Below, piece after piece: positions 1 through 64,000 of a stretch of 64,000 nucleotides of DNA. Below the pieces are notes generated by a model. It saw only the letters and a list, made by a program, of their open reading frames with translations, had not been told where the DNA came from and did no database searches. This DNA is from Streptomyces sp. H27-H1 (GTDB lineage: Bacteria; Actinomycetota; Actinomycetes; Streptomycetales; Streptomycetaceae). Made by a program: the position numbers and the translations under genes. Each line of letters opens with the position of its first letter. The first letter of the stretch is position 1. The stretch lies in NCBI RefSeq assembly GCF_026627445.1, contig NZ_JAPNLJ010000019.1, positions 62,001-126,000 of the forward strand, written 5' to 3'.

Positions 1-2
1 AT

Positions 3-61
3 GCGGAGCGGCGGCGCGTACGTCACCCACTGCGGGGTTGACGTCCGCGCCGCCGCTCCGC
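3..61. terminator. Long perfect hairpin at the window edge, probable terminator
   Basis: Arms at 3-18 and 46-61 are a perfect 16-bp inverted repeat. Pairing resumes after one mismatch (20-24 with 40-44), leaving a short loop. There is no U-tract, as is usual for Streptomyces terminators. The hairpin probably ends a gene lying left of the window. A 41-codon frame starting at base 1 overlaps it and contains a Leu run encoded by CTG/TTG repeats (70-101). I regard that frame as probably non-coding. Bases 127-236 show nothing else. Confidence 0.4.
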
Positions 62-236
62 GTCTTCGGCTGTTGCTGTTGTTGCTGCTGCTGCTGCTTC
101 GCCGTGAGGAGTGCTGGGTTGCGTGACGGCTGACCGCTGACCACTGGCCGCTGGGCCCAGGCTCCGGCGGATGTTACTGGGGCTCAAATGCCGTCGGGGC
201 CAATGGATTTGGGCAGCCCCGGACTCGTGGCAAGGC

Positions 237-1298
237 TCAAGTCCCTTCCGCCGGGACCGGGTCGGACCAGATGTCCGGGGCGACCGTGTGCACGCGGTGT
301 CCGCGCCGGTCCAGTTCCTGTGCCTCCGACTTGCGGACCTGCAGGGACACCGCCGAGTCCGTGATGCGCAGTCCCGGCAGCCGACGGGCGAGCTCCGCCG
401 TGTACCGGGAGAGACCCTCCACCGTGCGCAGCCGGGCGACGATCAGGAAGTTCCAGGGTCCGCTGACCGACATGCAGATCCGGGTCTCGCGCAGTCCTGC
501 GGCGACCGCCGCGCAGTCGGCGAGCTCGTACTCGGAAGCCTCCGCCCACAGCGTCGCCGACACCGGCCAGCCCGACAGTCCGGCCGCCAGCGCGCAGCTG
601 TAGCGCAGGCTGTGCCCGGCCTCCAGCCGCGTGAGCCGGCGCCGTACGGTCGACTCGCTCATCGCGAACTCCCGGGCCAGCGAGGCCACGCTGCGCCGGG
701 CGTCCGAGGCCAGGGCCAGTACCAGCGGCCGGTCCTCCTCCGTGAGTGGGGCCACCACCGGCCGGTCCGGGGAGGCGGAGGCCGCCGGCCGCCGGGTCCG
801 TCTCGTCAGCAGACCGATCTGGCCCGGGGTCAGCTGGTCCAGGCGCCAGCGGTCGGGGGCGTAGTGCACCGCCGTCACCATCGAGGTGCGGGTGCCGACC
901 ACGCCCGGTATGCGCTGCACCCGGGAGGACAGGTAGCGGTACAGCGTGGGCAGGTCGGGTACGGCCACGAAAACCAGCAGGTCCCGGCTCCCGGTGGTGT
1001 GCTCGACGCCCAGGGCGTGGGGATCCGCCACGAGCACGTCCCCCACCGAAGCCGAGCTGCCCGCGGTGCAGGTGACCTCCACCCACGCCATACAGGGCGT
1101 CGTGATCCCGCTGCGCAGCCCCAGTCCGCTCAGCCATGCCTCGCCGGACCCGGTGAGCCGCTCCCAGCGACGAGCCAGGGTGTCCGGGCGCGCGCCGAGG
1201 ACGGGTCCCAGCAGCTCCCAGCTCGCGCGGGGCGCGAGCTGGAGTGCGTGGACCAGTGCCCGGTCTGTGTCGTCGATGGCGGAAATGGCCGAATTCAT
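237..1298 (-). CDS. Lrp/AsnC family transcriptional regulator, duplicated architecture
   Basis: The 353-residue product is about twice the length of a classical AsnC protein. It has an HTH (residues 5-55), a ligand-binding-like segment (70-150), a second HTH (186-235) and a second C-terminal sensing segment (240-330). Double Lrp proteins of this kind are common in actinomycetes. They are presumed to sense an amino acid or related metabolite and to bind DNA near their own gene. It is divergent from the ATPase gene at 1426, with 127 bp between the starts, so that gene is a plausible target. The effector is unknown. Recognition rests on sequence pattern only. Confidence 0.85.
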   Translation of the reverse strand: MNSAISAIDDTDRALVHALQLAPRASWELLGPVLGARPDTLARRWERLTGSGEAWLSGLGLRSGITTPCMAWVEVTCTAGSSASVGDVLVADPHALGVEHTTGSRDLLVFVAVPDLPTLYRYLSSRVQRIPGVVGTRTSMVTAVHYAPDRWRLDQLTPGQIGLLTRRTRRPAASASPDRPVVAPLTEEDRPLVLALASDARRSVASLAREFAMSESTVRRRLTRLEAGHSLRYSCALAAGLSGWPVSATLWAEASEYELADCAAVAAGLRETRICMSVSGPWNFLIVARLRTVEGLSRYTAELARRLPGLRITDSAVSLQVRKSEAQELDRRGHRVHTVAPDIWSDPVPAEGT

Positions 1299-1425
1299 AC
1301 CCTCCCCTTGGCGGTTCTCCCGGTCGGTGACGGGACAACGGGATTATGAGCCGATCATCTCTCTTTGTGCGTTCAACTGTTGACCACATGACAGTGCGCA
1401 CGTGTTGGACATCGCAGGAGGACGC

Positions 1426-3450
1426 GTGGGGGAGTCCCGCTCGGGCATGCGGCAGGCGGTGCCCGCCGAACTGTCGAGCTTCATCGGGCGGGAGCGGGAG
1501 CTCACCGCCCTCGCTTCCCTGCTCGCCACCGAACGCCTGGTCACGCTCACCGGACCGGCCGGCATCGGCAAGACCCGGCTTGCCGTGCGCACCGTCCGCG
1601 CACTGGGCGACAGGGAGGGCCTGGACACCGTCTGGGCGGAGCTCGCGGCCCTGCCCGAGTGGTGCTGGGACGGTCTCGGAGCGGAGCTCGCAGGCCGGCT
1701 CGCGGGGCGTGAGGCGCTGCTCGTGCTCGACGGCTGCGAACAGCTGGGGGAGGCCGGTGCGAGGCTGGCCGCCGAGCTGCTGCGGCGTCTTCCGGGGCTG
1801 CGGATCCTGGCCACTTCGCAGCGACGGCTGCGGCTCGCCGGGGAAGCGGTACTCGCGGTACCGCCGCTGTCGGTGCCCGTCACGCACTCGCTTCAGCCGC
1901 TGCCCGCGGCGGTCCACGCCGTACCGGGACACGCTGCGCCCGACCTCACGCGCCGGTTCCCGGTGGCCGACGTCGCCGGCTACGCGGCCGTACGGCTCTT
2001 CGAGGAGCGGGCGCGCGGCGCCGACCCCTTCTTCGAACTGACCGACCGCAACGCGGGGGCCGTGGCCGCGTTGTGCCAGGCGCTCGACGGGATTCCCGGC
2101 GCACTGGAGCTCGCGGCTGGGCGCTCGCACCAGTACGCGCCCGCGCAGGCGCTCCGCAGGCTCGGCTCCGACCCGCTGGCCTTCCTCGCCGGCGGCGCCG
2201 GCCGCAGCACCCGGGCCGACGCCGAACGCTCGCTGCGCCTCGCCTCGCCCGCCGAGAGGCTGCTCTGGGAGCGGCTCTCCGTATTCGCGGGCTCCTTCGA
2301 CCGGGCGGCCGTCGCCGAGGTGTGCGGCTTCGGATCGCTCACCCCGGACACCGCCGTCGAGGCACTGCTCCGGCTGGCCCCGGGCCTGCTCGCGGACGCC
2401 GGGCAGGGCCGCTACCGGCTGCCCCTGTCAGTACGGGCGTACGCGGCCCGGCGGCTCGCGCACGGACCCGCCGGGGACGGCGCGACGACGGCCCGGCGCC
2501 ACCGCGAGCGCTGCCGGGTGGTGGCGGAGCGGGCTGCGCGGCTGTGGCGCGCCGGCGCGCAACGGGAGGCGCGCGCCCTCGCCTTACGGGAACTCCCCGA
2601 GCTGCGGGCGGCGATGAACCCGCTCGCCGCCGGGGGGCCGGGAGCCGCCCTGGAGATCGCGGTGTCCCTGTGGTTCCTGTGGTCCGCCTGCGGGATGGTG
2701 GCGGAGGGGCGCAGGCACGTGGAACGGGCCCTGGCCGTACACCCGGCGCCCCGGCCCGCCCGGGCTCTGTGGCTCGCGGCGTGGCTGGTCGCCGGCTTCG
2801 GCGAGCCGGACGGCGCCGACCCCTTGCTCGTGGAGGCGTGGACCGAGGCCGTGCACGAGGGAGAGGACACCTGCCTGGCCTACCTCGCGCACCTGCGCGG
2901 GACCATCGCGCTGTGGGAACACCGCTACCAGGACGCCGCGGCGGAGTACCGGGACGGACTGGAACTCCTGCCCTCCGATCCCGAGTTCGGCCCCGGCCGC
3001 GAAGCCCTGCGGGCCGCGCACACCCTGGCGCTCGCCCGTACGCACCCGGCTTCGGTACCGGCCGAGGACGACCCGCCGGACGACCCGGCCGATCCGTGGG
3101 CCCGCTCCTGGCTGAGTTGCGCCCACGCCCTGGTCCAGCGCCACGAGGGCCGCCCGGCGCTGGCCCGAACGGAACTGCTGCGCGCGCTGCGGACCCAGTT
3201 CGGGCTGGACGACACGCTGGGGCAGGCCTTCTCGGTGGAGCTCCTCGCCGAACTGGAGGCGGACCAGGGCCGCTACGCCGAGGCGGCCCGCCTCCTCGGC
3301 GCGGTCTCCCGCACCCGCCCGCGCGCGGCCCCGGCCCCCCGCGCCCAGCACGCGGTCCGCACCCGCCTCACCCCACAGGCCTTCCGCGCGGCCTACACCT
3401 GCGGCGCCCGGACGCCACTGCGCGAACTACTGCCGGAGCTGGCGGGCTGA
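1426..3450 (+). CDS. NB-ARC/AfsR-type ATPase, regulator-like, contains a TTA codon
   Basis: The GTG start at 1426 is chosen because AGGAGGA (1416-1422) lies just upstream; the upstream in-frame GTG at 1402 has no such site. The product has 674 residues. A P-loop TGPAGIGKT lies at about 42-50 and a Walker-B-like LLVLDGCE near 105. The C-terminal half is helical and Ala/Leu/Arg-rich and resembles the TPR-like region of AfsR/SARP and LuxR-type ATPases. I see no DNA-binding domain at either end, so it may act as a signalling ATPase or through a partner. Residue 387 is encoded by TTA (2584-2586), the rare leucine codon read by the bldA tRNA, so translation is probably limited to late growth. Confidence 0.8.
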   Translation: MGESRSGMRQAVPAELSSFIGRERELTALASLLATERLVTLTGPAGIGKTRLAVRTVRALGDREGLDTVWAELAALPEWCWDGLGAELAGRLAGREALLVLDGCEQLGEAGARLAAELLRRLPGLRILATSQRRLRLAGEAVLAVPPLSVPVTHSLQPLPAAVHAVPGHAAPDLTRRFPVADVAGYAAVRLFEERARGADPFFELTDRNAGAVAALCQALDGIPGALELAAGRSHQYAPAQALRRLGSDPLAFLAGGAGRSTRADAERSLRLASPAERLLWERLSVFAGSFDRAAVAEVCGFGSLTPDTAVEALLRLAPGLLADAGQGRYRLPLSVRAYAARRLAHGPAGDGATTARRHRERCRVVAERAARLWRAGAQREARALALRELPELRAAMNPLAAGGPGAALEIAVSLWFLWSACGMVAEGRRHVERALAVHPAPRPARALWLAAWLVAGFGEPDGADPLLVEAWTEAVHEGEDTCLAYLAHLRGTIALWEHRYQDAAAEYRDGLELLPSDPEFGPGREALRAAHTLALARTHPASVPAEDDPPDDPADPWARSWLSCAHALVQRHEGRPALARTELLRALRTQFGLDDTLGQAFSVELLAELEADQGRYAEAARLLGAVSRTRPRAAPAPRAQHAVRTRLTPQAFRAAYTCGARTPLRELLPELAG

Positions 3451-3481
3451 CTGGGCAGGCTCCTTGTCGCAGGCCCGCCGC

Positions 3482-3655
3482 TCAGCAGGTCGAGTGGAAG
3501 AGCCCGCCCACGCGCTCGGTCGCGGCCAGTCGGTTGTAGAGCGCGACCGCGGCGGTCGTCTCCTCGACGTGAACCTCCACCCCGGCGTCCCGGAGCAGCC
3601 GCAGGGTCTCCGGCATGGCGCCGAGCCGCAGCTCCTCAACGGAGCACTCCTGAGA
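3482..3655 (-). pseudogene. 3' remnant of a Mth938-domain protein gene
   Basis: Read leftward, the remnant encodes the last 55 or so residues of a Mth938/NDUFAF3-like domain protein. It includes the segment GVEVHVEETTAAVALYN and the terminal GGLFHSTC, which is the usual C terminus of the roughly 120-residue Streptomyces family. The N-terminal half is missing. The frame runs back into the transposon relic at about 3656. I infer that a deletion linked to the mobile element removed the gene start. The exact junction cannot be fixed without an intact homologue. Confidence 0.6.
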
Positions 3656-3731
3656 GGCAGCGGTCGACGAAGCAGAAGACCCGACCCGCAAGGGAAGGAA
3701 TCCCCTCCCTCCAGGGAGGGGAGGAGGTCAA
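3656..3731 (+). mobile_element. Right-end relic of an IS200/IS605 (TnpB-type) element
   Basis: The segment ends with a GGAATCCCC block, a perfect 9-bp hairpin (arms 3702-3710 and 3713-3721), then GAGG and a terminal TCAA at 3728-3731. IS608-like elements have this layout at the right end, where the transposase cleaves after TCAA. In TnpB elements this stretch also encodes the 3' scaffold of the omega/reRNA. No transposase or TnpB frame remains. The base after TCAA continues directly in the interrupted exonuclease reading frame, which supports this as the true element end. The left end is not recognisable. Confidence 0.65.
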
Positions 3732-4106
3732 CAAGTACCAGTACAGGAAGGTCCAGTCGAAGGAGGCCGGATAGGCGCACATCACCGGCTGCGCCCCCGC
3801 CGAGACCTCCCGCACCCAGGCGCGGAACTCCGCCATGGGGACGGCCGGTTCGGCCCCCTCGCGGAGCAGCCGGTCCCGGTCCAGCCCGCTGACCGCGAGC
3901 GCCTCCGGTACGTACGCCTCACTGATCGGCAGCAACTCCCGCTACAAGGTGTCCTGTTCCGGATCGGCGGCTGCGTACGAAGCCCCGTCCTGCCGCCCCG
4001 CCACGGCGGCCCCGAAACTGATCATCGAATACGGCCCGGGGATGGGCCCGTCGGCCTCGACGTCGACGGAGATGTAGAGGCTGGGGCCCGCGCTGCGGTC
4101 TGTCAT
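3732..4106 (-). pseudogene. Exonuclease-type gene, 5' remnant with a nonsense codon
   Basis: From ATG 4106 the frame begins with a DEDD-exonuclease-like block ([11 protein letters not shown]). It continues through [11 protein letters not shown] to a TAG at 3942-3944, where the family has Tyr (LYREL). The same frame then resumes with recognisable sequence (SFDWTFLYWYL) and ends abruptly at the IS200/IS605 right end. The catalytic C-terminal half is gone. Both lesions, the nonsense codon and the truncation, indicate a dead gene. The family call is from pattern memory. Confidence 0.6.
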
Positions 4107-4222
4107 GCGCGAGAGCATGCCAGCCCGCGGCCGGGACGATCACCCGATTTCCCGGTCGACGACCACCGGGCCCAGGAGGACCATGGGAGCAGGGGCACGT
4201 GCGGCGGATCGAGGGAGTGGTC

Positions 4223-4612
4223 ATGTTTGCGGACAGCAAGGGGTACAGCGGCTTCTCGGTCGACGACCTCGGGAAGGCGAAGGAATTCTATGGAGGCACG
4301 CTCGGGCTTCGCGTCACGGAGGAAGAGGACATGCCGCACCTGCAACTGCACCTCGCGGGCGACACGAAGGTGCTGATCTATCCGAAGGAGAACCACGAGC
4401 CCGCGAGCTTCACGATTCTCAATTTCCCCGTTGACGACATCGACAAGGCGGTCGACGAACTCGCCGCGCGAGGTGTCCGCTTCGAGCGCTACGAAGAATT
4501 CGAGGCCGACGATAGAGGCGTTGTCCGCCACGCCGAACCCGGAACGCCGTCCATCGCCTGGTTCAAGGACCCGGCGGGCAACATTCTGTCCGTCCTCAAC
4601 GAGTCCGCGTAG
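4223..4612 (+). CDS. VOC (glyoxalase/bleomycin-resistance-like) family protein
   Basis: The ATG at 4223 follows GAGGGA (4211-4216) at good spacing. A GTG at 4199 is the alternative. The 129-residue product contains a single vicinal-oxygen-chelate module pair: [20 protein letters not shown] at the N terminus and a C-terminal [15 protein letters not shown]. Such proteins bind a metal or small ligand. The substrate cannot be told from sequence, and dioxygenase, isomerase and antibiotic-binding roles all occur. The gene stands alone, divergent from the dead exonuclease gene. Confidence 0.85.
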
Positions 4613-4681
4613 TACCGCAACCCACCGCGGCGAGGCCGGAAGGGCCGGGCCGCGGCGGATCGGTACTACGGAACTACGGAA

Positions 4682-5869
4682 CTACAGAGCCGGGGTCAGG
4701 TACATCCCGCTCTGGTCGGCCCCGGCGGTGTTCTTGCAGCCGAAACCGCTGCCCGCCGGCTGTGCCACGGCCAGCGCCAGGCAGCGCCCGGCCGCGAGCT
4801 GCCCGAAGTGGTTCGGGTGCATGGACTCCTGGACCAGCCCCTGCGTCTCGCTGCTGTCGATCCAGCGCGCCCACTCGCTCGTCTTCGCCGAGGCCGGAGC
4901 GGTCGTGGTCACCAGCTTGCTCGCCTTCGCGCACACCTCGCGCCCCTGCATCATGTCCTTCAGGTCCAGGAACTGCGCACCCTTGGCGGCGGCGACCGCC
5001 TTGAGCCGCCCCGCGATCTGCGGCACGAGCGAGTCCCGCGCCCAGTCGGAATCCTTGTTCCAGAAGGGGCACCCGCCCGTGTTGAGCCGGCTCCAGTCGC
5101 TCTGGGTGTACCGGTTCTCCGCGCTGCGCGGGATCGGCGACGGGTAGGACTGCAGCACGAGCCGGTACGAGGAGTCGGCGTAACCGGCGCCCCGCATGAC
5201 GGCCCGCACCTCGTCGACCGACTTGCCGACGTCGGCCATCACGCCGCCGATCTTCTCGTCGACCCCTTCCTGCTGGTCGTCGTAGCAGTAGGAGTTCCAC
5301 AGCACGAAGTCGTACGCGCACTCCTTGATGATGTCGGCGAAGCCGAGGTCGTTGCCGCCGATGGACAGCGCGATGACCTTGATGTCGTTGCTCGCGGCCA
5401 CCGCGGCGAGCTGATCGGCCTGCGGGGCCTCTCCCTTGAAGGCGACACCCCCGTTGGAGGCGCGGAACACGTTCTGCGAAGTCGCCCCGGAACACGCCAG
5501 GTTGATCGCGACATCGGCGATGGCCCCGGCGCTCTTCACCTCGGCGGAGTCCGACCGGTGGCAGCCGCCGGCGGTGGCCCCGTAGACCTTGCCGGGGTCG
5601 TAGCTGCTGCCGCTCACCCATGCCCGGTCGGTGCCGGTCCGGTTCCCGCTGTTGGTCAGGCTGTTGCCCTTCCAGCGTCCGGCCTCACCGGAGATGTAGC
5701 TGTCCCCGAGGGACACCACGGCGGTCGGCCCGGACCCAGGCCCGGCCACGGCCGGCCCGGCCCCTCCGGCGACCAGTACCCCGGCGAGGAGCGGCACCGC
5801 CATCCCGATCCCGGCCAGTCGTCGCACCCGACGGGGCCGGTCCATGCTGTCGTTGCGGAATCCGTTCAC
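4682..5869 (-). CDS. Secreted SGNH/GDSL-family hydrolase (esterase/lipase-like)
   Basis: The GTG start at 5869 is preferred because a GCAGGAG site lies 8-10 nt upstream. Upstream ATG 5893 and downstream ATG 5848 are alternatives. The 395-residue product has a twin-Arg-containing basic N region, a hydrophobic core and an AVA cleavage site near residue 42. Block I is GDSY with nucleophile Ser57. Block III is IGGNDLGF. The C-terminal catalytic His lies in SMHPNHFGQ. Several paired cysteines suit an extracellular enzyme. The likely role is hydrolysis of lipid or ester substrates outside the cell. A GTTAC-N6-GTAAC site lies about 135 bp upstream. Confidence 0.88.
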   Translation of the reverse strand: MNGFRNDSMDRPRRVRRLAGIGMAVPLLAGVLVAGGAGPAVAGPGSGPTAVVSLGDSYISGEAGRWKGNSLTNSGNRTGTDRAWVSGSSYDPGKVYGATAGGCHRSDSAEVKSAGAIADVAINLACSGATSQNVFRASNGGVAFKGEAPQADQLAAVAASNDIKVIALSIGGNDLGFADIIKECAYDFVLWNSYCYDDQQEGVDEKIGGVMADVGKSVDEVRAVMRGAGYADSSYRLVLQSYPSPIPRSAENRYTQSDWSRLNTGGCPFWNKDSDWARDSLVPQIAGRLKAVAAAKGAQFLDLKDMMQGREVCAKASKLVTTTAPASAKTSEWARWIDSSETQGLVQESMHPNHFGQLAAGRCLALAVAQPAGSGFGCKNTAGADQSGMYLTPAL

Positions 5870-6003
5870 TGCGGAACTCCTGCGGTCGGCCATGCGGAAG
5901 CCAGGAACGGCTTCGGCGCATGGCTGGTAAGTGGGGGTTACCTCCGGCCGGTGGCAACCGGAAAACTCCCATGCCGCGCGTTGTTACCGCTAGGTACAGT
6001 CAC

Positions 6004-6019
6004 GTTACGAACGAGTAAC
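6004..6019 (-). promoter_or_regulatory. GTTAC-N6-GTAAC element upstream of the SGNH hydrolase
   Basis: The half sites at 6004-6008 and 6015-6019 have 11-bp phasing. A wider 8-bp inverted repeat GTTGTTAC/GTAACAAC lies at 5980-5987 and 6015-6022. The geometry matches the GTnAC-N6-GTnAC sites described for AfsQ1 and overlapping GlnR or MtrA sites in Streptomyces. The regulator is inferred only. The rest of 5870-6161 shows nothing but the terminator at 6083. Confidence 0.4.
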
Positions 6020-6082
6020 AACCGATCGGTCGTTCGGCCGGTACCCGCGTCTACGGCTGCTGTCGGATTCGGCCGGGCACAC

Positions 6083-6122
6083 GACCGCGCCCCCGGAGCC
6101 GGAAGGCTTCGGGGGCGCGGTC
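6083..6122 (-). terminator. Terminator after malate synthase
   Basis: This is an 18-bp stem with arms 6083-6100 and 6105-6122, a GGAA loop, and 13 outer GC-rich pairs. It lies 40 bp beyond the aceB stop codon. Confidence 0.7.
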
Positions 6123-6161
6123 ATGTTTCGGCTGCTGTGCGATTCAGCCGAAAGTGCGGTG

Positions 6162-7781
<1,620 letters not shown>

Positions 7782-7922
7782 ATCTGTCACTCCTTCAGCG
7801 GCGGTGCCTGGCGGCCGCGGGGAATGCTCGCGCTGGACGGCACGCAGTGCCGTCGGGTGTGGAGAGTTCCGGGATACGGTCGCGGGCGCCGTCTGGGGGT
7901 TCAGGGCGCTTCTGACCAGTGG

Positions 7923-7951
7923 ATAGTAATTTCCTCATGGTGGAAGTTCAA
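7923..7951 (-). promoter_or_regulatory. aceB promoter with AllR-like box in the spacer
   Basis: Read leftward: -35 TTGAAC (7946-7951), a 17-bp spacer, -10 TACTAT (7923-7928). The spacer contains the 15-bp partial palindrome TTCCACCATGAGGAA (7931-7945). This matches the boxes between allR and allB. Predicted transcription starts near 7916, giving a leader of about 135 nt. A repressor bound here would occlude RNA polymerase directly. Bases 7952-8032 hold nothing else I can support. Confidence 0.6.
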
Positions 7952-8032
7952 TGGTTTGTTGATGTCGAGATTCTCTGAGTCGACAGATTCCGCATCGCGG
8001 TGGCCCTCAGTGCCACCATCGTCACAGCCTGC

Positions 8033-8614
8033 TCAGACCAGTCGTGCCAGGTCGGGCGGCGTGTCGATGTCGAAGGCCTCCGCGATGTCCCCGCATTCGA
8101 CCAGTGTGAGCTGTTCCGCGTAGTTCGTCAGGTGGACGCGCGCGCCCTTGTCGCCCGTGGCCGTCGCCACGATGTCCGGCCAGCGGTCCGCCCCGAAGAG
8201 CACCGGGTGCCCGCGCTCGCCGTCGTAGGACGCCGCCACCAGACTCGCGGGGGACCGGTAGGCGGCCCGGACCCGGGCCACCGCCTCGGGGCCGATGCCC
8301 GGCTGGTCCACGAGGGAGACCAGGGCCGCTTCGGCTCCCGTACCGGCCAGCGAGGCCAGGCCGATCCGCAGGGAGGAGCCCATGCCCTCGGCCCAGTCCG
8401 GGTTGTCGGTCACCACGCATCCGCTGAGGTCGGCCCGTTCGCGCACCTCGGCCGCAGAGGCGCCGAGCACCACGTGCAGCGGGCCGCAGCCCGCTTCGCG
8501 CAGGACCCGTACGGCGTTCTCCACCAGCGGGCGGCCCCGGTAGGTCAGCAGGGCCTTCGGGCGGCCGCCCAGCCGCCGGCCGCCGCCGGCCGCGAGGAGC
8601 AGGCCGGCGATCAC
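8033..8614 (-). CDS. MocA/MobA-like nucleotidyltransferase
   Basis: The GTG at 8614 is chosen as start. It overlaps the TGA of the preceding small ORF as GTGA, and the protein then begins directly with the nucleotide-binding motif AGLLLAAGGGRRLGGRPKAL, as family members do. An ATG at 8689 would add a poor Pro-rich extension. The 193-residue product has further motifs VSLVDQPGI and GHPVLFG. Relatives transfer CMP or GMP to molybdopterin, as MocA does when maturing xanthine-dehydrogenase-type enzymes. Location beside purine-catabolism genes favours a MocA-like role (inference). Confidence 0.75.
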   Translation of the reverse strand: MIAGLLLAAGGGRRLGGRPKALLTYRGRPLVENAVRVLREAGCGPLHVVLGASAAEVRERADLSGCVVTDNPDWAEGMGSSLRIGLASLAGTGAEAALVSLVDQPGIGPEAVARVRAAYRSPASLVAASYDGERGHPVLFGADRWPDIVATATGDKGARVHLTNYAEQLTLVECGDIAEAFDIDTPPDLARLV

Positions 8615-8817
8615 CGGGGGAGGGGTGCCGTCCGCTGCGGGCCGTGGTCGAGGCTGGTGATGGTCGGGTGTGCGGCTGTGGGGTGACATGTCACCGATTC
8701 TCGCTCGGGCCGCAGAAACCGTCGTACGGCGGCCAGCGCCGCCCCGATGCGCAGGGGCTCGGTGATCCGGTTCTCGCTGGCGGTGAGCAGGGCCCGTTCG
8801 TCACGGTCGGTCAACAT
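8611..8817 (-). CDS. Small unknown protein, translationally coupled to the MocA-like gene
   Basis: The 68-residue frame starts at ATG 8817, which has AAGGAG (8826-8831) 8 nt upstream. Its TGA overlaps the GTG of the next gene in a GTGA junction. The first 42 residues look protein-like (an acidic start, then EPLRIGAALAAVRRFLRPE). The tail is low in structure and might be read only for coupling. No family is recognised. It is divergent from the MocR gene across an 88-bp operator-rich gap and is therefore likely to be controlled by it. Confidence 0.5.
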   Translation of the reverse strand: MLTDRDERALLTASENRITEPLRIGAALAAVRRFLRPERESVTCHPTAAHPTITSLDHGPQRTAPLPR

Positions 8818-8831
8818 CGCGGCTTCTCCTT

Positions 8832-8892
8832 GCCAATCAACGGCCAATAGAGCGAGTCTGAACCTGGATTGGCCTGGCAGGCAGAGCCAATC
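8832..8892. promoter_or_regulatory. Four GCCAAT repeats between the small ORF and the MocR gene
   Basis: GCCAAT occurs in direct orientation at 8832, 8843 and 8886. It occurs inverted (ATTGGC) at 8868-8873. The direct copies are 11, 43 and 54 bp apart, close to 1, 4 and 5 helical turns. MocR-family regulators such as GabR and PdxR bind arrays of direct plus inverted repeats like this. The array fills the whole divergent promoter region. Confidence 0.55.
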
Positions 8893-8905
8893 AGGGGAGG
8901 TTGGC

Positions 8906-10393
8906 ATGGCAAACGGGCGAGTGGTCCAGACGGCGGACAGAACGATCGGCAGCCGCCAGCTCGCGGCACTGCTCCCGGCGGAGGTACTGGCCCGCCCCGG
9001 CTACCGGGCCCTCGCCGACGCCGTCCGCACCCTGATCCTCGACGGCCGGATCGCCCTGCACGTGCGCCTGCCCGCCGAACGCGAGCTCGCCGAAGCGGTC
9101 GGCGCCAGCCGGGCCACCGTCACCAGCGCCTACGACCTCCTGCGCGAGAGCGGCTACGTCCGCAGCCGCCGCGGATCCGGGACCTGGACCGAGCTCCCCG
9201 AAGGACACGGCCCGGTCGGCGCGCACGCCATCATCGGGGGCAGCGGCGGCCGCGCCGACGACAACCCCGGCATCGACCTCGCCATCGCCGCGATGGGCGC
9301 CCCCGACGGAACTCTGGCCGAAGCACTGGCCTGGGCCGCGCCCCGGCTCCCGGCGCTGGCCCGCCGCCCCGGCTACCACCCCTTCGGACTGCCCGACCTG
9401 CGTACGGCCATCGCCGAGCGGTTCACCCGGCGGGGAATGGCGACCCGCCCGGAGCAGATCCTCGTCACGGCGGGCGCGCAGCACGCGTTCACGCTGGTGG
9501 TGAGCCTGCTGTGCCGGCCGGGGGACCGGGTGATGACCGAGAACCCGACCTACGCCAACGCCCTCGACGCCCTGCGCCACGCACGGCTGCGCACCGGGTC
9601 GATCGCCGTCTCCGACGGGGGCTGGGACCTGGAGATCGCGGAGTCGGCACTGCGCCAGACCGTGCCGAGGCTCGCGTACGTGATCCCCGACTTCCACAAC
9701 CCCACGGGCGCCCTGATGCCGCAGGAGCAGCGACTGCGACTGCTGGCGGCGACCCGGCGGACCGGGACCTGGCTGGTCGTCGACGAGACCATCGCCGACA
9801 TCGCGCTCGACGTGCCCGCGCCCGCCCCGCTGGCCTCGCTCGCGCCGAAGGGCGGGGCCGACCACGTGGTGACCATCGGCTCGCTGAGCAAGACCCACTG
9901 GGGCGGGCTGCGGGTCGGGTGGATCCGGGCCACAGCCAAGATGATCACGGAGTTGACGGCGCTACGGGTGGCGGCCGACATGACCGGCTCGGTACTGGAC
10001 CAGCTGGTGGCGCTGCCGCTGCTGGAGGGGCTGGACCGGTCGCTGCCCGCGCGGCTGGAGCAACTGCGCGGACAGCGGGCGGCGCTGGTCGCCTCGCTGG
10101 AGCGGCACACGCCCGAGTGGTCCTGGACCCTGCCGCCGGGCGGGCTGTCGCTCTGGGTGGACCTGGGGGAGCCGGTCAGCTCCGCGCTGGCGGACCGGGC
10201 GGTGGCCGCAGGGGTGAACATCGGGCGGGGCGCGCGGTTCGGGGTGGACCCCGGGACCTTCGAGCACCGGCTGCGGATTCCGTACACGCTGGAGGCGGAG
10301 CAGTTGGACGAGGGGGTACGGAGGCTGGCGCAGGCCTTCCACGAGGGTGTGCCGTTGCCTTCGGCGGTGGAGCGGCCTTACTGGGTGGCGTAG
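8906..10393 (+). CDS. MocR-family (GntR HTH + class I aminotransferase-like) regulator
   Basis: The ATG at 8906 follows GGGGAGG with 5-nt spacing. The 495-residue product has a winged-helix GntR domain at about residues 25-95 (LPAERELAEAVGASRATVTS). A linker leads to a fold-type I aminotransferase-like domain. The PLP lysine lies in the IGSLSKTHWGGLRVGW motif, and the PDFHNPTG motif is intact. Such proteins sense PLP or amino compounds through the aminotransferase domain and activate or repress a divergent gene. Likely targets here are itself and the small ORF/MocA-like pair. An earlier in-frame ATG at 8747 has no support. Confidence 0.9.
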   Translation: MANGRVVQTADRTIGSRQLAALLPAEVLARPGYRALADAVRTLILDGRIALHVRLPAERELAEAVGASRATVTSAYDLLRESGYVRSRRGSGTWTELPEGHGPVGAHAIIGGSGGRADDNPGIDLAIAAMGAPDGTLAEALAWAAPRLPALARRPGYHPFGLPDLRTAIAERFTRRGMATRPEQILVTAGAQHAFTLVVSLLCRPGDRVMTENPTYANALDALRHARLRTGSIAVSDGGWDLEIAESALRQTVPRLAYVIPDFHNPTGALMPQEQRLRLLAATRRTGTWLVVDETIADIALDVPAPAPLASLAPKGGADHVVTIGSLSKTHWGGLRVGWIRATAKMITELTALRVAADMTGSVLDQLVALPLLEGLDRSLPARLEQLRGQRAALVASLERHTPEWSWTLPPGGLSLWVDLGEPVSSALADRAVAAGVNIGRGARFGVDPGTFEHRLRIPYTLEAEQLDEGVRRLAQAFHEGVPLPSAVERPYWVA

Positions 10394-10460
10394 GGGACCG
10401 CTCCCCGGGTCGGGGTCCTGGCCCGGTGGTCCGTGGCGGGGCTGGGGGTGGCGTTCGTGG

Positions 10461-11096
10461 TCAGGGTGTTCGGATCAGGCGGCGGGTGGCGGCCGTTGCC
10501 ACCGCCGAGGTGCGGGAGTCGACGCCCAGTTTTGCGTAGATGTGGACCAGGTGGGATTTGACCGTGGCCTGGCTCAGGAAGAGCTGTTTGGAGATCTGCT
10601 GGTTCGACAGGCCGTCCGCGACCAGCTGGAGGACCTCCAGTTCGCGCTTGGTCAGGGCCTCCGCGGGGGTGCGCATGCGGTCCATCAGGCGTAGTGCCAC
10701 CGCCGGGGCCAGCGCCGACTGGCCGGCTGCCGCGGTGCGGACGGCCGCCGCCAGTTCCTCCGGCGGGGCGTCCTTGAGGAGGTAGCCCGACGCGCCCGCC
10801 TCCACCGCCGCCAGGATGTCCGCGTCGGTGTCGTACGTGGTCAGGACCAGCACTCGGGGGGACGGGGACCGGGCCGTGATCAGGGCCGTGGCCGCCGAGC
10901 CGTGCATACCGGGGCCGGGCCCGAACTGGAGGTCCATCAGGACCACGTCGACCCCTGTGGAACCGGCCAGCTCCACCGCCCGTTCCGCGGTCGCCGCCTC
11001 CGCCACCACCTCGAAGTCGGGCTCCGTGTCCAGCACCGCGCGCAGCCCGGCCCGGACCACCGGGTGGTCGTCGGCGAGGAGCAGCCGGATCGTCAT
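10461..11096 (-). CDS. NarL-type response regulator
   Basis: The 211-residue product has an N-terminal receiver domain (acidic pair DD at 9-10, phospho-acceptor Asp55) and a C-terminal LuxR-type HTH at about 145-205 (LTKRELEVLQLVADGLSNQQ). The start ATG overlaps the stop of the kinase gene (ATGA, 11093-11096), so the pair is co-translated. The loop after Asp55 (LQFGPGPGMHG) is longer and more Gly/Pro-rich than the usual DIRMPGxDG. It is the last gene of a two-gene operon and is divergent from an ABC exporter, its probable target. Confidence 0.92.
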   Translation of the reverse strand: MTIRLLLADDHPVVRAGLRAVLDTEPDFEVVAEAATAERAVELAGSTGVDVVLMDLQFGPGPGMHGSAATALITARSPSPRVLVLTTYDTDADILAAVEAGASGYLLKDAPPEELAAAVRTAAAGQSALAPAVALRLMDRMRTPAEALTKRELEVLQLVADGLSNQQISKQLFLSQATVKSHLVHIYAKLGVDSRTSAVATAATRRLIRTP

Positions 11097-12313
11097 GAGA
11101 GTGCCTCCGCGGGCAAGGGCAGGGTGACGGCCACGGCGGTGCCCTGGCCGGGGGCGGATTCGACCGTGAACAGGCCGCTGAGGGTTTGCGCCCGCGAGCG
11201 CATCGCCGGCAGGCCGAAGCCGCCCCCGCCCGAGGGGTCGCGGGAGGCCGCGCCGGGGTCGAAGCCCTTGCCGTCGTCGACGATGTCCAGGGTCACGGAG
11301 GAGTCCATGAACGTCAGGGTGATCTCGGCGCGGCCGGCCCCCGCGTGCCGCACCACATTGGCCAGCGCCGACTGCGCGATCCGCAGGAGCGCCACCTCGT
11401 AGGGCGTGGGCAGGGGGCGCGCGGCGCCGCTCAGGGAGAACCGGACCCGGGGGCCCGGCGCCCCCGAGCACAACCGCTCCAGCGCGGCCGGCAGCGACCC
11501 GTACTCCAGGTCCGGAGGCGTGAGGGCCCGTACGAAGCGGCGTGCCTCGGCGAGGTTCTCCTGGGCGGCCTCCCGGGCCCGGCCGATGTGCGGGAGGGCC
11601 GGCGAGCCCTCGGGCAGGCCGCGCTCCGCGGCCCGCAGGAGCAGCTGGATGGAGGACAGGCCCTGCGCCAGGGTGTCGTGGATCTCGCGGGCGAGCCGCT
11701 CCCGCTCCGCCAGGATCCCGGCGCTCCGCTCGGCCGCGGCCAGCTCGGCCCGGGTCGTGATGAGCTCCTCGATCAGCTCGCGGCGCCGCTCACTCTCCCG
11801 GTACAGCGCCTGGTAGCCCAGTACGGTCGCCACCGCGACGGCCCCGCCCAGCAGCGGCCCGAGGAAGGCCCCCGGGGTCACCGCGCCGCTGTGCCCGAGG
11901 AAGCCGCCGATCGCCGCGCAGGCGGTCACCGCGACGGCCGCCACGCCCCACCGCAGCCGCAGCAGGTGCAGCTCCAGGAAGTACAGCGGGAAGGCGATCC
12001 ACAGCCCGTCGGGGGAGACCACCAGCAGGGCGGCCCAGACCGCGCCCAGTGCGGCCAGCCACACCGCCCCGGCACGCACCGAGCTGTGCACCACGGGGGT
12101 GCGTACGCCCACCAGGTACACGGCGGCCAGTACCGCGCAGGCCGCGACCACCCAGCCCGCGCGCGGCGCGGAGTCGGTGACGGCCCGCCCTGCGGCGAGG
12201 GCGAGCAGGCCGAAGAGCAGCGCGTGCAGGCACAGCCGCAGGACGCGGGAGACGGGGGTGAGGGCGCGGTCGGCGAGGGCCGTGGGCGCGGGGGGCCGGG
12301 AGAGAGCAGTCAT
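11093..12313 (-). CDS. NarL-family sensor histidine kinase
   Basis: The start at ATG 12313 gives 406 residues. The N-terminal half holds about five or six membrane segments (25-170) with almost no extracellular loops, so it probably senses something in or at the membrane. A coiled linker (172-205) precedes the HisKA_3 box with His212 in REIHDTLAQGL, followed by a HATPase domain (GFGLPAMRSRA). The upstream AGGAC is very close to the start, so an alternative start is possible. It is cotranscribed with its response regulator. The kinase/regulator pair next to an ABC exporter resembles cell-envelope stress modules. Confidence 0.9.
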   Translation of the reverse strand: MTALSRPPAPTALADRALTPVSRVLRLCLHALLFGLLALAAGRAVTDSAPRAGWVVAACAVLAAVYLVGVRTPVVHSSVRAGAVWLAALGAVWAALLVVSPDGLWIAFPLYFLELHLLRLRWGVAAVAVTACAAIGGFLGHSGAVTPGAFLGPLLGGAVAVATVLGYQALYRESERRRELIEELITTRAELAAAERSAGILAERERLAREIHDTLAQGLSSIQLLLRAAERGLPEGSPALPHIGRAREAAQENLAEARRFVRALTPPDLEYGSLPAALERLCSGAPGPRVRFSLSGAARPLPTPYEVALLRIAQSALANVVRHAGAGRAEITLTFMDSSVTLDIVDDGKGFDPGAASRDPSGGGGFGLPAMRSRAQTLSGLFTVESAPGQGTAVAVTLPLPAEALS

Positions 12314-12447
12314 GTCCTGACCAGCGTAAGTCCGGGTCCGGGGGCACCGGTCAACCAAAGGATTGATGTATGGGTGCGCCCTTCGATACGAGGATCCCTA
12401 CTGTGGCGCGATGCCTTGTGACCACGCGGAACACCAAGGTGGGGAAC

Positions 12448-13536
12448 ATGTTCGTCGCATGGAGAGATCTACGGTTCGCGAAGGGCCGCTTCGCCCTGAT
12501 GGGCTCGGTCGTACTGCTGATCACGCTGCTGGTCGGCCTGTTGTCCGGGCTCACCGCGGGCCTGGCCCGGGAGAACATCTCGGCCCTCACCGGCCTGCCA
12601 TCCACCACCCGCCTCGCGTTCGCAGCGCCCGCCGGGGACCAGAAGGTCTCCTTCACCAACTCCCAGGTGCCCGAGAGGGCCTGGCTGGCCTGGCGCGAGC
12701 AGCCGGGGGTGACCTCCGCGCAGCCGCTGGGCATCCGCACCACCAACGCCGTCTCCGGTGAGCGCACCGCCGCCGTGTCCGTCTTCGGAGTGGATCCGGC
12801 AGGCTCCCTGGCGCCCTCGGGCAGCGGCCTCACCCAGGGACGGGTGGTCCTCACCGAGAAGGCCGCCGAGGAGCTCGGCGGGCTCACCGCCGGCGCCCGG
12901 CTCAAGATCGGCCCCGTCGAGCTGACCGTGGCCGCCGTCTCCGGCACCGCGGCCTACAGCCACACCCCGGTCGTCTGGATGGACCTGGCCGACTGGCAGC
13001 GCGTCGGAAACCCCGGCACCTCCCTGGACCCCCTCGCCACCGTTGTGGCCCTGGACGGCGTGGGCGTCGACTGGGCGGCCGGGGACAAGGCCACCGGCAC
13101 CGACGCGCAGACCGTCGACGAGGCACTGGGCGCGATCGGCTCCTACACCTCCGAGAACGGCTCGCTGCAGCTGATGCGCGGGTTCCTCTTCGCCATCTCG
13201 GCCCTGGTCATCGGAGCCTTCTTCACGGTGTGGACCATCCAGCGCAGCGGGGACATCGCCGTACTGAAGGCACTGGGTGCCTCCACCCCGTACCTCCTCA
13301 AGGACGCGCTCGGGCAGGCCGTGGTGATGCTGGCGCTCGGCACCGGTGCGGGCACCGCGCTCGCGGTCGGCTTCGGAGTCCTCATCAGCGGCGGCGCCGT
13401 GCCCTTCGTGCTCGACACAGCCACCGTGCTGGTACCGGCCGCCGTCATGATCGCGCTCGGCGCGCTGGGCGCCGCCCTGTCCATCCGGCGGATCACCGCC
13501 GTAGACCCCCTGACGGCACTCGGGAGCGCCCGATGA
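12448..13536 (+). CDS. ABC transporter permease, FtsX/MacB type
   Basis: The start at ATG 12448 has GGTGGGG upstream and gives 362 residues. Topology is that of MacB/LolC-type permeases: one N-terminal membrane helix (about 15-40), a large extracytoplasmic domain (45-245), then three C-terminal helices with the LKALGASTPYLLKD coupling region. The family moves substrates out of the membrane or periplasm, or transmits mechanical signals. A TTGATG-N18-TACGAG promoter candidate lies at 12363-12392. It overlaps the ATPase gene by ATGA and faces the two-component operon. Confidence 0.88.
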   Translation: MFVAWRDLRFAKGRFALMGSVVLLITLLVGLLSGLTAGLARENISALTGLPSTTRLAFAAPAGDQKVSFTNSQVPERAWLAWREQPGVTSAQPLGIRTTNAVSGERTAAVSVFGVDPAGSLAPSGSGLTQGRVVLTEKAAEELGGLTAGARLKIGPVELTVAAVSGTAAYSHTPVVWMDLADWQRVGNPGTSLDPLATVVALDGVGVDWAAGDKATGTDAQTVDEALGAIGSYTSENGSLQLMRGFLFAISALVIGAFFTVWTIQRSGDIAVLKALGASTPYLLKDALGQAVVMLALGTGAGTALAVGFGVLISGGAVPFVLDTATVLVPAAVMIALGALGAALSIRRITAVDPLTALGSAR

Positions 13537-14225
13537 CCCTGTTCGTGCACGACGTCACGCTCACCTACCCGGACGGCGAGGGCCGCCTCACCGCACTGGA
13601 CGCAGTCCGCCTGGAGGTGCCGGCCGGCACCCTGACGGCGGTGGTCGGCCCTTCCGGTTCCGGGAAGTCCAGCCTGCTCGCGGTCGCCGCCACCCTGGTC
13701 ACCCCCGACGCCGGCCGGGTGGTCGTGGCGGGGCAGGACACCTCGAAGCTCGGCGCGGCCGAGAAGGCGGCGCTGCGCCGGGAGAAGATCGGCATCGTCT
13801 TCCAGCAGCCGAACCTGCTGGCCTCGCTCACCGCCGCCGAACAGCTCCAGGTCATGGCCCACATATCCGGCCGGCCCCCGCACTCCCTGCGCCGGCGGGC
13901 CCTGGAGCTGCTGGACGCGGTGGGACTGGCCGACAAGGCCGGCAAACGGCCCCACGAGCTCTCCGGGGGGCAGCGCCAGCGGATCAACATCGCCCGCGCC
14001 CTGATGAACGAGCCCGCCGTGCTGCTCGTCGACGAGCCCACCAGCGCCCTCGACCACGACCGCGGCGCCGCGGTCCTGGACCTGCTGGTCAACCTCACCC
14101 GGGAACGCTCCACCGCCACCGTGCTGGTCACCCACGACCACGCCCACCTGGACCGCATGGACGCGACGGCGACGATGACGGACGGCCGCCTGACGCAGGC
14201 CGTCCCGGCCGCCCAGCCGCGGTAA
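13533..14225 (+). CDS. ABC transporter ATP-binding protein, MacB/LolD type
   Basis: The 230-residue ATPase has Walker [11 protein letters not shown]-loop FQQPNLL, signature LSGGQRQR, Walker [13 protein letters not shown] and the switch His in VLVTHDHAH. Its start overlaps the permease stop (ATGA at 13533-13536). With a single permease gene it should form a homodimeric exporter. No separate membrane-fusion protein is seen, so the substrate is unknown. The operon ends at two strong hairpins. Confidence 0.92.
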   Translation: MTLFVHDVTLTYPDGEGRLTALDAVRLEVPAGTLTAVVGPSGSGKSSLLAVAATLVTPDAGRVVVAGQDTSKLGAAEKAALRREKIGIVFQQPNLLASLTAAEQLQVMAHISGRPPHSLRRRALELLDAVGLADKAGKRPHELSGGQRQRINIARALMNEPAVLLVDEPTSALDHDRGAAVLDLLVNLTRERSTATVLVTHDHAHLDRMDATATMTDGRLTQAVPAAQPR

Positions 14226-14233
14226 GGGGCTAC

Positions 14234-14273
14234 GCGGCCGCCTACGGGGCCGCGCAGCCCCGTAGGCGGCCGC
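14234..14273 (+). terminator. Hairpin after the ABC exporter operon
   Basis: Perfect 17-bp arms at 14234-14250 and 14257-14273 with a 6-nt loop, starting 9 nt after the ATPase stop codon. Confidence 0.65.
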
Positions 14274-14292
14274 GCGGCGGCCCGGCCACGGG

Positions 14293-14350
14293 CGTACGCG
14301 AAAGGCCCCGGCCACCCCTTCGAGGGGGCGGCCGGGGCCTTTCGCGTACG
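14293..14350. terminator. Bidirectional terminator between the ABC operon and allR
   Basis: The 21-bp arms at 14293-14313 and 14330-14350 are perfect, and the interior also pairs. The stem begins with CGTACGCGAAAGGCCC on the left arm. It lies between converging genes. Confidence 0.75.
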
Positions 14351-14358
14351 GCGGGTGC

Positions 14359-15162
14359 CTACGCGGGGTTCTGGCTCTGCAGGGCCACCGACAGCTCGGC
14401 CGCGACGCCCTGGAGGATCGGCACGAAGGACTCGGCCACGGCCTCGGTCACCCGGCCGGCCGGGCCGGAGATGGAGATCGCGGCGGCGGTCGGCGAGTTC
14501 GGCACGGAGACCGCGAGGCAGCGGACTCCTATTTCCTGCTCGTTGTCGTCGACTGCGTAGCCCAGCCGGCGCACGTGCTCCAGGGCGTCCAGGAAGCCCT
14601 CGGGCGTGGTGATGGTCTTCTCGGTCGCGGCCGGCATCCCGGTACGCGCGAGCAGGGCCCGTACCTCGTCGGCGGGGGTGTGGGCGAGCAGCGCCTTGCC
14701 CACGCCGGTGGAGTGCGGCAGCACGCGGCGGCCGACTTCGGTGAACATGCGCATCGAGTGCTTGGACGGCACCTGGGCGACGTAGACGATCTCGTCGCCG
14801 TCGAGCAGGGCCATGTTCGCGGTCTCGCCGGTCTCCTCCACGAGGCGCGCCAGGTAGGGGCGGGCCCAGGTGCCCAGCAGCCGCGACGCGGACTCGCCGA
14901 GGCGGATCAGCCGGGGTCCGAGGGAGTACCGTCGGTTGGGCTGCTGCCGGACGTAGCCGCACGCCACGAGGGTGCGCATGAGGCGATGGATGGTGGGCAG
15001 TGGCAGGCCGCTGGCGGCGGAGAGCTCACTGAGGCCTACTTCACCCCCCGCGTCGGCCATACGTTCGAGCAGATCGAAGGCGCGCTCAAGGGACTGGACG
15101 CCACCGCTGGCGGCGGTGGGCTTGGTGGAGGCGTCGGTGGTGCTGGCGCTGGACGTCGGCAC
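14359..15162 (-). CDS. allR: IclR-family repressor of allantoin catabolism (AllR-like)
   Basis: The GTG at 15162 has AAGGA upstream at 8-nt spacing. The 267-residue product has a winged-helix domain at about 22-85 (LPLPTIHRLMRTLVACGYV) and the IclR effector domain (LPHSTGVGKALLAH, and EIGVRCLAVSVPN near the C terminus). The gene is divergent from allantoinase. In S. coelicolor the IclR protein at this position represses the allantoin and glyoxylate genes and is released by pathway intermediates. The assignment rests on family plus neighbourhood. Three copies of a 15-bp box in the intergenic region are its probable operators. Confidence 0.88.
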   Translation of the reverse strand: MPTSSASTTDASTKPTAASGGVQSLERAFDLLERMADAGGEVGLSELSAASGLPLPTIHRLMRTLVACGYVRQQPNRRYSLGPRLIRLGESASRLLGTWARPYLARLVEETGETANMALLDGDEIVYVAQVPSKHSMRMFTEVGRRVLPHSTGVGKALLAHTPADEVRALLARTGMPAATEKTITTPEGFLDALEHVRRLGYAVDDNEQEIGVRCLAVSVPNSPTAAAISISGPAGRVTEAVAESFVPILQGVAAELSVALQSQNPA

Positions 15163-15327
15163 GGCGCGGTCCTTTCGGTGCTGGCAGGCAAGGAAGCAGC
15201 CTACCGGTCGGTCGGCGTCGGCCCTAGGGCCGGGTCAATGCCCGTCCCCGCCGGTCAGAGGCGGTTTGTCCGGGTGGCGAACGTCCTCGGGAAGTTACCC
15301 GCCCAGTACCTGGTGGTGGTAGCTACA

Positions 15328-15472
15328 TTCTGCATAGCGAAATCTTAATTCCATCCTGTGGAAACATCCAATTGCGGTACGGGTCCGTCAGTGGTCCGTC
15401 CGGGCGCTCTTGACTGGTTCCGGATCGACGTGAAGACTCCGTCAACAGAACGTTGAATTTCGCTCTGTGGAA
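15328..15472. promoter_or_regulatory. Three AllR-like 15-bp boxes in the allR-allB gap
   Basis: The boxes are 15328-15342 (reverse strand TTTCGCTATGCAGAA), 15349-15363 (TTCCATCCTGTGGAA) and 15458-15472 (TTTCGCTCTGTGGAA). The first two have centres 21 bp apart, two helical turns. The third ends 18 bp before the allB start codon, where bound repressor could block elongation. A fourth box lies in the aceB promoter. The rest of the 328-bp gap (15163-15490) shows only a weak TTGACT at 15410-15415 as a possible -35. Confidence 0.6.
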
Positions 15473-15490
15473 GTAGATGGGGAGGTTCCG

Positions 15491-16834
15491 GTGTCCGACC
15501 TGGCTGTGGAACTGGTACTGCGCTCGACGCGCGTCATCACCCCCGAGGGGACGATCGCCGCTTCGGTGGCCGTCGCCGGCGGGAAGATCGCGGCCGTGCT
15601 GCCGTACGAGGCCGACGTACCGGCCGGTGCCCGGCTGGAGGACTTCGGCGACGACGTGCTCCTCCCCGGCCTGGTCGACACCCACGTCCACGTGAACGAC
15701 CCCGGTCGTACCGAGTGGGAAGGCTTCTGGACGGCCACCCGCGCCGCCGCGGCCGGTGGTATCACCACCATCCTCGACATGCCGCTGAACTCGCTGCCGC
15801 CGACCACCACGACCGCCAACCTGGTGGTCAAGCAGGAGGTCGCGCGGACGAAGGCGCACGTGGACGTCGGCTTCTGGGGCGGTGCGCTGCCCGACAACGT
15901 CAAGGACCTGCGCCCGCTGCACGACGCCGGCGTCTTCGGCTTCAAGTGCTTCCTGTCGCCCTCCGGCGTCGACGAGTTCCCCCTGCTCGACCAGGAGCAG
16001 CTGGCCGCCTCGCTCGCGGAGATCACCGGCTTCGGCGGCCTGCTCATCGTGCACGCCGAGGACCCGCACCACCTGGAGTCCGCGCCGCAGAACCCGGGCC
16101 CCAAGTACGCCGACTTCCTGGCCTCCCGCCCCAAGGACGCCGAGAACACCGCGATCCAGAACCTGATCGACCAGGCGAAGCGGCGAGACGCGCGCGTTCA
16201 CGTCCTGCACCTGTCCTCCTCCTCCGCGCTGCCGCTGATCGCCGCCGCTAAGGCCGAGGGCGTCCGGATCACGGTCGAGTCCTGCCCGCACTTCCTCACC
16301 CTGACGGCCGAGGAAGTCCCGGACGGCGCCACCGAGTTCAAGTGCTGCCCGCCCATCCGCGAGTCCGCCAACCAGGACGTCCTGTGGGACGCGCTCGCCG
16401 ACGGCACGATCGACTGCATCGTCTCCGACCACTCGCCCTCCACCGCGGACCTCAAGACCGGCGACTTCGCCACCGCGTGGGGCGGCATCTCCTCCCTCCA
16501 GCTGGGTCTTCCGGCCATCTGGACCGAGGCGAAGAAGCGCGGCCGCACCCTCGAGGACGTCGTCCGCTGGATGTCCGCCGCCCCGGCCGCCCTCGCCGGT
16601 CTGGCGAGCAAGGGCGCGATCGAGGCCGGCCGCGACGCCGACTTCGCCGTCCTGGCCCCCGAAGAGACCTTCACCGTGGACCCGGCCCACCTGCACCACC
16701 GCAACCAGGTCACGGCGTACGCGGGCAAGACCCTGCACGGCGTCGTGAAGTCCACCTGGCTGCGCGGCGCGCAGATCGCCGACCACGGCACCCCGTCCGA
16801 GCCCACCGGCCGACTCCTTGAAAGGCAGAACTGA
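15491..16834 (+). CDS. allB: Allantoinase
   Basis: Hydrolyses (S)-allantoin to allantoate. The GTG at 15491 follows GGGGAGG at 5-nt spacing. The 447-residue product is a cyclic amidohydrolase of the dihydroorotase superfamily. The metal-binding motif is [16 protein letters not shown] (about residues 58-73). The carboxylated Lys lies in [11 protein letters not shown]. Further His ligands are in VHAEDPHHL and VLHLSSSSA, and the catalytic Asp is in SDHSPS. It lies 2 nt upstream of alc, so the pair is one transcription unit under allR control. Confidence 0.95.
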
Positions 16835-16836
16835 CT

Positions 16837-17970
16837 GTGGCACAGCGTTCGATTCCTCTGGCTTCCTTCACCGGTAACGCGAACCCGTACGGGGGCGGCG
16901 ACCCGTACGCGGACTACCGCACCGCGGACTTCCCGTTCACCCAGTACGCGAACCTTGCCGCACGTGAGCTGGGCGCCGGGGTCATCGAAGCCAACGACGA
17001 GTTCTTCGCCCAGCGCGAGAACCTGCTGATCTCCGAGGCCGCGCACTTCGACCCCGAGGACTTCGGCCACAAGGGCAAGGTCATGGACGGCTGGGAGACC
17101 CGCCGCCGCCGCGGCATCTCCGCCACCCAGCCCTGGCCGACCGCCGAGGACCACGACTGGGCGCTCGTCCGCCTGGGCGCCCCCGGCGTCATCCGCGGCA
17201 TCGTCGTCGACACCGCCCACTTCCGCGGCAACATGCCGCAGGCCGTCTCCGTAGAGGCCACCAACTGGGAGGGCGCGCTCGCGCCGACCCCGGCGGAGCT
17301 CCAGGGCGACGACATCAAGTGGACGACCGTCATCGCCCGCACCCCGGTCGGCGGCCACGCGGCCAACGGCTTCGAGGTCGACGTCGAGCAGCGCTTCACG
17401 CACCTGCGCGTGAACCAGCACCCCGACGGCGGCATCGCCCGCCTGCGCGTCTACGGCGAGGTCGTGCCCGACCCGAAGTGGCTCGCGGCGCTGGGCTCCT
17501 TCGACGTGGTGGCCCTGGAGAACGGCGGCTCCGTCCAGGACGCCTCCAACCGCTTCTACTCCCCGCCGACCAACACCATCAACCCGGGCCGCTCCCGCAA
17601 GATGGACGACGGCTGGGAGACCGCCCGTCGCCGTGACAACGGCAACGACTGGATCCGCTACCAGCTCGTCGCCGAGTCCGAGATCCGCGCCGTCGAGATC
17701 GACACCGCGTACCTCAAGGGCAACTCGGCCGGCTGGGCCTCGCTGTCCGTCAAGACGGGCGAGGAGGGCGAGTGGACGGAGTTCCTGCCGCGCACCCGCC
17801 TGCAGCCCGACACCAACCACCGCTTCGTGCTCGACGCCCCGGCGGTCGGCACGCACGTGCGCATCGACATCTTCCCGGACGGCGGTTTCTCCCGCCTGCG
17901 CCTCTTCGGCGCGCTGACGGAGGCCGGCACCGCCGCGCACACCGCCCGTCACCAGGAGCTGGGCGGCTGA
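16837..17970 (+). CDS. alc: Allantoicase
   Basis: Hydrolyses allantoate to ureidoglycolate and urea. The GTG start lies two bases after the allB stop, with AAAGG upstream. The 377-residue protein is built of two repeated beta-jelly-roll allantoicase domains. The segment MDGWETRRRR near residue 88 is echoed by MDDGWETARRR near 260, and each is followed by an (A/V)EIDTAYLKGN or VVDTAHFRGN block. Ureidoglycolate lyase is not in the window. Glyoxylate formed later would feed malate synthase. Confidence 0.95.
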   Translation: MAQRSIPLASFTGNANPYGGGDPYADYRTADFPFTQYANLAARELGAGVIEANDEFFAQRENLLISEAAHFDPEDFGHKGKVMDGWETRRRRGISATQPWPTAEDHDWALVRLGAPGVIRGIVVDTAHFRGNMPQAVSVEATNWEGALAPTPAELQGDDIKWTTVIARTPVGGHAANGFEVDVEQRFTHLRVNQHPDGGIARLRVYGEVVPDPKWLAALGSFDVVALENGGSVQDASNRFYSPPTNTINPGRSRKMDDGWETARRRDNGNDWIRYQLVAESEIRAVEIDTAYLKGNSAGWASLSVKTGEEGEWTEFLPRTRLQPDTNHRFVLDAPAVGTHVRIDIFPDGGFSRLRLFGALTEAGTAAHTARHQELGG

Positions 17971-18036
17971 CGCCACCCACTCCCGCACCACACCGACGCC
18001 CCGGGGGCCGACACCCTCGGTGCGTTCAACTGTCCT

Positions 18037-18067
18037 CAGGGGCGCACCACTTGCTGGTGCGCCCCTG
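18037..18067 (+). terminator. Terminator of the allantoin operon
   Basis: Perfect 13-bp arms at 18037-18049 and 18055-18067 with a CTTGC loop, 66 bp after the alc stop. Confidence 0.7.
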
Positions 18068-18126
18068 CGGCGTTCCCGGTTGACCGCAGGTCCCGGCCAC
18101 AGCACTAGCCTGCGGTCGGAGTGCCC

Positions 18127-18160
18127 GACCAGGGCTCACGACCAGGGCTCACGACCAGGG
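18127..18160. repeat. 13-bp tandem repeat, 2.6 copies
   Basis: The unit GACCAGGGCTCAC occurs at 18127 and 18140, with a partial copy at 18153. It lies in the leader of the FMN-barrel gene. No function is evident. Confidence 0.8.
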
Positions 18161-18172
18161 AGGCGGCCGACG

Positions 18173-18631
18173 ATGACCACCGAGGTACCACCGCGCACGA
18201 GGGAACAGCGCCGCACGGACACGCTGGCACGCTTCGAGACCGACATCGACGTCTGGGTGGCCACGGCAGGCGCCGAGGGCGCCCCGTGCCTCGTGCCGCT
18301 GTCGTTCCGGTGGGACGGGGAGACGTTCCTGATGTCGACCGGGCGCACCCTGCCCACCGGCCGCAACCTCGCCGCCGGCGGCCGGGTACGCCTTGCCTTC
18401 GGCGGAACCCGCGACGTGGTCCTGGTGGAAGGCGCCGCGACCCGGCTGGAGGCGGCGGAGCTGGCGCCCGGCGAGATCGAGGCCTTCGCGGCCCACTCCG
18501 GCTTCGACCCGAGCACCCTCAAGTCGCCCTATCCGTACTTCCGGATCGTGCCGGAGTGGATCCAGGCCTGGCGCGAGGCCGATGAGATCGCGGGACGCGA
18601 CCTCATGAAGGCCGGCCGCTGGCTGGTCTGA
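18173..18631 (+). CDS. Pyridoxamine 5'-phosphate oxidase-like (FMN/F420 split-barrel) protein
   Basis: The ATG at 18173 follows GGGAGG at 9-nt spacing. The 152-residue product fits the flavin-binding split-barrel family: VWVATAGAEGAPCLVPLSF on the first strands, TGRTLPTGRNLAAGGRVRLAF as the phosphate-contact region, and a C-terminal FRIVPEWIQAWRE. These small enzymes use FMN or F420. The substrate is unknown. It is a single gene ending at the convergent palindrome at 18658. Confidence 0.82.
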   Translation: MTTEVPPRTREQRRTDTLARFETDIDVWVATAGAEGAPCLVPLSFRWDGETFLMSTGRTLPTGRNLAAGGRVRLAFGGTRDVVLVEGAATRLEAAELAPGEIEAFAAHSGFDPSTLKSPYPYFRIVPEWIQAWREADEIAGRDLMKAGRWLV

Positions 18632-18657
18632 CGACCGGCCGGGCGTGCGCCGCGTAC

Positions 18658-18703
18658 GGGGGCCCGGGTCTCGTACGGGGCCCCGTACGAGACCCGGGCC
18701 CCC
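18658..18703. terminator. 46-bp perfect palindrome, bidirectional terminator
   Basis: The arms 18658-18680 and 18681-18703 are perfectly complementary. The palindrome lies 12 bp from the SDR stop and 26 bp from the FMN-barrel stop, between converging genes. Confidence 0.75.
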
Positions 18704-18715
18704 TATGCGCCGGGC

Positions 18716-19447
18716 CTAAGCCGCGTGCCCGCCGTCCACCGCGAACTCGGCGCCCGTGACGTACGCGGCGTCCGGGCCCGCGAGGAAGGAGACCATGGCG
18801 GCCACTTCCTCCGGGGTGCCGAAGCGGCCCAGGGCCGTCATGGCCGCCTGAGGGGCGGCGTAGGGGCCGTCCGCCGGGTTCATGTCGGTGTCCACCGGGC
18901 CCGGGTGGACGAGGTTCGCGGTGATCCCGTGCTCCCCGAGCTCCCGGGAGAGGGCCTTGGTCAGACCGGTCAGCGCGGACTTGCTCATCGCGTAGAGGGT
19001 GCCGCCCGGCCCCGGGACCCGCTGGGTGATGCAGCTGCCGATGGTGACGATCCGCCCGCCCCGGCCCATCCGGCCGGCCGCGGCCCGGGAGGCCAGGAAG
19101 GCGCCGCGGACGTTGATCGCGAGGACCCGGTCCACGTCCGCGGGGGTGAGTGCCTCGAGCGGGCCGAGTACGCCCACCCCGGCGTTGTTCACCAGGACGT
19201 CGATCCGGCCCAGGCCCCGTACGGTGTCCTCCACCGCGCCGGCGACCGCCTCCGCGTCCCCCGCGTCGGCGCGCAGGGCCAGGCCGCGCCGACCGAGCGC
19301 CTCGATCTTGCCGACGACCACCCGTGCGGCCTCCTCGTCGTTGACGTAGGTGAGGGCCACGTCGTTGCCGTCCTCCGCCAGCCGGATGGCGGTGGCCGCC
19401 CCGATGCCCCTGCTGCCTCCGGTCACCAGTGCCACTGTGCCGTTCAT
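18716..19447 (-). CDS. Short-chain dehydrogenase/reductase
   Basis: The 243-residue classical SDR has the cofactor motif TGGSRGIG at 9-16 and NNAG at 87-90. The catalytic triad is Ser138, Tyr152, Lys156 (YAMSK). Residues LTYVN after the second strand suit NADP. It most resembles 3-oxoacyl-ACP-reductase-like SDRs, but a stand-alone gene of this kind has no predictable substrate. It is divergent from the RibD-domain reductase at 19626, with 178 bp between, so the two reductases may share control. Confidence 0.88.
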   Translation of the reverse strand: MNGTVALVTGGSRGIGAATAIRLAEDGNDVALTYVNDEEAARVVVGKIEALGRRGLALRADAGDAEAVAGAVEDTVRGLGRIDVLVNNAGVGVLGPLEALTPADVDRVLAINVRGAFLASRAAAGRMGRGGRIVTIGSCITQRVPGPGGTLYAMSKSALTGLTKALSRELGEHGITANLVHPGPVDTDMNPADGPYAAPQAAMTALGRFGTPEEVAAMVSFLAGPDAAYVTGAEFAVDGGHAA

Positions 19448-19625
19448 GGGTTTCCTCCGTCGTAGTGCCGTCAGGTCGTTGTGGATTCAATGAAACGGGG
19501 GACGGGACCGGCGCGCTGGCAGGAATCGGACATCGCGTTCGCGCGCGGCGGACCGATGAGTTCCGCTCGACCCGGGAGTCTGAACCCGTAGCAGCCGACG
19601 TACCGGAGCCCGGGAGCGCAGAGAC

Positions 19626-20240
19626 ATGGGAAAGCTGACCCTCACCACCTTCCTGACCCTCGACGGTGTGATGCAGGCGCCCGGGGCTCCGGACGAGGAC
19701 CCCAGTGGCGGGTTCTCGTACGGCGGTTGGATCGTGCCCTTCGCCGACGAGGGCATGGGGGAGTTCGTCACCGAGGTCTTCGACCGGACCGGGGCCTTCC
19801 TGCTCGGACGCCGGACCTACGAGATCTTCGGCTCGTACTGGCCGCGGCACGACGACCCCGCGGACCCCGTCGCGAGCAAGCTCAACCGGCTGCCGAAGTA
19901 CGTGGCCTCCACCACGCTCAAGGAGCCGGCCTGGGGCCCCGCCACCGTGATCGACGGGGAGCAGCTGCAGAGCGAGGTCGTACGGATCAAGGACGCGACC
20001 GAGGGGGAGCTGCAGGTGCACGGCAGCGGCGCGCTGGCGCAGTGGCTGCTGGCGCGGGACCTGGTGGACGAGCTGAACCTGCTGGTCTTCCCCGTCTTCC
20101 TGGGCGCCGGACGGCGGCTGTTTCCGACGGGCGGGCTGCCGACGGCCTTCGAGGTGACGGACTCGCGGACCACCTCGGCCGGCACGGCCATCCACACCTA
20201 CCGGACGAAGGGGCGCGCCGCGTTCGGCAGCTTCGAGTGA
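19626..20240 (+). CDS. Dihydrofolate reductase-like (RibD C-terminal domain) protein
   Basis: The 204-residue product starts MGKLTLTTFLTLDGVMQAPG and contains LLGRRTYEIF, LQVHGSGALAQWLL and LLVFPVFLGAGRRLF. These are the standard blocks of RibD_C/DHFR-fold proteins that reduce pteridine- or flavin-type or unknown substrates with NADPH. It is common in Streptomyces as a single gene. Divergent from the SDR gene. Confidence 0.87.
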   Translation: MGKLTLTTFLTLDGVMQAPGAPDEDPSGGFSYGGWIVPFADEGMGEFVTEVFDRTGAFLLGRRTYEIFGSYWPRHDDPADPVASKLNRLPKYVASTTLKEPAWGPATVIDGEQLQSEVVRIKDATEGELQVHGSGALAQWLLARDLVDELNLLVFPVFLGAGRRLFPTGGLPTAFEVTDSRTTSAGTAIHTYRTKGRAAFGSFE

Positions 20241-20287
20241 CACCGGGTACCGGGCCCGGCCGGCGGCGGGAGCGCGCGGACGGGCCT

Positions 20288-20321
20288 GCGCGTACGCCCG
20301 CGCGCGTACGCCCGCGCGCGG
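20288..20321. repeat. 14-bp GC tandem repeat, 2.4 copies
   Basis: Unit GCGCGTACGCCCGC at 20288 and 20302, partial at 20316. It lies in the 191-bp gap before the DMT transporter gene, which shows nothing else. Confidence 0.75.
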
Positions 20322-20431
20322 AGCGGCCCGGGGGCAAATGGCTCGACCGGCCGATCATGCTCGGGTAGCGTGGGCCCACCCCCCGTGCGAGCCGCCGAAG
20401 TCTCCACCTGCCTTCTGCCGTTGGAGAACCG

Positions 20432-21349
20432 GTGTCCACCATCGCCGCCCCCGCGCCCCCCGTCGCCGCCCCCCGCAGGGCCTGGCTCGCGGATCTGCCG
20501 GTCCTGCTGGTCGCCGTCGTCTGGGGTGGCAGCTACCTCGCCGCCAAGGGCGTCACCACCACGCACACCGTGATCGCGGTACTCGTCCTGCGCTTCGCGC
20601 TGGTCCTGCCCGTCCTCGCCGTCGCCGGCCGGCGACGGCTGCGCGCACTCACCCCCGCCCAGCTGCGCGGGGCCGGAGCGCTGGGACTCGTACTCGGTGG
20701 GATCTTCCTGCTGGAGACCTACGGGGTCGTCCACACCTCCGCCACCAATGCCGGGCTCATCATCAGCCTGACCATGATCTTCACTCCGCTCGCCGAGTCC
20801 GCCGTCCGCCGCGAGGCTCCCTCGGCCGCCTTCCTCGGCGCCGCGGCCGTCTCCGTCAGCGGCGTCGTCCTGCTGACCCAGGGCGCCGGATTCACCGCCC
20901 TGAGCCCCGGTGACCTGCTCATCCTCGGCGCGGCCCTCGCGCGAACCGTGCACGTCCTGCTCATGGCCCGGATCAAGGCCGTGCAGGAGGCGGACTCGCT
21001 CTCCTTGACCACTGTTCAGCTCGGCACCGCGGTCTGCGTGTTCGCGGTACTGGCCCTGCTGCCCGGCACCGGCGCGAGCCCCTGGGCGGCCGCCGCCGAT
21101 TTCGGCGCGGCCGAGTGGGCCGGGCTCGCCTTCCTGTCCGTCTTCTGCACCCTGTTCGCCTTCTTCGTGCAGATGTGGGCGGTCCGGCGCACCTCGCCCT
21201 CCCGCGTCAGCCTGCTGCTCGGCACCGAACCCCTCTGGGCGGCCGCGGCGGGCATCGCCATCGGCGGCGAGCACCTCGGGGCCCTCGGTTTCGCAGGGGC
21301 GGCGCTGGTACTCGCGGGTACCGCGTGGGGGCGGCGCGCCGGTGGCTGA
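20432..21349 (+). CDS. DMT-superfamily (EamA) transporter
   Basis: The GTG start has GGAG upstream. The 305-residue product has ten membrane helices in two EamA repeats: VVWGGSYLAAKGV at the start of the first, and a C-terminal LGTEPLWAAAAGIAIGGEHL block in the second. Members export amino acids, metabolites or drugs. Substrate unknown. The P450 gene follows in the same direction 57 bp on. Confidence 0.88.
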   Translation: MSTIAAPAPPVAAPRRAWLADLPVLLVAVVWGGSYLAAKGVTTTHTVIAVLVLRFALVLPVLAVAGRRRLRALTPAQLRGAGALGLVLGGIFLLETYGVVHTSATNAGLIISLTMIFTPLAESAVRREAPSAAFLGAAAVSVSGVVLLTQGAGFTALSPGDLLILGAALARTVHVLLMARIKAVQEADSLSLTTVQLGTAVCVFAVLALLPGTGASPWAAAADFGAAEWAGLAFLSVFCTLFAFFVQMWAVRRTSPSRVSLLLGTEPLWAAAAGIAIGGEHLGALGFAGAALVLAGTAWGRRAGG

Positions 21350-21406
21350 GCGATTGTCCGAAAGAGCCCCCCAGTCAGGGTGATCGCCCGCTCTACGCTG
21401 GTCACC

Positions 21407-22603
21407 ATGCCAATTCTGGACCTCAGCAGCCTCGCCGACGGCTTCAACGAGAACCCCTATCCGCACTACGCGCGGTTGCGGGAGAGCGGCCCCGTCCACC
21501 GCGTCAAGACGGCGGACGGGGAGGAGGTCTGGCTGATCGTCGGTCACGACGAGGCCCGCCAGGCCCTCGCCCACCCCGATGTGCTGAAGAACTGGCAGAC
21601 CACCGACCTCTACGCCGGCCGGACCACCACCACCAGCCTGAGCACCAACATGCTCCGCTCCGACCCGCCCCACCACACCCGGCTGCGCCGTCTGGTGGCC
21701 GGCGAGTTCACCGCCCGCCGGGTCGAGTCCCTGCGCCCCCGGGTCCGGCAGGTCACCGACGAGCTGCTCGACGCGATGGAGGCCGCCCCGGACCGCCGCG
21801 GCGACCTGATCAGCTCCCTGGCCGTACCGCTGCCGATGACCGTGATCTGCGAACTCCTCGGCGTCCCCGACCTCGACCGGGACTCCTTCCGCCGGTGGTG
21901 CAACGAAGTGGTCGCGCCGACCGGCAAGGAGGCCGAGACCACCGCACTGCGCGAGATGTCCGGCTACCTCGCCGAGCTCATCGGGGCCAAGCGGGAGCAC
22001 CCCGGCCAGGACCTGCTCAGCGCCCTGATCAGGTCCCGGAACGAGGACGGCGACCAGCTGTCCCCGGAGGAACTGGCCGGGATGGCCTTCCTGCTGCTGC
22101 TCGCCGGCCACGAGACCGCGGTGAACATGCTCGGCAACGGCGTACGGGCCCTGCTCGCCCACCCCGAGCAGCTGGCGGCACTGCGCGCCGATACGGACGG
22201 GCTCATCGACGGAGCCGTGGAGGAGATGCTTCGCTACGACGGCCCGGTGGAGAGCGCCACCTACCGATTCGCCCGCGCCGACCTGGAGATCGGCGGGACC
22301 CTCATCGAGGCGGGCTCACCCGTACTGGTCTCCCTCGCCGCCGCCGACCGAGACCCGGCACGCTTCCCGGATCCCGGGCCCGACGTGTTCGACATCCGCC
22401 GCGCCGGCCAGAGCCACCTGGCCTTCGGCCACGGCATCCACTTCTGCCTCGGAGCCCCGCTGGCCCGCATGGAGGGCCGCATCGCGATCCGGGCCCTGCT
22501 GGAACGATTCCCCGACCTGGCCGACGACCCGCAGGCGGGGCCACCGGAGTGGATCCCCGGCACCCTCATCCGGGGAGTGAAGCGACTGCCGGTCCGCTGG
22601 TAG
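21407..22603 (+). CDS. Cytochrome P450
   Basis: The 398-residue class I bacterial P450 has an I-helix LLLAGHETAVNML (oxygen-activating AGHET), EEMLRYDGP around the ExxR helix, and heme loop FGHGIHFCLGAPLAR with axial Cys347. Overall it resembles CYP107-type biosynthetic enzymes. It is probably a leaderless transcript, since TACGCT (21394-21399) sits 7 bp before the ATG and no Shine-Dalgarno site is visible. Ferredoxin and reductase partners are not in the window. It converges with the oxidoreductase gene. Confidence 0.92.
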   Translation: MPILDLSSLADGFNENPYPHYARLRESGPVHRVKTADGEEVWLIVGHDEARQALAHPDVLKNWQTTDLYAGRTTTTSLSTNMLRSDPPHHTRLRRLVAGEFTARRVESLRPRVRQVTDELLDAMEAAPDRRGDLISSLAVPLPMTVICELLGVPDLDRDSFRRWCNEVVAPTGKEAETTALREMSGYLAELIGAKREHPGQDLLSALIRSRNEDGDQLSPEELAGMAFLLLLAGHETAVNMLGNGVRALLAHPEQLAALRADTDGLIDGAVEEMLRYDGPVESATYRFARADLEIGGTLIEAGSPVLVSLAAADRDPARFPDPGPDVFDIRRAGQSHLAFGHGIHFCLGAPLARMEGRIAIRALLERFPDLADDPQAGPPEWIPGTLIRGVKRLPVRW

Positions 22604-22691
22604 CCGCGCCCGCCATGACAGCCAGGACCGCCATGACACTCATGACCCATCCCGCACAGACCCGGCGGATCCGCGCGCGGGCCGATGCGCA

Positions 22692-22711
22692 GCCCGGGCC
22701 TCAGCCCGGGC
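22692..22711. terminator. Small hairpin between converging genes
   Basis: Two GCCCGGGC copies (22692-22699, 22704-22711) form an 8-bp stem with a CTCA loop, in the 131-bp gap between the P450 and oxidoreductase stops. Confidence 0.4.
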
Positions 22712-22734
22712 CACAGTCCAGGCCGCAGCGCAGG

Positions 22735-23739
22735 TCACAGCTCCGGGAGCTCCTCCAGCCCGACCCGCCGCCGCTCCCGCCGCGAGCGCTCGCAGGCCTC
22801 TGCCACCCGCAGTGCGGCGAGCGCCTCGACGCCGTCGCACGGATTGGGTCCCTCGCCGCGCACCAGCCGGACGAAGGCCGCCAGCTCCGCCTCGTAGGCG
22901 GGGGCGAAGCGCTCCAGGAACCCGGGCCACGGCTTGGTGGCCGGGGGCGGGCCGTGCGGTTCGGTCGAGGCGATCGGCGTACGGTCGTCCAGCCCGGTGG
23001 AGACCTGGTCCAGCTCCCCGGCCAGCTCCATCCGTACGTCGTAACCGGCGCCGTTGCACCGCGTACCGGTACTGGAGACCAGCGTCCCGTCGTCCAGGGT
23101 GAGGACCGCGGCGGCGGTGGCGATGTCGCCCGTCTCCTGGAACTGCGCCGGCCCCGCGTCCGACCCGGTCGCGTACACCTCGCTCACCTCGTGCCCGGTC
23201 ACCCAGCGGACCATGTCGAAGTCGTGGACCAGGCAGTCCCGGTACAGCCCGCCCGAGGTCGCGAGGTATGCGGCGCTCGGCGGGGAGGGGTCCGCGGTGG
23301 TGGTCCGTACGGTGTGCAGCCGGCCCAGGGCGCCGGAGCGGACCAGCTCGCGCGCCGTCGTGTAGCCCTCGTCGAAGCGGCGCATGAACCCCAGCTGGAG
23401 CACCCCGCCGACCGCCGCCACCTCGCGCAGCACCGACAGGGTGCGGTTCAGGTCCGGGGCGATCGGCTTCTCGCAGAACACCGGCAGCCCGGCGCGAACC
23501 GCGCGTACGACGAGGTCCGCGTGCCCCTCGGTGGCGCAGGACACCACCACCGCGTCCACGCCCCACGTGAAGATCTGCTCGACGGTGGGCGCGGCGGTGG
23601 CCCCGAGCCGGTCGGCGAGGCGCGCCGCCCGCGAGGGGTCCGCGTCGGCGAGCAGGAGCGAGCTCGCGTCCGCCTGGCGGGCCAGCGCCGCCGCGTGGAA
23701 GGAGCCGATCCGGCCCGTACCGATGAGCCCGATGCGCAT
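22735..23739 (-). CDS. Gfo/Idh/MocA-family NAD(P) oxidoreductase (inositol-dehydrogenase-like)
   Basis: The ATG at 23739 gives 334 residues. The Rossmann motif GLIGTGRIGSFHA is at the N terminus and the family EKPIA motif lies near 95. The central catalytic His/Lys-type region is GGLYRDCLVHDFDMVRW. Closest in appearance to inositol 2-dehydrogenase (IolG) and related sugar dehydrogenases. It is divergent from a sugar ABC/ROK operon, so it probably oxidises the sugar or polyol that the operon imports (inference). Confidence 0.85.
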   Translation of the reverse strand: MRIGLIGTGRIGSFHAAALARQADASSLLLADADPSRAARLADRLGATAAPTVEQIFTWGVDAVVVSCATEGHADLVVRAVRAGLPVFCEKPIAPDLNRTLSVLREVAAVGGVLQLGFMRRFDEGYTTARELVRSGALGRLHTVRTTTADPSPPSAAYLATSGGLYRDCLVHDFDMVRWVTGHEVSEVYATGSDAGPAQFQETGDIATAAAVLTLDDGTLVSSTGTRCNGAGYDVRMELAGELDQVSTGLDDRTPIASTEPHGPPPATKPWPGFLERFAPAYEAELAAFVRLVRGEGPNPCDGVEALAALRVAEACERSRRERRRVGLEELPEL

Positions 23740-23945
23740 GCATTCAACCTGACCCCGTCCGGGGGAGCTGTCAATCCGTCCCGCTGTGTCCCGCGCCATC
23801 CGCAATGGCCCCGATGACCTTGCATGGTGCATTGTGACGGATACTGGGCGGCTGCGGCTTGAAACAAATGACCGTTTTGACGAGCGGGTACCGCGGCGGG
23901 ACAGCGCCGGCGGGACGGCGCGACAAGCGAAAGGCACGGGCAGAC

Positions 23946-24965
23946 GTGGCTAGGGTTCGGACAGGGGTGCGCCTCGTGGGTGCGGTGCTCGCGGCGGTAC
24001 TGGGCGCCTCCCTCGTGGGCTGCAGCAGTACGGGCGGGAAGCGGGCCGAGGACCGCGCGAAGGCCGAGGCGGCGGGCCGGCCCGCGGTTTCGACCCCGCG
24101 CTGGACCTTCGCGATGGTCACCCACGCGGGCGACGGCGACACCTTCTGGGACATCGTGCAGAAGGGCGCCAAGGAGGCCGCGGCGAAGGACAACATCAAC
24201 TTCGTCTACGCCCACGACGACCAGGCACAGCAGCAGGCCCAGTTCGTCCAGAACGCCATCGACCAGAAGGTCGACGGGCTGATCGTCTCCCTCGCCAAGC
24301 CCGATGCCCTCAAGGACGTCCTCGCCAAGGCCGTCAAGGCCGGTATCCCGGTGGTCACGGTCAACTCCGGATCAGCCAAGTCCGCCGAGTACGGGGCGCT
24401 CACCCACATCGGCCAGGACGAGGAGATCGCCGGCGAGGCGGTCGGCACCGAGCTGGGCAAGCGCGGGCGCAAGAAGGCGGTCTGCGTCCTGCACGAGCAG
24501 GGCAACGTGGGCCACGAGCAGCGCTGCGCCGGAGCGAAGAAGACCTTCGGCGAATCCGGCGGGACCATGGAGAACCTGTACGTCGAGGGCACCAACATGC
24601 CGTCCGTCCAGTCGGCCCTCCAGGCCAAGCTCCAGGCCGACCCCTCCGTCGACGCGATCGTCACCCTCGGCGCGCCGTTCGCCCCCACCGCCGTCAAGGC
24701 CAAGGAGGCGGCGGGCAGCAAGGCCGAGGTGGACACCTTCGACCTGAACGCCTCGGTGGCCCGCGACCTGAAGTCCGGCGCCCTCGGATTCGCCGTCGAC
24801 CAGCAGCCCTACCTCCAGGGCTACGAGGCCGTCGACCTGCTCTGGCTCTACCGCTACAACGCCGACGTGCTCGGCGGCGGCCGGCCGGTACTCACCGGGC
24901 CGCAGATCGTCACGGGGGCCGAGGCGGCCACCCTGGAGAAGTTCATCAACCGGGGCAGCCGATGA
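23946..24965 (+). CDS. Sugar ABC transporter substrate-binding lipoprotein
   Basis: The GTG at 23946 gives 339 residues with a signal peptide and lipobox LVGC (Cys26). The mature protein has a periplasmic-binding-protein fold of the ribose/LacI-like class ([13 protein letters not shown], then [14 protein letters not shown]). The ribosome site is weak and the annotated start could be one of several upstream codons. The permease gene overlaps it (ATGA, 24962). The sugar is not identifiable from sequence; the divergent Gfo/Idh gene suggests an inositol-like polyol. Confidence 0.87.
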
Positions 24966-26017
24966 GCACCGCCACCCAGGCCCCCGCTCCCGCAGCCGGT
25001 CCGCGCGACGAGCGTCTCGCGCCCACCTCGCTGCTGCGCCGCCTGCTCGGCCGGCCCGAGCTCGGCGCGGTGGTCGGCGCGGCCGCCGTCTTCGTCTTCT
25101 TCTCCTTCGCCGCCGACAGCTTCCTGCGGGCCTCCAGCCTGAGCACGGTCCTCTACTCGGCCTCCACCATCGGCATCATGGCCGTCCCGGTGGCCCTGCT
25201 CATGATCGGCGGGGAGTTCGACCTGTCCGCCGGGGTCATGGTCACCTCCTCGGCGCTGCTCAGCTCGATGTTCAGCTACCAGATGACCGCCAACGTCTGG
25301 GTGGGCGTCCTCGTATCGCTGCTGGTCACCCTGGCGATCGGGTTCTTCAACGGGTTCATGCTGACCCGCACGAAACTGCCCAGCTTCATCATCACGCTCG
25401 GCACCTTCCTGATGCTGACCGGCCTGAACCTCGGTTTCACCAAGCTGATCAGCGGCTCGGTGTCCACCAAGACCATCGCCGACATGGAGGGCTTCTCCTC
25501 CGCCCGAGCGCTCTTCGCCTCGCAGTGGACCTTCGGCTCGGTCACCCTCAAGGTCACCATCCTGTGGTGGCTGCTACTGGTCGCCGTGGCCACCTGGATC
25601 CTGCTGCGCACCCGCGCCGGCAACTGGATCTTCGCCGTCGGCGGCGGCGCGGACGCGGCCCGCGCGACCGGCGTCCCCGTCGTGAAGACCCGTATCGGCC
25701 TGTACATGGGCGTCGCGCTGTGCGCCTGGATCTCCGGGCAGCACATCCTCTTCTCGTTCGACGTGGTCCAGTCGGGCGAGGGCGTCGGCAACGAGTTCCT
25801 CTACATCATCGCGGCCGTCATCGGCGGCTGTCTGATGACCGGCGGCTACGGCTCGGCCATCGGCTCCGCCGTGGGCGCCTTCATCTTCGGCATGACCAGC
25901 AACGGCATCGTGTACGCCCAGTGGAACCCGGACTGGTTCAAGTTCTTCCTCGGCGCGATGCTGCTGCTGGCCACGCTGCTCAACGCATGGGTCCGCAAGC
26001 GGGCGGAGGCGAAGTGA
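24962..26017 (+). CDS. Sugar ABC transporter permease (RbsC/FrcB type)
   Basis: The 351-residue protein has about ten membrane segments. It carries the family signatures [20 protein letters not shown] and the cytoplasmic EAA-like stretch [14 protein letters not shown]. It starts on the last codon of the binding-protein gene and overlaps the ATPase gene by GTGA. It presumably forms a homodimeric channel with the ATPase encoded next. Confidence 0.92.
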
Positions 26018-26907
26018 AGATGACCGAAGCGAACCCGGCCGGCGCTCCCGACGGCGCGCCCGCCCTGGTGAAGCTGACCGACGTCAGCAAGTACTACGGA
26101 AACATCCGCGCCCTCCAGGACGTCTCCCTGGAGGTCTCGCCCGGCGAGATCACCTGTGTCCTCGGCGACAACGGCGCCGGCAAGTCCACCCTCATCAAGA
26201 TCATCGCGGGGCTGCACCGGCACGACGCCGGCACCTTCGAGATCGAGGGCGAGGAGACGGTGCTCGCCAACCCGCGCGCCGCCCTCGACCGCGGCATCGC
26301 CACCGTCTACCAGGACCTCGCCGTGGTCCCGCTCATGCCCGTCTGGCGCAACTTCTTCCTCGGCTCCGAGCCCACCAAGGGGCGCGGCCCCCTGCGCCGC
26401 CTCGACGTGGAGCTCATGCGCCGCACCACCCGCACCGAGCTGCTGCGGATGGGCATCGACCTGCGGGACGTCGACCAGCCCATCGGCACCCTGTCCGGCG
26501 GCGAGCGGCAGTGCGTGGCCATCGCGCGCGCCGTCCACTTCGGCGCGAAGGTCCTCGTACTCGACGAGCCCACCGCCGCCCTCGGCGTCAAACAGTCCGG
26601 GGTGGTCCTCAAGTACGTCGCCGCGGCCCGTGACGCGGGCCTCGGCGTGGTCCTGATCACGCACAATCCGCACCACGCACACCTGGTCGGAGACCGGTTC
26701 GTGCTCCTCAAGCGCGGCACCATGGCGGGCAGCCACACCCGCGACTCGATCACCCTGGACGAGCTCACCCGGCAGATGGCGGGCGGTTCCGAGCTCGACG
26801 AACTGAGCCACGAACTGGAGCGAGTGGCAGAATCGGGACCTGACAGCACATCCGCCACTCCATCCGACCAGGCATCCGGACCCACTCCGGGCACTGCCGC
26901 ACCATGA
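26014..26907 (+). CDS. Sugar ABC transporter ATP-binding protein, single-domain FrcA type
   Basis: The GTG at 26014 (GGAGG at 26005-26009) or ATG at 26020 starts a 297-residue protein. Motifs: Walker [10 protein letters not shown], signature LSGGERQ, Walker [12 protein letters not shown], switch ITHNPHH. Most ribose-class ATPases are fused doubles of about 500 residues. This one has a single nucleotide-binding domain, as in the fructose-type FrcA system. The last 45 residues are a hydrophilic Ser/Pro/Thr-rich tail. Confidence 0.9.
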
Positions 26908-26923
26908 GGGACGACACGACTCG

Positions 26924-28084
26924 ATGAGCACGTACCGGGACTTCACGCTCGCCCACCGGGGGGCGGCGCGAGGCACCGTCCTGCGGACCATCGGGACCCG
27001 TGAGCGCCGGTCGCACCTGACCGCCCCGCGCGTTCCGACCGTCGGCATCGACATCGGCGGCACCAAGGTGATGGCCGGGGTGGTCGACGCCGACGGGATC
27101 ATCCTGGAGAAGATCCGGGCCGAGACCCCGGACAAGTCCAAGAGCGCCAAGGTGGTCGAGGACACCATCGTCGAGCTGGTCCTCGACCTCTCCGACCGGC
27201 ACGACGTGCACGCGGTGGGCATCGGCGCCGCCGGCTGGGTCGACGCCGACCGCTCCCGCGTCCTGTTCGCCCCCCACCTGGCCTGGCGCGACGAACCGCT
27301 GCGCGACGCGCTCCAGTCCCGGCTCGCGGTCCCGGTCATGGTGGACAACGATGCCAACACCGCCGCCTGGGCGGAATGGCGCTTCGGCGCCGGCCGGGGC
27401 GAGGACCACCTCGTCATGATCACCCTGGGTACCGGCATCGGCGGGGCCATCCTCGAAGGCGGCCAGGTCAAGCGCGGCCGCTACGGGGTCGCCGGCGAGT
27501 TCGGCCACATGCAGGTCGTCCCCGGGGGCCACCGCTGCCCCTGCGGCAACCGCGGCTGCTGGGAGCAGTACAGCTCCGGCAACGCGCTGGTCCGCGAGGC
27601 CCGCGAGCTGGCCGCCGCCGACTCCCCGGTGGCGTACAACCTCATCGCCCGGGTCGGCGGAAACGTCTCGGAGATCACCGGGCCGCTCATCACGGAGCTG
27701 GCCCGCGAGGGCGATGCCATGTGCATCGAGCTCCTCCAGGACATCGGCCAGTGGCTCGGCGTCGGCATCGCCAACCTCGCCGCCGCCCTCGACCCCTCGT
27801 GCTTCGTCATCGGCGGCGGCGTCAGCGCCGCCGACGACCTGCTGATCGGCCCGGCCCGCGAGGCCTTCCGCCGCCACCTCACCGGCCGCGGCTACCGCCC
27901 CGAGGCCCGCATCGCCAAGGCCCAGCTCGGCCCCGAGGCGGGCATGGTCGGCGCCGCCGACCTCTCCCGGCTCGTCGCCCGCCGCTTCCGCCGCGCCACG
28001 CGCCGGCGCGTGGAGCGCTACGAGCGCTACGCGCAGTTCGGCCGGCGCGACACCACCGGCACCGAAGACCAGGAAACGCAGTGA
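26924..28084 (+). CDS. ROK-family sugar kinase (glucokinase-like)
   Basis: The 386-residue product has a 40-residue N-terminal extension without an HTH. The phosphate motif GIDIGGTK follows, with catalytic VDNDANTAAW, GTGIGG, and the zinc motif CPCGNRGCWEQYSS. It therefore looks like a kinase rather than a ROK repressor. It probably phosphorylates the sugar brought in by the preceding transporter. A basic Arg-rich C-terminal tail is unusual. The next gene overlaps by GTGA. Confidence 0.9.
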   Translation: MSTYRDFTLAHRGAARGTVLRTIGTRERRSHLTAPRVPTVGIDIGGTKVMAGVVDADGIILEKIRAETPDKSKSAKVVEDTIVELVLDLSDRHDVHAVGIGAAGWVDADRSRVLFAPHLAWRDEPLRDALQSRLAVPVMVDNDANTAAWAEWRFGAGRGEDHLVMITLGTGIGGAILEGGQVKRGRYGVAGEFGHMQVVPGGHRCPCGNRGCWEQYSSGNALVREARELAAADSPVAYNLIARVGGNVSEITGPLITELAREGDAMCIELLQDIGQWLGVGIANLAAALDPSCFVIGGGVSAADDLLIGPAREAFRRHLTGRGYRPEARIAKAQLGPEAGMVGAADLSRLVARRFRRATRRRVERYERYAQFGRRDTTGTEDQETQ

Positions 28085-28671
28085 CACCGCCCTCCCTGCC
28101 CCGCCAGGCCGCGTCCCCCGGCGAGGGGCCCGCCGCGCCGGCCCCCGCCGAGGACCGCAAGCACGTGGTGCGGCGCCGCTGGATCACCGCGATCATTATC
28201 CTGCTGCTGATCGGCGTACCCGCGGGCTACCTGGCCATCTCCGCCCAGCAGAGCCGGCAGAGCGGCCGCGACAAGGCGTCCAAGGTCGGCGCCGCCCAGG
28301 TGCGCCCCGGCTGGCCGTCCAAGGTGCAGCGCAGCATCTACGAGGTCCCGATCCCGCCGAACGCCTGGCGCGTCGGGTTCCTGGAGACGAACAACTGGCG
28401 CACCAGCCGGCTGTACACGCAGTTCGCGGTCACCCCGCCCGAGCTGGACGCGTTCCTGGCTTCCGTCGGCACCAGCCGCAAGGAGCTGACTCCCGGGGTG
28501 TCGATCTCCGAGCACGACACCTCGGTCGCGGGATGGAACTGGGAGTCCAAGACCGGGTGGCTCGGGATCACCCTCGAAGAGGAGGATCCGAGGCCCACCC
28601 GGGACATCACGGTCGACCTCTCGGACGACAAGGTCTCCAAGGTCTACGTGGTCTCCTCGACCACCCCCTGA
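28081..28671 (+). CDS. Conserved membrane-anchored protein of unknown function
   Basis: The 196-residue product has a Pro/Ala-rich cytoplasmic N terminus, a basic RKHVVRRRW stop-transfer signal, one membrane helix (about 37-57) and an extracytoplasmic domain of about 135 residues. It shows no lipobox or catalytic motif. The start overlaps the ROK kinase stop (GTGA), so it belongs to the sugar operon. I do not recognise the family. It may be an accessory or sensor subunit. Confidence 0.75.
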   Translation: MTPPSLPRQAASPGEGPAAPAPAEDRKHVVRRRWITAIIILLLIGVPAGYLAISAQQSRQSGRDKASKVGAAQVRPGWPSKVQRSIYEVPIPPNAWRVGFLETNNWRTSRLYTQFAVTPPELDAFLASVGTSRKELTPGVSISEHDTSVAGWNWESKTGWLGITLEEEDPRPTRDITVDLSDDKVSKVYVVSSTTP

Positions 28672-28699
28672 CCGCCCGGTCGGGGGCTAGCCTTGGATC

Positions 28700-29332
28700 A
28701 TGAAGCTCACCAAGCGGCTGCACTCCTGCGTCCAGCTGGAGAAGGACGGGCGCCTGCTCGTCATCGACCCGGGCGCCTTCAGCGAAGCGGACGCCGGCCT
28801 CGGGGCCGACGCCCTGCTCGTCACGCACGAGCACCCCGACCACTACGAGGAGGGCCGGCTGCGGGCCGCCCTCGACGCGAACCCGGCGGCGCAGCTGTGG
28901 ACCCTGCGCAGCGTCGCGGAGAAACTCGCCCCCGCCTATCCGGGCCGTGTCCACACCGTGGGCCACGGGGACACCTTCACCGCCGCCGGCTTCGAGGTCC
29001 AGGTACACGGCGAACTGCACGCCGTGATCCACCCGGACATCCCGCGGATCACCAATGTCGGCTTCCTGGTGGACGCTTCCCTCTTCCACCCGGGGGACGC
29101 CCTGACCGTGCCCGAGGCTCCCGTCGAGACGCTCATGCTCCCGGTGCACGCGCCCTGGAACAAGATCGCCGAAGTGATCGACTACGTCCGCGAGGTCCAG
29201 CCGCGCGAAACCCTCGCCATCCACGACGCGGGTCTGACCGACCTGGTGCTCCCGATCTACGCCACCCAGATCGGAAACCTCGGCGGCGCAGGGTACGGCC
29301 GACTCACCGCCGGGGACACCGCCGACCTGTGA
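28700..29332 (+). CDS. Metallo-beta-lactamase-fold hydrolase
   Basis: The 210-residue product has the motif THEHPDHYEEG (HxHxDH) at about 48-58, with further His in GELHAVIH, LPVHAPW and AIHDAG. It resembles UlaG-like or beta-lactamase-like hydrolases of unknown substrate. TAGCCT (28688-28693) lies 6 bp before the ATG and no Shine-Dalgarno site is visible, so the mRNA is probably leaderless. It is a separate unit from the sugar operon. Confidence 0.85.
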   Translation: MKLTKRLHSCVQLEKDGRLLVIDPGAFSEADAGLGADALLVTHEHPDHYEEGRLRAALDANPAAQLWTLRSVAEKLAPAYPGRVHTVGHGDTFTAAGFEVQVHGELHAVIHPDIPRITNVGFLVDASLFHPGDALTVPEAPVETLMLPVHAPWNKIAEVIDYVREVQPRETLAIHDAGLTDLVLPIYATQIGNLGGAGYGRLTAGDTADL

Positions 29333-29362
29333 CTGTCGGTGCCGGGCGGTAGGTTTGACGGC

Positions 29363-30142
29363 ATGCGTATCGCCACGTTCAACGTCAACTCGATCACCGC
29401 CCGGCTGCCGCGCCTGCTGGCCTGGCTGGAGAGCTCCGGCACCGATGTCCTGTGCATCCAGGAGACCAAGTGCTCCGCGGAGCAGTTCCCGTACGCGGAG
29501 CTCCGCGAGCTGGGCTACGAGTCGGCCGTCAACGCCACCGGCCGGTGGAACGGGGTGGCCCTGCTCTCCAAGGTGGGCCTGGAGGACGTGGTCACCGGCC
29601 TGCCCGGCGGCCCCGACTACGAGGGGGTCCAGGAGCCCCGCGCCATCTCCGCCACCTGCGGCGGAGTGCGCGTCTGGTCGGTGTACGTACCCAACGGGCG
29701 CGAGGTCGCGCACGACCACTACGGCTACAAGCTGGACTGGTTCCGGGCCCTGTCCGCCGTCGTCGAGCAAGACGCGGCCGGCCCGCGCCCGTTCGCGGTG
29801 CTCGGCGACTTCAACGTGGCCCCGACCGACGAGGACGTCTACGACCCGGCGGTCTTCGAGGGCCTGACCCACGTCACTCCGGAAGAGCGGGCCGCCCTGG
29901 AGCAGCTGCGCTCAGTCGGCCTCTCCGACGTCTTCCCGCGTGCCCTCAAGTACGACCGGCCGTACACCTTCTGGGACTACCGGATGCTGGCCTTCCCGAA
30001 GAACAGGGGAATGCGCATCGACCTGGTCTACGGGAACGAGGCCTTCGCCAAGGCCGTCACCGACTCCTACGTGGACCGCGAGGAACGCAAGGGCAAGGGC
30101 GCCTCCGACCACGCGCCCGTCGTCGTCGACCTGCAAGTCTGA
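29363..30142 (+). CDS. xthA: Exodeoxyribonuclease III (AP endonuclease family)
   Basis: The 259-residue enzyme has the exonuclease III signatures IQETKCS (metal Glu), VYVPNGREV, GDFNVAPTDEDVYD (catalytic Asp/Asn), RIDLVY and the terminal SDHAPVVVDL. It repairs abasic sites. TAGGTT (29350-29355) is 7 bp before the ATG, so it is likely leaderless. Its 3' end overlaps the convergent DUF3626 gene by 76 bp. Confidence 0.93.
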   Translation: MRIATFNVNSITARLPRLLAWLESSGTDVLCIQETKCSAEQFPYAELRELGYESAVNATGRWNGVALLSKVGLEDVVTGLPGGPDYEGVQEPRAISATCGGVRVWSVYVPNGREVAHDHYGYKLDWFRALSAVVEQDAAGPRPFAVLGDFNVAPTDEDVYDPAVFEGLTHVTPEERAALEQLRSVGLSDVFPRALKYDRPYTFWDYRMLAFPKNRGMRIDLVYGNEAFAKAVTDSYVDREERKGKGASDHAPVVVDLQV

Positions 30143-31011
30143 CCCGTTCGGCGAAACCCGTCGAAGACACCGGGCGGGGGCGCCCCGAACCGCGCGAGGC
30201 AGTGCCACACCTTTTTGAGGGACTGTTCGTCCCCGCGGCCGGCGAGCAGGGCGTCCCCGATGACCCCGGGGTCGAGCCGCCCTTCGGCCGCGATGGCCGC
30301 GCCCATGTCGACGTACTGCGCTCCGCGGTAGCCGGGGTGCAGCCGCAGATCCCCGACGGAGAGCTCGAAGCCGGCGTGCCACTCCACCGGGCAGGGCAGC
30401 CGAAGCGCCGCCGCCTCCACCGCCGTGCCGCGGTAGCAGGGGTCCAGGACCAGTGCTTCCACGTCGCGGTCCAGCACGACCGGTCCGTGGACCTGGGCCT
30501 CGATGTAGTCGTCGAGGTCGTCCTGGTCGTCGGCCCGGGCCTGCTCGATCAGCGGCATCCTGGCCGCGACACCGAAGTCCGAGGGCTCGAGAAAGCTGTC
30601 GGGATAGCAGAACGTGGTGCGCTCGAGCGGCCCCGCGGTCAGCCGGAAGTGAGCGGATCCGAATCGCGGCGCTGCGCCTGCCGGCTTGCGGCGGAAGTTC
30701 AGGGCCCCGTAGACGGGCCGCTCGTGGGCGGGGGCGTCGTCATAGGATCCGCCGAAGATCCGGCTCTCCCACCGCCACCGCTCCCCGCCGGGGTGGGCGG
30801 TCAGGCCGCCGTTGCCGACGCCCGTGACGAACTGTGAGCGGTAGATGCCGTCGTGAGCCAGGGCATCCAGGATCGGCTTGCCGCGCACCCGTCGATCCGG
30901 GTGGAAGTTGAGGGTCACGCGCAGCGCCGGGTCCATGGGGTCGCCGGACGACAGCTCGGTGACATGGCGAACGGCCCGTTCCTGCGGCGTGGCCGGGACT
31001 TCGAAGTTCAC
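30067..31011 (-). CDS. DUF3626 domain protein
   Basis: The GTG at 31011 follows GAGGGAG at 9-nt spacing and gives 314 residues. Conserved blocks include LNFHPDR, DGIYRSQFVTGVGNGGLTA, RWESRIFGGSYD, ERPVYGALNFRRKP, APRFGSAHFRL and the Cys-containing DPCYRGTAVE. The function is unknown. The HPD and GxRSQF pattern hints at an ADP-ribosyltransferase-like fold, but I cannot support that. The last 25 codons overlap xthA antisense. Confidence 0.78.
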   Translation of the reverse strand: MNFEVPATPQERAVRHVTELSSGDPMDPALRVTLNFHPDRRVRGKPILDALAHDGIYRSQFVTGVGNGGLTAHPGGERWRWESRIFGGSYDDAPAHERPVYGALNFRRKPAGAAPRFGSAHFRLTAGPLERTTFCYPDSFLEPSDFGVAARMPLIEQARADDQDDLDDYIEAQVHGPVVLDRDVEALVLDPCYRGTAVEAAALRLPCPVEWHAGFELSVGDLRLHPGYRGAQYVDMGAAIAAEGRLDPGVIGDALLAGRGDEQSLKKVWHCLARFGAPPPGVFDGFRRTGQTCRSTTTGAWSEAPLPLRSSRST

Positions 31012-31124
31012 CGGCCCAGTCTCCCTCGATGTGATCATCCGGCGCACGCGGATTGTGCTCGCGGCCGGTGATCCTTCAGGCGCGCCCTGTAGCCCGCCGG
31101 GGATCCGGGTGTCAGGCTGGAGTT

Positions 31125-31565
31125 ATGAACATCCCTTTCCTGGCAAACTGGATTAATCGGCACGAAACGGGCGTGGGTGCGGGGCTCGCCGCGGCCCTCG
31201 CGGATGATCCCGAGGGCATCAACGAGTTGTTCGCGGAATGTGAGATGCTGCGCGCCCAAGCGCGCTCGGCCGGGCTCGAACTGGACGAGACCCCGGGCTC
31301 GTTGGAGGGGATCGACCAGCTGATGCCGCGCTGGCGCCGGGATCCGGAGATCACTCCGTGGCTCGGCAACGACGCGGGCTTCTACCTCGGGACCGTGATC
31401 GTCCGCTCCGTTCCGGGCGCCGTCTGGCAGGTGTGGCCCAACGGACAGCCGGTGATCCGGCTGGCCTCGGGCCGCGAGCTGAACGTGGTCGAGTCGGGGG
31501 TGTCGTGGGCGATGACGGGATCCCCCGAGCTGAGCCAGGCGTACGCCGAAGCCTCGGAAGGCTGA
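31125..31565 (+). CDS. Conserved Streptomyces hypothetical protein (DUF6278-like)
   Basis: The 146-residue soluble acidic protein starts MNIPFLANWINRHETGVG and contains a compact central block LGNDAGFYLGTVIVRSVPGA and WQVWPNGQPVIRLASGRELN. It has no membrane segment and no catalytic motif. CAGGCT sits 6 bp before the ATG, fitting a leaderless start. Widely found in the genus as far as I recall; function unknown. Confidence 0.7.
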   Translation: MNIPFLANWINRHETGVGAGLAAALADDPEGINELFAECEMLRAQARSAGLELDETPGSLEGIDQLMPRWRRDPEITPWLGNDAGFYLGTVIVRSVPGAVWQVWPNGQPVIRLASGRELNVVESGVSWAMTGSPELSQAYAEASEG

Positions 31566-31672
31566 CCTCCGGGGCCTTTATGCGGCGTTTAGGCGTGTCG
31601 CGGTGAAGTGCCCTTCCGCGGCTGGATAGTTTGCGCTGACCTCGACACACCGACAAGTGGGCAGGGCAGCGT

Positions 31673-32416
<744 letters not shown>

Positions 32417-32424
32417 GGGGCGGC

Positions 32425-32499
32425 CCGATGGGACACCGGCCGATGGAACGCCACGCGATGAAGCACCACCCGATGAAGTGCCCCCCGACGAAACGCCCG
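32425..32499 (+). repeat. Five 15-bp tandem repeats in the gluB start region
   Basis: Degenerate units begin at 32425, 32440, 32455, 32470 and 32485, each close to CCGATGAAGCACCAC. They encode a five-residue pattern (x-Met-Lys-His-His) and supply four successive in-frame ATG codons. Confidence 0.75.
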
Positions 32500-33420
32500 C
32501 GCGCCTCCCTCCCGCCGGCCTGCGCCTCCGCTCTCGCCGTGGCCCTCGTACTCGTGGGCGCCCTCGCCGGCTGCGGAAAGTCCGGCAGCCCCCCGGTCAA
32601 GGGCCCGCAGCCCGAAGACCTGCCCGTCTACCAGGTCGCGACCGGCTTCCAGCTGCCCGGCTCCCCGACCTGGAAGAAGGCCAAGCGGCGCGGCCACCTC
32701 GTGGTCGGCGCCAAGGAGGACCAGCCGTACATGGGGGAGAAGGACCCCGCGAGCGGCCGCTACTCCGGCTTCGACATCGAGATCGCCAAGATGATGTCCG
32801 CCTCGCTCGGCTTCGACCCCAAGACCGTGGAGTTCAAGACCATCGCCTCAGCCAACCGCGAGACGGCCCTGCAGAACGGCCAGATCGACTACTACGTCGG
32901 CACCTACACGATCAACGACAACCGCAAGAAGCAGGTCGGCTTCGCGGGCCCCTACTTCCTCGCCGGCCAGTCGCTGCTCGTGCGCAAGGGGGAGACGGAG
33001 ATCAAGGGCCCCGAGGACCTCGCGGGCAAGAAGGTCTGCTCGGCCGCCGGCTCCACCCCCTACCAGCGGCTGCAGAAGGAGTTCCCCCGGGCCGTGCTCG
33101 TCGCCTACGACACGTACTCGGTCTGCGTGGACAACCTGCTGACCTACCAGGTCGACGCCGTCTCCACCGACGACTCCATCCTCCTCGGCTACGCGGCCAA
33201 GGTCCCCGAGGAGCTCAAGGTGGTCGGCAAGCCCTTCTCCGAGGAGCCCTACGGCATCGGGGTCCCGCGCTCCGACAACGCGCTGCGCTTCGCCCTCGAC
33301 GACGCCCTCGCCGAGAACGAGCGGAACGGCAACTGGAAGAAGGCCTACGGGGCCACCCTCGGCCTTTCCGGGCAACCGGCGCCGAAACCGCCCGCCATCG
33401 ACCGCTACCCGGCGAGCTGA
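32428..33420 (+). CDS. gluB: Glutamate-type ABC transporter binding lipoprotein
   Basis: The first ATG (32428) has GAGGGG 7 nt upstream, giving 330 residues. A repeat-built basic stretch (residues 1-25) precedes the hydrophobic signal core and lipobox LAGC (Cys49). The mature part is a typical family-3 solute-binding protein (GRYSGFDIEIAKMMSASLGF, then VGTYTINDNRKKQVGFAGPY). The leader is much longer than usual, and any of ATG 32443, 32458 or 32473 could be the true start. It binds the substrate for the GluCD permease. Confidence 0.85.
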   Translation: MGHRPMERHAMKHHPMKCPPTKRPRASLPPACASALAVALVLVGALAGCGKSGSPPVKGPQPEDLPVYQVATGFQLPGSPTWKKAKRRGHLVVGAKEDQPYMGEKDPASGRYSGFDIEIAKMMSASLGFDPKTVEFKTIASANRETALQNGQIDYYVGTYTINDNRKKQVGFAGPYFLAGQSLLVRKGETEIKGPEDLAGKKVCSAAGSTPYQRLQKEFPRAVLVAYDTYSVCVDNLLTYQVDAVSTDDSILLGYAAKVPEELKVVGKPFSEEPYGIGVPRSDNALRFALDDALAENERNGNWKKAYGATLGLSGQPAPKPPAIDRYPAS

Positions 33421-33437
33421 GGGGAGAGCGCACCGCC

Positions 33438-34082
33438 ATGGACGTACTCACCGAAAATTTCTCGCTCTACGGGAAGGGCTTCCTCGGCACCGTGGAACTC
33501 ACGGTCTACGCCTCCCTCCTGGCCCTGGTCCTCGGATTCCTGATGGCCTCCTTCCGCGTCGCCCCCGTCGGCTCCTTCCGGGTCTTCGGCACCGTGTGGG
33601 TGGCCATCCTGCGCAACACCCCGCTCACCCTGCTCTTCTTCGCCGTGCTCCTCGGCCTGCCGCGCTTCGGCGTGGTCCTGCCCTTCCAGCTCTTCGCCGT
33701 CCTGGCGCTGGGCTGCTACACCTCCGCCTTCATCTGCGAGGTCCTGCGCTCGGGCATCAACACCGTGCCCAAGGGCCAGGGCGAGGCGGCCCGCAGCCTC
33801 GGCATGTCCTTCGGCCAGAGCCTGGGCACCGTTGTGCTGCCGCAGGCCTTCCGGTCCGTCATCCCGCCCATCGGCTCCACGCTGATCGCGCTCGCCAAGA
33901 ACTCCGCGATCGCCGGGGCCTTCAGCGTCACCGAGCTGCTGGGCACGTACAAGGCCCTCAACGAGCTGGGCTACAGCATCATCTGGACCTTCGTCTGGAT
34001 CGCGGTGGGCTACCTGATCATCACCCTGTCCATCAGCGCGCTGTTCAACGTGCTGGAGAAGCGCTTCGGAGTCGCCCGATGA
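33438..34082 (+). CDS. gluC: Glutamate-type ABC transporter permease, GluC
   Basis: The 214-residue membrane protein has about five helices. It carries the HisMQ-type signature NTPLTLLFFAVLLGLP and the EAA loop QGEAARSLGMSFGQSLGTVVLPQA (shown in part; residues about 118-140). It ends with ATGA overlap into gluD. It pairs with GluD as a heterodimer. Confidence 0.87.
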   Translation: MDVLTENFSLYGKGFLGTVELTVYASLLALVLGFLMASFRVAPVGSFRVFGTVWVAILRNTPLTLLFFAVLLGLPRFGVVLPFQLFAVLALGCYTSAFICEVLRSGINTVPKGQGEAARSLGMSFGQSLGTVVLPQAFRSVIPPIGSTLIALAKNSAIAGAFSVTELLGTYKALNELGYSIIWTFVWIAVGYLIITLSISALFNVLEKRFGVAR

Positions 34083-34966
34083 CCGCGCACGCGCTCCACG
34101 GAGACCTGGAGTCCACCGCCCTCTACGATCTGCCGGGCCCGCGCGCGCAGCGCCGCCACTTCTTCTACGGGGTCGCCTCGACGGCCATAATTCTCGGGCT
34201 CCTCGGCTGGCTGCTCTACCTGCTCTTCGACACCAACCAGTTCACCGCCGCCAAATGGGCCCCCTTCGAGTACAAGGGCATCCAGGAGCTGCTGCTCAAG
34301 GGGCTCGGGAACACCCTCAAGGCCTTCGCCTACGCCTCGGTGCTCTCGCTCGCGCTCGGCGCGCTGCTCGCGACGGGCCGGCTCTCGGCCCACCGGCCGG
34401 TGCGCTGGCTGTCCACACTGTGCGTGGAGTTCTTCCGGGCCATGCCGGTGCTGGTGATGATCTTCTTCATCTTCGTCGCACTGAAGGTCCAGCCGCTGCC
34501 CGCGCTGGTCGCCGGACTGACCCTGTACAACGGCTCGGTGCTGGCCGAGGTCTTCCGGACCGGCATCAACTCGGTCGAGAAGGGCCAGCGCGAGGCCGCG
34601 TACGCGCTGGGCATGCGCAAGACCCAGGTGATGACCTACGTCCTTGCCCCGCAGGCGGTCCGGGCGATGCTGCCCACGATCATCAGCCAGCTCGTGGTCG
34701 CGCTCAAGGACACCTCGCTCGGCTACCTGATCACCTACGAGGAGTTCCTGCACGCGGGCAAGCTGATCGCCTCCAACCTCGACTACGACCTGCCCTTCAT
34801 CCCCGTCGTGATGATCATCTCGCCGATCTACATCGGGATGTGCATGCTCCTGTCCTGGTTCGCCACCTGGGTGGCCCGGCGTGAGCGGCGCAACCCCAAG
34901 ACGAAGGCGGTCGACATCGACATCGAGGCGGCCGGGCCGGGAACGGCGGCGCCGGGCCGGGTCTGA
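34079..34966 (+). CDS. gluD: Glutamate-type ABC transporter permease, GluD
   Basis: The 295-residue permease has an N-terminal cytoplasmic stretch of about 30 residues, a first helix at 33-50, and the HisMQ core with EAA loop QREAAYALGMRKTQVMTYVL. A charged C-terminal tail (KTKAVDIDIEA) extends into the cytoplasm. It starts within the gluC stop (ATGA) and ends the operon at a hairpin. Confidence 0.87.
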   Translation: MTAHALHGDLESTALYDLPGPRAQRRHFFYGVASTAIILGLLGWLLYLLFDTNQFTAAKWAPFEYKGIQELLLKGLGNTLKAFAYASVLSLALGALLATGRLSAHRPVRWLSTLCVEFFRAMPVLVMIFFIFVALKVQPLPALVAGLTLYNGSVLAEVFRTGINSVEKGQREAAYALGMRKTQVMTYVLAPQAVRAMLPTIISQLVVALKDTSLGYLITYEEFLHAGKLIASNLDYDLPFIPVVMIISPIYIGMCMLLSWFATWVARRERRNPKTKAVDIDIEAAGPGTAAPGRV

Positions 34967-35006
34967 CCGCCGGGGCCGAGGCCCCGAGAGCCACACCCGG
35001 CCCGGC
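34951..35006. terminator. Nested hairpins between gluD and the hydrolase gene
   Basis: Outer 12-bp arms at 34951-34962 and 34995-35006 enclose a second stem (34971-34976 with 34981-34986). The structure lies between converging stops. Confidence 0.55.
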
Positions 35007-35018
35007 CGCAGCCGTGGA

Positions 35019-36626
35019 TCACTGCTCGCGCAGCGGCACCGAGAGGTATGAGGGATCGGTGCGCGGCGAGGAGAAGGTCAGCTGCGCGCCGGTCGGGTTG
35101 TGCTCGATGTACAGGGGGTCGACGGTGTCGACGACTACCGCGAGGCGGTGTCCGGCCGGGACGTCGTAGGCGGTGGAGAAGAGTTCCAGGTCCACTCCGA
35201 AGGGCTGGCCGGCCGGCTTGCCGTGGAAGGTGTACGGGGCGTTGCTGACCAGCTTTCCGATGCCGAGCGGGCCGACGTCGTAGAGGTAGGCGACGAAGGT
35301 GCCGTCGGACTTGGTGGGGGTGACGGTGGTGTGCAGTCCGACGGTGCCGCGCACCCGCCGGTCCTCGGCGTAGCGCGGGGACTGCCAGACGGCGGCGAAG
35401 GCACGGGGGAGCAGCGGGATGGAGGCTGTCGGGGGCGCCTGGAAGAACTGGTCCAGGAGGTTGGACAGGAGGACGACTCCGCCGTTGGCGCCGGAGTCGA
35501 CGCCGGTGAAGAGGTGCTCGCTGTCGGAGAGCATCAGCTTCTCGGCGCCGCCGGAGCCCACCGACTTCCAGTCGGCATAGCCCTCGTACCCGCCGTCGCT
35601 GCGGGGTTTGATCTGTACGGGGGCCTCGGTGTCCACACCGTTTCGCTCGCCCTTGAGGTAACGGTCGAACCAGCGGTGGGCGTTGGTCCAGGTGTCGTTG
35701 GGCAGTCCGAGGAGGCCGGTGGCCTCGGCGGTGGCGTGGTCGCCGGGGCGCAGCTCCAGGCGCTTGGGGCCGGTCAGCTTCTCGAAGAACTTCGCGTACT
35801 GGTTGGGCGGGAAGATGGTGTCGCCCCATGCGTTGCCGAGCATGATCGCGGCGCCGTTGGCGTTGATCCGGTCCACCTTCTCGGAGGCGGAGCGCTTCTT
35901 GCCCCACTCGATCATCTGCGGTTCCCGGTCCAGCTTCGAGCCGAGGAAGTCGCCGAGGATCTGCTGGAGCTCGGGGCCGGGGCGGCCGGTGAGGAAACCG
36001 GCGCCGCCGAGCAGGCCGGCCGCCTGGAGGTGCTGGGTGCGCCCGGAGTAGATGGACTCGATGAGATCGGCCCAGCCGCTGAGCGCGACCACGGCCTTGA
36101 TGCGCGGATCGCTCGCGGAGGCCAGCAGGCTGATGCCCGCGCCGTACGAGACCCCGCCCATCCCGATGTGCTCCGCGTCGGCGGCGGTGTTCGCCAGCGC
36201 CCAGTCGATGACGGCGGAGACGTCGGCGGTGTCGGCCGGGCCGGCGGTCTCGATCTCGCCGCCGGAGAGCCAGAAGCCGCGGGAGGTGTAACTGACCACC
36301 ACATAGCCGGAGTCGGCGAGCTTCTTGGCCTGGACGATGTATTCGATCTGGGGCATGCCCCAGCTGGTGGGCAGCACGATCAGCGGGTACTTCGCGCCGG
36401 GCAGGGCGCCGGCCGGGGTGAAGACGTTGCCCTTGAGGGTGATACCGCCGGAGCCGGGGATGTCGTGGAACCGGAGGTCCGGGGAGGCCTCGGTGGCGAC
36501 GGTGACGGCGGCGGTCGTGGTGGCGGGAGCCGCCTGGGCCTGATGGGGGGCCAGGCCCAGGGCGGCTGCGGCCAGTACGGCCGCCATGGCGGTCGCGGTG
36601 CTGGTGGTGCGGACCGTACGGACCAT
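35019..36626 (-). CDS. Secreted alpha/beta hydrolase (CocE/NonD or S15 peptidase type)
   Basis: The ATG at 36626 has GAGGAG upstream at 6-nt spacing; an ATG at 36656 is less likely. The 535-residue product has a signal peptide ending near AQAAPA (about 30). The alpha/beta-hydrolase core includes nucleophile motif GGVSYGAG and catalytic His in PGDHATAE. A C-terminal jelly-roll (AGHRLAVVVDTVDPLYI) is typical of CocE/X-Pro-peptidase-like enzymes. It probably hydrolyses ester or peptide substrates outside the cell. A GTTAC-N6-GTAAC site lies about 80 bp upstream. Confidence 0.86.
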   Translation of the reverse strand: MVRTVRTTSTATAMAAVLAAAALGLAPHQAQAAPATTTAAVTVATEASPDLRFHDIPGSGGITLKGNVFTPAGALPGAKYPLIVLPTSWGMPQIEYIVQAKKLADSGYVVVSYTSRGFWLSGGEIETAGPADTADVSAVIDWALANTAADAEHIGMGGVSYGAGISLLASASDPRIKAVVALSGWADLIESIYSGRTQHLQAAGLLGGAGFLTGRPGPELQQILGDFLGSKLDREPQMIEWGKKRSASEKVDRINANGAAIMLGNAWGDTIFPPNQYAKFFEKLTGPKRLELRPGDHATAEATGLLGLPNDTWTNAHRWFDRYLKGERNGVDTEAPVQIKPRSDGGYEGYADWKSVGSGGAEKLMLSDSEHLFTGVDSGANGGVVLLSNLLDQFFQAPPTASIPLLPRAFAAVWQSPRYAEDRRVRGTVGLHTTVTPTKSDGTFVAYLYDVGPLGIGKLVSNAPYTFHGKPAGQPFGVDLELFSTAYDVPAGHRLAVVVDTVDPLYIEHNPTGAQLTFSSPRTDPSYLSVPLREQ

Positions 36627-36706
36627 CGATCGCTCCTCGCGTGTGCCGGGTGTCAAAGTGACCCGACGGTAACGGGAGGGGCTTACCGGAAGTAACCCGT
36701 GAGTAA

Positions 36707-36722
36707 GTTACGTGGCGGTAAC
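36707..36722 (-). promoter_or_regulatory. GTTAC-N6-GTAAC element upstream of the secreted hydrolase
   Basis: Half sites at 36707-36711 and 36718-36722, with further GTAAC copies at 36669 and 36692. The same 16-bp arrangement precedes the SGNH hydrolase at 6004. The regulator is unknown; the geometry fits AfsQ1/MtrA/GlnR-type GTnAC sites. Confidence 0.4.
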
Positions 36723-36785
36723 GATTGAACAATGGTCAGTCCGGCGGGTGTCGGTGCGGGCGGCGCCGTACCGGTCCGGCAGGGT

Positions 36786-37997
36786 TCAGCCGGTCTGCGG
36801 GGCTCCGGCGGCGGCGCTCTTGGCCTGCCACTGCTCCCAGGTGAGGTTCCACTCGCCGTAGCCGTTGCCGATGTCCGGATTGCCCTTGGAGCCCTGGCCC
36901 GCGACCTCGAACGGGTCGCCCGCCTGGGACGCCGCGAAGAAGGCCTTGGCCTCCTCGTCACTCATGCCCACGCAGCCGGAACTGGTGTTGGCGCGGCCGA
37001 AGTTGGCGGTGTTCCACGGGGCGGCGTGCACGTACATGCCCGACCAGGTCAGCCGGATCGAGTACTCGACCATCTTGTCGTAGGAGTCGCCCAGGCCCAC
37101 CGTCTGGGAGTCCATCCGGATGGTGCCCTCCTTCGCCATCATCACCATCTTCCCGTCCCAGGAAGCCTTCTTCCCGCCGGGAGTGCCCGCCGAGATCGCA
37201 GTGGTGCCGACGGACTGGCCGTTCTCGGTGACCGTCATCCTCTTCGAGTCGAGGTCCACCTTCACCCGGCGGTCCTTGCCGATCTTGAACTCGGTGTTGT
37301 AGTCCTTGACGAACATCCCGCCGCCGGGGCCGGAGTCGACGCCGTTCAGGTTCATCTGGACCTTCACGTCGGTGCCGGACTTCCAGTACTCCTTGGGTCG
37401 CCAGTCCACCCGGTCCTTGCCCGAGTAGTCCTTGATCCAGCCCCAGGAACCCACGGTGTTGTCCGAGGTGGTGACCTTCAGCTGCTTCTCGACCGCGGCC
37501 TTGTCCTTCACCGGGTTGTCGAAGACGATCGAGACCGGCATGGCCACACCCACAGTGCTGCCCTTGGGGATGTTGATCGAGACCTTGTTCACCTGGTCGG
37601 GCGCCGAGGTCTTGAACGCCGTCGTGGCGCTCTGGCTGTCCGTGTTCTGGGCCTCGACCTTGTAGTCGGCCGAGGGCAGGGCGTTGGCCTGCGAGGTCCA
37701 GGTCTTCCCGTCGGCGGATATCTGGCCGGCCAGTTCACCGCCCTTGGCGTCCGTCACCTTCACCGTCGCGAGTTTTCCGTCGGCGATCGTCACGGTCACC
37801 GGCCGGCCCGCCTTGACCTGGTCGCCGGTCAGGTTCACCGAGACCGCCATGTCCGGCTTCTGCTTCATCTCGGACTTGGCTGTGCCGCCCGAAGCAGCGC
37901 CCCCACCGCAGGCGGCCAGCGAGGCGGCCAGCAGTGCGGTGCCGGCCGCCACGGCGGTGCGGCTGCGTACAGAGAAGACCCGGCGTGTGCGGCTCAA
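36786..37997 (-). CDS. Lipoprotein L,D-transpeptidase with Ig-like domains
   Basis: The TTG at 37997 is chosen because CCTCC complement (GGAGG, 38006-38010) lies 8 nt upstream. The 403-residue product has lipobox LAAC (Cys30) and two Ig-like domains (about 55-150 and 150-245). The YkuD catalytic domain carries HAAPWNTANFGRANTSSGC with the active-site Cys. The C-terminal tail is WNLTWEQW. It forms 3-3 crosslinks in peptidoglycan at the cell surface. The FemX-like and MurJ genes are divergent neighbours, so this is a cell-wall locus. Confidence 0.92.
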   Translation of the reverse strand: MSRTRRVFSVRSRTAVAAGTALLAASLAACGGGAASGGTAKSEMKQKPDMAVSVNLTGDQVKAGRPVTVTIADGKLATVKVTDAKGGELAGQISADGKTWTSQANALPSADYKVEAQNTDSQSATTAFKTSAPDQVNKVSINIPKGSTVGVAMPVSIVFDNPVKDKAAVEKQLKVTTSDNTVGSWGWIKDYSGKDRVDWRPKEYWKSGTDVKVQMNLNGVDSGPGGGMFVKDYNTEFKIGKDRRVKVDLDSKRMTVTENGQSVGTTAISAGTPGGKKASWDGKMVMMAKEGTIRMDSQTVGLGDSYDKMVEYSIRLTWSGMYVHAAPWNTANFGRANTSSGCVGMSDEEAKAFFAASQAGDPFEVAGQGSKGNPDIGNGYGEWNLTWEQWQAKSAAAGAPQTG

Positions 37998-38214
37998 CGA
38001 AAACCCCTCCGAAGTAATGATCGTGCGCAAAAGGAGATGCGAACGGAACGACTCTAGGTTGCGGGAGATTCGGAAAAGATCAGGATTCCCCTTGTGACAT
38101 ACACCGCAGCGATACGGTCATCGTCCGGTCACAATCGCCGCGCACTGCCGTCATGGACAGCTGTGAGAGTCCTGTGCATCCACCGATTTGGACGTACAGG
38201 AAGGCCGGTCAGCC

Positions 38215-39390
38215 GTGTGCGCACTGCTCGTGACCCCCACCCAGCAGGACCAGACCCGAAGCCGCGGCGAGGGGCTCACGGTGCGCTCCCTGTCCGTTCC
38301 GGAATATCGGGGATTCCTTTCCCGGCACGGCCGGGCCAGCTTTCTCCAGTACCCGTCGTGGGGCAGCGTAAAGGACCTTTGGCGATCGGAAAGGGTCGGA
38401 TGGCACTGTCCCGGCGGTGAGATAGAAGGTGCCGGGCTCGTTCTCTACCGTCAATTCCCGGGTACCCGCAAATACTTCGCCTACCTGCCCGAGGGGCCCG
38501 TCGCCGACTGGGCCGACCCCGACATCGACCGCTGGCTGACCCCCCTCAAGAACCACCTCAGGGCCTCCGGCGCCTTCGCCGTCCGCATCGGGCCCACCCC
38601 CGCCTACCGCCGCTGGGACGCGGCCACCGCCAAGTCGGGCACCGGACCGGGCCGGCAGATCTCCGACGTGCTCGCCACCGAGGTGGACCCGGTCGGCGCC
38701 GCGCTCGCCGACCGGCTGCGCACCCGCGGCTGGAAGCGCTGCGGCGGCGAGGACGACGGCGACGCCCAGCCGCGCCACGTCTTCCGCGTCCCGCTCGCCG
38801 GGCGCACCCTCGACGAGCTGTGGTCCGGCCTGAACCAGGAGTGGCGGCGCAATGTGCGCAAGGCCACCAAGGCGGGGGTCGAGACGGTGATCGCAACCGC
38901 TGCCGAGCTGCCCGAGTTCTACCGGCTGTTGCGCATCACCGAGGAACGCGACGGCTTCGAGCTCGGCCGCTCGCTCTCGTACTACCAGCAGCAGTACGAG
39001 GTCCTCAACGCCGAGGAGCCGGGCCGCATGCGCCTCTACCTGGGCATTCACCAGGGCGAGATCCTCGCCGCGCACACCATGATCGTGGCCGGCAGCCGGG
39101 TCTGGTACCAGACCGGCGCCTCCGCCGACCACCGCCGCGAGGTCCGCCCCAGCAACGCCCTTCAGTGGCGCATGATGTGCGACGCACATGCCCTCGGAGC
39201 GGACGAATACGACATGCGCGGGGTACCCTCCACCCTCGACCCCGACGAACGCTCCTTCGGGCTGCTGCGCTGGAAGCTCGGCACCGGCGGAGAGCTCGTC
39301 GAAACCCTCGGCGAGTGGGAGACCTCCATGGACGGATGCGCCAACACGGCCCTCTACAAGGCGTTCCAGGCGTACATGGCCCGCCGGTGA
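38215..39390 (+). CDS. FemABX-type peptidoglycan bridge aminoacyltransferase
   Basis: The GTG at 38215 follows AGGAAGG by 10 nt and gives 391 residues. It has the twin GNAT-like fold of FemX proteins, with motifs SFLQYPSWGSVK, GTRKYFAYLPEGPV, WRRNVRKATKAGVE and GADEYDMRGVPSTLD. Relatives add the first glycine (from Gly-tRNA) to lipid II in Streptomyces-type bridges. It overlaps murJ by GTGA, linking bridge formation and flipping. The 217-bp gap to the transpeptidase gene contains a GTCAT-N6-GTCAC pair near 38116-38131. Confidence 0.88.
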   Translation: MCALLVTPTQQDQTRSRGEGLTVRSLSVPEYRGFLSRHGRASFLQYPSWGSVKDLWRSERVGWHCPGGEIEGAGLVLYRQFPGTRKYFAYLPEGPVADWADPDIDRWLTPLKNHLRASGAFAVRIGPTPAYRRWDAATAKSGTGPGRQISDVLATEVDPVGAALADRLRTRGWKRCGGEDDGDAQPRHVFRVPLAGRTLDELWSGLNQEWRRNVRKATKAGVETVIATAAELPEFYRLLRITEERDGFELGRSLSYYQQQYEVLNAEEPGRMRLYLGIHQGEILAAHTMIVAGSRVWYQTGASADHRREVRPSNALQWRMMCDAHALGADEYDMRGVPSTLDPDERSFGLLRWKLGTGGELVETLGEWETSMDGCANTALYKAFQAYMARR

Positions 39391-41072
39391 CCCTCGCAGA
39401 CCCCAGGGCGGCCGACACCCAGGCCGCGACCGAGCCCGCCGCCGACCGCGCGGCACCGAGGAAGAACTCGGTGCTGCGCAGCGGCGCGCTCATGGCCGCC
39501 GGCTCGATCGTCTCCCGCGCCACCGGCTTCGTACGCACCGCCGTGATCGGCGCCGCCCTCGGCACCACGCTGCTCGGCGACGGCTACGCGGTCGCCAACA
39601 CCGTCCCGAACATCCTGTACATCCTGCTCATCGGCGGCGCCCTCAACGCCGTGTTCGTCCCCGAGCTGGTCCGCGCCGCCAAGGAGCACGAGGACGGCGG
39701 AGCCGCCTACACCGACCGGCTGCTCACCGTCTGCACGGCCGCGCTCGTGGTCCTCACCGCGGCCGCCGTCCTGGCCGCCCCGCTGATCGTCTCGGCGTAC
39801 ACCGGCTACAGCGGGGACCAGCAGTCCGCCACCGTGGCCCTGGCCCGGTACTGCCTCCCGCAGATCCTCTTCTACGGGCTGTTCACCCTGCTCGGACAGG
39901 TACTCAACGCCCGCGGCCGGTTCGGCGCGATGATGTGGACCCCAGTCCTCAACAACCTCGTCGTCATCGCCGTCTTCGGGCTCTTCCTCTCCGTCTCGCA
40001 CGGCTCCGGCGGCGCGTTCAGCGACTCCGACACCCGGCTGCTGGGCATCGGCACCACCGCCGGCATCGTCGTCCAGGCCCTCGGCCTGATCCCCCCGCTG
40101 CGCGCCGCCCGCTTCCGCTGGCGCCCCCGCTTCGACTGGCACGGCAGCGGACTGGCCCGCCCGCTGCGCAACGCCGGCTGGCTCGTCCTGCTCGTCCTGA
40201 GCAACCAGCTCGCCTACTGGGTCGTGACCCGCCTCTCCACCTCCACCGGGGAGCGCGCCGTGGCCGAAGGCCTCGCGGGCGGCGCCGGGTACATCGCCTA
40301 CAGCAACGCCTACCTGCTGTGGATGGTCCCGCAGGGCATCATCACCGTCTCCCTCGTCACCGCCCTCATGCCCCGCATGAGCGCCGCCGCCACCGACGGC
40401 GACCTCGGACGCGTGCGCGCGGACGTCTCCTACGCCCTGCGCTCCAGCGCCGCCCTCGTCGTCCCGGCCGCGGCCCTCTTCGCGGCCCTGGCGCCCTGGG
40501 TGATCGGCAGCGTCTTCGAGTACGGGCGCACCGGCCCCGCGGACGTAGCCGTCATGGCCGGCATGCTCACGGCCTTCGCGCCCGGCCTGATCGCCTACTC
40601 CGCGCAGTACGTGCTCTCCCGCGGCTTCTACGCCCTGTCCGACACCCGGACCCCCTTCTTCCTCAACCTGGTCATCGCGGCCCTCAACGCCGCCCTCTCG
40701 GCCGCCGCCTATCTCCTGCTGCCGCCGCGCTGGGCGGTCACGGGCATGGCCGCGGCCTGCTCGATCGCCTTCACGGCGGGCGCCGTCGTCACCGCCCGCA
40801 CCCTCGCCCGGCGACTGGGCCCGCGCACGGGGACCCGTACGCAGCGCAGGAACACAGCCGTACGGACCCACCTGCGGCTCCTCGCCGTGTGCGCCCCGGC
40901 GGCCGTCGCCGGGTACGCCGCCGCGCGCTCCGTCGACCGGTTCGGGAATCTCGCCGGGGCCGCGGCGGGAACCGCGGTGATCGTCCTCGTCGTCGTACTC
41001 CTCGCCCGCCCGCTGCGAGTCACGGAGATCACCGACCTGCTGGACTCCGTACGACGCAAAACCGGCCGCTAG
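39387..41072 (+). CDS. murJ: MurJ-family lipid II flippase
   Basis: The 561-residue polytopic protein has about 14 membrane helices. Family motifs include SIVSRATGFVRTAVIGAALG, ANTVPNILYILLIGGALNAV, FVPELVRA, and FYALSDTRTPF in the middle. An Ala/Arg-rich N-terminal extension of 25 residues precedes helix 1. It starts inside the FemX stop codon. Streptomyces has several MurJ/MviN paralogues, and whether this is the essential copy cannot be told. Confidence 0.88.
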   Translation: MTLADPRAADTQAATEPAADRAAPRKNSVLRSGALMAAGSIVSRATGFVRTAVIGAALGTTLLGDGYAVANTVPNILYILLIGGALNAVFVPELVRAAKEHEDGGAAYTDRLLTVCTAALVVLTAAAVLAAPLIVSAYTGYSGDQQSATVALARYCLPQILFYGLFTLLGQVLNARGRFGAMMWTPVLNNLVVIAVFGLFLSVSHGSGGAFSDSDTRLLGIGTTAGIVVQALGLIPPLRAARFRWRPRFDWHGSGLARPLRNAGWLVLLVLSNQLAYWVVTRLSTSTGERAVAEGLAGGAGYIAYSNAYLLWMVPQGIITVSLVTALMPRMSAAATDGDLGRVRADVSYALRSSAALVVPAAALFAALAPWVIGSVFEYGRTGPADVAVMAGMLTAFAPGLIAYSAQYVLSRGFYALSDTRTPFFLNLVIAALNAALSAAAYLLLPPRWAVTGMAAACSIAFTAGAVVTARTLARRLGPRTGTRTQRRNTAVRTHLRLLAVCAPAAVAGYAAARSVDRFGNLAGAAAGTAVIVLVVVLLARPLRVTEITDLLDSVRRKTGR

Positions 41073-41073
41073 C

Positions 41074-41121
41074 CGGTCCCCCTTCCGGCCGCCCGAATCG
41101 GCCGAATGGGGGAGGGGACCG
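41074..41121 (+). terminator. Hairpin after murJ
   Basis: Arms CGGTCCCC (41074-41081) and GGGGACCG (41114-41121) close a loop that contains a second small stem (CGGCCG elements). Confidence 0.4.
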
Positions 41122-41147
41122 TTCGATCACCCTGGAATACTGACCCG

Positions 41148-41831
41148 ATGCCACGCGTACTGCTGATCGAGGACGACCCTTCCATCAGAGAGGGCGTGGG
41201 CCTCGGCCTGCGCCGCCGGGGCCACGAGGTGAGCGCCGCCGAGACCGGCGAGGCAGGGCTCGGCCTCATGGCGAGCTTCCACCCCGAACTGGTCCTGCTC
41301 GATCTCATGCTGCCCGGCATCAACGGCGTCCAGGTCTGCCGCCGGATCCGCGAGACCAGCCAGGTCCCGATCATCATGCTCACCGCACGCGGCGACGACT
41401 TCGACATAGTCGTCGGCCTGGAGGCCGGAGCCGACGACTACATCGTCAAACCCGCCCGCACCGAGGTCATAGAAGCCCGCATCAAGGCCGTGCTGCGCCG
41501 CCTCACCGAGCCCGCCGGCGGCCGCCCCGAGGTGGAGTTCCACGGCGAGCTGCTCATCGACCGCTCCGGCCTCACCGTCGCCAAGAACGGCGTGCGCGTC
41601 CCCCTGGCCCCCAGCGAGATCAAGCTCCTGCTGCACCTGTCGGCCTCGCCCGAGCAGGTCTTCTCCCGCCAACAGCTCCTCGAATACGTGTGGGAGCACA
41701 GCTACCACGCCGACGCCCGGCTGGTGGACGCCTGCGTACGCCGCCTGCGCACCAAGATCGAGGACCCGGACGACACCCCCCGCTACATCCAGACCGTGCG
41801 CGGCTTCGGCTACCGCTTCGGTCCCCTGTAA
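41148..41831 (+). CDS. OmpR/PhoB-type response regulator
   Basis: The 227-residue product has a receiver domain (ED at 8-9, phospho-acceptor Asp52 in LLDLMLPG, Lys in VKPA) and a C-terminal winged helix (about 128-225; VDACVRRLRTKIEDP, TVRGFGYRF). It is followed 9 nt later by its kinase and then by a lipoprotein, one operon. It resembles AfsQ1/CseB-like regulators but is not clearly either. Possible leaderless start: TACTGA a few bases before the ATG. Confidence 0.92.
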   Translation: MPRVLLIEDDPSIREGVGLGLRRRGHEVSAAETGEAGLGLMASFHPELVLLDLMLPGINGVQVCRRIRETSQVPIIMLTARGDDFDIVVGLEAGADDYIVKPARTEVIEARIKAVLRRLTEPAGGRPEVEFHGELLIDRSGLTVAKNGVRVPLAPSEIKLLLHLSASPEQVFSRQQLLEYVWEHSYHADARLVDACVRRLRTKIEDPDDTPRYIQTVRGFGYRFGPL

Positions 41832-41840
41832 GCGGCGCGC

Positions 41841-43289
41841 ATGAGACGTTTCACACCGCTCGGCCTGCGCACCCGGCTGATCGCCGCCTTCCTGCTCGTC
41901 GCCGCCATCTGCGCGGTGACCACGGCCGCGCTCACCTACCAGCAGGCCCGCAACGCGATCCTCAAGCAGAGCCAGGACACCGCCGTCAGCACCCTGCGCG
42001 ACCTGGTCGACTCCCAGTACACCCAGCTGCCCATGGGCCAGGCCGAGCTCGCGCGGCTCGTCGGGGAGCTGGGCAAGCGCGGCCAGCCGCACCCCTGGAT
42101 CGTCTACGGGGAGTACGGAAAACTGCGCGCCAGCTCGAACCAGGGCGGCGCGCTCACCTCCCCCTCCATCAGCGAGAAGCTCCGCAGCCAGGTGAGCGCC
42201 CACCCGCACGGAGCCTTCCAGCGCACGGAGGACCGCAGCGGCAACCTCTCCCTCGTCGTCGGCATGCCGGCCGTCTTCAAGTACAAGGAGTCCTACGAGA
42301 CCACCGGCGCGGTCTTCTACGCGGTCGTGCCCCTGGAATCGGAACAGACCACCGTGGAGGCCATGGTCGCCGCCGCCAGACGGGGCGCCGTACCGGGCCT
42401 GGCGATCTCCGTGATCCCCGCCCTGCTCGCGGCGCGCAGCGTGCTGAGGCCCGTACGGGACATGCGCAAGGCCGCCCAGCGGCTGGGCCGCGGCCGGCTC
42501 GACACCCGCATCGAGGTGCGCGGCGCCGATGAACTCGCCGGACTCGCCCGCACCTTCAACGAGACGGCCCGGGCCCTCGAACAGTCGGTCAGCGAGCTCC
42601 GGGAGGCCGAGGCCCGGGCACGCCGGTTCGCCGCCGACGTCTCCCACGAACTGCGCACCCCGCTCGCCGGGATGCTCGCGGTCACCGAGGTCCTGGACGA
42701 GGACGCCGAGGAGCTCGACGCCGACACCGCCAAGGCGCTGCGCCTGATCAGCGCCGAGACCGGGAAACTCGCCGTGCTCGTCGAGGACCTCATGGAGATC
42801 TCCCGCTTCGACGCCCGCGCCGCCGAGCTCAACCTCGACGAGGTCGACGTCGCCGAGACCGTCACCAAGACGCTGGAACGCCGCCACTGGACCGACGGCC
42901 GGGTCAGCACCGACCTGCCCCCGGACATCCGTGCCCGGCTCGACCCCCGCCGTTTCGACGTGGTCCTCGCCAACCTCGTGGGCAACGCCCTCAAACACGG
43001 CGGGGCCCCGGTCCGCGTCGGCGTCCGCACCGAGACCCGGCCCGAGGGCGAGCGGCTGCTGGTCGAGGTCGCCGACAGCGGCCCCGGCATCGCCCCCGAG
43101 GTGCTGCCGCACATATTCGACCGGTTCTTCAAGGCCGACGCGGCCCGCACCCGCTCCACGGGCAGCGGGCTGGGCCTGGCCATCACCTTGGAGAACGTCC
43201 GCCTGCACGGCGGCACCCTGCACGCGGCCAACGGCCCCGGCGGCGGAGCCCTCTTCACCCTCGACATGCCGCTGGAGGCCCGCGTATGA
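41841..43289 (+). CDS. Sensor histidine kinase (HAMP-HisKA)
   Basis: The 482-residue kinase has a first membrane helix (12-32), an extracellular sensor (33-155) and a second membrane helix (about 180-200). HAMP (203-255) is followed by HisKA with His269 in SHELRTPLAGM and by HATPase (NLVGNALKHGG, DSGPGIAPE, GSGLGLAI). The partner regulator lies just upstream, and the lipoprotein gene overlaps its stop (ATGA). The lipoprotein may modulate sensing, as CseA does for CseC (analogy, not homology). Confidence 0.92.
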   Translation: MRRFTPLGLRTRLIAAFLLVAAICAVTTAALTYQQARNAILKQSQDTAVSTLRDLVDSQYTQLPMGQAELARLVGELGKRGQPHPWIVYGEYGKLRASSNQGGALTSPSISEKLRSQVSAHPHGAFQRTEDRSGNLSLVVGMPAVFKYKESYETTGAVFYAVVPLESEQTTVEAMVAAARRGAVPGLAISVIPALLAARSVLRPVRDMRKAAQRLGRGRLDTRIEVRGADELAGLARTFNETARALEQSVSELREAEARARRFAADVSHELRTPLAGMLAVTEVLDEDAEELDADTAKALRLISAETGKLAVLVEDLMEISRFDARAAELNLDEVDVAETVTKTLERRHWTDGRVSTDLPPDIRARLDPRRFDVVLANLVGNALKHGGAPVRVGVRTETRPEGERLLVEVADSGPGIAPEVLPHIFDRFFKADAARTRSTGSGLGLAITLENVRLHGGTLHAANGPGGGALFTLDMPLEARV

Positions 43290-43813
43290 ACCGGGTGCGC
43301 ACGACCGTGGCCGCGGCCGCGCTGACCGTCCCGCTGCTGCTCGCCACCGGCTGCGGCATCGCCACCACCGGGGTCATCGAGAGCGGCAGCGCCGGTACCG
43401 TGAAACTGGCCACCGCGCCGGACCCGGGCCTGCTCTACTTCATCGCGCCGGGCGGCGCACTCGTCCCGGTGCCCGTCTCCGACCGGATGCAGCGGCCGGA
43501 CATCGGCTTCACGATCGGGATGCTGCTGGAGGGCCCGAACGAGGCCGCGCGGGAGGCCGGACTGACCACCGAGATACCGGCGTTGGGGACCAGGGCCGGC
43601 GCCTACCCGTTCACCAGGTTCGACGGCACCGACGGCAAGCCCGTCGAGGTGCGGCTGCCCATCCCGGTCGGGCCGCTGTCCGGACCGGCCCGCCGCCAAC
43701 TGGCGTGCACGGCCATCGCGGCGGTGCACACGTCGGCGACGCCCGACGTGCTCCTCGTGGGCCCCGAGGGCGAGGAGCGGCGCGCCACGTGCCAGGTAGA
43801 GCCGGAGGGCTGA
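43286..43813 (+). CDS. Small lipoprotein linked to the two-component system
   Basis: The ATG overlaps the kinase stop, with GGAGG 7 nt upstream. The 175-residue product has lipobox ATGC (Cys23), followed by GIATTGVIESGSAG and a single domain resembling the GerMN-type fold of LpqB-like lipoproteins (IGFTIGMLLEGPNEAAREAG). Two later cysteines could form a disulfide. Likely an accessory sensor at the outer membrane face. Confidence 0.82.
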   Translation: MNRVRTTVAAAALTVPLLLATGCGIATTGVIESGSAGTVKLATAPDPGLLYFIAPGGALVPVPVSDRMQRPDIGFTIGMLLEGPNEAAREAGLTTEIPALGTRAGAYPFTRFDGTDGKPVEVRLPIPVGPLSGPARRQLACTAIAAVHTSATPDVLLVGPEGEERRATCQVEPEG

Positions 43814-43831
43814 GCCGGGGCCGGGACGCCG

Positions 43832-43908
43832 GGTACGGCTGACCGGGCACCGCCCGCCGGGGCACGGCTGACCCGGCACCGCTCGCCCGGGCACGGCTGA
43901 CCCGGGCC
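43832..43908. repeat. 29-bp tandem repeat, 2.6 copies
   Basis: Copies start at 43832, 43861 and 43890 and share a GGCACGGCTGACCCGG core. They fill most of the 157-bp gap before the P450 gene. Confidence 0.75.
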
Positions 43909-43970
43909 GGGGCGCCCCGGCCCCGCGGGGCCCCTTGCGGGCCGGGCCGCTCCCCGCCACGGTGTGGCGC

Positions 43971-45227
43971 ATGGACCAAGGACCGGCCCCCGATGTCTTC
44001 GACCCGCGCCTCTACGCCGAAGGCGTCCCGTACGCGCGCTACCGCCTGCTGCGCGACCACCGCCCGGTGGCCTGGCAGAGCGAGCCGGAGGTGCTCGGCT
44101 GGCCCGCCGGCCCCGGCTTCTGGGCCGTCACCCGGCACGCCGACGTGGTCCGGGTCCTGCGCGACCACCGCACGTACTCTTCCCACCTGGGCGCCACCCA
44201 GATCCGCGACCCCGATCCGGCCGACCTGCCCTTCCTGCGGCGCACCATGCTCAACCAGGATCCCCCCGAGCACGGGACCCTGCGCCGGACCGTGGCCCGC
44301 GCCTTCACCCCGGCCCGCGTCGACGCCTTCGCCGCCAGGGTCCGCGACCGCGCCCGTACGCTGCTGCGCGCCGCCCGCGACGGCGCCGAGGACGGGGCCG
44401 CCGACCTGGTGCGCTGCGTCACCGACGAGTACGCCCTGCTGAACCTCACCGATCTGCTGGGCATCCCGGCCGCCGACCGGGGGCTGCTGCTGGAGTGGAC
44501 CGTACGGATCATCGGCTACCAGGACGCCGAGGACGCTCCCGCGCCGCGGCTCGGCCCGGACGGGAAGCCGCTGAACCCGCGCTCGCCCGCGCTCCTCGGC
44601 GAGATGTTCGCGTACGCCCGCGAACTGGCCGCGCACAAGCGGGCCCACCCCGGCGACGACGTCATGACCGCCCTCGCGCTCGCCGGACTCCAGGAGGCGG
44701 AGCTGGAGATGTTCTTCTTCCTGCTCACCGTCGCGGGCAACGACACCGTGCGCTCCGCCGCACCCGGCGGCCTGCTCGCCCTGGCCCGCGACCCGGGCGC
44801 CTACGCCGAACTCGCCGCCGGCCGGGCCCCGGTGGACCGGGCCGTCGAGGAACTCCTGCGCGTCCACCCGCCGGTGCTGAGCTTTCGCCGCACCGCCGCC
44901 GCCGACACCGAACTCGCCGGGCAGCCGATCCGGGCCGGTGACAAGGTGGTGGTCTTCCACGCTTCCGCCAACCACGACGAGCGGGTCTTCACCGACCCCG
45001 GCCGCCTCGACCTCGGCCGCGCCCCCAACCCGCACGTCTCCTTCGGGGACGGCCCGCACGTCTGCCTCGGCGCGCATTTCGCGCGGCTGCAGCTGCGCGT
45101 CCTCTACGAGGAGTGGCGCGCCCTCATGCCCGCACCGGAACTGGCGGGACCGCCGCGCCGGTTGGTGTCCAACTTCATCAACGGGATCACACGGCTGCCA
45201 CTGCGGGTGTCCGGGCCGGGCCGGTGA
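43971..45227 (+). CDS. Cytochrome P450
   Basis: The 418-residue P450 has I-helix LTVAGNDTVRSA, EELLRVHPP (ExxR region), FRRTAAAD, and heme loop FGDGPHVCLGAHFAR with axial Cys365. The AGNDT variant and the N-terminal half resemble the CYP125/CYP142/CYP124 group that hydroxylates sterol or branched-chain tails, so an aliphatic substrate is plausible. No Shine-Dalgarno site is obvious. The 3' end overlaps the convergent gene by 41 bp. Confidence 0.9.
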   Translation: MDQGPAPDVFDPRLYAEGVPYARYRLLRDHRPVAWQSEPEVLGWPAGPGFWAVTRHADVVRVLRDHRTYSSHLGATQIRDPDPADLPFLRRTMLNQDPPEHGTLRRTVARAFTPARVDAFAARVRDRARTLLRAARDGAEDGAADLVRCVTDEYALLNLTDLLGIPAADRGLLLEWTVRIIGYQDAEDAPAPRLGPDGKPLNPRSPALLGEMFAYARELAAHKRAHPGDDVMTALALAGLQEAELEMFFFLLTVAGNDTVRSAAPGGLLALARDPGAYAELAAGRAPVDRAVEELLRVHPPVLSFRRTAAADTELAGQPIRAGDKVVVFHASANHDERVFTDPGRLDLGRAPNPHVSFGDGPHVCLGAHFARLQLRVLYEEWRALMPAPELAGPPRRLVSNFINGITRLPLRVSGPGR

Positions 45228-45912
45228 CATCGGCGACCAGCTCCGTCACATCGGGGCCGTAGGCGTCGGAATTGACCACCTTCAGCAGGATGCAGAAGGA
45301 GTCGTTGCCGTAGGCCCCGGCCAGCCTCCGGTGGTGCTTGGCCAGATAGCGGGCCGCCGCCTGATTGCTGATCGCGGTCTGGCCGCACAGCAGGAACACC
45401 GGCCGGGAGCCCTGCCCGGTCGTCAGCCGCGCCAGCAGCACGTACTCGACGAGGCCCTTCTGCCAGCGGTACGTCTCCCCGCCGACGGTGATGGCCCCGC
45501 GGTCCGGTACGGGCTCGCTGGAGACGAGGATCCGTACCCCGGGGAGCATGGAGGCCAGATGCGCCGTCGTACGGGCATTGGAGGGCGGCCCGCCCACACA
45601 GAACTCCGCCCGCTCGCCGAAGCCCTGGCGGGCCCCGTCGTGGGTGACGATCTGGACGTTCGCCCCGCAGTCCTTGATCAGGGCGGATATCTCCAGCAGG
45701 GCGAAGGCGTCGTTGCGGTGCAGCGAGGAATCGGTGCCGCCCATCTGCCGGTTGACCACGAACAGGCAGTCGGAACCGGTCGGCAGCCCGAAGAAGCCCT
45801 GCTTGCGGCGCAGCGCGCGGCGCCAGAGATAGGTCCGGGAGAACCAGCCGAAGCCGCCGCTGACGGCGGTGGCCACCACCCCCAGCACGATGTTGCGCAC
45901 GTCGTCGTTCAT
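45187..45912 (-). CDS. Membrane-anchored protein of unknown function
   Basis: The ATG at 45912 gives 241 residues. A single N-terminal helix (about 6-25) is followed by a basic stretch and a cytoplasmic alpha/beta domain (DCLFVVNRQMGGTDSS, then RPVFLLCGQTAISNQAAARY, and a C-terminal DSFCILLKVVN). It could bind a nucleotide or phosphate-like ligand, but I see no known catalytic motif. Overlaps the P450 3' end antisense and is divergent from ggt. Confidence 0.7.
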   Translation of the reverse strand: MNDDVRNIVLGVVATAVSGGFGWFSRTYLWRRALRRKQGFFGLPTGSDCLFVVNRQMGGTDSSLHRNDAFALLEISALIKDCGANVQIVTHDGARQGFGERAEFCVGGPPSNARTTAHLASMLPGVRILVSSEPVPDRGAITVGGETYRWQKGLVEYVLLARLTTGQGSRPVFLLCGQTAISNQAAARYLAKHHRRLAGAYGNDSFCILLKVVNSDAYGPDVTELVADVTGPARTPAVAAV

Positions 45913-46026
45913 GGCGCGGATGTTAACCCGCAGGGGGCATTCCTGACGCGGAGGGTGCGTGGAAGTTAAAGTGCCGGACTCAGGCCTGGGCCAGGGGGGC
46001 TGACAGGCCGTCGACTGGAGGTACGG

Positions 46027-47829
46027 ATGCGTCGTCCCGCCGCAGCACGTCAATTAGCGCTCCTCGCACTCGCCGGTGCGCTCGTCTCCACCGGAGCGGC
46101 CGCCCCGCCGGCGGCCGACGGGACTCCCGCGAAGGTGCCGGTCGCCACCGGTTACGGCGGGGCCGTGGCCAGCGTCGACGCGGATGCGAGTGCGGCCGGC
46201 ATCGCCGTCCTGCGTTCAGGCGGCAACGCCGTGGACGCCGCCGTCGCGACGGCCGCCGCGCTCGGGGTCACCGAGCCGTACTCCGCCGGCATCGGCGGGG
46301 GCGGCTACTTCGTGTACTACGACGCCCGCTCCGGCCGGGTGCGCACCATCGACGGCCGCGAAACCGCCCCCGCGACCGCCACCGCCACCCTGTTCCAGGA
46401 GAACGGCCTGCCGATCCCCTTCGCCGAGGGCCAGACCAGCGGCCTCGGCGTCGGAGTCCCCGGCACTCCGGCGACCTGGCAGAGCGCGCTCGACGCCTGC
46501 GGCACCCGTCCGCTCCGCCAACTCCTGCGTCCCGCCGAGAAGCTGGCCCGCGACGGCTTCACCGTGGACGACACCTTCCGGTCCCAGACCGCGCTCAACG
46601 AGGCCCGGTTCCGGGACTTCCCGGACACCTCGGAACTCTTCCTGCCCGGCGGGGTCCTCCCGGTGGTCGGCTCCACCTTCAAGAACCCCGACCTGGCCGC
46701 CACGTACGCCGAGCTCGGCCGCAAGGGTACGGGCGCGCTCTACCGGGGCCCGCTGGCCGAGGACATCGTCCAGGCCGTGCGCACGCCCCCGGTGGACCCG
46801 GCCGCCACCCGTGTGGTGCGCCCCGGCGATCTGACCACCGGGGACCTGCGCGCGTACGCGACCAAGCGGCAGGACCCGACCCGGGTCGGCTACCGCGGCC
46901 TGGACGTCTACAGCATGGCCCCGTCCTCCTCCGGCGGCACCACCGTCGGAGAGGCGCTGAACATCCTTGAGCGCACCGACCTCGGCTCGCTCTCCGAAGC
47001 CCAGTACCTGCACCGCTTCATCGAGGCCTCCCGGATCTCCTTCGCCGACCGCGGCCGCTGGGTCGGTGACCCGGCCGCCGAGGACGTGCCCACGCGGGAG
47101 CTGCTCTCGCAGCGGTACGCCGATGCGCGCGGCTGCCTCATCGACCCGGGCAAGGCGCTGACCAGCCCGCTGGCTCCGGGCGATCCGCGCCACCCGGTCG
47201 CCTGCGGCGCCGCCGGGCAGGCCGCCCCGACCACGTACGAGGGGGAGAACACCACGCACCTGACGGTCGCCGACCGCTGGGGCAATGTGGTCTCCTACAC
47301 GCTGACCATCGAGTCGACCGGCGGCAGCGGCATCACCGTCCCCGGACGCGGCTTCCTGCTCAACAACGAGCTGACCGACTTCTCCTTCGCCCCGGCGGCC
47401 CCCGGCGTCCCCGACCCCAACCTGCCGGGACCCGGCAAACGGCCGCGCTCGTCGATGTCCCCGACCATCGTGCTGGAGGACGGACGCCCGGTGCTGGCGG
47501 TGGGCTCCCCGGGCGGGGCGACCATCATCACCACGGTGCTCCAGACCCTGACCGGACACCTGGACCGCGGGCTGCCGCTGGCCGAGGCCATTGCCGCGCC
47601 GCGGGCCAGCCAGCGCAACCAGACCACCACCGAGCTGGAACCGGGCCTGTGGGACAGCCCGGTCCGCGCCGAGCTGGAGGCCCTCGGCCAGGGCTTCCGG
47701 CAGAACCCGGAGATCGGCGCGGCCACCGGCGTGCAGCGGCTGCCCGACGGGCGCTGGCTGGCCGCGGCCGAGAAGACCCGGCGGGGCGGCGGCTCGGCGA
47801 TGGTGGTGCACCCGCACGGGAAGCCGTAG
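46027..47829 (+). CDS. ggt: Gamma-glutamyltransferase (secreted)
   Basis: The ATG at 46027 follows GGAGG at 6-nt spacing. The 600-residue precursor has a signal peptide ending near AAAPPAAD (about 30). The autocatalytic site is TTHLTVADRWGNVVS, whose first Thr becomes the small-subunit nucleophile. Other signatures are GGGGYFVYYD, RSSMSPTIVLEDG and SPGGATIITTVLQ. It cleaves glutathione-like gamma-glutamyl compounds outside the membrane. Mycothiol producers also carry several Ggt paralogues. Confidence 0.92.
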   Translation: MRRPAAARQLALLALAGALVSTGAAAPPAADGTPAKVPVATGYGGAVASVDADASAAGIAVLRSGGNAVDAAVATAAALGVTEPYSAGIGGGGYFVYYDARSGRVRTIDGRETAPATATATLFQENGLPIPFAEGQTSGLGVGVPGTPATWQSALDACGTRPLRQLLRPAEKLARDGFTVDDTFRSQTALNEARFRDFPDTSELFLPGGVLPVVGSTFKNPDLAATYAELGRKGTGALYRGPLAEDIVQAVRTPPVDPAATRVVRPGDLTTGDLRAYATKRQDPTRVGYRGLDVYSMAPSSSGGTTVGEALNILERTDLGSLSEAQYLHRFIEASRISFADRGRWVGDPAAEDVPTRELLSQRYADARGCLIDPGKALTSPLAPGDPRHPVACGAAGQAAPTTYEGENTTHLTVADRWGNVVSYTLTIESTGGSGITVPGRGFLLNNELTDFSFAPAAPGVPDPNLPGPGKRPRSSMSPTIVLEDGRPVLAVGSPGGATIITTVLQTLTGHLDRGLPLAEAIAAPRASQRNQTTTELEPGLWDSPVRAELEALGQGFRQNPEIGAATGVQRLPDGRWLAAAEKTRRGGGSAMVVHPHGKP

Positions 47830-47857
47830 ATCCGGGCGGGGACGCTCGGGAGACCGC

Positions 47858-48625
47858 CTACAGGGCGGTGAGGATCCGCGGGCCGGCGGCGGTGATCGCG
47901 ACCGTGTGCTCGGCGTGCGCGGCGCGGGTGCCGTCGACGGTCCGCAGGGTCCAGCCGTCCGCGTCGCAGGCGTAGTCGTCCGTGCCGCCCGCGATCAGCA
48001 TCGGCTCGATCGCGATCACCATGCCGGCGCGCAGCTTCGTACCCTGTCCGGCCGGGCCCTCGTTGGGCACGCCCGGCTCCTCGTGCATGGAGCGCCCGAT
48101 GCCGTGGCCGCCGAAGCCGTCGGGGATGCCGTACCCGGCGGCGCGGCAGACGTTGCCGATGGCGTGGGCGATGTCGCCGACGCGGTTGCCGGGCCGTGCC
48201 GCGGCGATGCCCGCGGCGAGGGCGGCCTCGGCGGTCTCGATGAGCCGCAGGTCGGCGGGGCGGGCCCGGCCCACGGTGAAGCTCACGGCCGCGTCGCCGA
48301 CCCAGCCGTCCAGTTTCGCGCCGCAGTCGATGCTGACCAGGTCGCCGTCGCGCAGCCGGTAGCCGTCGGGGATGCCGTGCACGATCGCGTCGTTGACCGA
48401 GGCGCAGATGACGGCAGGGAAGGGGACCGGCGCGAACCGGGGCCGGTAGCCGAGGAAGGGCGAGCTCGCGCCGGCCTCGCGGAGCACTTCGCGGGCGGCT
48501 CGGTCGAGCTCGAGCAGGGACACTCCCACGTCGGCCAGGTCCCGGACGGAGGCGAGGGCGTGTGCGACCACGCGGCCGGCGGCGCGCATCTGGTCGATCG
48601 ATCGGTCTGTCTTCAGTTCCATCAT
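47858..48625 (-). CDS. map: Methionine aminopeptidase, type I
   Basis: The 255-residue enzyme has the dinuclear metal ligands in SIDCGAKLDGWVGDAAVSF, the His of GGHGIGRSMHEEP, the Glu of IAIEPML and the Glu of EHTVAI. It removes N-terminal Met from nascent proteins. It lacks the N-terminal extension and is one of several paralogues expected in Streptomyces. TATAGT (48633-48638, reverse) is 7 bp before the ATG with no Shine-Dalgarno site, so a leaderless message is likely. Divergent from an XRE regulator. Confidence 0.93.
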   Translation of the reverse strand: MMELKTDRSIDQMRAAGRVVAHALASVRDLADVGVSLLELDRAAREVLREAGASSPFLGYRPRFAPVPFPAVICASVNDAIVHGIPDGYRLRDGDLVSIDCGAKLDGWVGDAAVSFTVGRARPADLRLIETAEAALAAGIAAARPGNRVGDIAHAIGNVCRAAGYGIPDGFGGHGIGRSMHEEPGVPNEGPAGQGTKLRAGMVIAIEPMLIAGGTDDYACDADGWTLRTVDGTRAAHAEHTVAITAAGPRILTAL

Positions 48626-48626
48626 G

Positions 48627-48668
48627 CCAATAACTATACCGGTATAACTGTAACGGGATAATTATTGG
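48627..48668. promoter_or_regulatory. AT-rich palindromic operator between map and the XRE gene
   Basis: The perfect palindrome TATACCGGTATA (48635-48646) is flanked by inverted CCAATAA (48627-48633) and TTATTGG (48662-48668). The palindrome overlaps the map -10 (TATAGT). The element GATAAT (48657-48662) is a -10 for the XRE gene. One bound repressor dimer could close both promoters. The region is markedly AT-rich against its surroundings. Confidence 0.6.
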
Positions 48669-48689
48669 GGTCCGGGGTAGAGTGGAGGC

Positions 48690-48941
48690 ATGGTCCGTAC
48701 CCCCCTCACCCCCGAAGAGCGCGAGCGCGGCGAGCGTCTGGGCGCCATGTTGCGCACGGCCCGCGGCGCTCGCAGCATGGTCGAGGTCGCGGCCAGCGCC
48801 GGGCTCTCCGCCGAAACCCTCCGCAAGATCGAGACCGGCCGGGCCCCGACCCCGGCCTTCTTCACCGTCGCCGCCCTCGCCGGGGCCCTCGGGCTCTCCC
48901 TGGACGAAGTGCTGCGGGGCTGCGCCCTCGTACCCGTGTGA
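48690..48941 (+). CDS. Small XRE-family HTH regulator
   Basis: The 83-residue product is almost entirely a Cro/C1-type HTH domain (RLGAMLRTARGARSMVEVAA, ETLRKIETGRAPTPAFFT). GGAGG lies one base before the ATG, which is tight. Its position opposite map, across a nested palindrome, suggests autorepression and control of map. No effector domain is present. Confidence 0.85.
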   Translation: MVRTPLTPEERERGERLGAMLRTARGARSMVEVAASAGLSAETLRKIETGRAPTPAFFTVAALAGALGLSLDEVLRGCALVPV

Positions 48942-48965
48942 GACCCGGGGGAGCGTGCGGGCCGC

Positions 48966-49040
48966 GGCCGTTCGGCCGCCGGGCCCGCCGTTCGGCATGT
49001 CCTCAGGGCGGGCCCGGCGGGCCCGGCGGGCCGAACGGCC
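48966..49040 (+). terminator. Long GC hairpin after the XRE gene
   Basis: A 24-bp arm at 48966-48989 pairs with 49016-49040 with one bulged G. The right arm contains a duplicated GGCCCGGCGG. Confidence 0.6.
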
Positions 49041-49093
49041 CAATCGGCGGTGGGAGTCCTGCGGCGCGGGGCAAGCGTGAAGGCGTGTCGGAC

Positions 49094-49510
49094 ATGAACG
49101 CATCCGTATCCGAGCGACTCGGCCTCGGAATCCTGGGCGCCCTCCTCGCGGGCGGCCTGCTGCTCGCGGCATGCGCCGCCCCCGAGGCCCAGGCCGAGGG
49201 CCCGGGCGAGGTGGTGTTCCACCACCCGGGCGTCGTCTTCAGCCACACCCGCGACCGGGGCGTCGCCGTCACCTACACCCGCTTCCAGCGGGACCGCGGT
49301 CCTGCCTCGACGAACGGCAGGACGCGATCGCCGCGTACACCCACGCCCTGCTGTGGTCGGTGAACGGCAAGACGTCCACGCCCGCAAGGCCGCACGGATC
49401 GTGGACGGCTGGTCGGCCGTGATGAAGCGCCACGTCGAGGACGACGCCGGACTCCAGGCCGCCTGTTCCGGCTCCACCTCGGCACGGGCCGCCGAGACCA
49501 TCCGTCCGGG
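49094..49510 (+). pseudogene. Alginate-lyase-family secreted protein, degenerate
   Basis: From ATG 49094 a signal sequence (lipobox-like LAAC) leads to HHPGVVFS, which matches the HPGVLVS start of actinobacterial alginate lyase family proteins. About 60-90 family residues are then missing. The frame shifts to CLDERQDAIAAYTHALLWS near 49302-49358. It shifts again to HARKAARIVDGWSAVMK near 49377-49430, ending with SARAAETIR. At least two frameshifts and an internal deletion make it non-functional. The remainder up to 49607 shows no gene. Confidence 0.65.
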
Positions 49511-49607
49511 AGGACGACCTGTTCGTGGCGCGGGAGACCCTCACGCACGGGCGGCCGGCTCCGGCGCAGGCCCTACTGGGTGACCCGCGCCGCGTAGGGT
49601 CGGGCGC

Positions 49608-50009
49608 ATGATGATCGAGGAGCTGGGCAGAGCGAAGTACGTCAGTCTCACCACCTTCCGCAAGGACGGCACGGCGGTGGCCACGCCGGTGTGGGCGGTG
49701 GCGGAGGGCGACGAGCTGTACGTGTGGACGCGCAGCGACTCGTGGAAGGTGAAGCGGATCCGCAACAACGCACAGGTCACCGTCGTGGCGTGTGACGTAC
49801 GCGGGCGGGTGGCCGAGGGGGCCGTGGCGGTCGAGGCGGAGGCACGCCTGCTGGACGTGGCGGGGCTGAAGGGGGTGCGGAAGCTGCTGCTGCGCAAGTA
49901 CACCTGGCAGTTCTGGCTGCTGGACGTGCCGGCCACCGTGTTCCGTCGCGGCGAGCGGCCTCACACCGCGATCGCGGTCAGGCTCGCCCCGCCCGCCGCC
50001 AAGCTTTGA
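49608..50009 (+). CDS. PPOX-class F420-dependent oxidoreductase
   Basis: The 133-residue split-barrel protein has ELGRAKYVSLTTFRKDGTAV, PVWAVAEGDELYVWT and SWKVKRIRNNAQVTVVACD, the usual small F420-binding pyridoxamine-oxidase-like fold. It may reduce or bind F420-linked substrates. TAGGGT (49595-49600) is 7 bp before ATG, a leaderless signature. Stand-alone gene. Confidence 0.85.
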   Translation: MMIEELGRAKYVSLTTFRKDGTAVATPVWAVAEGDELYVWTRSDSWKVKRIRNNAQVTVVACDVRGRVAEGAVAVEAEARLLDVAGLKGVRKLLLRKYTWQFWLLDVPATVFRRGERPHTAIAVRLAPPAAKL

Positions 50010-50054
50010 GACTCCTGTAGCCCGCCCGTAACACGGATGGGATCCAATGCGGGG

Positions 50055-52232
50055 ATGGAGACCGCGACTTCGCAGGTGATTGGCCAACTCTCCGGATACA
50101 TGCGGGGATTGACGCAGCGACTGAATCCCGGGGCGGGCTGGTACGGGGAGTTCCTGCGGCGGGACCCCGAAGGGATGCGGGCCTGTCTGGCCGGGGCCGC
50201 GATGCCTCCGTGGGACGTACTGGATTCACTGCTCACGGACTTGGCGGAAACGGTGGGCGCGGCGGCGCTCGCGCGGGAGACGCAGTACGCGGCCGGGCTG
50301 CGGACCGCGGCGGCCGGAGTCTGGGACCAGCTGCCGGGCGGTGTGGAAGAACTGCGCACGCTGCTCGCCTCGGCCGAGGAGCAGCAGGCGCGGGCCCAGG
50401 TGGCGCTGCGGGAGCTGTCGGCGCGGCTCGCGGAGACGGCCGACCCGGTGGAAGCGGAGGCCCTGTCCCGGGAACTCTCCTGGACCCGCGACGACGCCTC
50501 CCGCGCGACGGCCCGCCACACGGACCTGACGACCCGCCTGGAAGCGGCGGCCCCGGAGCCCGGCCGGTCCGGAGCCCGGCCGCCCGGATACCCGTCGCCG
50601 GGGAAGCCCGAACCCTTGAACGAAGTGCCCGCGCAGCGCTCCGCGGCATCGCCGGGGGCGCAGGCCCCGGAGCTCGACACGGTGCCTGCCGCGACATGGC
50701 CGGGTCCGCAGGACGGAATGCAGGACCCGACGCAGGGCCCAGCGCAGGAGGAAGCGCAGGACGGGGCCTGGGCTGCCACGTCGCCGGCTGCGCAGCAGGG
50801 ATCACGGGCCATGGCGCCGGGCGGGGCATCGGTGGGGGCCCGGGCGGGGGTACAGGTTCCGGCGTGGGCGGAGGCGTCGAGGGGCGCGTCGATCGCGACG
50901 CCGGCCGGGGGGCAGGCAGGGGTGCAAGGTCCGGCCCCGGCCGGGGAGCAGGCTGGGGTTCAAGGGCCGGGGTGGGCCGGGGAGCAGTCAGGAGCTCAGG
51001 GTCCGGCGTGGGCCGGGGCGTCGGCGGGTGAGCGGGCTGCGGCGCCGGGGGGCGAGGAGGAGCCGGCCGGGCGGGCCGAGGGGCGGTGGCTGCGCGGTGC
51101 GCGGCGGACCGGCGGGGCCCGGTACGCGGGTGCGGCGGCGCCCGAAGCCCAGGCCGTCACCACACCACCGGGGCATCCGTCGTCCGCCACGCCCCTGCGC
51201 GGCGCCCGCTTCGGGAGGCCCGCCCGTCCGGCAGCCGAGCCCGCCCCGGCGGGGGAGCGGCTACCGGAACAGGGCGCCCCGTCCGGCGGGTCCGCTCGCC
51301 CGGGCCCCGCGTGGGAAGCCCGTCACGAGTCCCTCCGCGAAGGCTCCGGCGGGCCGCACCCGGCTCCGAGCGCGGGACATGCCCCCGCCCCCGGCAGCGG
51401 CCCCGCCCCCGACCCGGGGCCACGACTCCGCCGGCAGGGCGCGCCCACCCAGTGGCCGGACCCGGCCCGGGCCGCCGGCTCGTCCGTCAGGTCGGCCCCG
51501 TGGCAGGACTCCGACCCCTATGGCAATCCGCAGGGCGTGCCCGCCCAGTGGCCGGACCGGCTGCCGGCCGGGTCGGTCCCGTGGCAAGGCTCCGCCTCTG
51601 ACGGCAGCTCGCAGGGCGTGCCTGCCCAGTGGCCGGACCCGCCCCATGGCGACGGCCGGTCCGGCGCGGGGGCCGGCCCCGGCACGCAAGGGACGTCATC
51701 GGCTTGGGATGGCTCCGCCCAAGGCCGAGGGGGTGGGTTAGTGGCGGGGCTCGTGGCGTTGCGGGGGCAGGGTCGGAGCGGGGAGGCGCATGCGCTGCTC
51801 TGCGAGGCCGCCGCCGGGCCCGCCGAGCGGCTGGCCGGGCTGGGGGAGGAGATGGGACGGGCCGGGCTGGCCGCGGACTGGGCCACCCTGCTCTGGGAGG
51901 CGGCCTCGCTGCCGCCCGCCCGGTTCGCCGCGGCCGCCGCCGCGCTCGGTCCGGCCGACCGCGACGCCTTGCTGCGTCAGGGTGTGGCCCGTCCGGCCGC
52001 CGAGATCGCCGAGGCTGCCCTCGTGCTCGCCGAGGCCGGACGGACCCGGGAGGCCGAGGCCCTGCTCGCGGCCTTCGTCCGGGTGCGCACCGCCGAGGAG
52101 TCGGTCCGGCTCGCCCGCCGGGACCCCGGGTGGTTCGTGCCCCGGCTGCTCCGCGCCGCCGAAGCCCTCTCGGGGGCTCATCACCGCGACCTGTTGCATG
52201 CACTTCGAGTCGCGAATCTGGCCGTCTCCTGA
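50055..52232 (+). CDS. Large Ala/Pro/Gly-rich protein with conserved ends, contains a TTA codon
   Basis: The 725-residue product (ATG 50055; ATG 50037 possible) has an ordered N-terminal part (1-175, partly coiled coil at 100-170). A low-complexity centre (175-560) follows, with repeats such as GVQGPAPAGEQAGVQGPGWA and QGVPAQWPD. The helical C-terminal domain (562-725) is rich in Ala/Leu/Glu. Databases often label such proteins UL36-like, which carries no functional meaning. A TTA codon (51738-51740) opens the C-terminal domain, so its synthesis is likely bldA-dependent. No signal peptide. Function unknown. Confidence 0.75.
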   Translation: METATSQVIGQLSGYMRGLTQRLNPGAGWYGEFLRRDPEGMRACLAGAAMPPWDVLDSLLTDLAETVGAAALARETQYAAGLRTAAAGVWDQLPGGVEELRTLLASAEEQQARAQVALRELSARLAETADPVEAEALSRELSWTRDDASRATARHTDLTTRLEAAAPEPGRSGARPPGYPSPGKPEPLNEVPAQRSAASPGAQAPELDTVPAATWPGPQDGMQDPTQGPAQEEAQDGAWAATSPAAQQGSRAMAPGGASVGARAGVQVPAWAEASRGASIATPAGGQAGVQGPAPAGEQAGVQGPGWAGEQSGAQGPAWAGASAGERAAAPGGEEEPAGRAEGRWLRGARRTGGARYAGAAAPEAQAVTTPPGHPSSATPLRGARFGRPARPAAEPAPAGERLPEQGAPSGGSARPGPAWEARHESLREGSGGPHPAPSAGHAPAPGSGPAPDPGPRLRRQGAPTQWPDPARAAGSSVRSAPWQDSDPYGNPQGVPAQWPDRLPAGSVPWQGSASDGSSQGVPAQWPDPPHGDGRSGAGAGPGTQGTSSAWDGSAQGRGGGLVAGLVALRGQGRSGEAHALLCEAAAGPAERLAGLGEEMGRAGLAADWATLLWEAASLPPARFAAAAAALGPADRDALLRQGVARPAAEIAEAALVLAEAGRTREAEALLAAFVRVRTAEESVRLARRDPGWFVPRLLRAAEALSGAHHRDLLHALRVANLAVS

Positions 52233-52406
52233 CCGTAAACGACCGGGTGTCGACGTAACTTCTGCGTTTGCTGATCCACTACTCCAACCGCGCAAGGCGG
52301 TCTTGCCCCCGGCCTGGCCGAGGCCTACCTTCAACTCCCTACGCGCAGCCGTCGTACACCCTCTACGTGCGTAGAAGCCGGCGTACCCCGTCGCGAGGAG
52401 CAGCTC

Positions 52407-53249
52407 ATGGCCCAAGTCGTCCGCGCCGCACTCGTCCAGGCCACCTGGACCGGAGACACCGAGTCGATGATCGCCAAACACGAGGAGCACGCCCGCCGGG
52501 CCGCCGCCCAGGGTGCGCGGATCATCGGCTTCCAGGAGGTGTTCAACGCCCCCTACTTCTGCCAGGTCCAGGAGCCCGAGCACTACCGCTGGGCCGAGGC
52601 CGTCCCCGACGGTCCCACCGTCCAGCGCATGCAGGCCCTCGCCCGCGAGACCGGCATGGTGATCGTCGTACCGGTCTTCGAGCTGGAGTCCGAGGGCTTC
52701 TACTACAACACCGCCGCGGTCATCGACGCCGACGGCAGCTATCTCGGCAAGTACCGCAAGCACCACATCCCCCAAGTCAGGGGATTCTGGGAGAAGTACT
52801 ACTTCCGCCCGGGCAACCTCGGCTGGCCCGTCTTCGACACCGCCGTCGGCCGGATCGGCGTCTACATCTGCTACGACCGCCACTTCCCGGAAGGCTGGCG
52901 TGAACTGGGCCTGGCCGGTGCCCAGTTGGTGTACAACCCGTCCGCGACCTCCCGTGGCCTGTCCTCGTACCTGTGGCAGCTGGAGCAGCCCGCCTCCGCC
53001 GTCGCCAACGAGTACTTCGTCGCCGCCATCAACCGCGTCGGCCAAGAGGAGTACGGCGACAACGACTTCTACGGCACCAGCTACTTCGTCGACCCGCGCG
53101 GGCAGTTCGTCGGGGAGGTCGCCAGCGACAAGGAGGAAGAGCTCCTCGTGCGCGACCTCGACTTCGACCTCATCAAGGAGGTCCGCGAGCAGTGGGCCTT
53201 CTACCGCGACCGGCGTCCCGACGCCTACGGAGGACTCGTACAGCCGTGA
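52407..53249 (+). CDS. Nitrilase-superfamily amidohydrolase, beta-ureidopropionase-like
   Basis: The ATG at 52407 has GAGGAG 6 nt upstream. The 280-residue enzyme has the Glu44 (GFQEVFNAPYFCQ), Lys118 (KYRKHHIP) and Cys155 (YICYDRHFPEG) triad. It resembles N-carbamoyl-beta-alanine amidohydrolase, which hydrolyses the open-ring pyrimidine product to beta-alanine, CO2 and ammonia. The dihydropyrimidinase two genes on makes this assignment coherent. It overlaps the aminotransferase by GTGA. Confidence 0.9.
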   Translation: MAQVVRAALVQATWTGDTESMIAKHEEHARRAAAQGARIIGFQEVFNAPYFCQVQEPEHYRWAEAVPDGPTVQRMQALARETGMVIVVPVFELESEGFYYNTAAVIDADGSYLGKYRKHHIPQVRGFWEKYYFRPGNLGWPVFDTAVGRIGVYICYDRHFPEGWRELGLAGAQLVYNPSATSRGLSSYLWQLEQPASAVANEYFVAAINRVGQEEYGDNDFYGTSYFVDPRGQFVGEVASDKEEELLVRDLDFDLIKEVREQWAFYRDRRPDAYGGLVQP

Positions 53250-54541
53250 CCAACCCGATCCCCCTGCACAGCCGGCACCGCTCCGTCCTGCCCGAATGGC
53301 TGGCGCTCTACTACGACCGCCCCATCGAGCTCACCCATGGCGAGGGCCGCCACGTCTGGGACGCCGACGGCAATCGCTACCTCGACTTCTTCGGCGGCAT
53401 CCTCACCACGATGACCGCCCACGCCCTGCCCGAGGTGACCAAGGCCGTCGCCGAACAGGCCGGGCGGATCATCCACTCCTCCACCCTCTACCTCAACCGC
53501 CCGATGGTCGAACTGGCCGAGCGCGTCTCGGCGTTGTCCGGCATCCCCGACGCCAGGGTCTTCTTCACCACCTCCGGCACCGAGGCCAACGACACCGCCC
53601 TGCTGCTCGCGACGACGTACCGCCGCTCCAACCAGATCCTGGCGATGCGCAACAGCTACCACGGTCGGTCCTTCTCCACCGTCTCGATCACCGGCAACCG
53701 GGGCTGGTCCCCGACCAGTCTCTCGCCGCTCCAGACCTACTACGTCCACGGCGCGGTCCGCACTCGAGGCCCCTTCGCGCACCTGAACGACGCCGACTTC
53801 ACCGCCGCCGCCGTCGCCGACCTGGAAGACGTACTCGGCCAGGCACGCGGCGGGGTCGCCGCACTCATCGCCGAACCGGTGCAGGGTGTGGGCGGGTTCA
53901 CCTCTCCGCCCGACGGGCTCTACGGTGCCTTCCGCGAGGTCCTCGACCGCCACGGCATCCTCTGGATCAGCGACGAGGTGCAGACCGGCTGGGGCCGTAC
54001 CGGCGACCACTTCTGGGGCTGGCAGGCCCACGCCCAGAACGGCCCGCCGGACATCATCACCTTCGCCAAGGGCATCGGCAACGGCATGTCCATCGGCGGA
54101 GTCGTGGCCCGCTCCGAGGTGATGAACTGCCTCGACTCCAACTCCATCTCCACCTTCGGCGGTTCACCGGTCACCATGGCCGCCGGCGTCGCCAACCTCG
54201 GGTACCTCCTCGAACACGACCTCCAGGGCAACGCCCGCCGCGTCGGCGGCCTGCTGCTGGAGCGGCTGCGGGCCGTCTGCGCGAGCGTGCCCGCCGTGCG
54301 GGAGGTACGCGGCCGGGGCCTGATGGCCGGCCTGGAGCTGACGAAGCCCGGCACCGACCAGGCCGACCCGGACGCGGCCGCGGCCGTACTGGAAGCCGCC
54401 CGGACCGGCGGCCTGCTGCTCGGCAAGGGCGGCGGCCACAACACCAGCGTGCTGCGCATCGCGCCGCCGCTCTCCCTCACCGTCGCCGAGGCGGAAGAGG
54501 GAGCCGAGATCCTCGCCGAGGCCCTCCGCATCCTCAACTAG
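53246..54541 (+). CDS. Class III PLP aminotransferase (beta-alanine/AGXT2-like)
   Basis: The 431-residue enzyme has the class III signatures TSGTEANDTALLLAT, LIAEPVQGVGG, WISDEVQTGWGRTG and the PLP lysine in TFAKGIGNGMSIG. In the pyrimidine operon it would transaminate beta-alanine or 3-aminoisobutyrate with pyruvate or glyoxylate. The preceding gene overlaps by GTGA and dihydropyrimidinase follows after 17 bp. Confidence 0.9.
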   Translation: MTNPIPLHSRHRSVLPEWLALYYDRPIELTHGEGRHVWDADGNRYLDFFGGILTTMTAHALPEVTKAVAEQAGRIIHSSTLYLNRPMVELAERVSALSGIPDARVFFTTSGTEANDTALLLATTYRRSNQILAMRNSYHGRSFSTVSITGNRGWSPTSLSPLQTYYVHGAVRTRGPFAHLNDADFTAAAVADLEDVLGQARGGVAALIAEPVQGVGGFTSPPDGLYGAFREVLDRHGILWISDEVQTGWGRTGDHFWGWQAHAQNGPPDIITFAKGIGNGMSIGGVVARSEVMNCLDSNSISTFGGSPVTMAAGVANLGYLLEHDLQGNARRVGGLLLERLRAVCASVPAVREVRGRGLMAGLELTKPGTDQADPDAAAAVLEAARTGGLLLGKGGGHNTSVLRIAPPLSLTVAEAEEGAEILAEALRILN

Positions 54542-54558
54542 CACGGGGGAAGACGTAC

Positions 54559-55959
54559 ATGAGCATCCGCACCCTCATCCGCGGCGGCCTCGTCATCACG
54601 GCCGCCGACGAGCTCCACGCCGACGTGCTGATCGAGGACGGCCGGGTCGCCGCCCTCGCGGCACACGGCACGGCGGCCGCCGGAACCTGGACGGCCGACC
54701 GGACGATCGACGCGAGCGGGAAGTACGTCATCCCCGGCGGGGTCGACGCCCACACCCACATGGAGCTGCCCTTCGGCGGCACCGCCGCCTCCGACACCTT
54801 CGAAACCGGGACCCGGGCCGCCGCCTGGGGCGGCACCACCACCATCGTGGACTTCGCCGTGCAGACGCCGGGGCACGCCCTGCGCGAGGGCCTGGACGCC
54901 TGGTACGCCAAGGCCGACGGCCAGTGCGCCGTCGACTACGCCTTCCACATGATCCTCTCGGACGTCCACGAGGGCACCCTGAAGGAGATGGACCACCTGG
55001 TGGGGGAGGGGATCACCTCCTTCAAGCTGTTCATGGCGTACCCCGGGGTCTTCTACAGCGACGACGGGCAGATCCTGCGCGCGATGCAGCGGGCGTCGGG
55101 CAACGGCGGGCTGATCATGATGCACGCGGAGAACGGCATCGCGATCGACGTGCTCGTCGAACAGGCCCTGGCGCGCGGGGAGACCGATCCCCGTCACCAC
55201 GGCGAGGTCCGCAAGGTGCTGCTGGAGGCGGAGGCCACCCACCGGGCGATCCAGCTGGCGCGGGTGGCGGGCGCCCCGCTGTACGTGGTCCACGTATCGG
55301 CGGAGGAGGCCGTCGCGGAGCTGGCGCTTGCCCGGGACAAGGGCTTGCCGGTCTTCGGTGAAACCTGCCCGCAGTACCTGTTCCTGTCCACCGACAACCT
55401 CGAAGAGCCGGACTTCCAGGGCGCCAAGTACGTGTGCTCCACCCCGTTGCGCCCCCGCGAGCACCAGGCGGCGCTGTGGCGGGGCCTGCGCACGAACGAC
55501 CTCCAGGTGGTTTCCACGGACCACTGCCCGTTCTGTTTCCGCGGTCAGAAGGAGCTGGGCCGCGGGGACTTCTCGAAGATCCCGAATGGCCTGCCGGGCG
55601 TGGAGAACCGCATGGACCTCCTCCACCAGGCGGTCCTGGACGGGCACATCAGCCGCCGGCGCTGGATCGAGATCGCGTGCGCGACCCCGGCCCGGATGTT
55701 CGGGCTCTACCCGCAGAAGGGCACGATCGCGCCGGGTTCCGATGCCGACATCGTCCTCTATGATCCGCATGCCGAGCAGGTCATCTCCGCCGAGACGCAC
55801 CACATGAACGTGGACTACTCGGCGTACGAGGGCAAGCGGATCACCGGACGCGTCGACACGGTCCTCTCGCGCGGCGAACTCGTCATCGACCAGCGCGAGT
55901 ACACCGGCCGGGCCGGCCACGGGGCCTTCATCCCCCGCTCCACCTGTCAGTACCTGTAA
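54559..55959 (+). CDS. hydA: Dihydropyrimidinase (hydantoinase)
   Basis: The 466-residue cyclic amidohydrolase has the metal-binding GGVDAHTHMELPFGG, the carboxylated Lys in TSFKLFMAYPG, His ligands in MMHAEN and YVVHVSAEEA, and Asp in STDHCPF. It opens dihydrouracil or dihydrothymine to N-carbamoyl-beta-amino acids, the substrate of the first gene of the operon. The frame extends leftward past 54559 without meaning; GGGGGA precedes this ATG. Confidence 0.93.
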   Translation: MSIRTLIRGGLVITAADELHADVLIEDGRVAALAAHGTAAAGTWTADRTIDASGKYVIPGGVDAHTHMELPFGGTAASDTFETGTRAAAWGGTTTIVDFAVQTPGHALREGLDAWYAKADGQCAVDYAFHMILSDVHEGTLKEMDHLVGEGITSFKLFMAYPGVFYSDDGQILRAMQRASGNGGLIMMHAENGIAIDVLVEQALARGETDPRHHGEVRKVLLEAEATHRAIQLARVAGAPLYVVHVSAEEAVAELALARDKGLPVFGETCPQYLFLSTDNLEEPDFQGAKYVCSTPLRPREHQAALWRGLRTNDLQVVSTDHCPFCFRGQKELGRGDFSKIPNGLPGVENRMDLLHQAVLDGHISRRRWIEIACATPARMFGLYPQKGTIAPGSDADIVLYDPHAEQVISAETHHMNVDYSAYEGKRITGRVDTVLSRGELVIDQREYTGRAGHGAFIPRSTCQYL

Positions 55960-55989
55960 GCAAGGCTGTGCTCAATCTAAGGACACGCG

Positions 55990-56988
55990 ATGGACTTCGG
56001 CCTCGTCCTGCAGACCGACCCGCCCGCCTCGCAGGTCGTCAGCCTCATGAAGCGCGGCGAACGCAACGGCTTCCGCTACGGCTGGACCTTCGACTCCGCC
56101 GTGCTGTGGCAGGAACCGTTCGTCATCTACAGCCAGATCCTGGCCAACACGCAGCGCATGCACGTCGGTCCGATGGTCACCAACCCGGGCACCCGCACCT
56201 GGGAGGTGACCGCCTCCACCTTCGCCACCCTCAACGACATGTACGGCAACCGCACCGTCTGCGGGATCGGCCGCGGGGACTCGGCGATGCGGGTCGCGGG
56301 CCGGGCCCCCAACACCCTGGCACGGCTCGGGGAGGCCATCGAGGTGATCCGGGATCTGGCGGAGGGCCGTGAGGCGGTCGTGGACGGCAACCCGATCCGG
56401 ATCCCCTGGATCACGGACGGGAAGCTGCCCGTCTGGATGGCCGCGTACGGGCCCAAGGCCCTCGCGCTCGCCGGGCAGAAGGCCGACGGGTTCATCCTTC
56501 AGCTCGCCGACCTCTACCTCACCGAGTGGATGATCAAGGCGGTCCGCCAGGCCGCCGTGGAGGCCGGCCGCGACCCCGACTCGATCACCATCTGCGTAGC
56601 GGCCCCGGCGTACGTGGGGGACGATCTCGCGCACGCCCGCGACCAGTGCCGCTGGTTCGGCGGCATGGTCGGCAATCACGTCGCCGACCTGGTCTCCCGC
56701 TACGGCGAGCACTCCTCGATGGTCCCGGACGAGCTCACGGAGTACGTCAAATCCCGCCAGGGCTACGACTACAGCCACCACGGCCGCACCGGGAATCCCT
56801 CGGCCGACTTCGTCCCCGACGAGATCGTCGACCGCTTCTGCCTGCTGGGTCCGGCCGAGGCCCACATCGAGAAGCTCCGGGCACTGCGCGATCTCGGCGT
56901 CGACCAGTTCGCCCTCTACAACATGCACGACGCCCGTGAAGCGACCATCGACGCGTACGGATCCGACGTCATCCCGTTGTTCAGCTGA
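55990..56988 (+). CDS. LLM-class F420-dependent oxidoreductase (TIGR03842-like)
   Basis: The 332-residue TIM-barrel protein has F420/luciferase-type blocks TFDSAVLWQEPFV, MVTNPGTRTWEVTAS, GIGRGDSAMR, WMAAYGPKALALAGQKADG. AAGGA precedes the ATG. It follows hydA by 30 bp and completes the operon. I recall this subfamily being linked to dihydropyrimidinase genes. No dihydropyrimidine dehydrogenase is present nearby, so it may perform that redox step with F420 (inference). Confidence 0.85.
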   Translation: MDFGLVLQTDPPASQVVSLMKRGERNGFRYGWTFDSAVLWQEPFVIYSQILANTQRMHVGPMVTNPGTRTWEVTASTFATLNDMYGNRTVCGIGRGDSAMRVAGRAPNTLARLGEAIEVIRDLAEGREAVVDGNPIRIPWITDGKLPVWMAAYGPKALALAGQKADGFILQLADLYLTEWMIKAVRQAAVEAGRDPDSITICVAAPAYVGDDLAHARDQCRWFGGMVGNHVADLVSRYGEHSSMVPDELTEYVKSRQGYDYSHHGRTGNPSADFVPDEIVDRFCLLGPAEAHIEKLRALRDLGVDQFALYNMHDAREATIDAYGSDVIPLFS

Positions 56989-57070
56989 CCTTTACGAGGG
57001 GCGCGGGGCCGGCCGGAAGACCGGCCCGTGACGCCCCCGCGCCTTCTCCGACGGCGCATCAACATGAAAG

Positions 57071-57115
57071 AGCCGCCTCTCGGACCGGGTGTTGAACCCG
57101 GTTCGAGAGGCGGCT
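57071..57115 (+). terminator. Terminator of the pyrimidine operon
   Basis: Stem 57071-57082 with 57104-57115 (AGCCGCCTCTCG), continued by ACCGGGT/ACCCGGT and a GTTGA loop, then TTTCTG. It contains a GGTTCGA string but is not a tRNA. Confidence 0.75.
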
Positions 57116-57206
57116 TTCTGCGTTGCGGCGGCCTGACCGCGCAGCCCTGTCGCCTCGGGGCCGGATTCGCCACCTGGGGCCGACCGAGGGCGGGCTCCGG
57201 CTCTTA

Positions 57207-57260
57207 CATACCCCCTATGGGTATGCTACGTTGCTCCGCAGAAGTACCCCCCAGGGGTAT
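57207..57260 (+). promoter_or_regulatory. Twin CsoR-like operators upstream of the MFS gene
   Basis: Site 1 is CATACCC-N5-GGGTATG (57207-57225). Site 2 is TACCCC-N3-GGGGTA (57245-57259). Centres are 36 bp apart. CsoR-family proteins (copper, persulfide, formaldehyde or nickel sensors) bind TACCC...GGGTA palindromes of this kind. No CsoR gene is in the window. Confidence 0.55.
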
Positions 57261-57283
57261 GTTGCAGAGAAGGGTCAGGGCAA

Positions 57284-58717
57284 ATGGCAACCGTCAATCC
57301 CCTGCGTTGGTGGGCACTTGCCGTGCTCGCCACCGCGCAGTTCATGGTCATCATGGACACCTCGATCATCGGGGTGGCACTCCCCGAGATGCAGAAGGAC
57401 CTCGGCTTCTCGCAGGGCGAGCTGCAGTGGGTCTTCAACGCCTACGTCATCGTCTTCGGCGGACTGCTCCTGCTCGGCGGTCGACTCTCCGACCTGGTCG
57501 GAGCCCGCAAGATCTTCGCCGCCGGCTGGGCGACCATGATCGTCGGCTCGATCGTCGCCGCTGCCGCGCAGACGGCCACGGTCGAGATCGTCGGCCGCGC
57601 TGTCCAGGGCGTCGGTGGCGCGCTCATCGCACCCGCCGCCATGACCCTGTTGATGATGCTCTTCATGCACGACCCGAAGGAGCTCGGCAAGGCGATGGCG
57701 CTGTACGGCGCCGCTGCTCCCGCCGGTGGCACCGCGGGCGTGTTCCTGGGTGGTGTCTTCACCGAGTGGATGAGCTGGCAGTGGGTCTTCATCATCTACA
57801 TCCCGATCGGTCTCGCGACCCTCGCCGCGACCAGGCTGCTGCCCGCCGTCGCGTCCCGTCGCGGTTCCGTGGACGTCCTGGGCGCGGTCGCGGTCACCGC
57901 GGGCCTGGCGCTCGCCGTGTTCGCCGTCGTCCGCGCGCCCGAAGTGGGCTGGGGCTCCACCGCGACCGTCCTCGAGCTGATCGGCGCCGTCGTCCTGCTC
58001 GTCGTCTTCTTCCTGATCCAGAAGTCCATCCGCGAGCCGCTCATGCCGCTCAGCGTCTGGCGCGTGCCGCGTCTCGGCTCGGCCAACCTGGCGATGACGC
58101 TGCTCGGCGCCGCGTGGATCCCGATGTGGTACTTCCTCAACCTCTACCTGCAGCAGGTGCTGAACTACGGGGCCTTCGCCTCCGGCGCCGCGCTGCTCCC
58201 CATGACCGTCCTGCTGATGATCTTCATGACGGCGATCACCAGCCGCCTCATGGGCAGGTTCGGCGCGAAGCCGCTGATCGTCGCAGGGCTTCTGGCCCTC
58301 TCGGCCGGGCTGGTCTGGCTGTCGGCCGTGGAGCCGACCGGCACCTTCCTGGTCGACGTCCTGCCGGCCTCGCTCGTTGCCGCCCTCGGCATGGCGCTGG
58401 CCTACATTCCCGCGATGATCGCCGCCATGTCCGGCGCCCCCCAGGAGCAGGCGGGTCTGGCCTCGGGCATCGTCAACACGACGTACAACGTGGGCTCGGC
58501 CCTGGGTCTGGCCGCCCTGACCGCTCTTGCCACCACGCAGGGCGCCGGTGAGCTGGGCGACCTGCCCGCCCTCACCGATGGCTTCAGTGCCGCGTTCCTC
58601 GCCGCCGCCGCCATCGCGGCCGCGGGCGCCGTGATCACCCTTCTCGTGATGAAGGGGGACCGGGCGGCGGCGCCAGCAGCCGCCCCCGCGCCGCAGAGCG
58701 AGACCGCCGGGGTGTGA
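57284..58717 (+). CDS. DHA2-family MFS efflux transporter (EmrB/QacA type)
   Basis: The 477-residue protein has about 14 membrane helices. Signatures: motif D1-like FMVIMDTSIIGVALPEMQ, GGRLSDLVGARKIF (motif A), VQGVGGALIAPAAMT (motif B) and GGTAGVFLGGVFTEW (motif C, antiporter). Such pumps expel drugs, dyes or electrophiles by proton antiport. Two CsoR-like sites upstream suggest induction by a metal or reactive sulfur/aldehyde rather than by an antibiotic (inference). Confidence 0.9.
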   Translation: MATVNPLRWWALAVLATAQFMVIMDTSIIGVALPEMQKDLGFSQGELQWVFNAYVIVFGGLLLLGGRLSDLVGARKIFAAGWATMIVGSIVAAAAQTATVEIVGRAVQGVGGALIAPAAMTLLMMLFMHDPKELGKAMALYGAAAPAGGTAGVFLGGVFTEWMSWQWVFIIYIPIGLATLAATRLLPAVASRRGSVDVLGAVAVTAGLALAVFAVVRAPEVGWGSTATVLELIGAVVLLVVFFLIQKSIREPLMPLSVWRVPRLGSANLAMTLLGAAWIPMWYFLNLYLQQVLNYGAFASGAALLPMTVLLMIFMTAITSRLMGRFGAKPLIVAGLLALSAGLVWLSAVEPTGTFLVDVLPASLVAALGMALAYIPAMIAAMSGAPQEQAGLASGIVNTTYNVGSALGLAALTALATTQGAGELGDLPALTDGFSAAFLAAAAIAAAGAVITLLVMKGDRAAAPAAAPAPQSETAGV

Positions 58718-58742
58718 CGCACGGGCTCGTCCCGCACCGGCC

Positions 58743-58785
58743 AAGGGGTCGCCCGAGGTCCGCCACGGACATCGGGCGACCCCTT
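58743..58785 (+). terminator. Terminator of the MFS gene
   Basis: Perfect 14-bp arms 58743-58756 and 58772-58785 (AAGGGGTCGCCCGA) followed by TTC. Confidence 0.75.
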
Positions 58786-58895
58786 TCTGCCGCTGCCCAC
58801 GCTTCCCATCCGTGCCCGTACCCCGCCTCCCACTCCCAACCGCACCCGCACGCCCGACCCCGACGGCCGGACCGGCCGATCAGGCAGGAGACCTC

Positions 58896-60080
58896 ATGGA
58901 AGACATCCGAACCCGTGCCGTACACGTCGTGAACCAGCCTCCGGCCCGGGGGAGCCGGCCCCTCTCCGTTCCTCTGGTGCAGTCGTCCGCCTTCGCCTTC
59001 GACTCCGCGAGCGAGCTCGCCGAAGCCATGGCCGGCCCGGACGGCCAGTACGTCTACAGCCGCCGGGGCAATCCCACGGTCCGCGCCCTGGAGCACACGC
59101 TGGCCGGCCTGGAGGGCGGTGCTTCGGCGATCGCCTTCGCCTCCGGGATGGGGGCCATCAGCGGCGTCCTGCTGGCGCTCCTGCGTCCGGGTGATCACGT
59201 CGTGGCGCAGCGGTGTCTCTACGGAGGGACGTACGCCTCCCTGACCGACCTGGCGGACCGGTACGGCATCGAGGTCACGTACGTCAGCGGCGACGAAGTG
59301 GTGGAGTTCGAGGCGGCGGCCGGTCCCCGGACCCGGCTGCTCGTCATGGAGACCATCGCGAACCCGACTGGCCAAGTCCCCGATCTGCCAGGCCTGTTGG
59401 CTGCCGCCCGACGCCGGAACGTCATCAGCGCCGTGGACAACTCCCTCGCGTCACCCGTCCTGTGCCGCCCCATCGAACTCGGCGCCGACATCGTGCTCCA
59501 CTCCACGACCAAGTACCTGGCCGGACACTCCGACGTCCTCGGCGGGGCGGCCGTCTTCGCGGACGACGGGCTGCGGCAGGAGATATGGCCGCGGACGGTC
59601 GAACTCGGTTCCACCCCGGACCCGTTCGCCGCCTGGTTGACCCTGCGGGGGATACCGACGCTGCCCCTGCGGATGCGTGAGCACTGCGCCAACGCCGACG
59701 TGCTGGCCGGCCGGCTGGCCGCTCATCCCGCCGTCACGGCCATCCACTGGCCCTGGCTCCCCGCCCACCCCTCGTACGCCGTCGCACGCAAGGTGCTCTC
59801 CGGTGGGGGAGGGCTGCTCTCCTTCGAGCTCGCCGGAGGCCGGGAGGCGGGAAGGGCGTTCGTGGAGGGCGTGCGGCTGGCACGGCTCGCGCTGTCGCTG
59901 GGCGGGGTGGAGACGCTGGTGACGCATCCGGCCAGTACCTCGCACCGGGAGCTGGGCGCGGCGGCGTTGGCCGCAGCGGGGATCGGGGCGGGCCTGGTGC
60001 GGATGTCCGTAGGCATCGAGGACCCCGAAGACCTGTGGCGCGACGTCGAACAGGCCCTGTCCGGCGTTGTTTTGGGTTGA
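58896..60080 (+). CDS. Cys/Met-metabolism PLP enzyme (cystathionine synthase/lyase-like)
   Basis: The ATG at 58896 follows AGGAG at 6-nt spacing and gives 394 residues. Family motifs: YSRRGNPTVRALE, FASGMGAISG, NPTGQVPDLPGL, Asp181 and the PLP lysine Lys206 in HSTTKYLAGHSDVLGG, then SLGGVETLVTHPAS. It acts on a homoserine- or cysteine-type substrate by gamma- or beta-elimination or replacement. It stands between the MFS terminator and the N-oxygenase operon promoter. Its stop codon overlaps that promoter's -35 box, so it may belong functionally to the same pathway. Confidence 0.9.
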   Translation: MEDIRTRAVHVVNQPPARGSRPLSVPLVQSSAFAFDSASELAEAMAGPDGQYVYSRRGNPTVRALEHTLAGLEGGASAIAFASGMGAISGVLLALLRPGDHVVAQRCLYGGTYASLTDLADRYGIEVTYVSGDEVVEFEAAAGPRTRLLVMETIANPTGQVPDLPGLLAAARRRNVISAVDNSLASPVLCRPIELGADIVLHSTTKYLAGHSDVLGGAAVFADDGLRQEIWPRTVELGSTPDPFAAWLTLRGIPTLPLRMREHCANADVLAGRLAAHPAVTAIHWPWLPAHPSYAVARKVLSGGGGLLSFELAGGREAGRAFVEGVRLARLALSLGGVETLVTHPASTSHRELGAAALAAAGIGAGLVRMSVGIEDPEDLWRDVEQALSGVVLG

Positions 60081-60112
60081 CAAAATAAATGAACCATTCG
60101 TAGATTGGTTCA
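60077..60112 (+). promoter_or_regulatory. Strong promoter with internal palindrome for the N-oxygenase operon
   Basis: -35 TTGACA (60077-60082), 18-bp spacer, -10 TAGATT (60101-60106). The palindrome TGAACCA-N9-TGGTTCA (60090-60112) overlaps the spacer and the -10, the layout of a repressor operator. The AT-rich stretch stands out from its surroundings. Predicted start near 60113. Confidence 0.65.
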
Positions 60113-60151
60113 CGCCAAGGAATCACTGCTCTACGTCAAAAGGGGCGCACG

Positions 60152-60673
60152 ATGCGGTACTTCGAGGACTTCCGGACCGGTGACGTCCACGAGCTGGGCA
60201 CGGTCACCGTCACCGTTGAGGAGGTGCTGGAATTCGGTAGGCGCTTCGACCCGCAGCCCTTCCACACGGACCCGGTGCTCGCCGCCGGTTCGCCGTTCGG
60301 CGGCCTGATCGCCAGTGGCTGGCACACCGCCTCGATGTTCATGAGGCGCTACGTCGACGGGTTGCTGGTCCACAGCGCGTGCACCGGTTCCCCCGGGGTC
60401 GACGAGATCCGCTACGTGCGCCCCGTGCGCCCGGGGGACGTCCTCACCGCCCGAGTGGAGATCCTCGGATCCCGCCCGTCGCCGTTCAACTCGAGCACCG
60501 GCATCGTGCAGCCCAAGTGCCTTCTGCTCGACCGCGACGGGGCGGTCGTCTTCAGCATGATCCTGCACAGCATCTTCGAGCGCAGGCCCGCCGGTGCCGT
60601 TGCCGACGCCCCGTGTTCCGGGACGAAGTCCGCCGCCGAGGATCCGGTCCCGTGCGTGCGAGCCATGGCCTGA
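60152..60673 (+). CDS. MaoC-like dehydratase (hot-dog fold)
   Basis: The 173-residue product has AGGGG 6 nt before the ATG. It carries the hydratase-2 signature DPQPFHTDPVLAAGSPFGGL followed by ASGWHTASM (catalytic Asp/His). It would hydrate or dehydrate an acyl-CoA or acyl-carrier-protein thioester. First gene of the predicted biosynthetic operon. Confidence 0.87.
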   Translation: MRYFEDFRTGDVHELGTVTVTVEEVLEFGRRFDPQPFHTDPVLAAGSPFGGLIASGWHTASMFMRRYVDGLLVHSACTGSPGVDEIRYVRPVRPGDVLTARVEILGSRPSPFNSSTGIVQPKCLLLDRDGAVVFSMILHSIFERRPAGAVADAPCSGTKSAAEDPVPCVRAMA

Positions 60674-60748
60674 CCACCCCGGCGCGAGACCACCTCGAAC
60701 CCCGCGACCGTCCGTACCCATCCCACCCGATGTGAAGGGAGACCTCCT

Positions 60749-61588
60749 GTGGAGGCCGTATCCCGAACCGCCCAGTGGACCGCCGCAGCGCGAGCCCTGG
60801 AGACCGACCGAGAGGACCGGCTGTTCGCCGATCCCTACGCACGCACCGTCGCCGACGACATCGGCTTCGAACTCCTGGAGCGCTACGCCGGGGCCGGCAC
60901 CGTACCGTTCCTCGCCATCCGCACCACCTACCTGGACCGGGCCGTCGTACGGGCCGTCGAGGAACACGGCATCCGCCAGATCGTTTTCCTCGCCGCCGGC
61001 ATGGACACCCGCTTCTACCGGCTCCCCTGGCCCGAGGGCGTCACCGTCTACGAGCTGGACCGCCCCGCGCTGCTGGAGGCGAAGGCGCGGATGCTCGCCG
61101 ACGAACCCGCTCCCGCCGGGCGCAGCCGCGTCACCGTCCCCGTGGACCTCACGCAGGACTGGACCGGTCCGCTCAAGGAGGCCGGCTGGCGCAGTGACGA
61201 GCCGGTGCTGTGGGTGGTCGAGGGGCTCCTCTTCTTCCTCCCCGAGGGCGCCGTGCGCAACCTGATCTCGACCCTGGCCGTGCACTCCGCGCCCGACTCG
61301 GTGCTGCTCGGAGACGTCATCAGCAGGGCCGCCCTGATGAACCCCCTCTCCCGCCCCTTCCTGAACTGCCTCGCCGAAGACGGCAACCCCTGGCTGTTCG
61401 GCACGGAAACCCCCGAGCAACTGCTCGCCGAGTGCGGGTGGGAAGTCCGCGAGGTGCGGCAGCCGGGCGAGCCGGGCGCCGACTTCGGCCGCTGGCCGTA
61501 CCCGGTTCCGCCGCGCAGTGTCCCGGGCGTTCCCCGCTCGTTCCTGTTCACCTGCGACCTTCCGGGCTCCGAGGAGGTGGCGGCATGA
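60749..61588 (+). CDS. SAM-dependent methyltransferase, Ppm1/LCMT family
   Basis: The GTG at 60749 has GAAGGGA 8 nt upstream. The 279-residue product shows the Mycobacterium/Streptomyces Tcmp/LCMT blocks: RTAQWTAAARALETDRED, LFADPYARTVA, TTYLDRAVV, VFLAAGMDTRFYRL, VYELDRPALLEAK and EGLLFFLPEG. Members of this class methylate carboxyl or hydroxyl groups, including in natural products. Its stop overlaps the next methyltransferase start (ATGA). Confidence 0.88.
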   Translation: MEAVSRTAQWTAAARALETDREDRLFADPYARTVADDIGFELLERYAGAGTVPFLAIRTTYLDRAVVRAVEEHGIRQIVFLAAGMDTRFYRLPWPEGVTVYELDRPALLEAKARMLADEPAPAGRSRVTVPVDLTQDWTGPLKEAGWRSDEPVLWVVEGLLFFLPEGAVRNLISTLAVHSAPDSVLLGDVISRAALMNPLSRPFLNCLAEDGNPWLFGTETPEQLLAECGWEVREVRQPGEPGADFGRWPYPVPPRSVPGVPRSFLFTCDLPGSEEVAA

Positions 61589-62631
61589 GCGGCACGCACG
61601 AGTTCCACCAGCGCGTCATCAGCGATGCGGGAGCGGCCGTACGCGGGCTCACCGTCGCCCTCGGCGAGCGGCTCGGCCTGTACCGTGCGCTGGCCGAGGA
61701 CGGCCCCCTCACCGCGGCCGGGCTCGCGGTGCGCACCGGGATCGCCGAGCGGTACGCGCAGGAGTGGCTGCACGCCCAGCTGAGCGCCGGGTACGTCGAG
61801 CGCCACCCGAGCGCCGACACGTACACGCTGCCCGCCGACCACGTGCCCGTACTCGCCGACCCGGACGCCGTCACCTTCGCCGCCGGATTCTTCACCGCCC
61901 TCAAGGCCCTCTACGCAACCGAGGACCTGCTCGTCGACGCGTACCGCTCCGGCGACGGCGTCGGCTGGGCGGAACACGATCCGGCACTGGACACCGGGAT
62001 GGGAAGCTTCTTCCAGCCCACCTACCAGCACCGGCTCGTCCCCGACTGGCTGCCCGCCCTCCACGGGGTCACCGGCAAACTCCACGCCGGCGGCGCCGTC
62101 GCCGACGTGGGCTGCGGAGTCGGGCACACCACGCTGCTCATCGCCAGGGCATTCCCCGAGGCGACCGTGCACGGCTTCGACTACTCCGAGGAAGCCATCT
62201 CCATCGCCCGGCAGCTCGCCGAGGACGCCGGACTCGGCGACCGCGTCGTCTTCGACGTCGCCGCGGCCGACGACTACCCCGGCTCCGGCTACGACCTCGT
62301 CACCTTCTTCAACGCCCTGCACGACATGGGCGACCCCGTCGCCGCCGCGCAGCACGTGCACAAGTCCCTGGACGCCGAGGGGACGTGGATGCTCGTCGAG
62401 TCCAACGTCTCGCCCGCCGACATCGATACGCAGACACCCGCCGCCCGCATGTTCATGGCGCTGTCCGCCGTGATGTGCCTGCCCGTGGCCGTCGCCCAGC
62501 GGGGCCCTCACGCGCTCGGCAACCACTCCGGCGAGCAGGCGTTCCGCGCGATCGCGCAGGAGGCCGGCTTCACCCGCTGGCGGCGCGCGACAGAGACCCC
62601 GGTCAACGCCGTCTACGAAGTCCGGCCCTGA
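61585..62631 (+). CDS. Class I SAM methyltransferase with N-terminal winged helix
   Basis: The 348-residue protein has an N-terminal winged-helix-like dimerisation domain (10-85; ERLGLYRALAEDGPLTAAGL) and a Rossmann methyltransferase core (VADVGCGVGHTTLLIARAFP near 172-191, FDYSEEAIS, FFNALHDMGD). It resembles Rv2258c-like enzymes. A second methyltransferase in the operon implies two methylations, or one methylation plus a SAM-binding regulatory role. Confidence 0.88.
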   Translation: MSGTHEFHQRVISDAGAAVRGLTVALGERLGLYRALAEDGPLTAAGLAVRTGIAERYAQEWLHAQLSAGYVERHPSADTYTLPADHVPVLADPDAVTFAAGFFTALKALYATEDLLVDAYRSGDGVGWAEHDPALDTGMGSFFQPTYQHRLVPDWLPALHGVTGKLHAGGAVADVGCGVGHTTLLIARAFPEATVHGFDYSEEAISIARQLAEDAGLGDRVVFDVAAADDYPGSGYDLVTFFNALHDMGDPVAAAQHVHKSLDAEGTWMLVESNVSPADIDTQTPAARMFMALSAVMCLPVAVAQRGPHALGNHSGEQAFRAIAQEAGFTRWRRATETPVNAVYEVRP

Positions 62632-62673
62632 CCGCGCGTCCGCCGCGCCCACCACCACACCGAGGGAGTCTCC

Positions 62674-63567
62674 ATGGGCCTCGCCGCCCCCCTGCCCGTC
62701 AGTGACCGGTTCCTGGAAGTCCTGGAACGGCTCAGCTCGCGCTCCATCGAGGAGTACTACAACCCGTACCAGCAGTTCGACTGGCCCGAGAAGCTCGAAG
62801 AGGGCCGGCTCTGGATGACCCCCGAGCTGCTCACCGTCTACGGCACCCCCTTCTACGAGGAGCTCGGCGAGGAGACCATCCACCGCCTCTCCAAGTGGGA
62901 GAGCATCAACTTCTACAGCCTCAACGTGCACGGCATCCGTGAGCTGCTCATCGAGGTGGTCGGCCGGATCCACATGCCCGGCTTCGAAGTACCCTCCGAC
63001 TTCTTCCACCACTTCATCGGCGAAGAGAACGAACACATGTGGTTCTTCGCCGAGTTCTGCCGCCGCTACGGCGACAAGATCTACGGCTCGACCGCCATGC
63101 GCGCCGACTCCGCGTGGGAACCGGATGTGGAGAACTTCCTGGTCTTCGCCCGGATCCTGTTCTTCGAGGAACTCGTCGACCACTACAACACGAGGATGGC
63201 GCGGGACGAGTCCCTGTGCCACACCATCCGCGAGGTCAACCGCATCCACCACCAGGACGAGTCACGGCACATCGCCTTCGGGCGCGAGCTGGTCTCCCTG
63301 CTGTTCAAGCGGATGCGGGACACGGTGTCCGTGCAGCGGCTCGCCGAAGTGGAGGCGTACCTCAAGCGGTACGTCGTCTACAGCGTCAACTCCCTCTACA
63401 ACCCGCACGTGTACCGCGACGCCGGCATCGCCGACCCGCTGGCACTGCGCAACGCGCTGGTCGCCGACGAGGGACGCCGTCCGTACGAGCGCAAGGCCAT
63501 CCGCAAACCGCTCGGCTTCTTCCTTAAGGCCGGGATCTTCACCGATGACGTCCTGCCCGTCGTCTGA
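62674..63567 (+). CDS. AurF/CmlI-type diiron N-oxygenase
   Basis: The 297-residue product has GAGGGA before the ATG. The carboxylate-bridged diiron ligands match the AurF pattern: a Glu in helix 1 (Glu76 or Glu90), Glu118-x-x-His121 (EENEHMWFF), Glu165 (FFEELVDHY), and His192-x3-Glu196-x2-His199 (HHQDESRH). AurF and CmlI oxidise amines to nitro groups. Relatives make nitroso, hydroxylamine or azoxy products. The substrate is not predictable, but the ligase-like gene downstream suggests a carrier-bound amino acid. Confidence 0.88.
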   Translation: MGLAAPLPVSDRFLEVLERLSSRSIEEYYNPYQQFDWPEKLEEGRLWMTPELLTVYGTPFYEELGEETIHRLSKWESINFYSLNVHGIRELLIEVVGRIHMPGFEVPSDFFHHFIGEENEHMWFFAEFCRRYGDKIYGSTAMRADSAWEPDVENFLVFARILFFEELVDHYNTRMARDESLCHTIREVNRIHHQDESRHIAFGRELVSLLFKRMRDTVSVQRLAEVEAYLKRYVVYSVNSLYNPHVYRDAGIADPLALRNALVADEGRRPYERKAIRKPLGFFLKAGIFTDDVLPVV

Positions 63568-63601
63568 ACGAGCCGTCCGTCGTCCGAGAGGTGACTCCAC
63601 C

Positions 63602-64000
63602 ATGACCGTGACAACCCATGCGAGCGTCGGGGAGACGAGGGGCCTGCCGTCCCTCGGACCCGAGGGGACCGCCCTGCTGCGGCTCCTCGACGACACCTTC
63701 GAGGGCTGGGGCGTGAGCGCGGGCGCCCGCCCGATGACCATGCCCCCGCTGCTGCTGGCATCCGACCTGGCCCGGCTCGACTACTACGACAACTTCCCCC
63801 ACCAGGCCGTCGTCGCGGCCCCGCTCGACCTGGCGGCAAGGGAGACCAGCGAGTTCTGTACGGACAGCGGTTGCTTCCCCTGCACCGCCCTCCAGCCGGC
63901 AGCGCTCGGACTCCCGTCCGCGTCCTGCTACGCCGTCTACATCGACCATCAGGGCCGCCAGGTCGCGGACGACACCCTGGTCACCGTTGTCGGCTGGTGC
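63602..64000 (+). CDS. Class II aaRS-like amino acid:carrier-protein ligase, N-terminal part
   Basis: The gene is cut by the window end after 133 codons. GAGAGG precedes the ATG. The visible part (LLRLLDDTFEGWGVSAGA, then DYYDNFPHQAVVAAPLDL, and CYAVYIDHQGR before VTVVGWC) follows the order of the truncated seryl-tRNA-synthetase-like enzymes that activate Gly or Ala and load it on a carrier protein. The Cys near the motif-2 start fits their zinc site. The active site lies outside the window, so the call is provisional. Confidence 0.55.
   Translation, partial: MTVTTHASVGETRGLPSLGPEGTALLRLLDDTFEGWGVSAGARPMTMPPLLLASDLARLDYYDNFPHQAVVAAPLDLAARETSEFCTDSGCFPCTALQPAALGLPSASCYAVYIDHQGRQVADDTLVTVVGWC

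Follow-up and report, generated by a model that had tools for sequence, protein, structure and literature searches.

At the right end of a 64,000-nucleotide stretch of DNA from Streptomyces sp. H27-H1 (the whole stretch that was analyzed, hereafter the window) lies a group of genes that could load an amino acid onto a carrier protein, oxidize its nitrogen, and methylate it. A sequence-only reading had proposed that these genes form an undescribed biosynthetic operon. We asked how far the gene set extends, which known chemistry it resembles, and what it might add to that chemistry.

Results

Extent of the Gene Cluster

The five genes that had been described as a tightly spaced set (encoding a MaoC-like dehydratase, an LCM-type methyltransferase, a second methyltransferase, an AurF/CmlI-fold oxygenase, and an amino acid:[carrier protein] ligase) are all present and closely packed, and the intergenic gaps from the MaoC gene to the phosphopantetheinyl transferase (PPTase) gene range from -29 to +75 bases (Table 1). 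The operon had been placed at 60077-64000; its proposed start lies 75 bases ahead of the MaoC start codon, and the operon reaches well beyond both proposed ends. To the left of the MaoC gene is a gene for a Cys/Met-metabolism PLP enzyme. Beyond 64000 the operon continues with genes for the PPTase, a free-standing acyl carrier protein (ACP) such as had been sought there, metK, an adenosine-kinase-like protein, metH, ahcY, and a mycothiol-dependent DinB/MDMPI-family protein (MDMPI-like), after which come PIG-L (on the opposite strand), AsnB, PrpF-like, SDR, and MetRS-like genes. The MFS transporter gene has a match of 82-96% identity in the same place in 7/7 close genomes. The genes at 52407-56988 lie outside the cluster, because they have no match beside the cluster in the 97%-identical genome G074.

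Table 1. Features of the conserved cluster in and just beyond the window
Feature	Position	Strand	Basis or remark
MFS transporter	57284..58717	+	left edge of conserved cluster; named by eye
Cys/Met-metabolism PLP enzyme, proposed C-S lyase	58896..60080	+	PF01053 398.9 bits
MaoC-like hot-dog dehydratase	60152..60673	+	PF01575 57.9 bits
LCM/TIGR00027 methyltransferase, proposed nitronate O-methyltransferase	60749..61588	+	PF04072 157.1 bits; TIGR00027 213.4, above cut-off
Second SAM methyltransferase, Rv2258c-like winged helix, proposed S-methyltransferase	61585..62631	+	PF13847 70.4; PF21320 51.3
AurF/CmlI-fold diiron oxygenase	62674..63567	+	PF11583 124.1 bits vs cut-off 29.6
Class-II aaRS-like amino acid:[carrier protein] ligase	63602..64462	+	window holds 63602..64000; gene end 462 bases beyond window
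Free-standing ACP	64992-65246		right of window; DSL motif

The Oxygenase, the Ligase, and the Carrier Protein

The claim that the oxygenase carries a full Glu/His ligand set held up. Seven ligands (E76, E118-x2-H121, E165, and H192-x3-E196-x2-H199) are the same in every one of 25 aligned sequences (the window protein and 24 others), in 24 sequences (the window protein and 23 loci of named genomes), and in a 9-sequence alignment that includes another PF11583 protein of the host, the first Glu being assigned by invariance and alignment only. The spacings E118-3-H121 and E165-27-H192-4-E196-3-H199 are those of the AurF relative Dob3, whose ligands are E137/H140, E198, H225, E229, and H232 (PMC13061610, excerpt), whereas the distance from the first Glu to E118 is 42 here and 36 in Dob3. 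Because AurF was absent from the results of PDB sequence searches with the oxygenase (as a profile and as a single sequence), as it was from a search with another host PF11583 protein, we turned to fold comparison. The best match of the structure model (pLDDT 88.1) was CmlI (5hyh, Z 21.2), followed by AurF (2jcd, Z 20.0), with ribonucleotide reductase R2 behind both (Z 16.5).

A profile search of the PDB matched the ligase to Bll0957 (3mey/4h2s, E 1.4e-46), and the class-II core with motif 2, motif 3, and the Zn-ligand triad is present. With 125.8 bits against NF005479, under the equivalog cut-off of 357, the ligase is by its sequence a distant branch of that family and not an equivalog. The gene for this amino acid-activating enzyme is adjoined by that for the ACP, which has no Pfam match but contains the phosphopantetheine serine, and the cluster supplies a PPTase.

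Kinship with the Enteromycin Cassette

Genes for the AurF-like oxygenase, the ligase, and the ACP occur together in 27/28 neighborhoods, drawn from 30 matches at 36% identity or above with G017 and G102 left out (the exception, L054, has no ACP match), and in neither of the two loci where the host's other three PF11583 matches lie. Among the best 80 of 280 loci from named genomes, the stand-alone ligase and the ACP accompany the oxygenase in 79 and the LCM methyltransferase is found in 76, presence being judged within 10-kb flanks and subject to contig ends and to the score thresholds chosen. The two sets overlap (L071 = G004, L099 = G003, L115 = G076, L121 = G060, L136 = G056), and L090 and L132 share a contig.

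Enteromycin is a known antibiotic, and the glycine-nitronate chemistry of enteromycin carboxamide was reportedly described by He & Ryan in 2021. Nitronate O-methylation leads to enteromycin in S. achromogenes var. streptozoticus NRRL 3125 (PMC11035981, excerpt) and likewise to enteromycin carboxamide (PMC9967187, excerpt, citing He & Ryan 2021). The cassette occurs in S. achromogenes NRRL B-2120 (L125) and S. albireticuli NRRL B1670 (L130), with identities to the window proteins of 61% for the oxygenase, 52 and 49% for the ligase, and 54 and 49% for the LCM methyltransferase. The latter is the sole PF04072 match in the host genome. In an LCM tree, 33 cluster rows hand-chosen from the 76 loci with LCM (the window, 16 sulfur-type loci, and 16 others) form one clade (97/100) that includes the window, L125, and L130, apart from 27 Streptomyces paralogues; these represent 27/30 outgroup loci (L188, L194, and L198 were dropped, with no match at E 1e-5), and their rows carry a long-branch warning. 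From the kinship with L125 and L130, we infer an LCM-type enzyme for the published O-methylation of the nitronate.

Denitrification is a second published fate of glycine nitronates (PMC11035981, excerpt), and a nitronate monooxygenase gene (PF03060, 113.5 bits) adjoins the sister cassette L041, as that branch would need. The window cluster might likewise denitrify its nitronate to a glyoxylyl-carrier unit, with N-oxygenation merely a way to the aldehyde. We regard this as very improbable, as none of the 18 cluster proteins scanned matches a nitronate monooxygenase in Pfam, and a methyltransferase is present instead.

A Sulfur-Type Gene Trio Marks One Branch of the Cassette

The genes for the MDMPI-like protein, PIG-L, and the PLP enzyme (hereafter the trio) are complete in 7/7 genomes read across the whole cluster (H27-H1 itself, G074, G038, G004, G009, G015, and G076; G038 lacks AsnB, PrpF, and SDR). 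They are also complete in L090, L094, L103, L105, and L108, among which are Lentzea and Solihabitans. The MDMPI-like protein scores above the TIGR03083 cut-off, and the best fold match of its model is 2nsg (Z 11.5 over 198 residues, a value that calls for caution in helical bundles), tied with 5cof (Z 11.4, 129 residues); a PDB profile search with the MDMPI alignment gave no credible match. The LCM tree was built without knowledge of the trio; on it, the label "at least one of the trio" requires 2 changes, compared with a shuffle mean of 15.1 and as low a value in 0/500 shuffles, with near relatives contributing to such clustering of labels. The trio marks one branch, which the LCM methyltransferase tree follows, often together with SAM-recycling genes (metK, adenosine-kinase-like, metH, and ahcY in the window cluster; metK, metH, and ahcY are missing from L090 and L094). 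As the two locus classes are defined by the trio itself, the trio contrast between them is not evidence, and locus counts are not independent, because most sulfur-type loci come from closely related Streptomyces. Among the 51 loci carrying at least one trio gene, the MDMPI-like gene was found in 26 and PIG-L in 10, low counts that arise because many flanks stop short of those genes. One locus inside the sulfur subclade (L104) has none of the trio in its flanks. The second methyltransferase and PLP genes are both present in 44/80 loci and both absent from 32/80; one occurs without the other in 4/80, among them L064 and L132, which the locus ends truncate.

The cluster might instead make a plain enteromycin-like O-methyl nitronate that is kept as such, while the mycothiol-type genes only protect the producer or recycle adducts of this electrophile and AsnB and the MetRS-like enzyme form amide bonds. 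The LCM methyltransferase, ligase, ACP, PPTase, and oxygenase are common to enteromycin-type loci, some of which also carry metK (L120, L124, and L125), metK and the kinase (L164), the kinase (L168), or an AsnB relative (31-32% identity; L164, L168). The model of the MDMPI-like protein also resembles the self-resistance protein ClbS (Z 10.8), close behind its best matches. In G004 and G015, PIG-L lies with the genes from AsnB to MetRS-like some 28 and 16 kb past the MDMPI-like gene, distant from the core. Against this explanation, 28 cassette loci (L125 and L130 included; L064, which is cut, set aside; L119 with a weak, distant PIG-L match of 33%) have none of the trio in their 10-kb flanks, suggesting that the electrophile as such does not need it, and the PLP and second methyltransferase genes sit inside the operon and are co-inherited. 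We consider retention of the plain nitronate rather unlikely.

The PLP enzyme could also serve another reaction. Its nearest PDB entries are methionine gamma-lyases (E 1e-123); it falls under the cut-off of each of the 25 NCBIfam models listed of 51, and its family in the PDB list includes gamma-synthases and FUB7. The lysine of the TKY motif and the arginine of VRM are both conserved in this enzyme, and Gly (YGGT) stands where methionine gamma-lyase has its special Cys. Such an enzyme might form a C-C or C-N bond by Fub7-like gamma-replacement, in which the nitronate carbon, being strongly nucleophilic, attacks vinylglycine derived from O-acylhomoserine or SAM and the resulting amino-nitro acid is isomerized by the MDMPI, PrpF, and MaoC enzymes. 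This scheme, which we judge improbable, leaves PIG-L unexplained, as it does the five loci with MDMPI-like and PIG-L genes but no PLP gene (L100, L107, L110, L113, and L114). The PIG-L protein scores 27.9 against TIGR03446 (Mca; cut-off 277.15) and is closer to LnmX, its nearest relative, and to chitobiose deacetylases than to Mca/MshB.

Discussion

Proposed Pathway

Our preferred reading, held tentatively and with a little less than even confidence, is that this is a small-molecule biosynthetic cluster built around a glycine-nitronate cassette of the enteromycin kind, with a mycothiol sulfur step. The nitronate part of the pathway is likely; the sulfur step is a hypothesis suggested by co-inheritance and fold. 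Gene content, active-site residues, folds, and co-inheritance are observations, whereas the reactions and the product are predictions. Judging from the enzyme family and the published pathway, glycine is most likely the substrate. The aaRS-like ligase would adenylate the amino acid and load it onto the stand-alone ACP, which the cluster's own PPTase would convert to the holo form; the diiron oxygenase would take the carrier-bound amine to the nitro/nitronate level; and the LCM enzyme would O-methylate the nitronate, with SAM regenerated by the metK, adenosine-kinase-like, metH, and ahcY products. The MDMPI-like protein may then attach mycothiol sulfur to the nitronate's electrophilic carbon, expelling methanol or water, after which PIG-L would trim the conjugate, the PLP enzyme would cleave the C-S bond to give an ACP-bound thiohydroximate, and the second methyltransferase would S-methylate it. 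AsnB, PrpF-like, SDR, and MetRS-like enzymes might then convert the unit into the final product. The complete scheme, in which dozens of Streptomyces genomes encode a glucosinolate-like actinobacterial core running from ACP-glycine through nitronate, O-methylation, mycothiol capture, and a carrier-bound thiohydroximate to an S-methyl thiohydroximate/thiohydroxamate family, is more speculative, and we think it doubtful as a whole.

The sequence-only reading is thus partly supported: a carrier-bound, N-oxidized, and O-methylated amino acid agrees with the gene anatomy and the enteromycin-cassette kinship, and of the oxidation states that it offered (nitroso, nitro, hydroxylamine, or azoxy), nitro/nitronate is favored over hydroxylamine or azoxy. 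Its description of the operon as undescribed does not extend to the core nitronate chemistry, published in 2021 (PMC9967187 and PMC11035981, excerpts), but the whole set is unusual because of its mycothiol-type genes, SAM cycle, and MetRS-like gene, and our searches of open-licence literature (which excludes most subscription papers) found no paper on this exact set. What is new is the association of ligase and ACP with the oxygenase, together with the branch bearing lincomycin-like sulfur genes, often with SAM recycling. These findings connect a rare but known group, the glycine nitronate, with many gene clusters; they show the stand-alone aaRS-like ligase accompanying this oxygenase at almost every locus examined; and they offer a route, open to test, by which bacteria might introduce sulfur at the carbon of an oxidized nitrogen.

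Comparison with Known Systems

Several candidates were considered and discarded. Valanimycin/azoxy-type chemistry was set aside, as the 18 cluster proteins scanned gave no GNAT or flavin-monooxygenase Pfam match (E up to 0.01) and so nothing resembling the VlmA/VlmH-like genes that had been sought, and a hydrazine-forming cupin-MetRS of the Spb40 type was rejected because there was no cupin match, fused or beside, among the same proteins. The MetRS paralogues of PMC2922099 (excerpt) are cupin-linked and were set aside. The lipothrenin cluster has an AurF-type enzyme but a different gene set (PMC10616846, excerpt), and the diazo-forming oxygenase Dob3 acts on a hydrazone (PMC13061610, excerpt) whose making genes were not seen here.

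The cluster's MetRS-like enzyme is closest to PDB 9l8v/9vq4, for which an entry-code search of open-licence literature found no paper. It resembles the SbzA-type tRNA-synthetase-like aminoacyl transferase in being a class-I aaRS homologue with modified signature motifs in a biosynthetic cluster (PMC6331615, excerpt), but is MetRS-like rather than IleRS-like. The carrier ligase shares with the Bll0957 (PDB 3mey) ligases a class-II SerRS-like core, the CFRxE motif, an adjoining free carrier, and the conserved Cys/Glu/Cys (C109, E153, and C250). It differs in its secondary-metabolite setting and in length, falling about 60 residues short of the 346 aa of the PDB chains. We take the Zn triad of Bll0957 to be Cys131/Glu176/Cys279.

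The cluster has the diiron oxygenase, carrier protein, and methyltransferase of the enteromycin carboxamide cassette, to which it adds MaoC, the second methyltransferase, the PLP enzyme, MDMPI-like, PIG-L, metH, ahcY, PrpF-like, SDR, and MetRS-like genes. With the lincomycin mycothiol sulfur route (LmbV, LmbE, LmbF, and a methyltransferase that is presumably LmbG), it shares a DinB/MDMPI protein, a PIG-L/LmbE-family protein, a PLP enzyme, and a methyltransferase in one cluster; here, however, the PIG-L protein belongs to the LnmX/chitobiose-deacetylase branch, the PLP enzyme belongs to the Cys/Met family, and the proposed acceptor is a nitronate in place of a sugar. The plant glucosinolate core proceeds through an aci-nitro compound, a thiol conjugate, and a C-S lyase to a thiohydroximate, and the logic that we propose is the same, but with carrier-bound glycine, a diiron oxygenase for the P450, and mycothiol for glutathione. 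If the sulfur step is true, the cluster would parallel glucosinolate chemistry by convergence and would add another case in which mycothiol donates sulfur to an antibiotic.

Extent and gene content of the cluster

The sequence-only reading had described an operon of five genes at 60077-64000, encoding a MaoC protein, two methyltransferases, an AurF-type N-oxygenase and a carrier ligase. All five were found with the domains it had claimed, and to the right of 64000, where it had proposed looking for a free-standing carrier protein, one is present and the operon carries on with further biosynthetic-type genes (see table). Contig C87 was read to its end at 149427 (host genome size, 8.9 Mb), and the right end of the cluster is the MetRS-like gene, whose product had no cupin match in a Pfam scan. 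The predicted Cys/Met PLP enzyme and MFS transporter are the left-hand members, counted in the cluster because they are conserved.

Genes beyond the right end of the window, in window coordinates continued (position on contig C87 = coordinate + 62000)
Gene product	Coordinates	Strand	Evidence
aaRS-like ligase	ends 64462		
PPTase	64434-64991		PF01648, 37.2 bits; predicted start
ACP	64992-65246		84 aa; serine within LIDSLSF; no Pfam match
MetK	65243-66457		PF02773, 231.1
PfkB, adenosine-kinase-like	66459-67442		PF00294, 150.6
MetH	67439-70894		PF02574 and four more domains
AhcY	70954-72360		PF05221, 502.4
MDMPI-like	72366-73031		TIGR03083, 82.3 (cut-off 50)
PIG-L	73083-73886	minus	PF02585, 92.5
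AsnB	73941-75767		PF00733, 217.9
PrpF-like	75784-76692		PF04303, 55.7
SDR	76762-77562		PF00106, 100.8
MetRS-like	77594-79171		PF09334, 183.3; PDB 9l8v/9vq4, E about 6e-63

In the host genome the PPTase and ACP frames run together without a stop codon; the ACP still has its own ATG, preceded by an AAGGAG-like stretch. To the left of the cluster (52407-56988) lie ORFs resembling, by eye, beta-ureidopropionase, a class-III aminotransferase, dihydropyrimidinase and an LLM oxidoreductase, for which no match was found beside the cluster in the related genome G074. An mshA-like glycosyltransferase gene (79303-80637, by eye) follows the MetRS-like gene, in the host and in each of the six close genomes whose sequence was read to this point (G074, G038, G004, G009, G015 and G076); it may be connected with the supply of mycothiol or be there through synteny alone.

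The core cassette is of a known kind

The full AurF-type ligand set claimed for the oxygenase from the sequence, here a pattern of seven residues, was invariant in every alignment made (25, 9 and 24 sequences), and model comparison placed its predicted fold nearest CmlI and AurF. In a profile search the ligase grouped with Bradyrhizobium amino acid:[carrier protein] ligases (PDB 3mey, E 1.4e-46). It keeps CFRxE and AFGLERW, which we take to be motifs 2 and 3, and C109, E153 and C250, presumably metal ligands, across 19 sequences.

Matches to the oxygenase, ligase and ACP co-occurred in 27 of the 28 neighborhoods retrieved. The host's three other PF11583 matches lie at two loci, and the combination was found at neither. 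Among the best 80 of 280 named loci, 79 had all three and 76 had the LCM methyltransferase; these 80 include cassettes in S. achromogenes NRRL B-2120 and in S. albireticuli NRRL B1670, which we take to be an enteromycin producer. At the variant locus L041, a nitronate monooxygenase gene adjoins the ligase gene and LCM is absent from the stretch. The accessible text of PMC11035981 names NRRL 3125 as an enteromycin organism; S. achromogenes NRRL B-2120 is a relative of it. Two fates of glycine nitronates, O-methylation and denitrification, stand in the title of He & Ryan 2021 (via the accessible parts of PMC9967187 and PMC11035981). Because the cassette occurs in enteromycin-related strains and each published fate has a candidate enzyme (LCM, and the monooxygenase of L041), the core cassette is of an already known kind. 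The operon had been called a candidate undescribed one; that does not hold for its core, but it does for the combination, a real and conserved biosynthetic cluster in which the nitronate core is newly paired with a possible mycothiol sulfur module.

In Streptomyces sp. HNM0574 (NZ_JAASAH010000001), an enteromycin-type cassette (L132) lies beside a cluster of the trio-bearing sulfur type (L090), with the oxygenase genes about 12 kb apart. At three other loci the oxygenase/ligase/ACP module adjoins large multidomain ORFs (with AMP-binding and carrier domains at L042; at L048, a relative by BLAST) or a tryptophan-halogenase-like gene (L046), and the module may serve several product types.

One branch carries three added genes

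What is new is one branch of the cassette with a trio of added genes, encoding the MDMPI-like protein, the PIG-L protein and the Cys/Met PLP enzyme. The full trio was present in all seven genomes read across the whole cluster (the host, G074, G038, G004, G009, G015 and G076) and at loci L090, L094, L103 (Solihabitans), L105 (Lentzea) and L108. In G004 and G015 the stretch from PIG-L to MetRS is shifted by about 28 and 16 kb, respectively, and G038 lacks AsnB, PrpF and SDR. At least one trio gene was found at 51 of the best 80 of 280 named loci, the other 29 including L064 (S. katrae, a cluster like that of the window on a contig cut short); the two classes are defined by the trio itself, so that a contrast between them in trio genes carries no weight as evidence. 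Most sulfur-type loci are near relatives of one another. Across the 80 loci, the second methyltransferase and PLP genes occurred together in 44, singly in 2 and 2, and neither occurred in 32.

A tree was built from the LCM methyltransferase alone (33 cluster rows and 27 paralogues). The cluster rows formed one clade (97/100) separate from the paralogues, and the trio-labelled rows formed one subclade (97/94), joined by a single unlabelled row, L104. The trio label required 2 changes, against a mean of 15.1 over 500 shuffles, none of which was as low.

Five loci have the MDMPI-like and PIG-L genes and lack the PLP gene. Four such loci (L107, L110, L113 and L114) have in common a transporter of the EamA family and a protein with an FAD/NAD-binding_9 domain, both identified by Pfam in L107, and a PCC-domain protein, identified by Pfam in L110, was seen in the last three; they are possibly another sulfur-handling branch.

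The PIG-L protein is nearest LnmX and is not Mca-like by NCBIfam. For the S. lavendulae MDMPI orthologue, the best whole-length fit of the predicted model was mycothiol-dependent maleylpyruvate isomerase (Z 11.5, 198 residues); DinB-fold proteins scored level with it over 129 residues. The PLP enzyme has YGGT, with Gly at what we take to be the site of the special Cys of methionine gamma-lyase, and because of this replacement methionine is an unlikely substrate. Its sequence is compatible with beta-elimination or gamma-replacement and does not tell them apart.

SAM-cycle genes

The SAM-cycle genes fit heavy use of methyl groups; we take the PfkB protein to be an adenosine kinase from its likeness to Rv2202c. 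The host has two metK genes, the cluster copy and one on contig C99, and G004 has a metF-like frame (by eye) between metH and ahcY. At enteromycin-type loci, metK is also present in L120, L124 and L125, and L164, which continues L120, has it together with the kinase. The trio-bearing loci L090 and L094 lack metK, metH and ahcY. In S. lavendulae CCM 3239, ahcY gave three matches of nearly full length, of which one (G203:C2:222327-223727, 92% identical) lies on a second contig; this may point to a further SAM-cycle cluster.

A proposed route and its parallels

The ligase and ACP would form glycyl-ACP, which would be converted to a nitronate and then to an O-methyl nitronate. Mycothiol would add to the latter, and trimming of the adduct followed by C-S lysis would leave a thiohydroximate to be S-methylated. 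Amide bonds would probably be formed by AsnB and by the MetRS-like enzyme. We put this explanation as a whole, a glycine-nitronate cluster with a mycothiol-derived sulfur step, at slightly under an even chance; that the cluster is an actinobacterial counterpart of the glucosinolate core, making a carrier-bound thiohydroximate via nitronate and mycothiol, we consider rather unlikely. Both estimates were lowered slightly because the PIG-L block is displaced and the locus classes are defined by the trio.

The thiol step has chemical precedent, since the accessible text of PMC11035981 reports a thiohydroxamate adduct between a nitronate and an enzyme cysteine, and a transferase of aaRS-like type is already known in SbzA (PMC6331615, in part). 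The MDMPI-like, PIG-L and PLP genes parallel LmbV, LmbE and LmbF of lincomycin biosynthesis, where, in the accessible parts of the sources, LmbV has the zinc-site residues of MDMPI (PMC4351081) and the route also uses the PLP enzyme LmbF (PMC4351081, PMC5518657, PMC11794154). The two systems differ in that LmbE is 32.4% identical to Mca (PMC4351081, same parts), whereas the PIG-L protein of the cluster is closest to LnmX.
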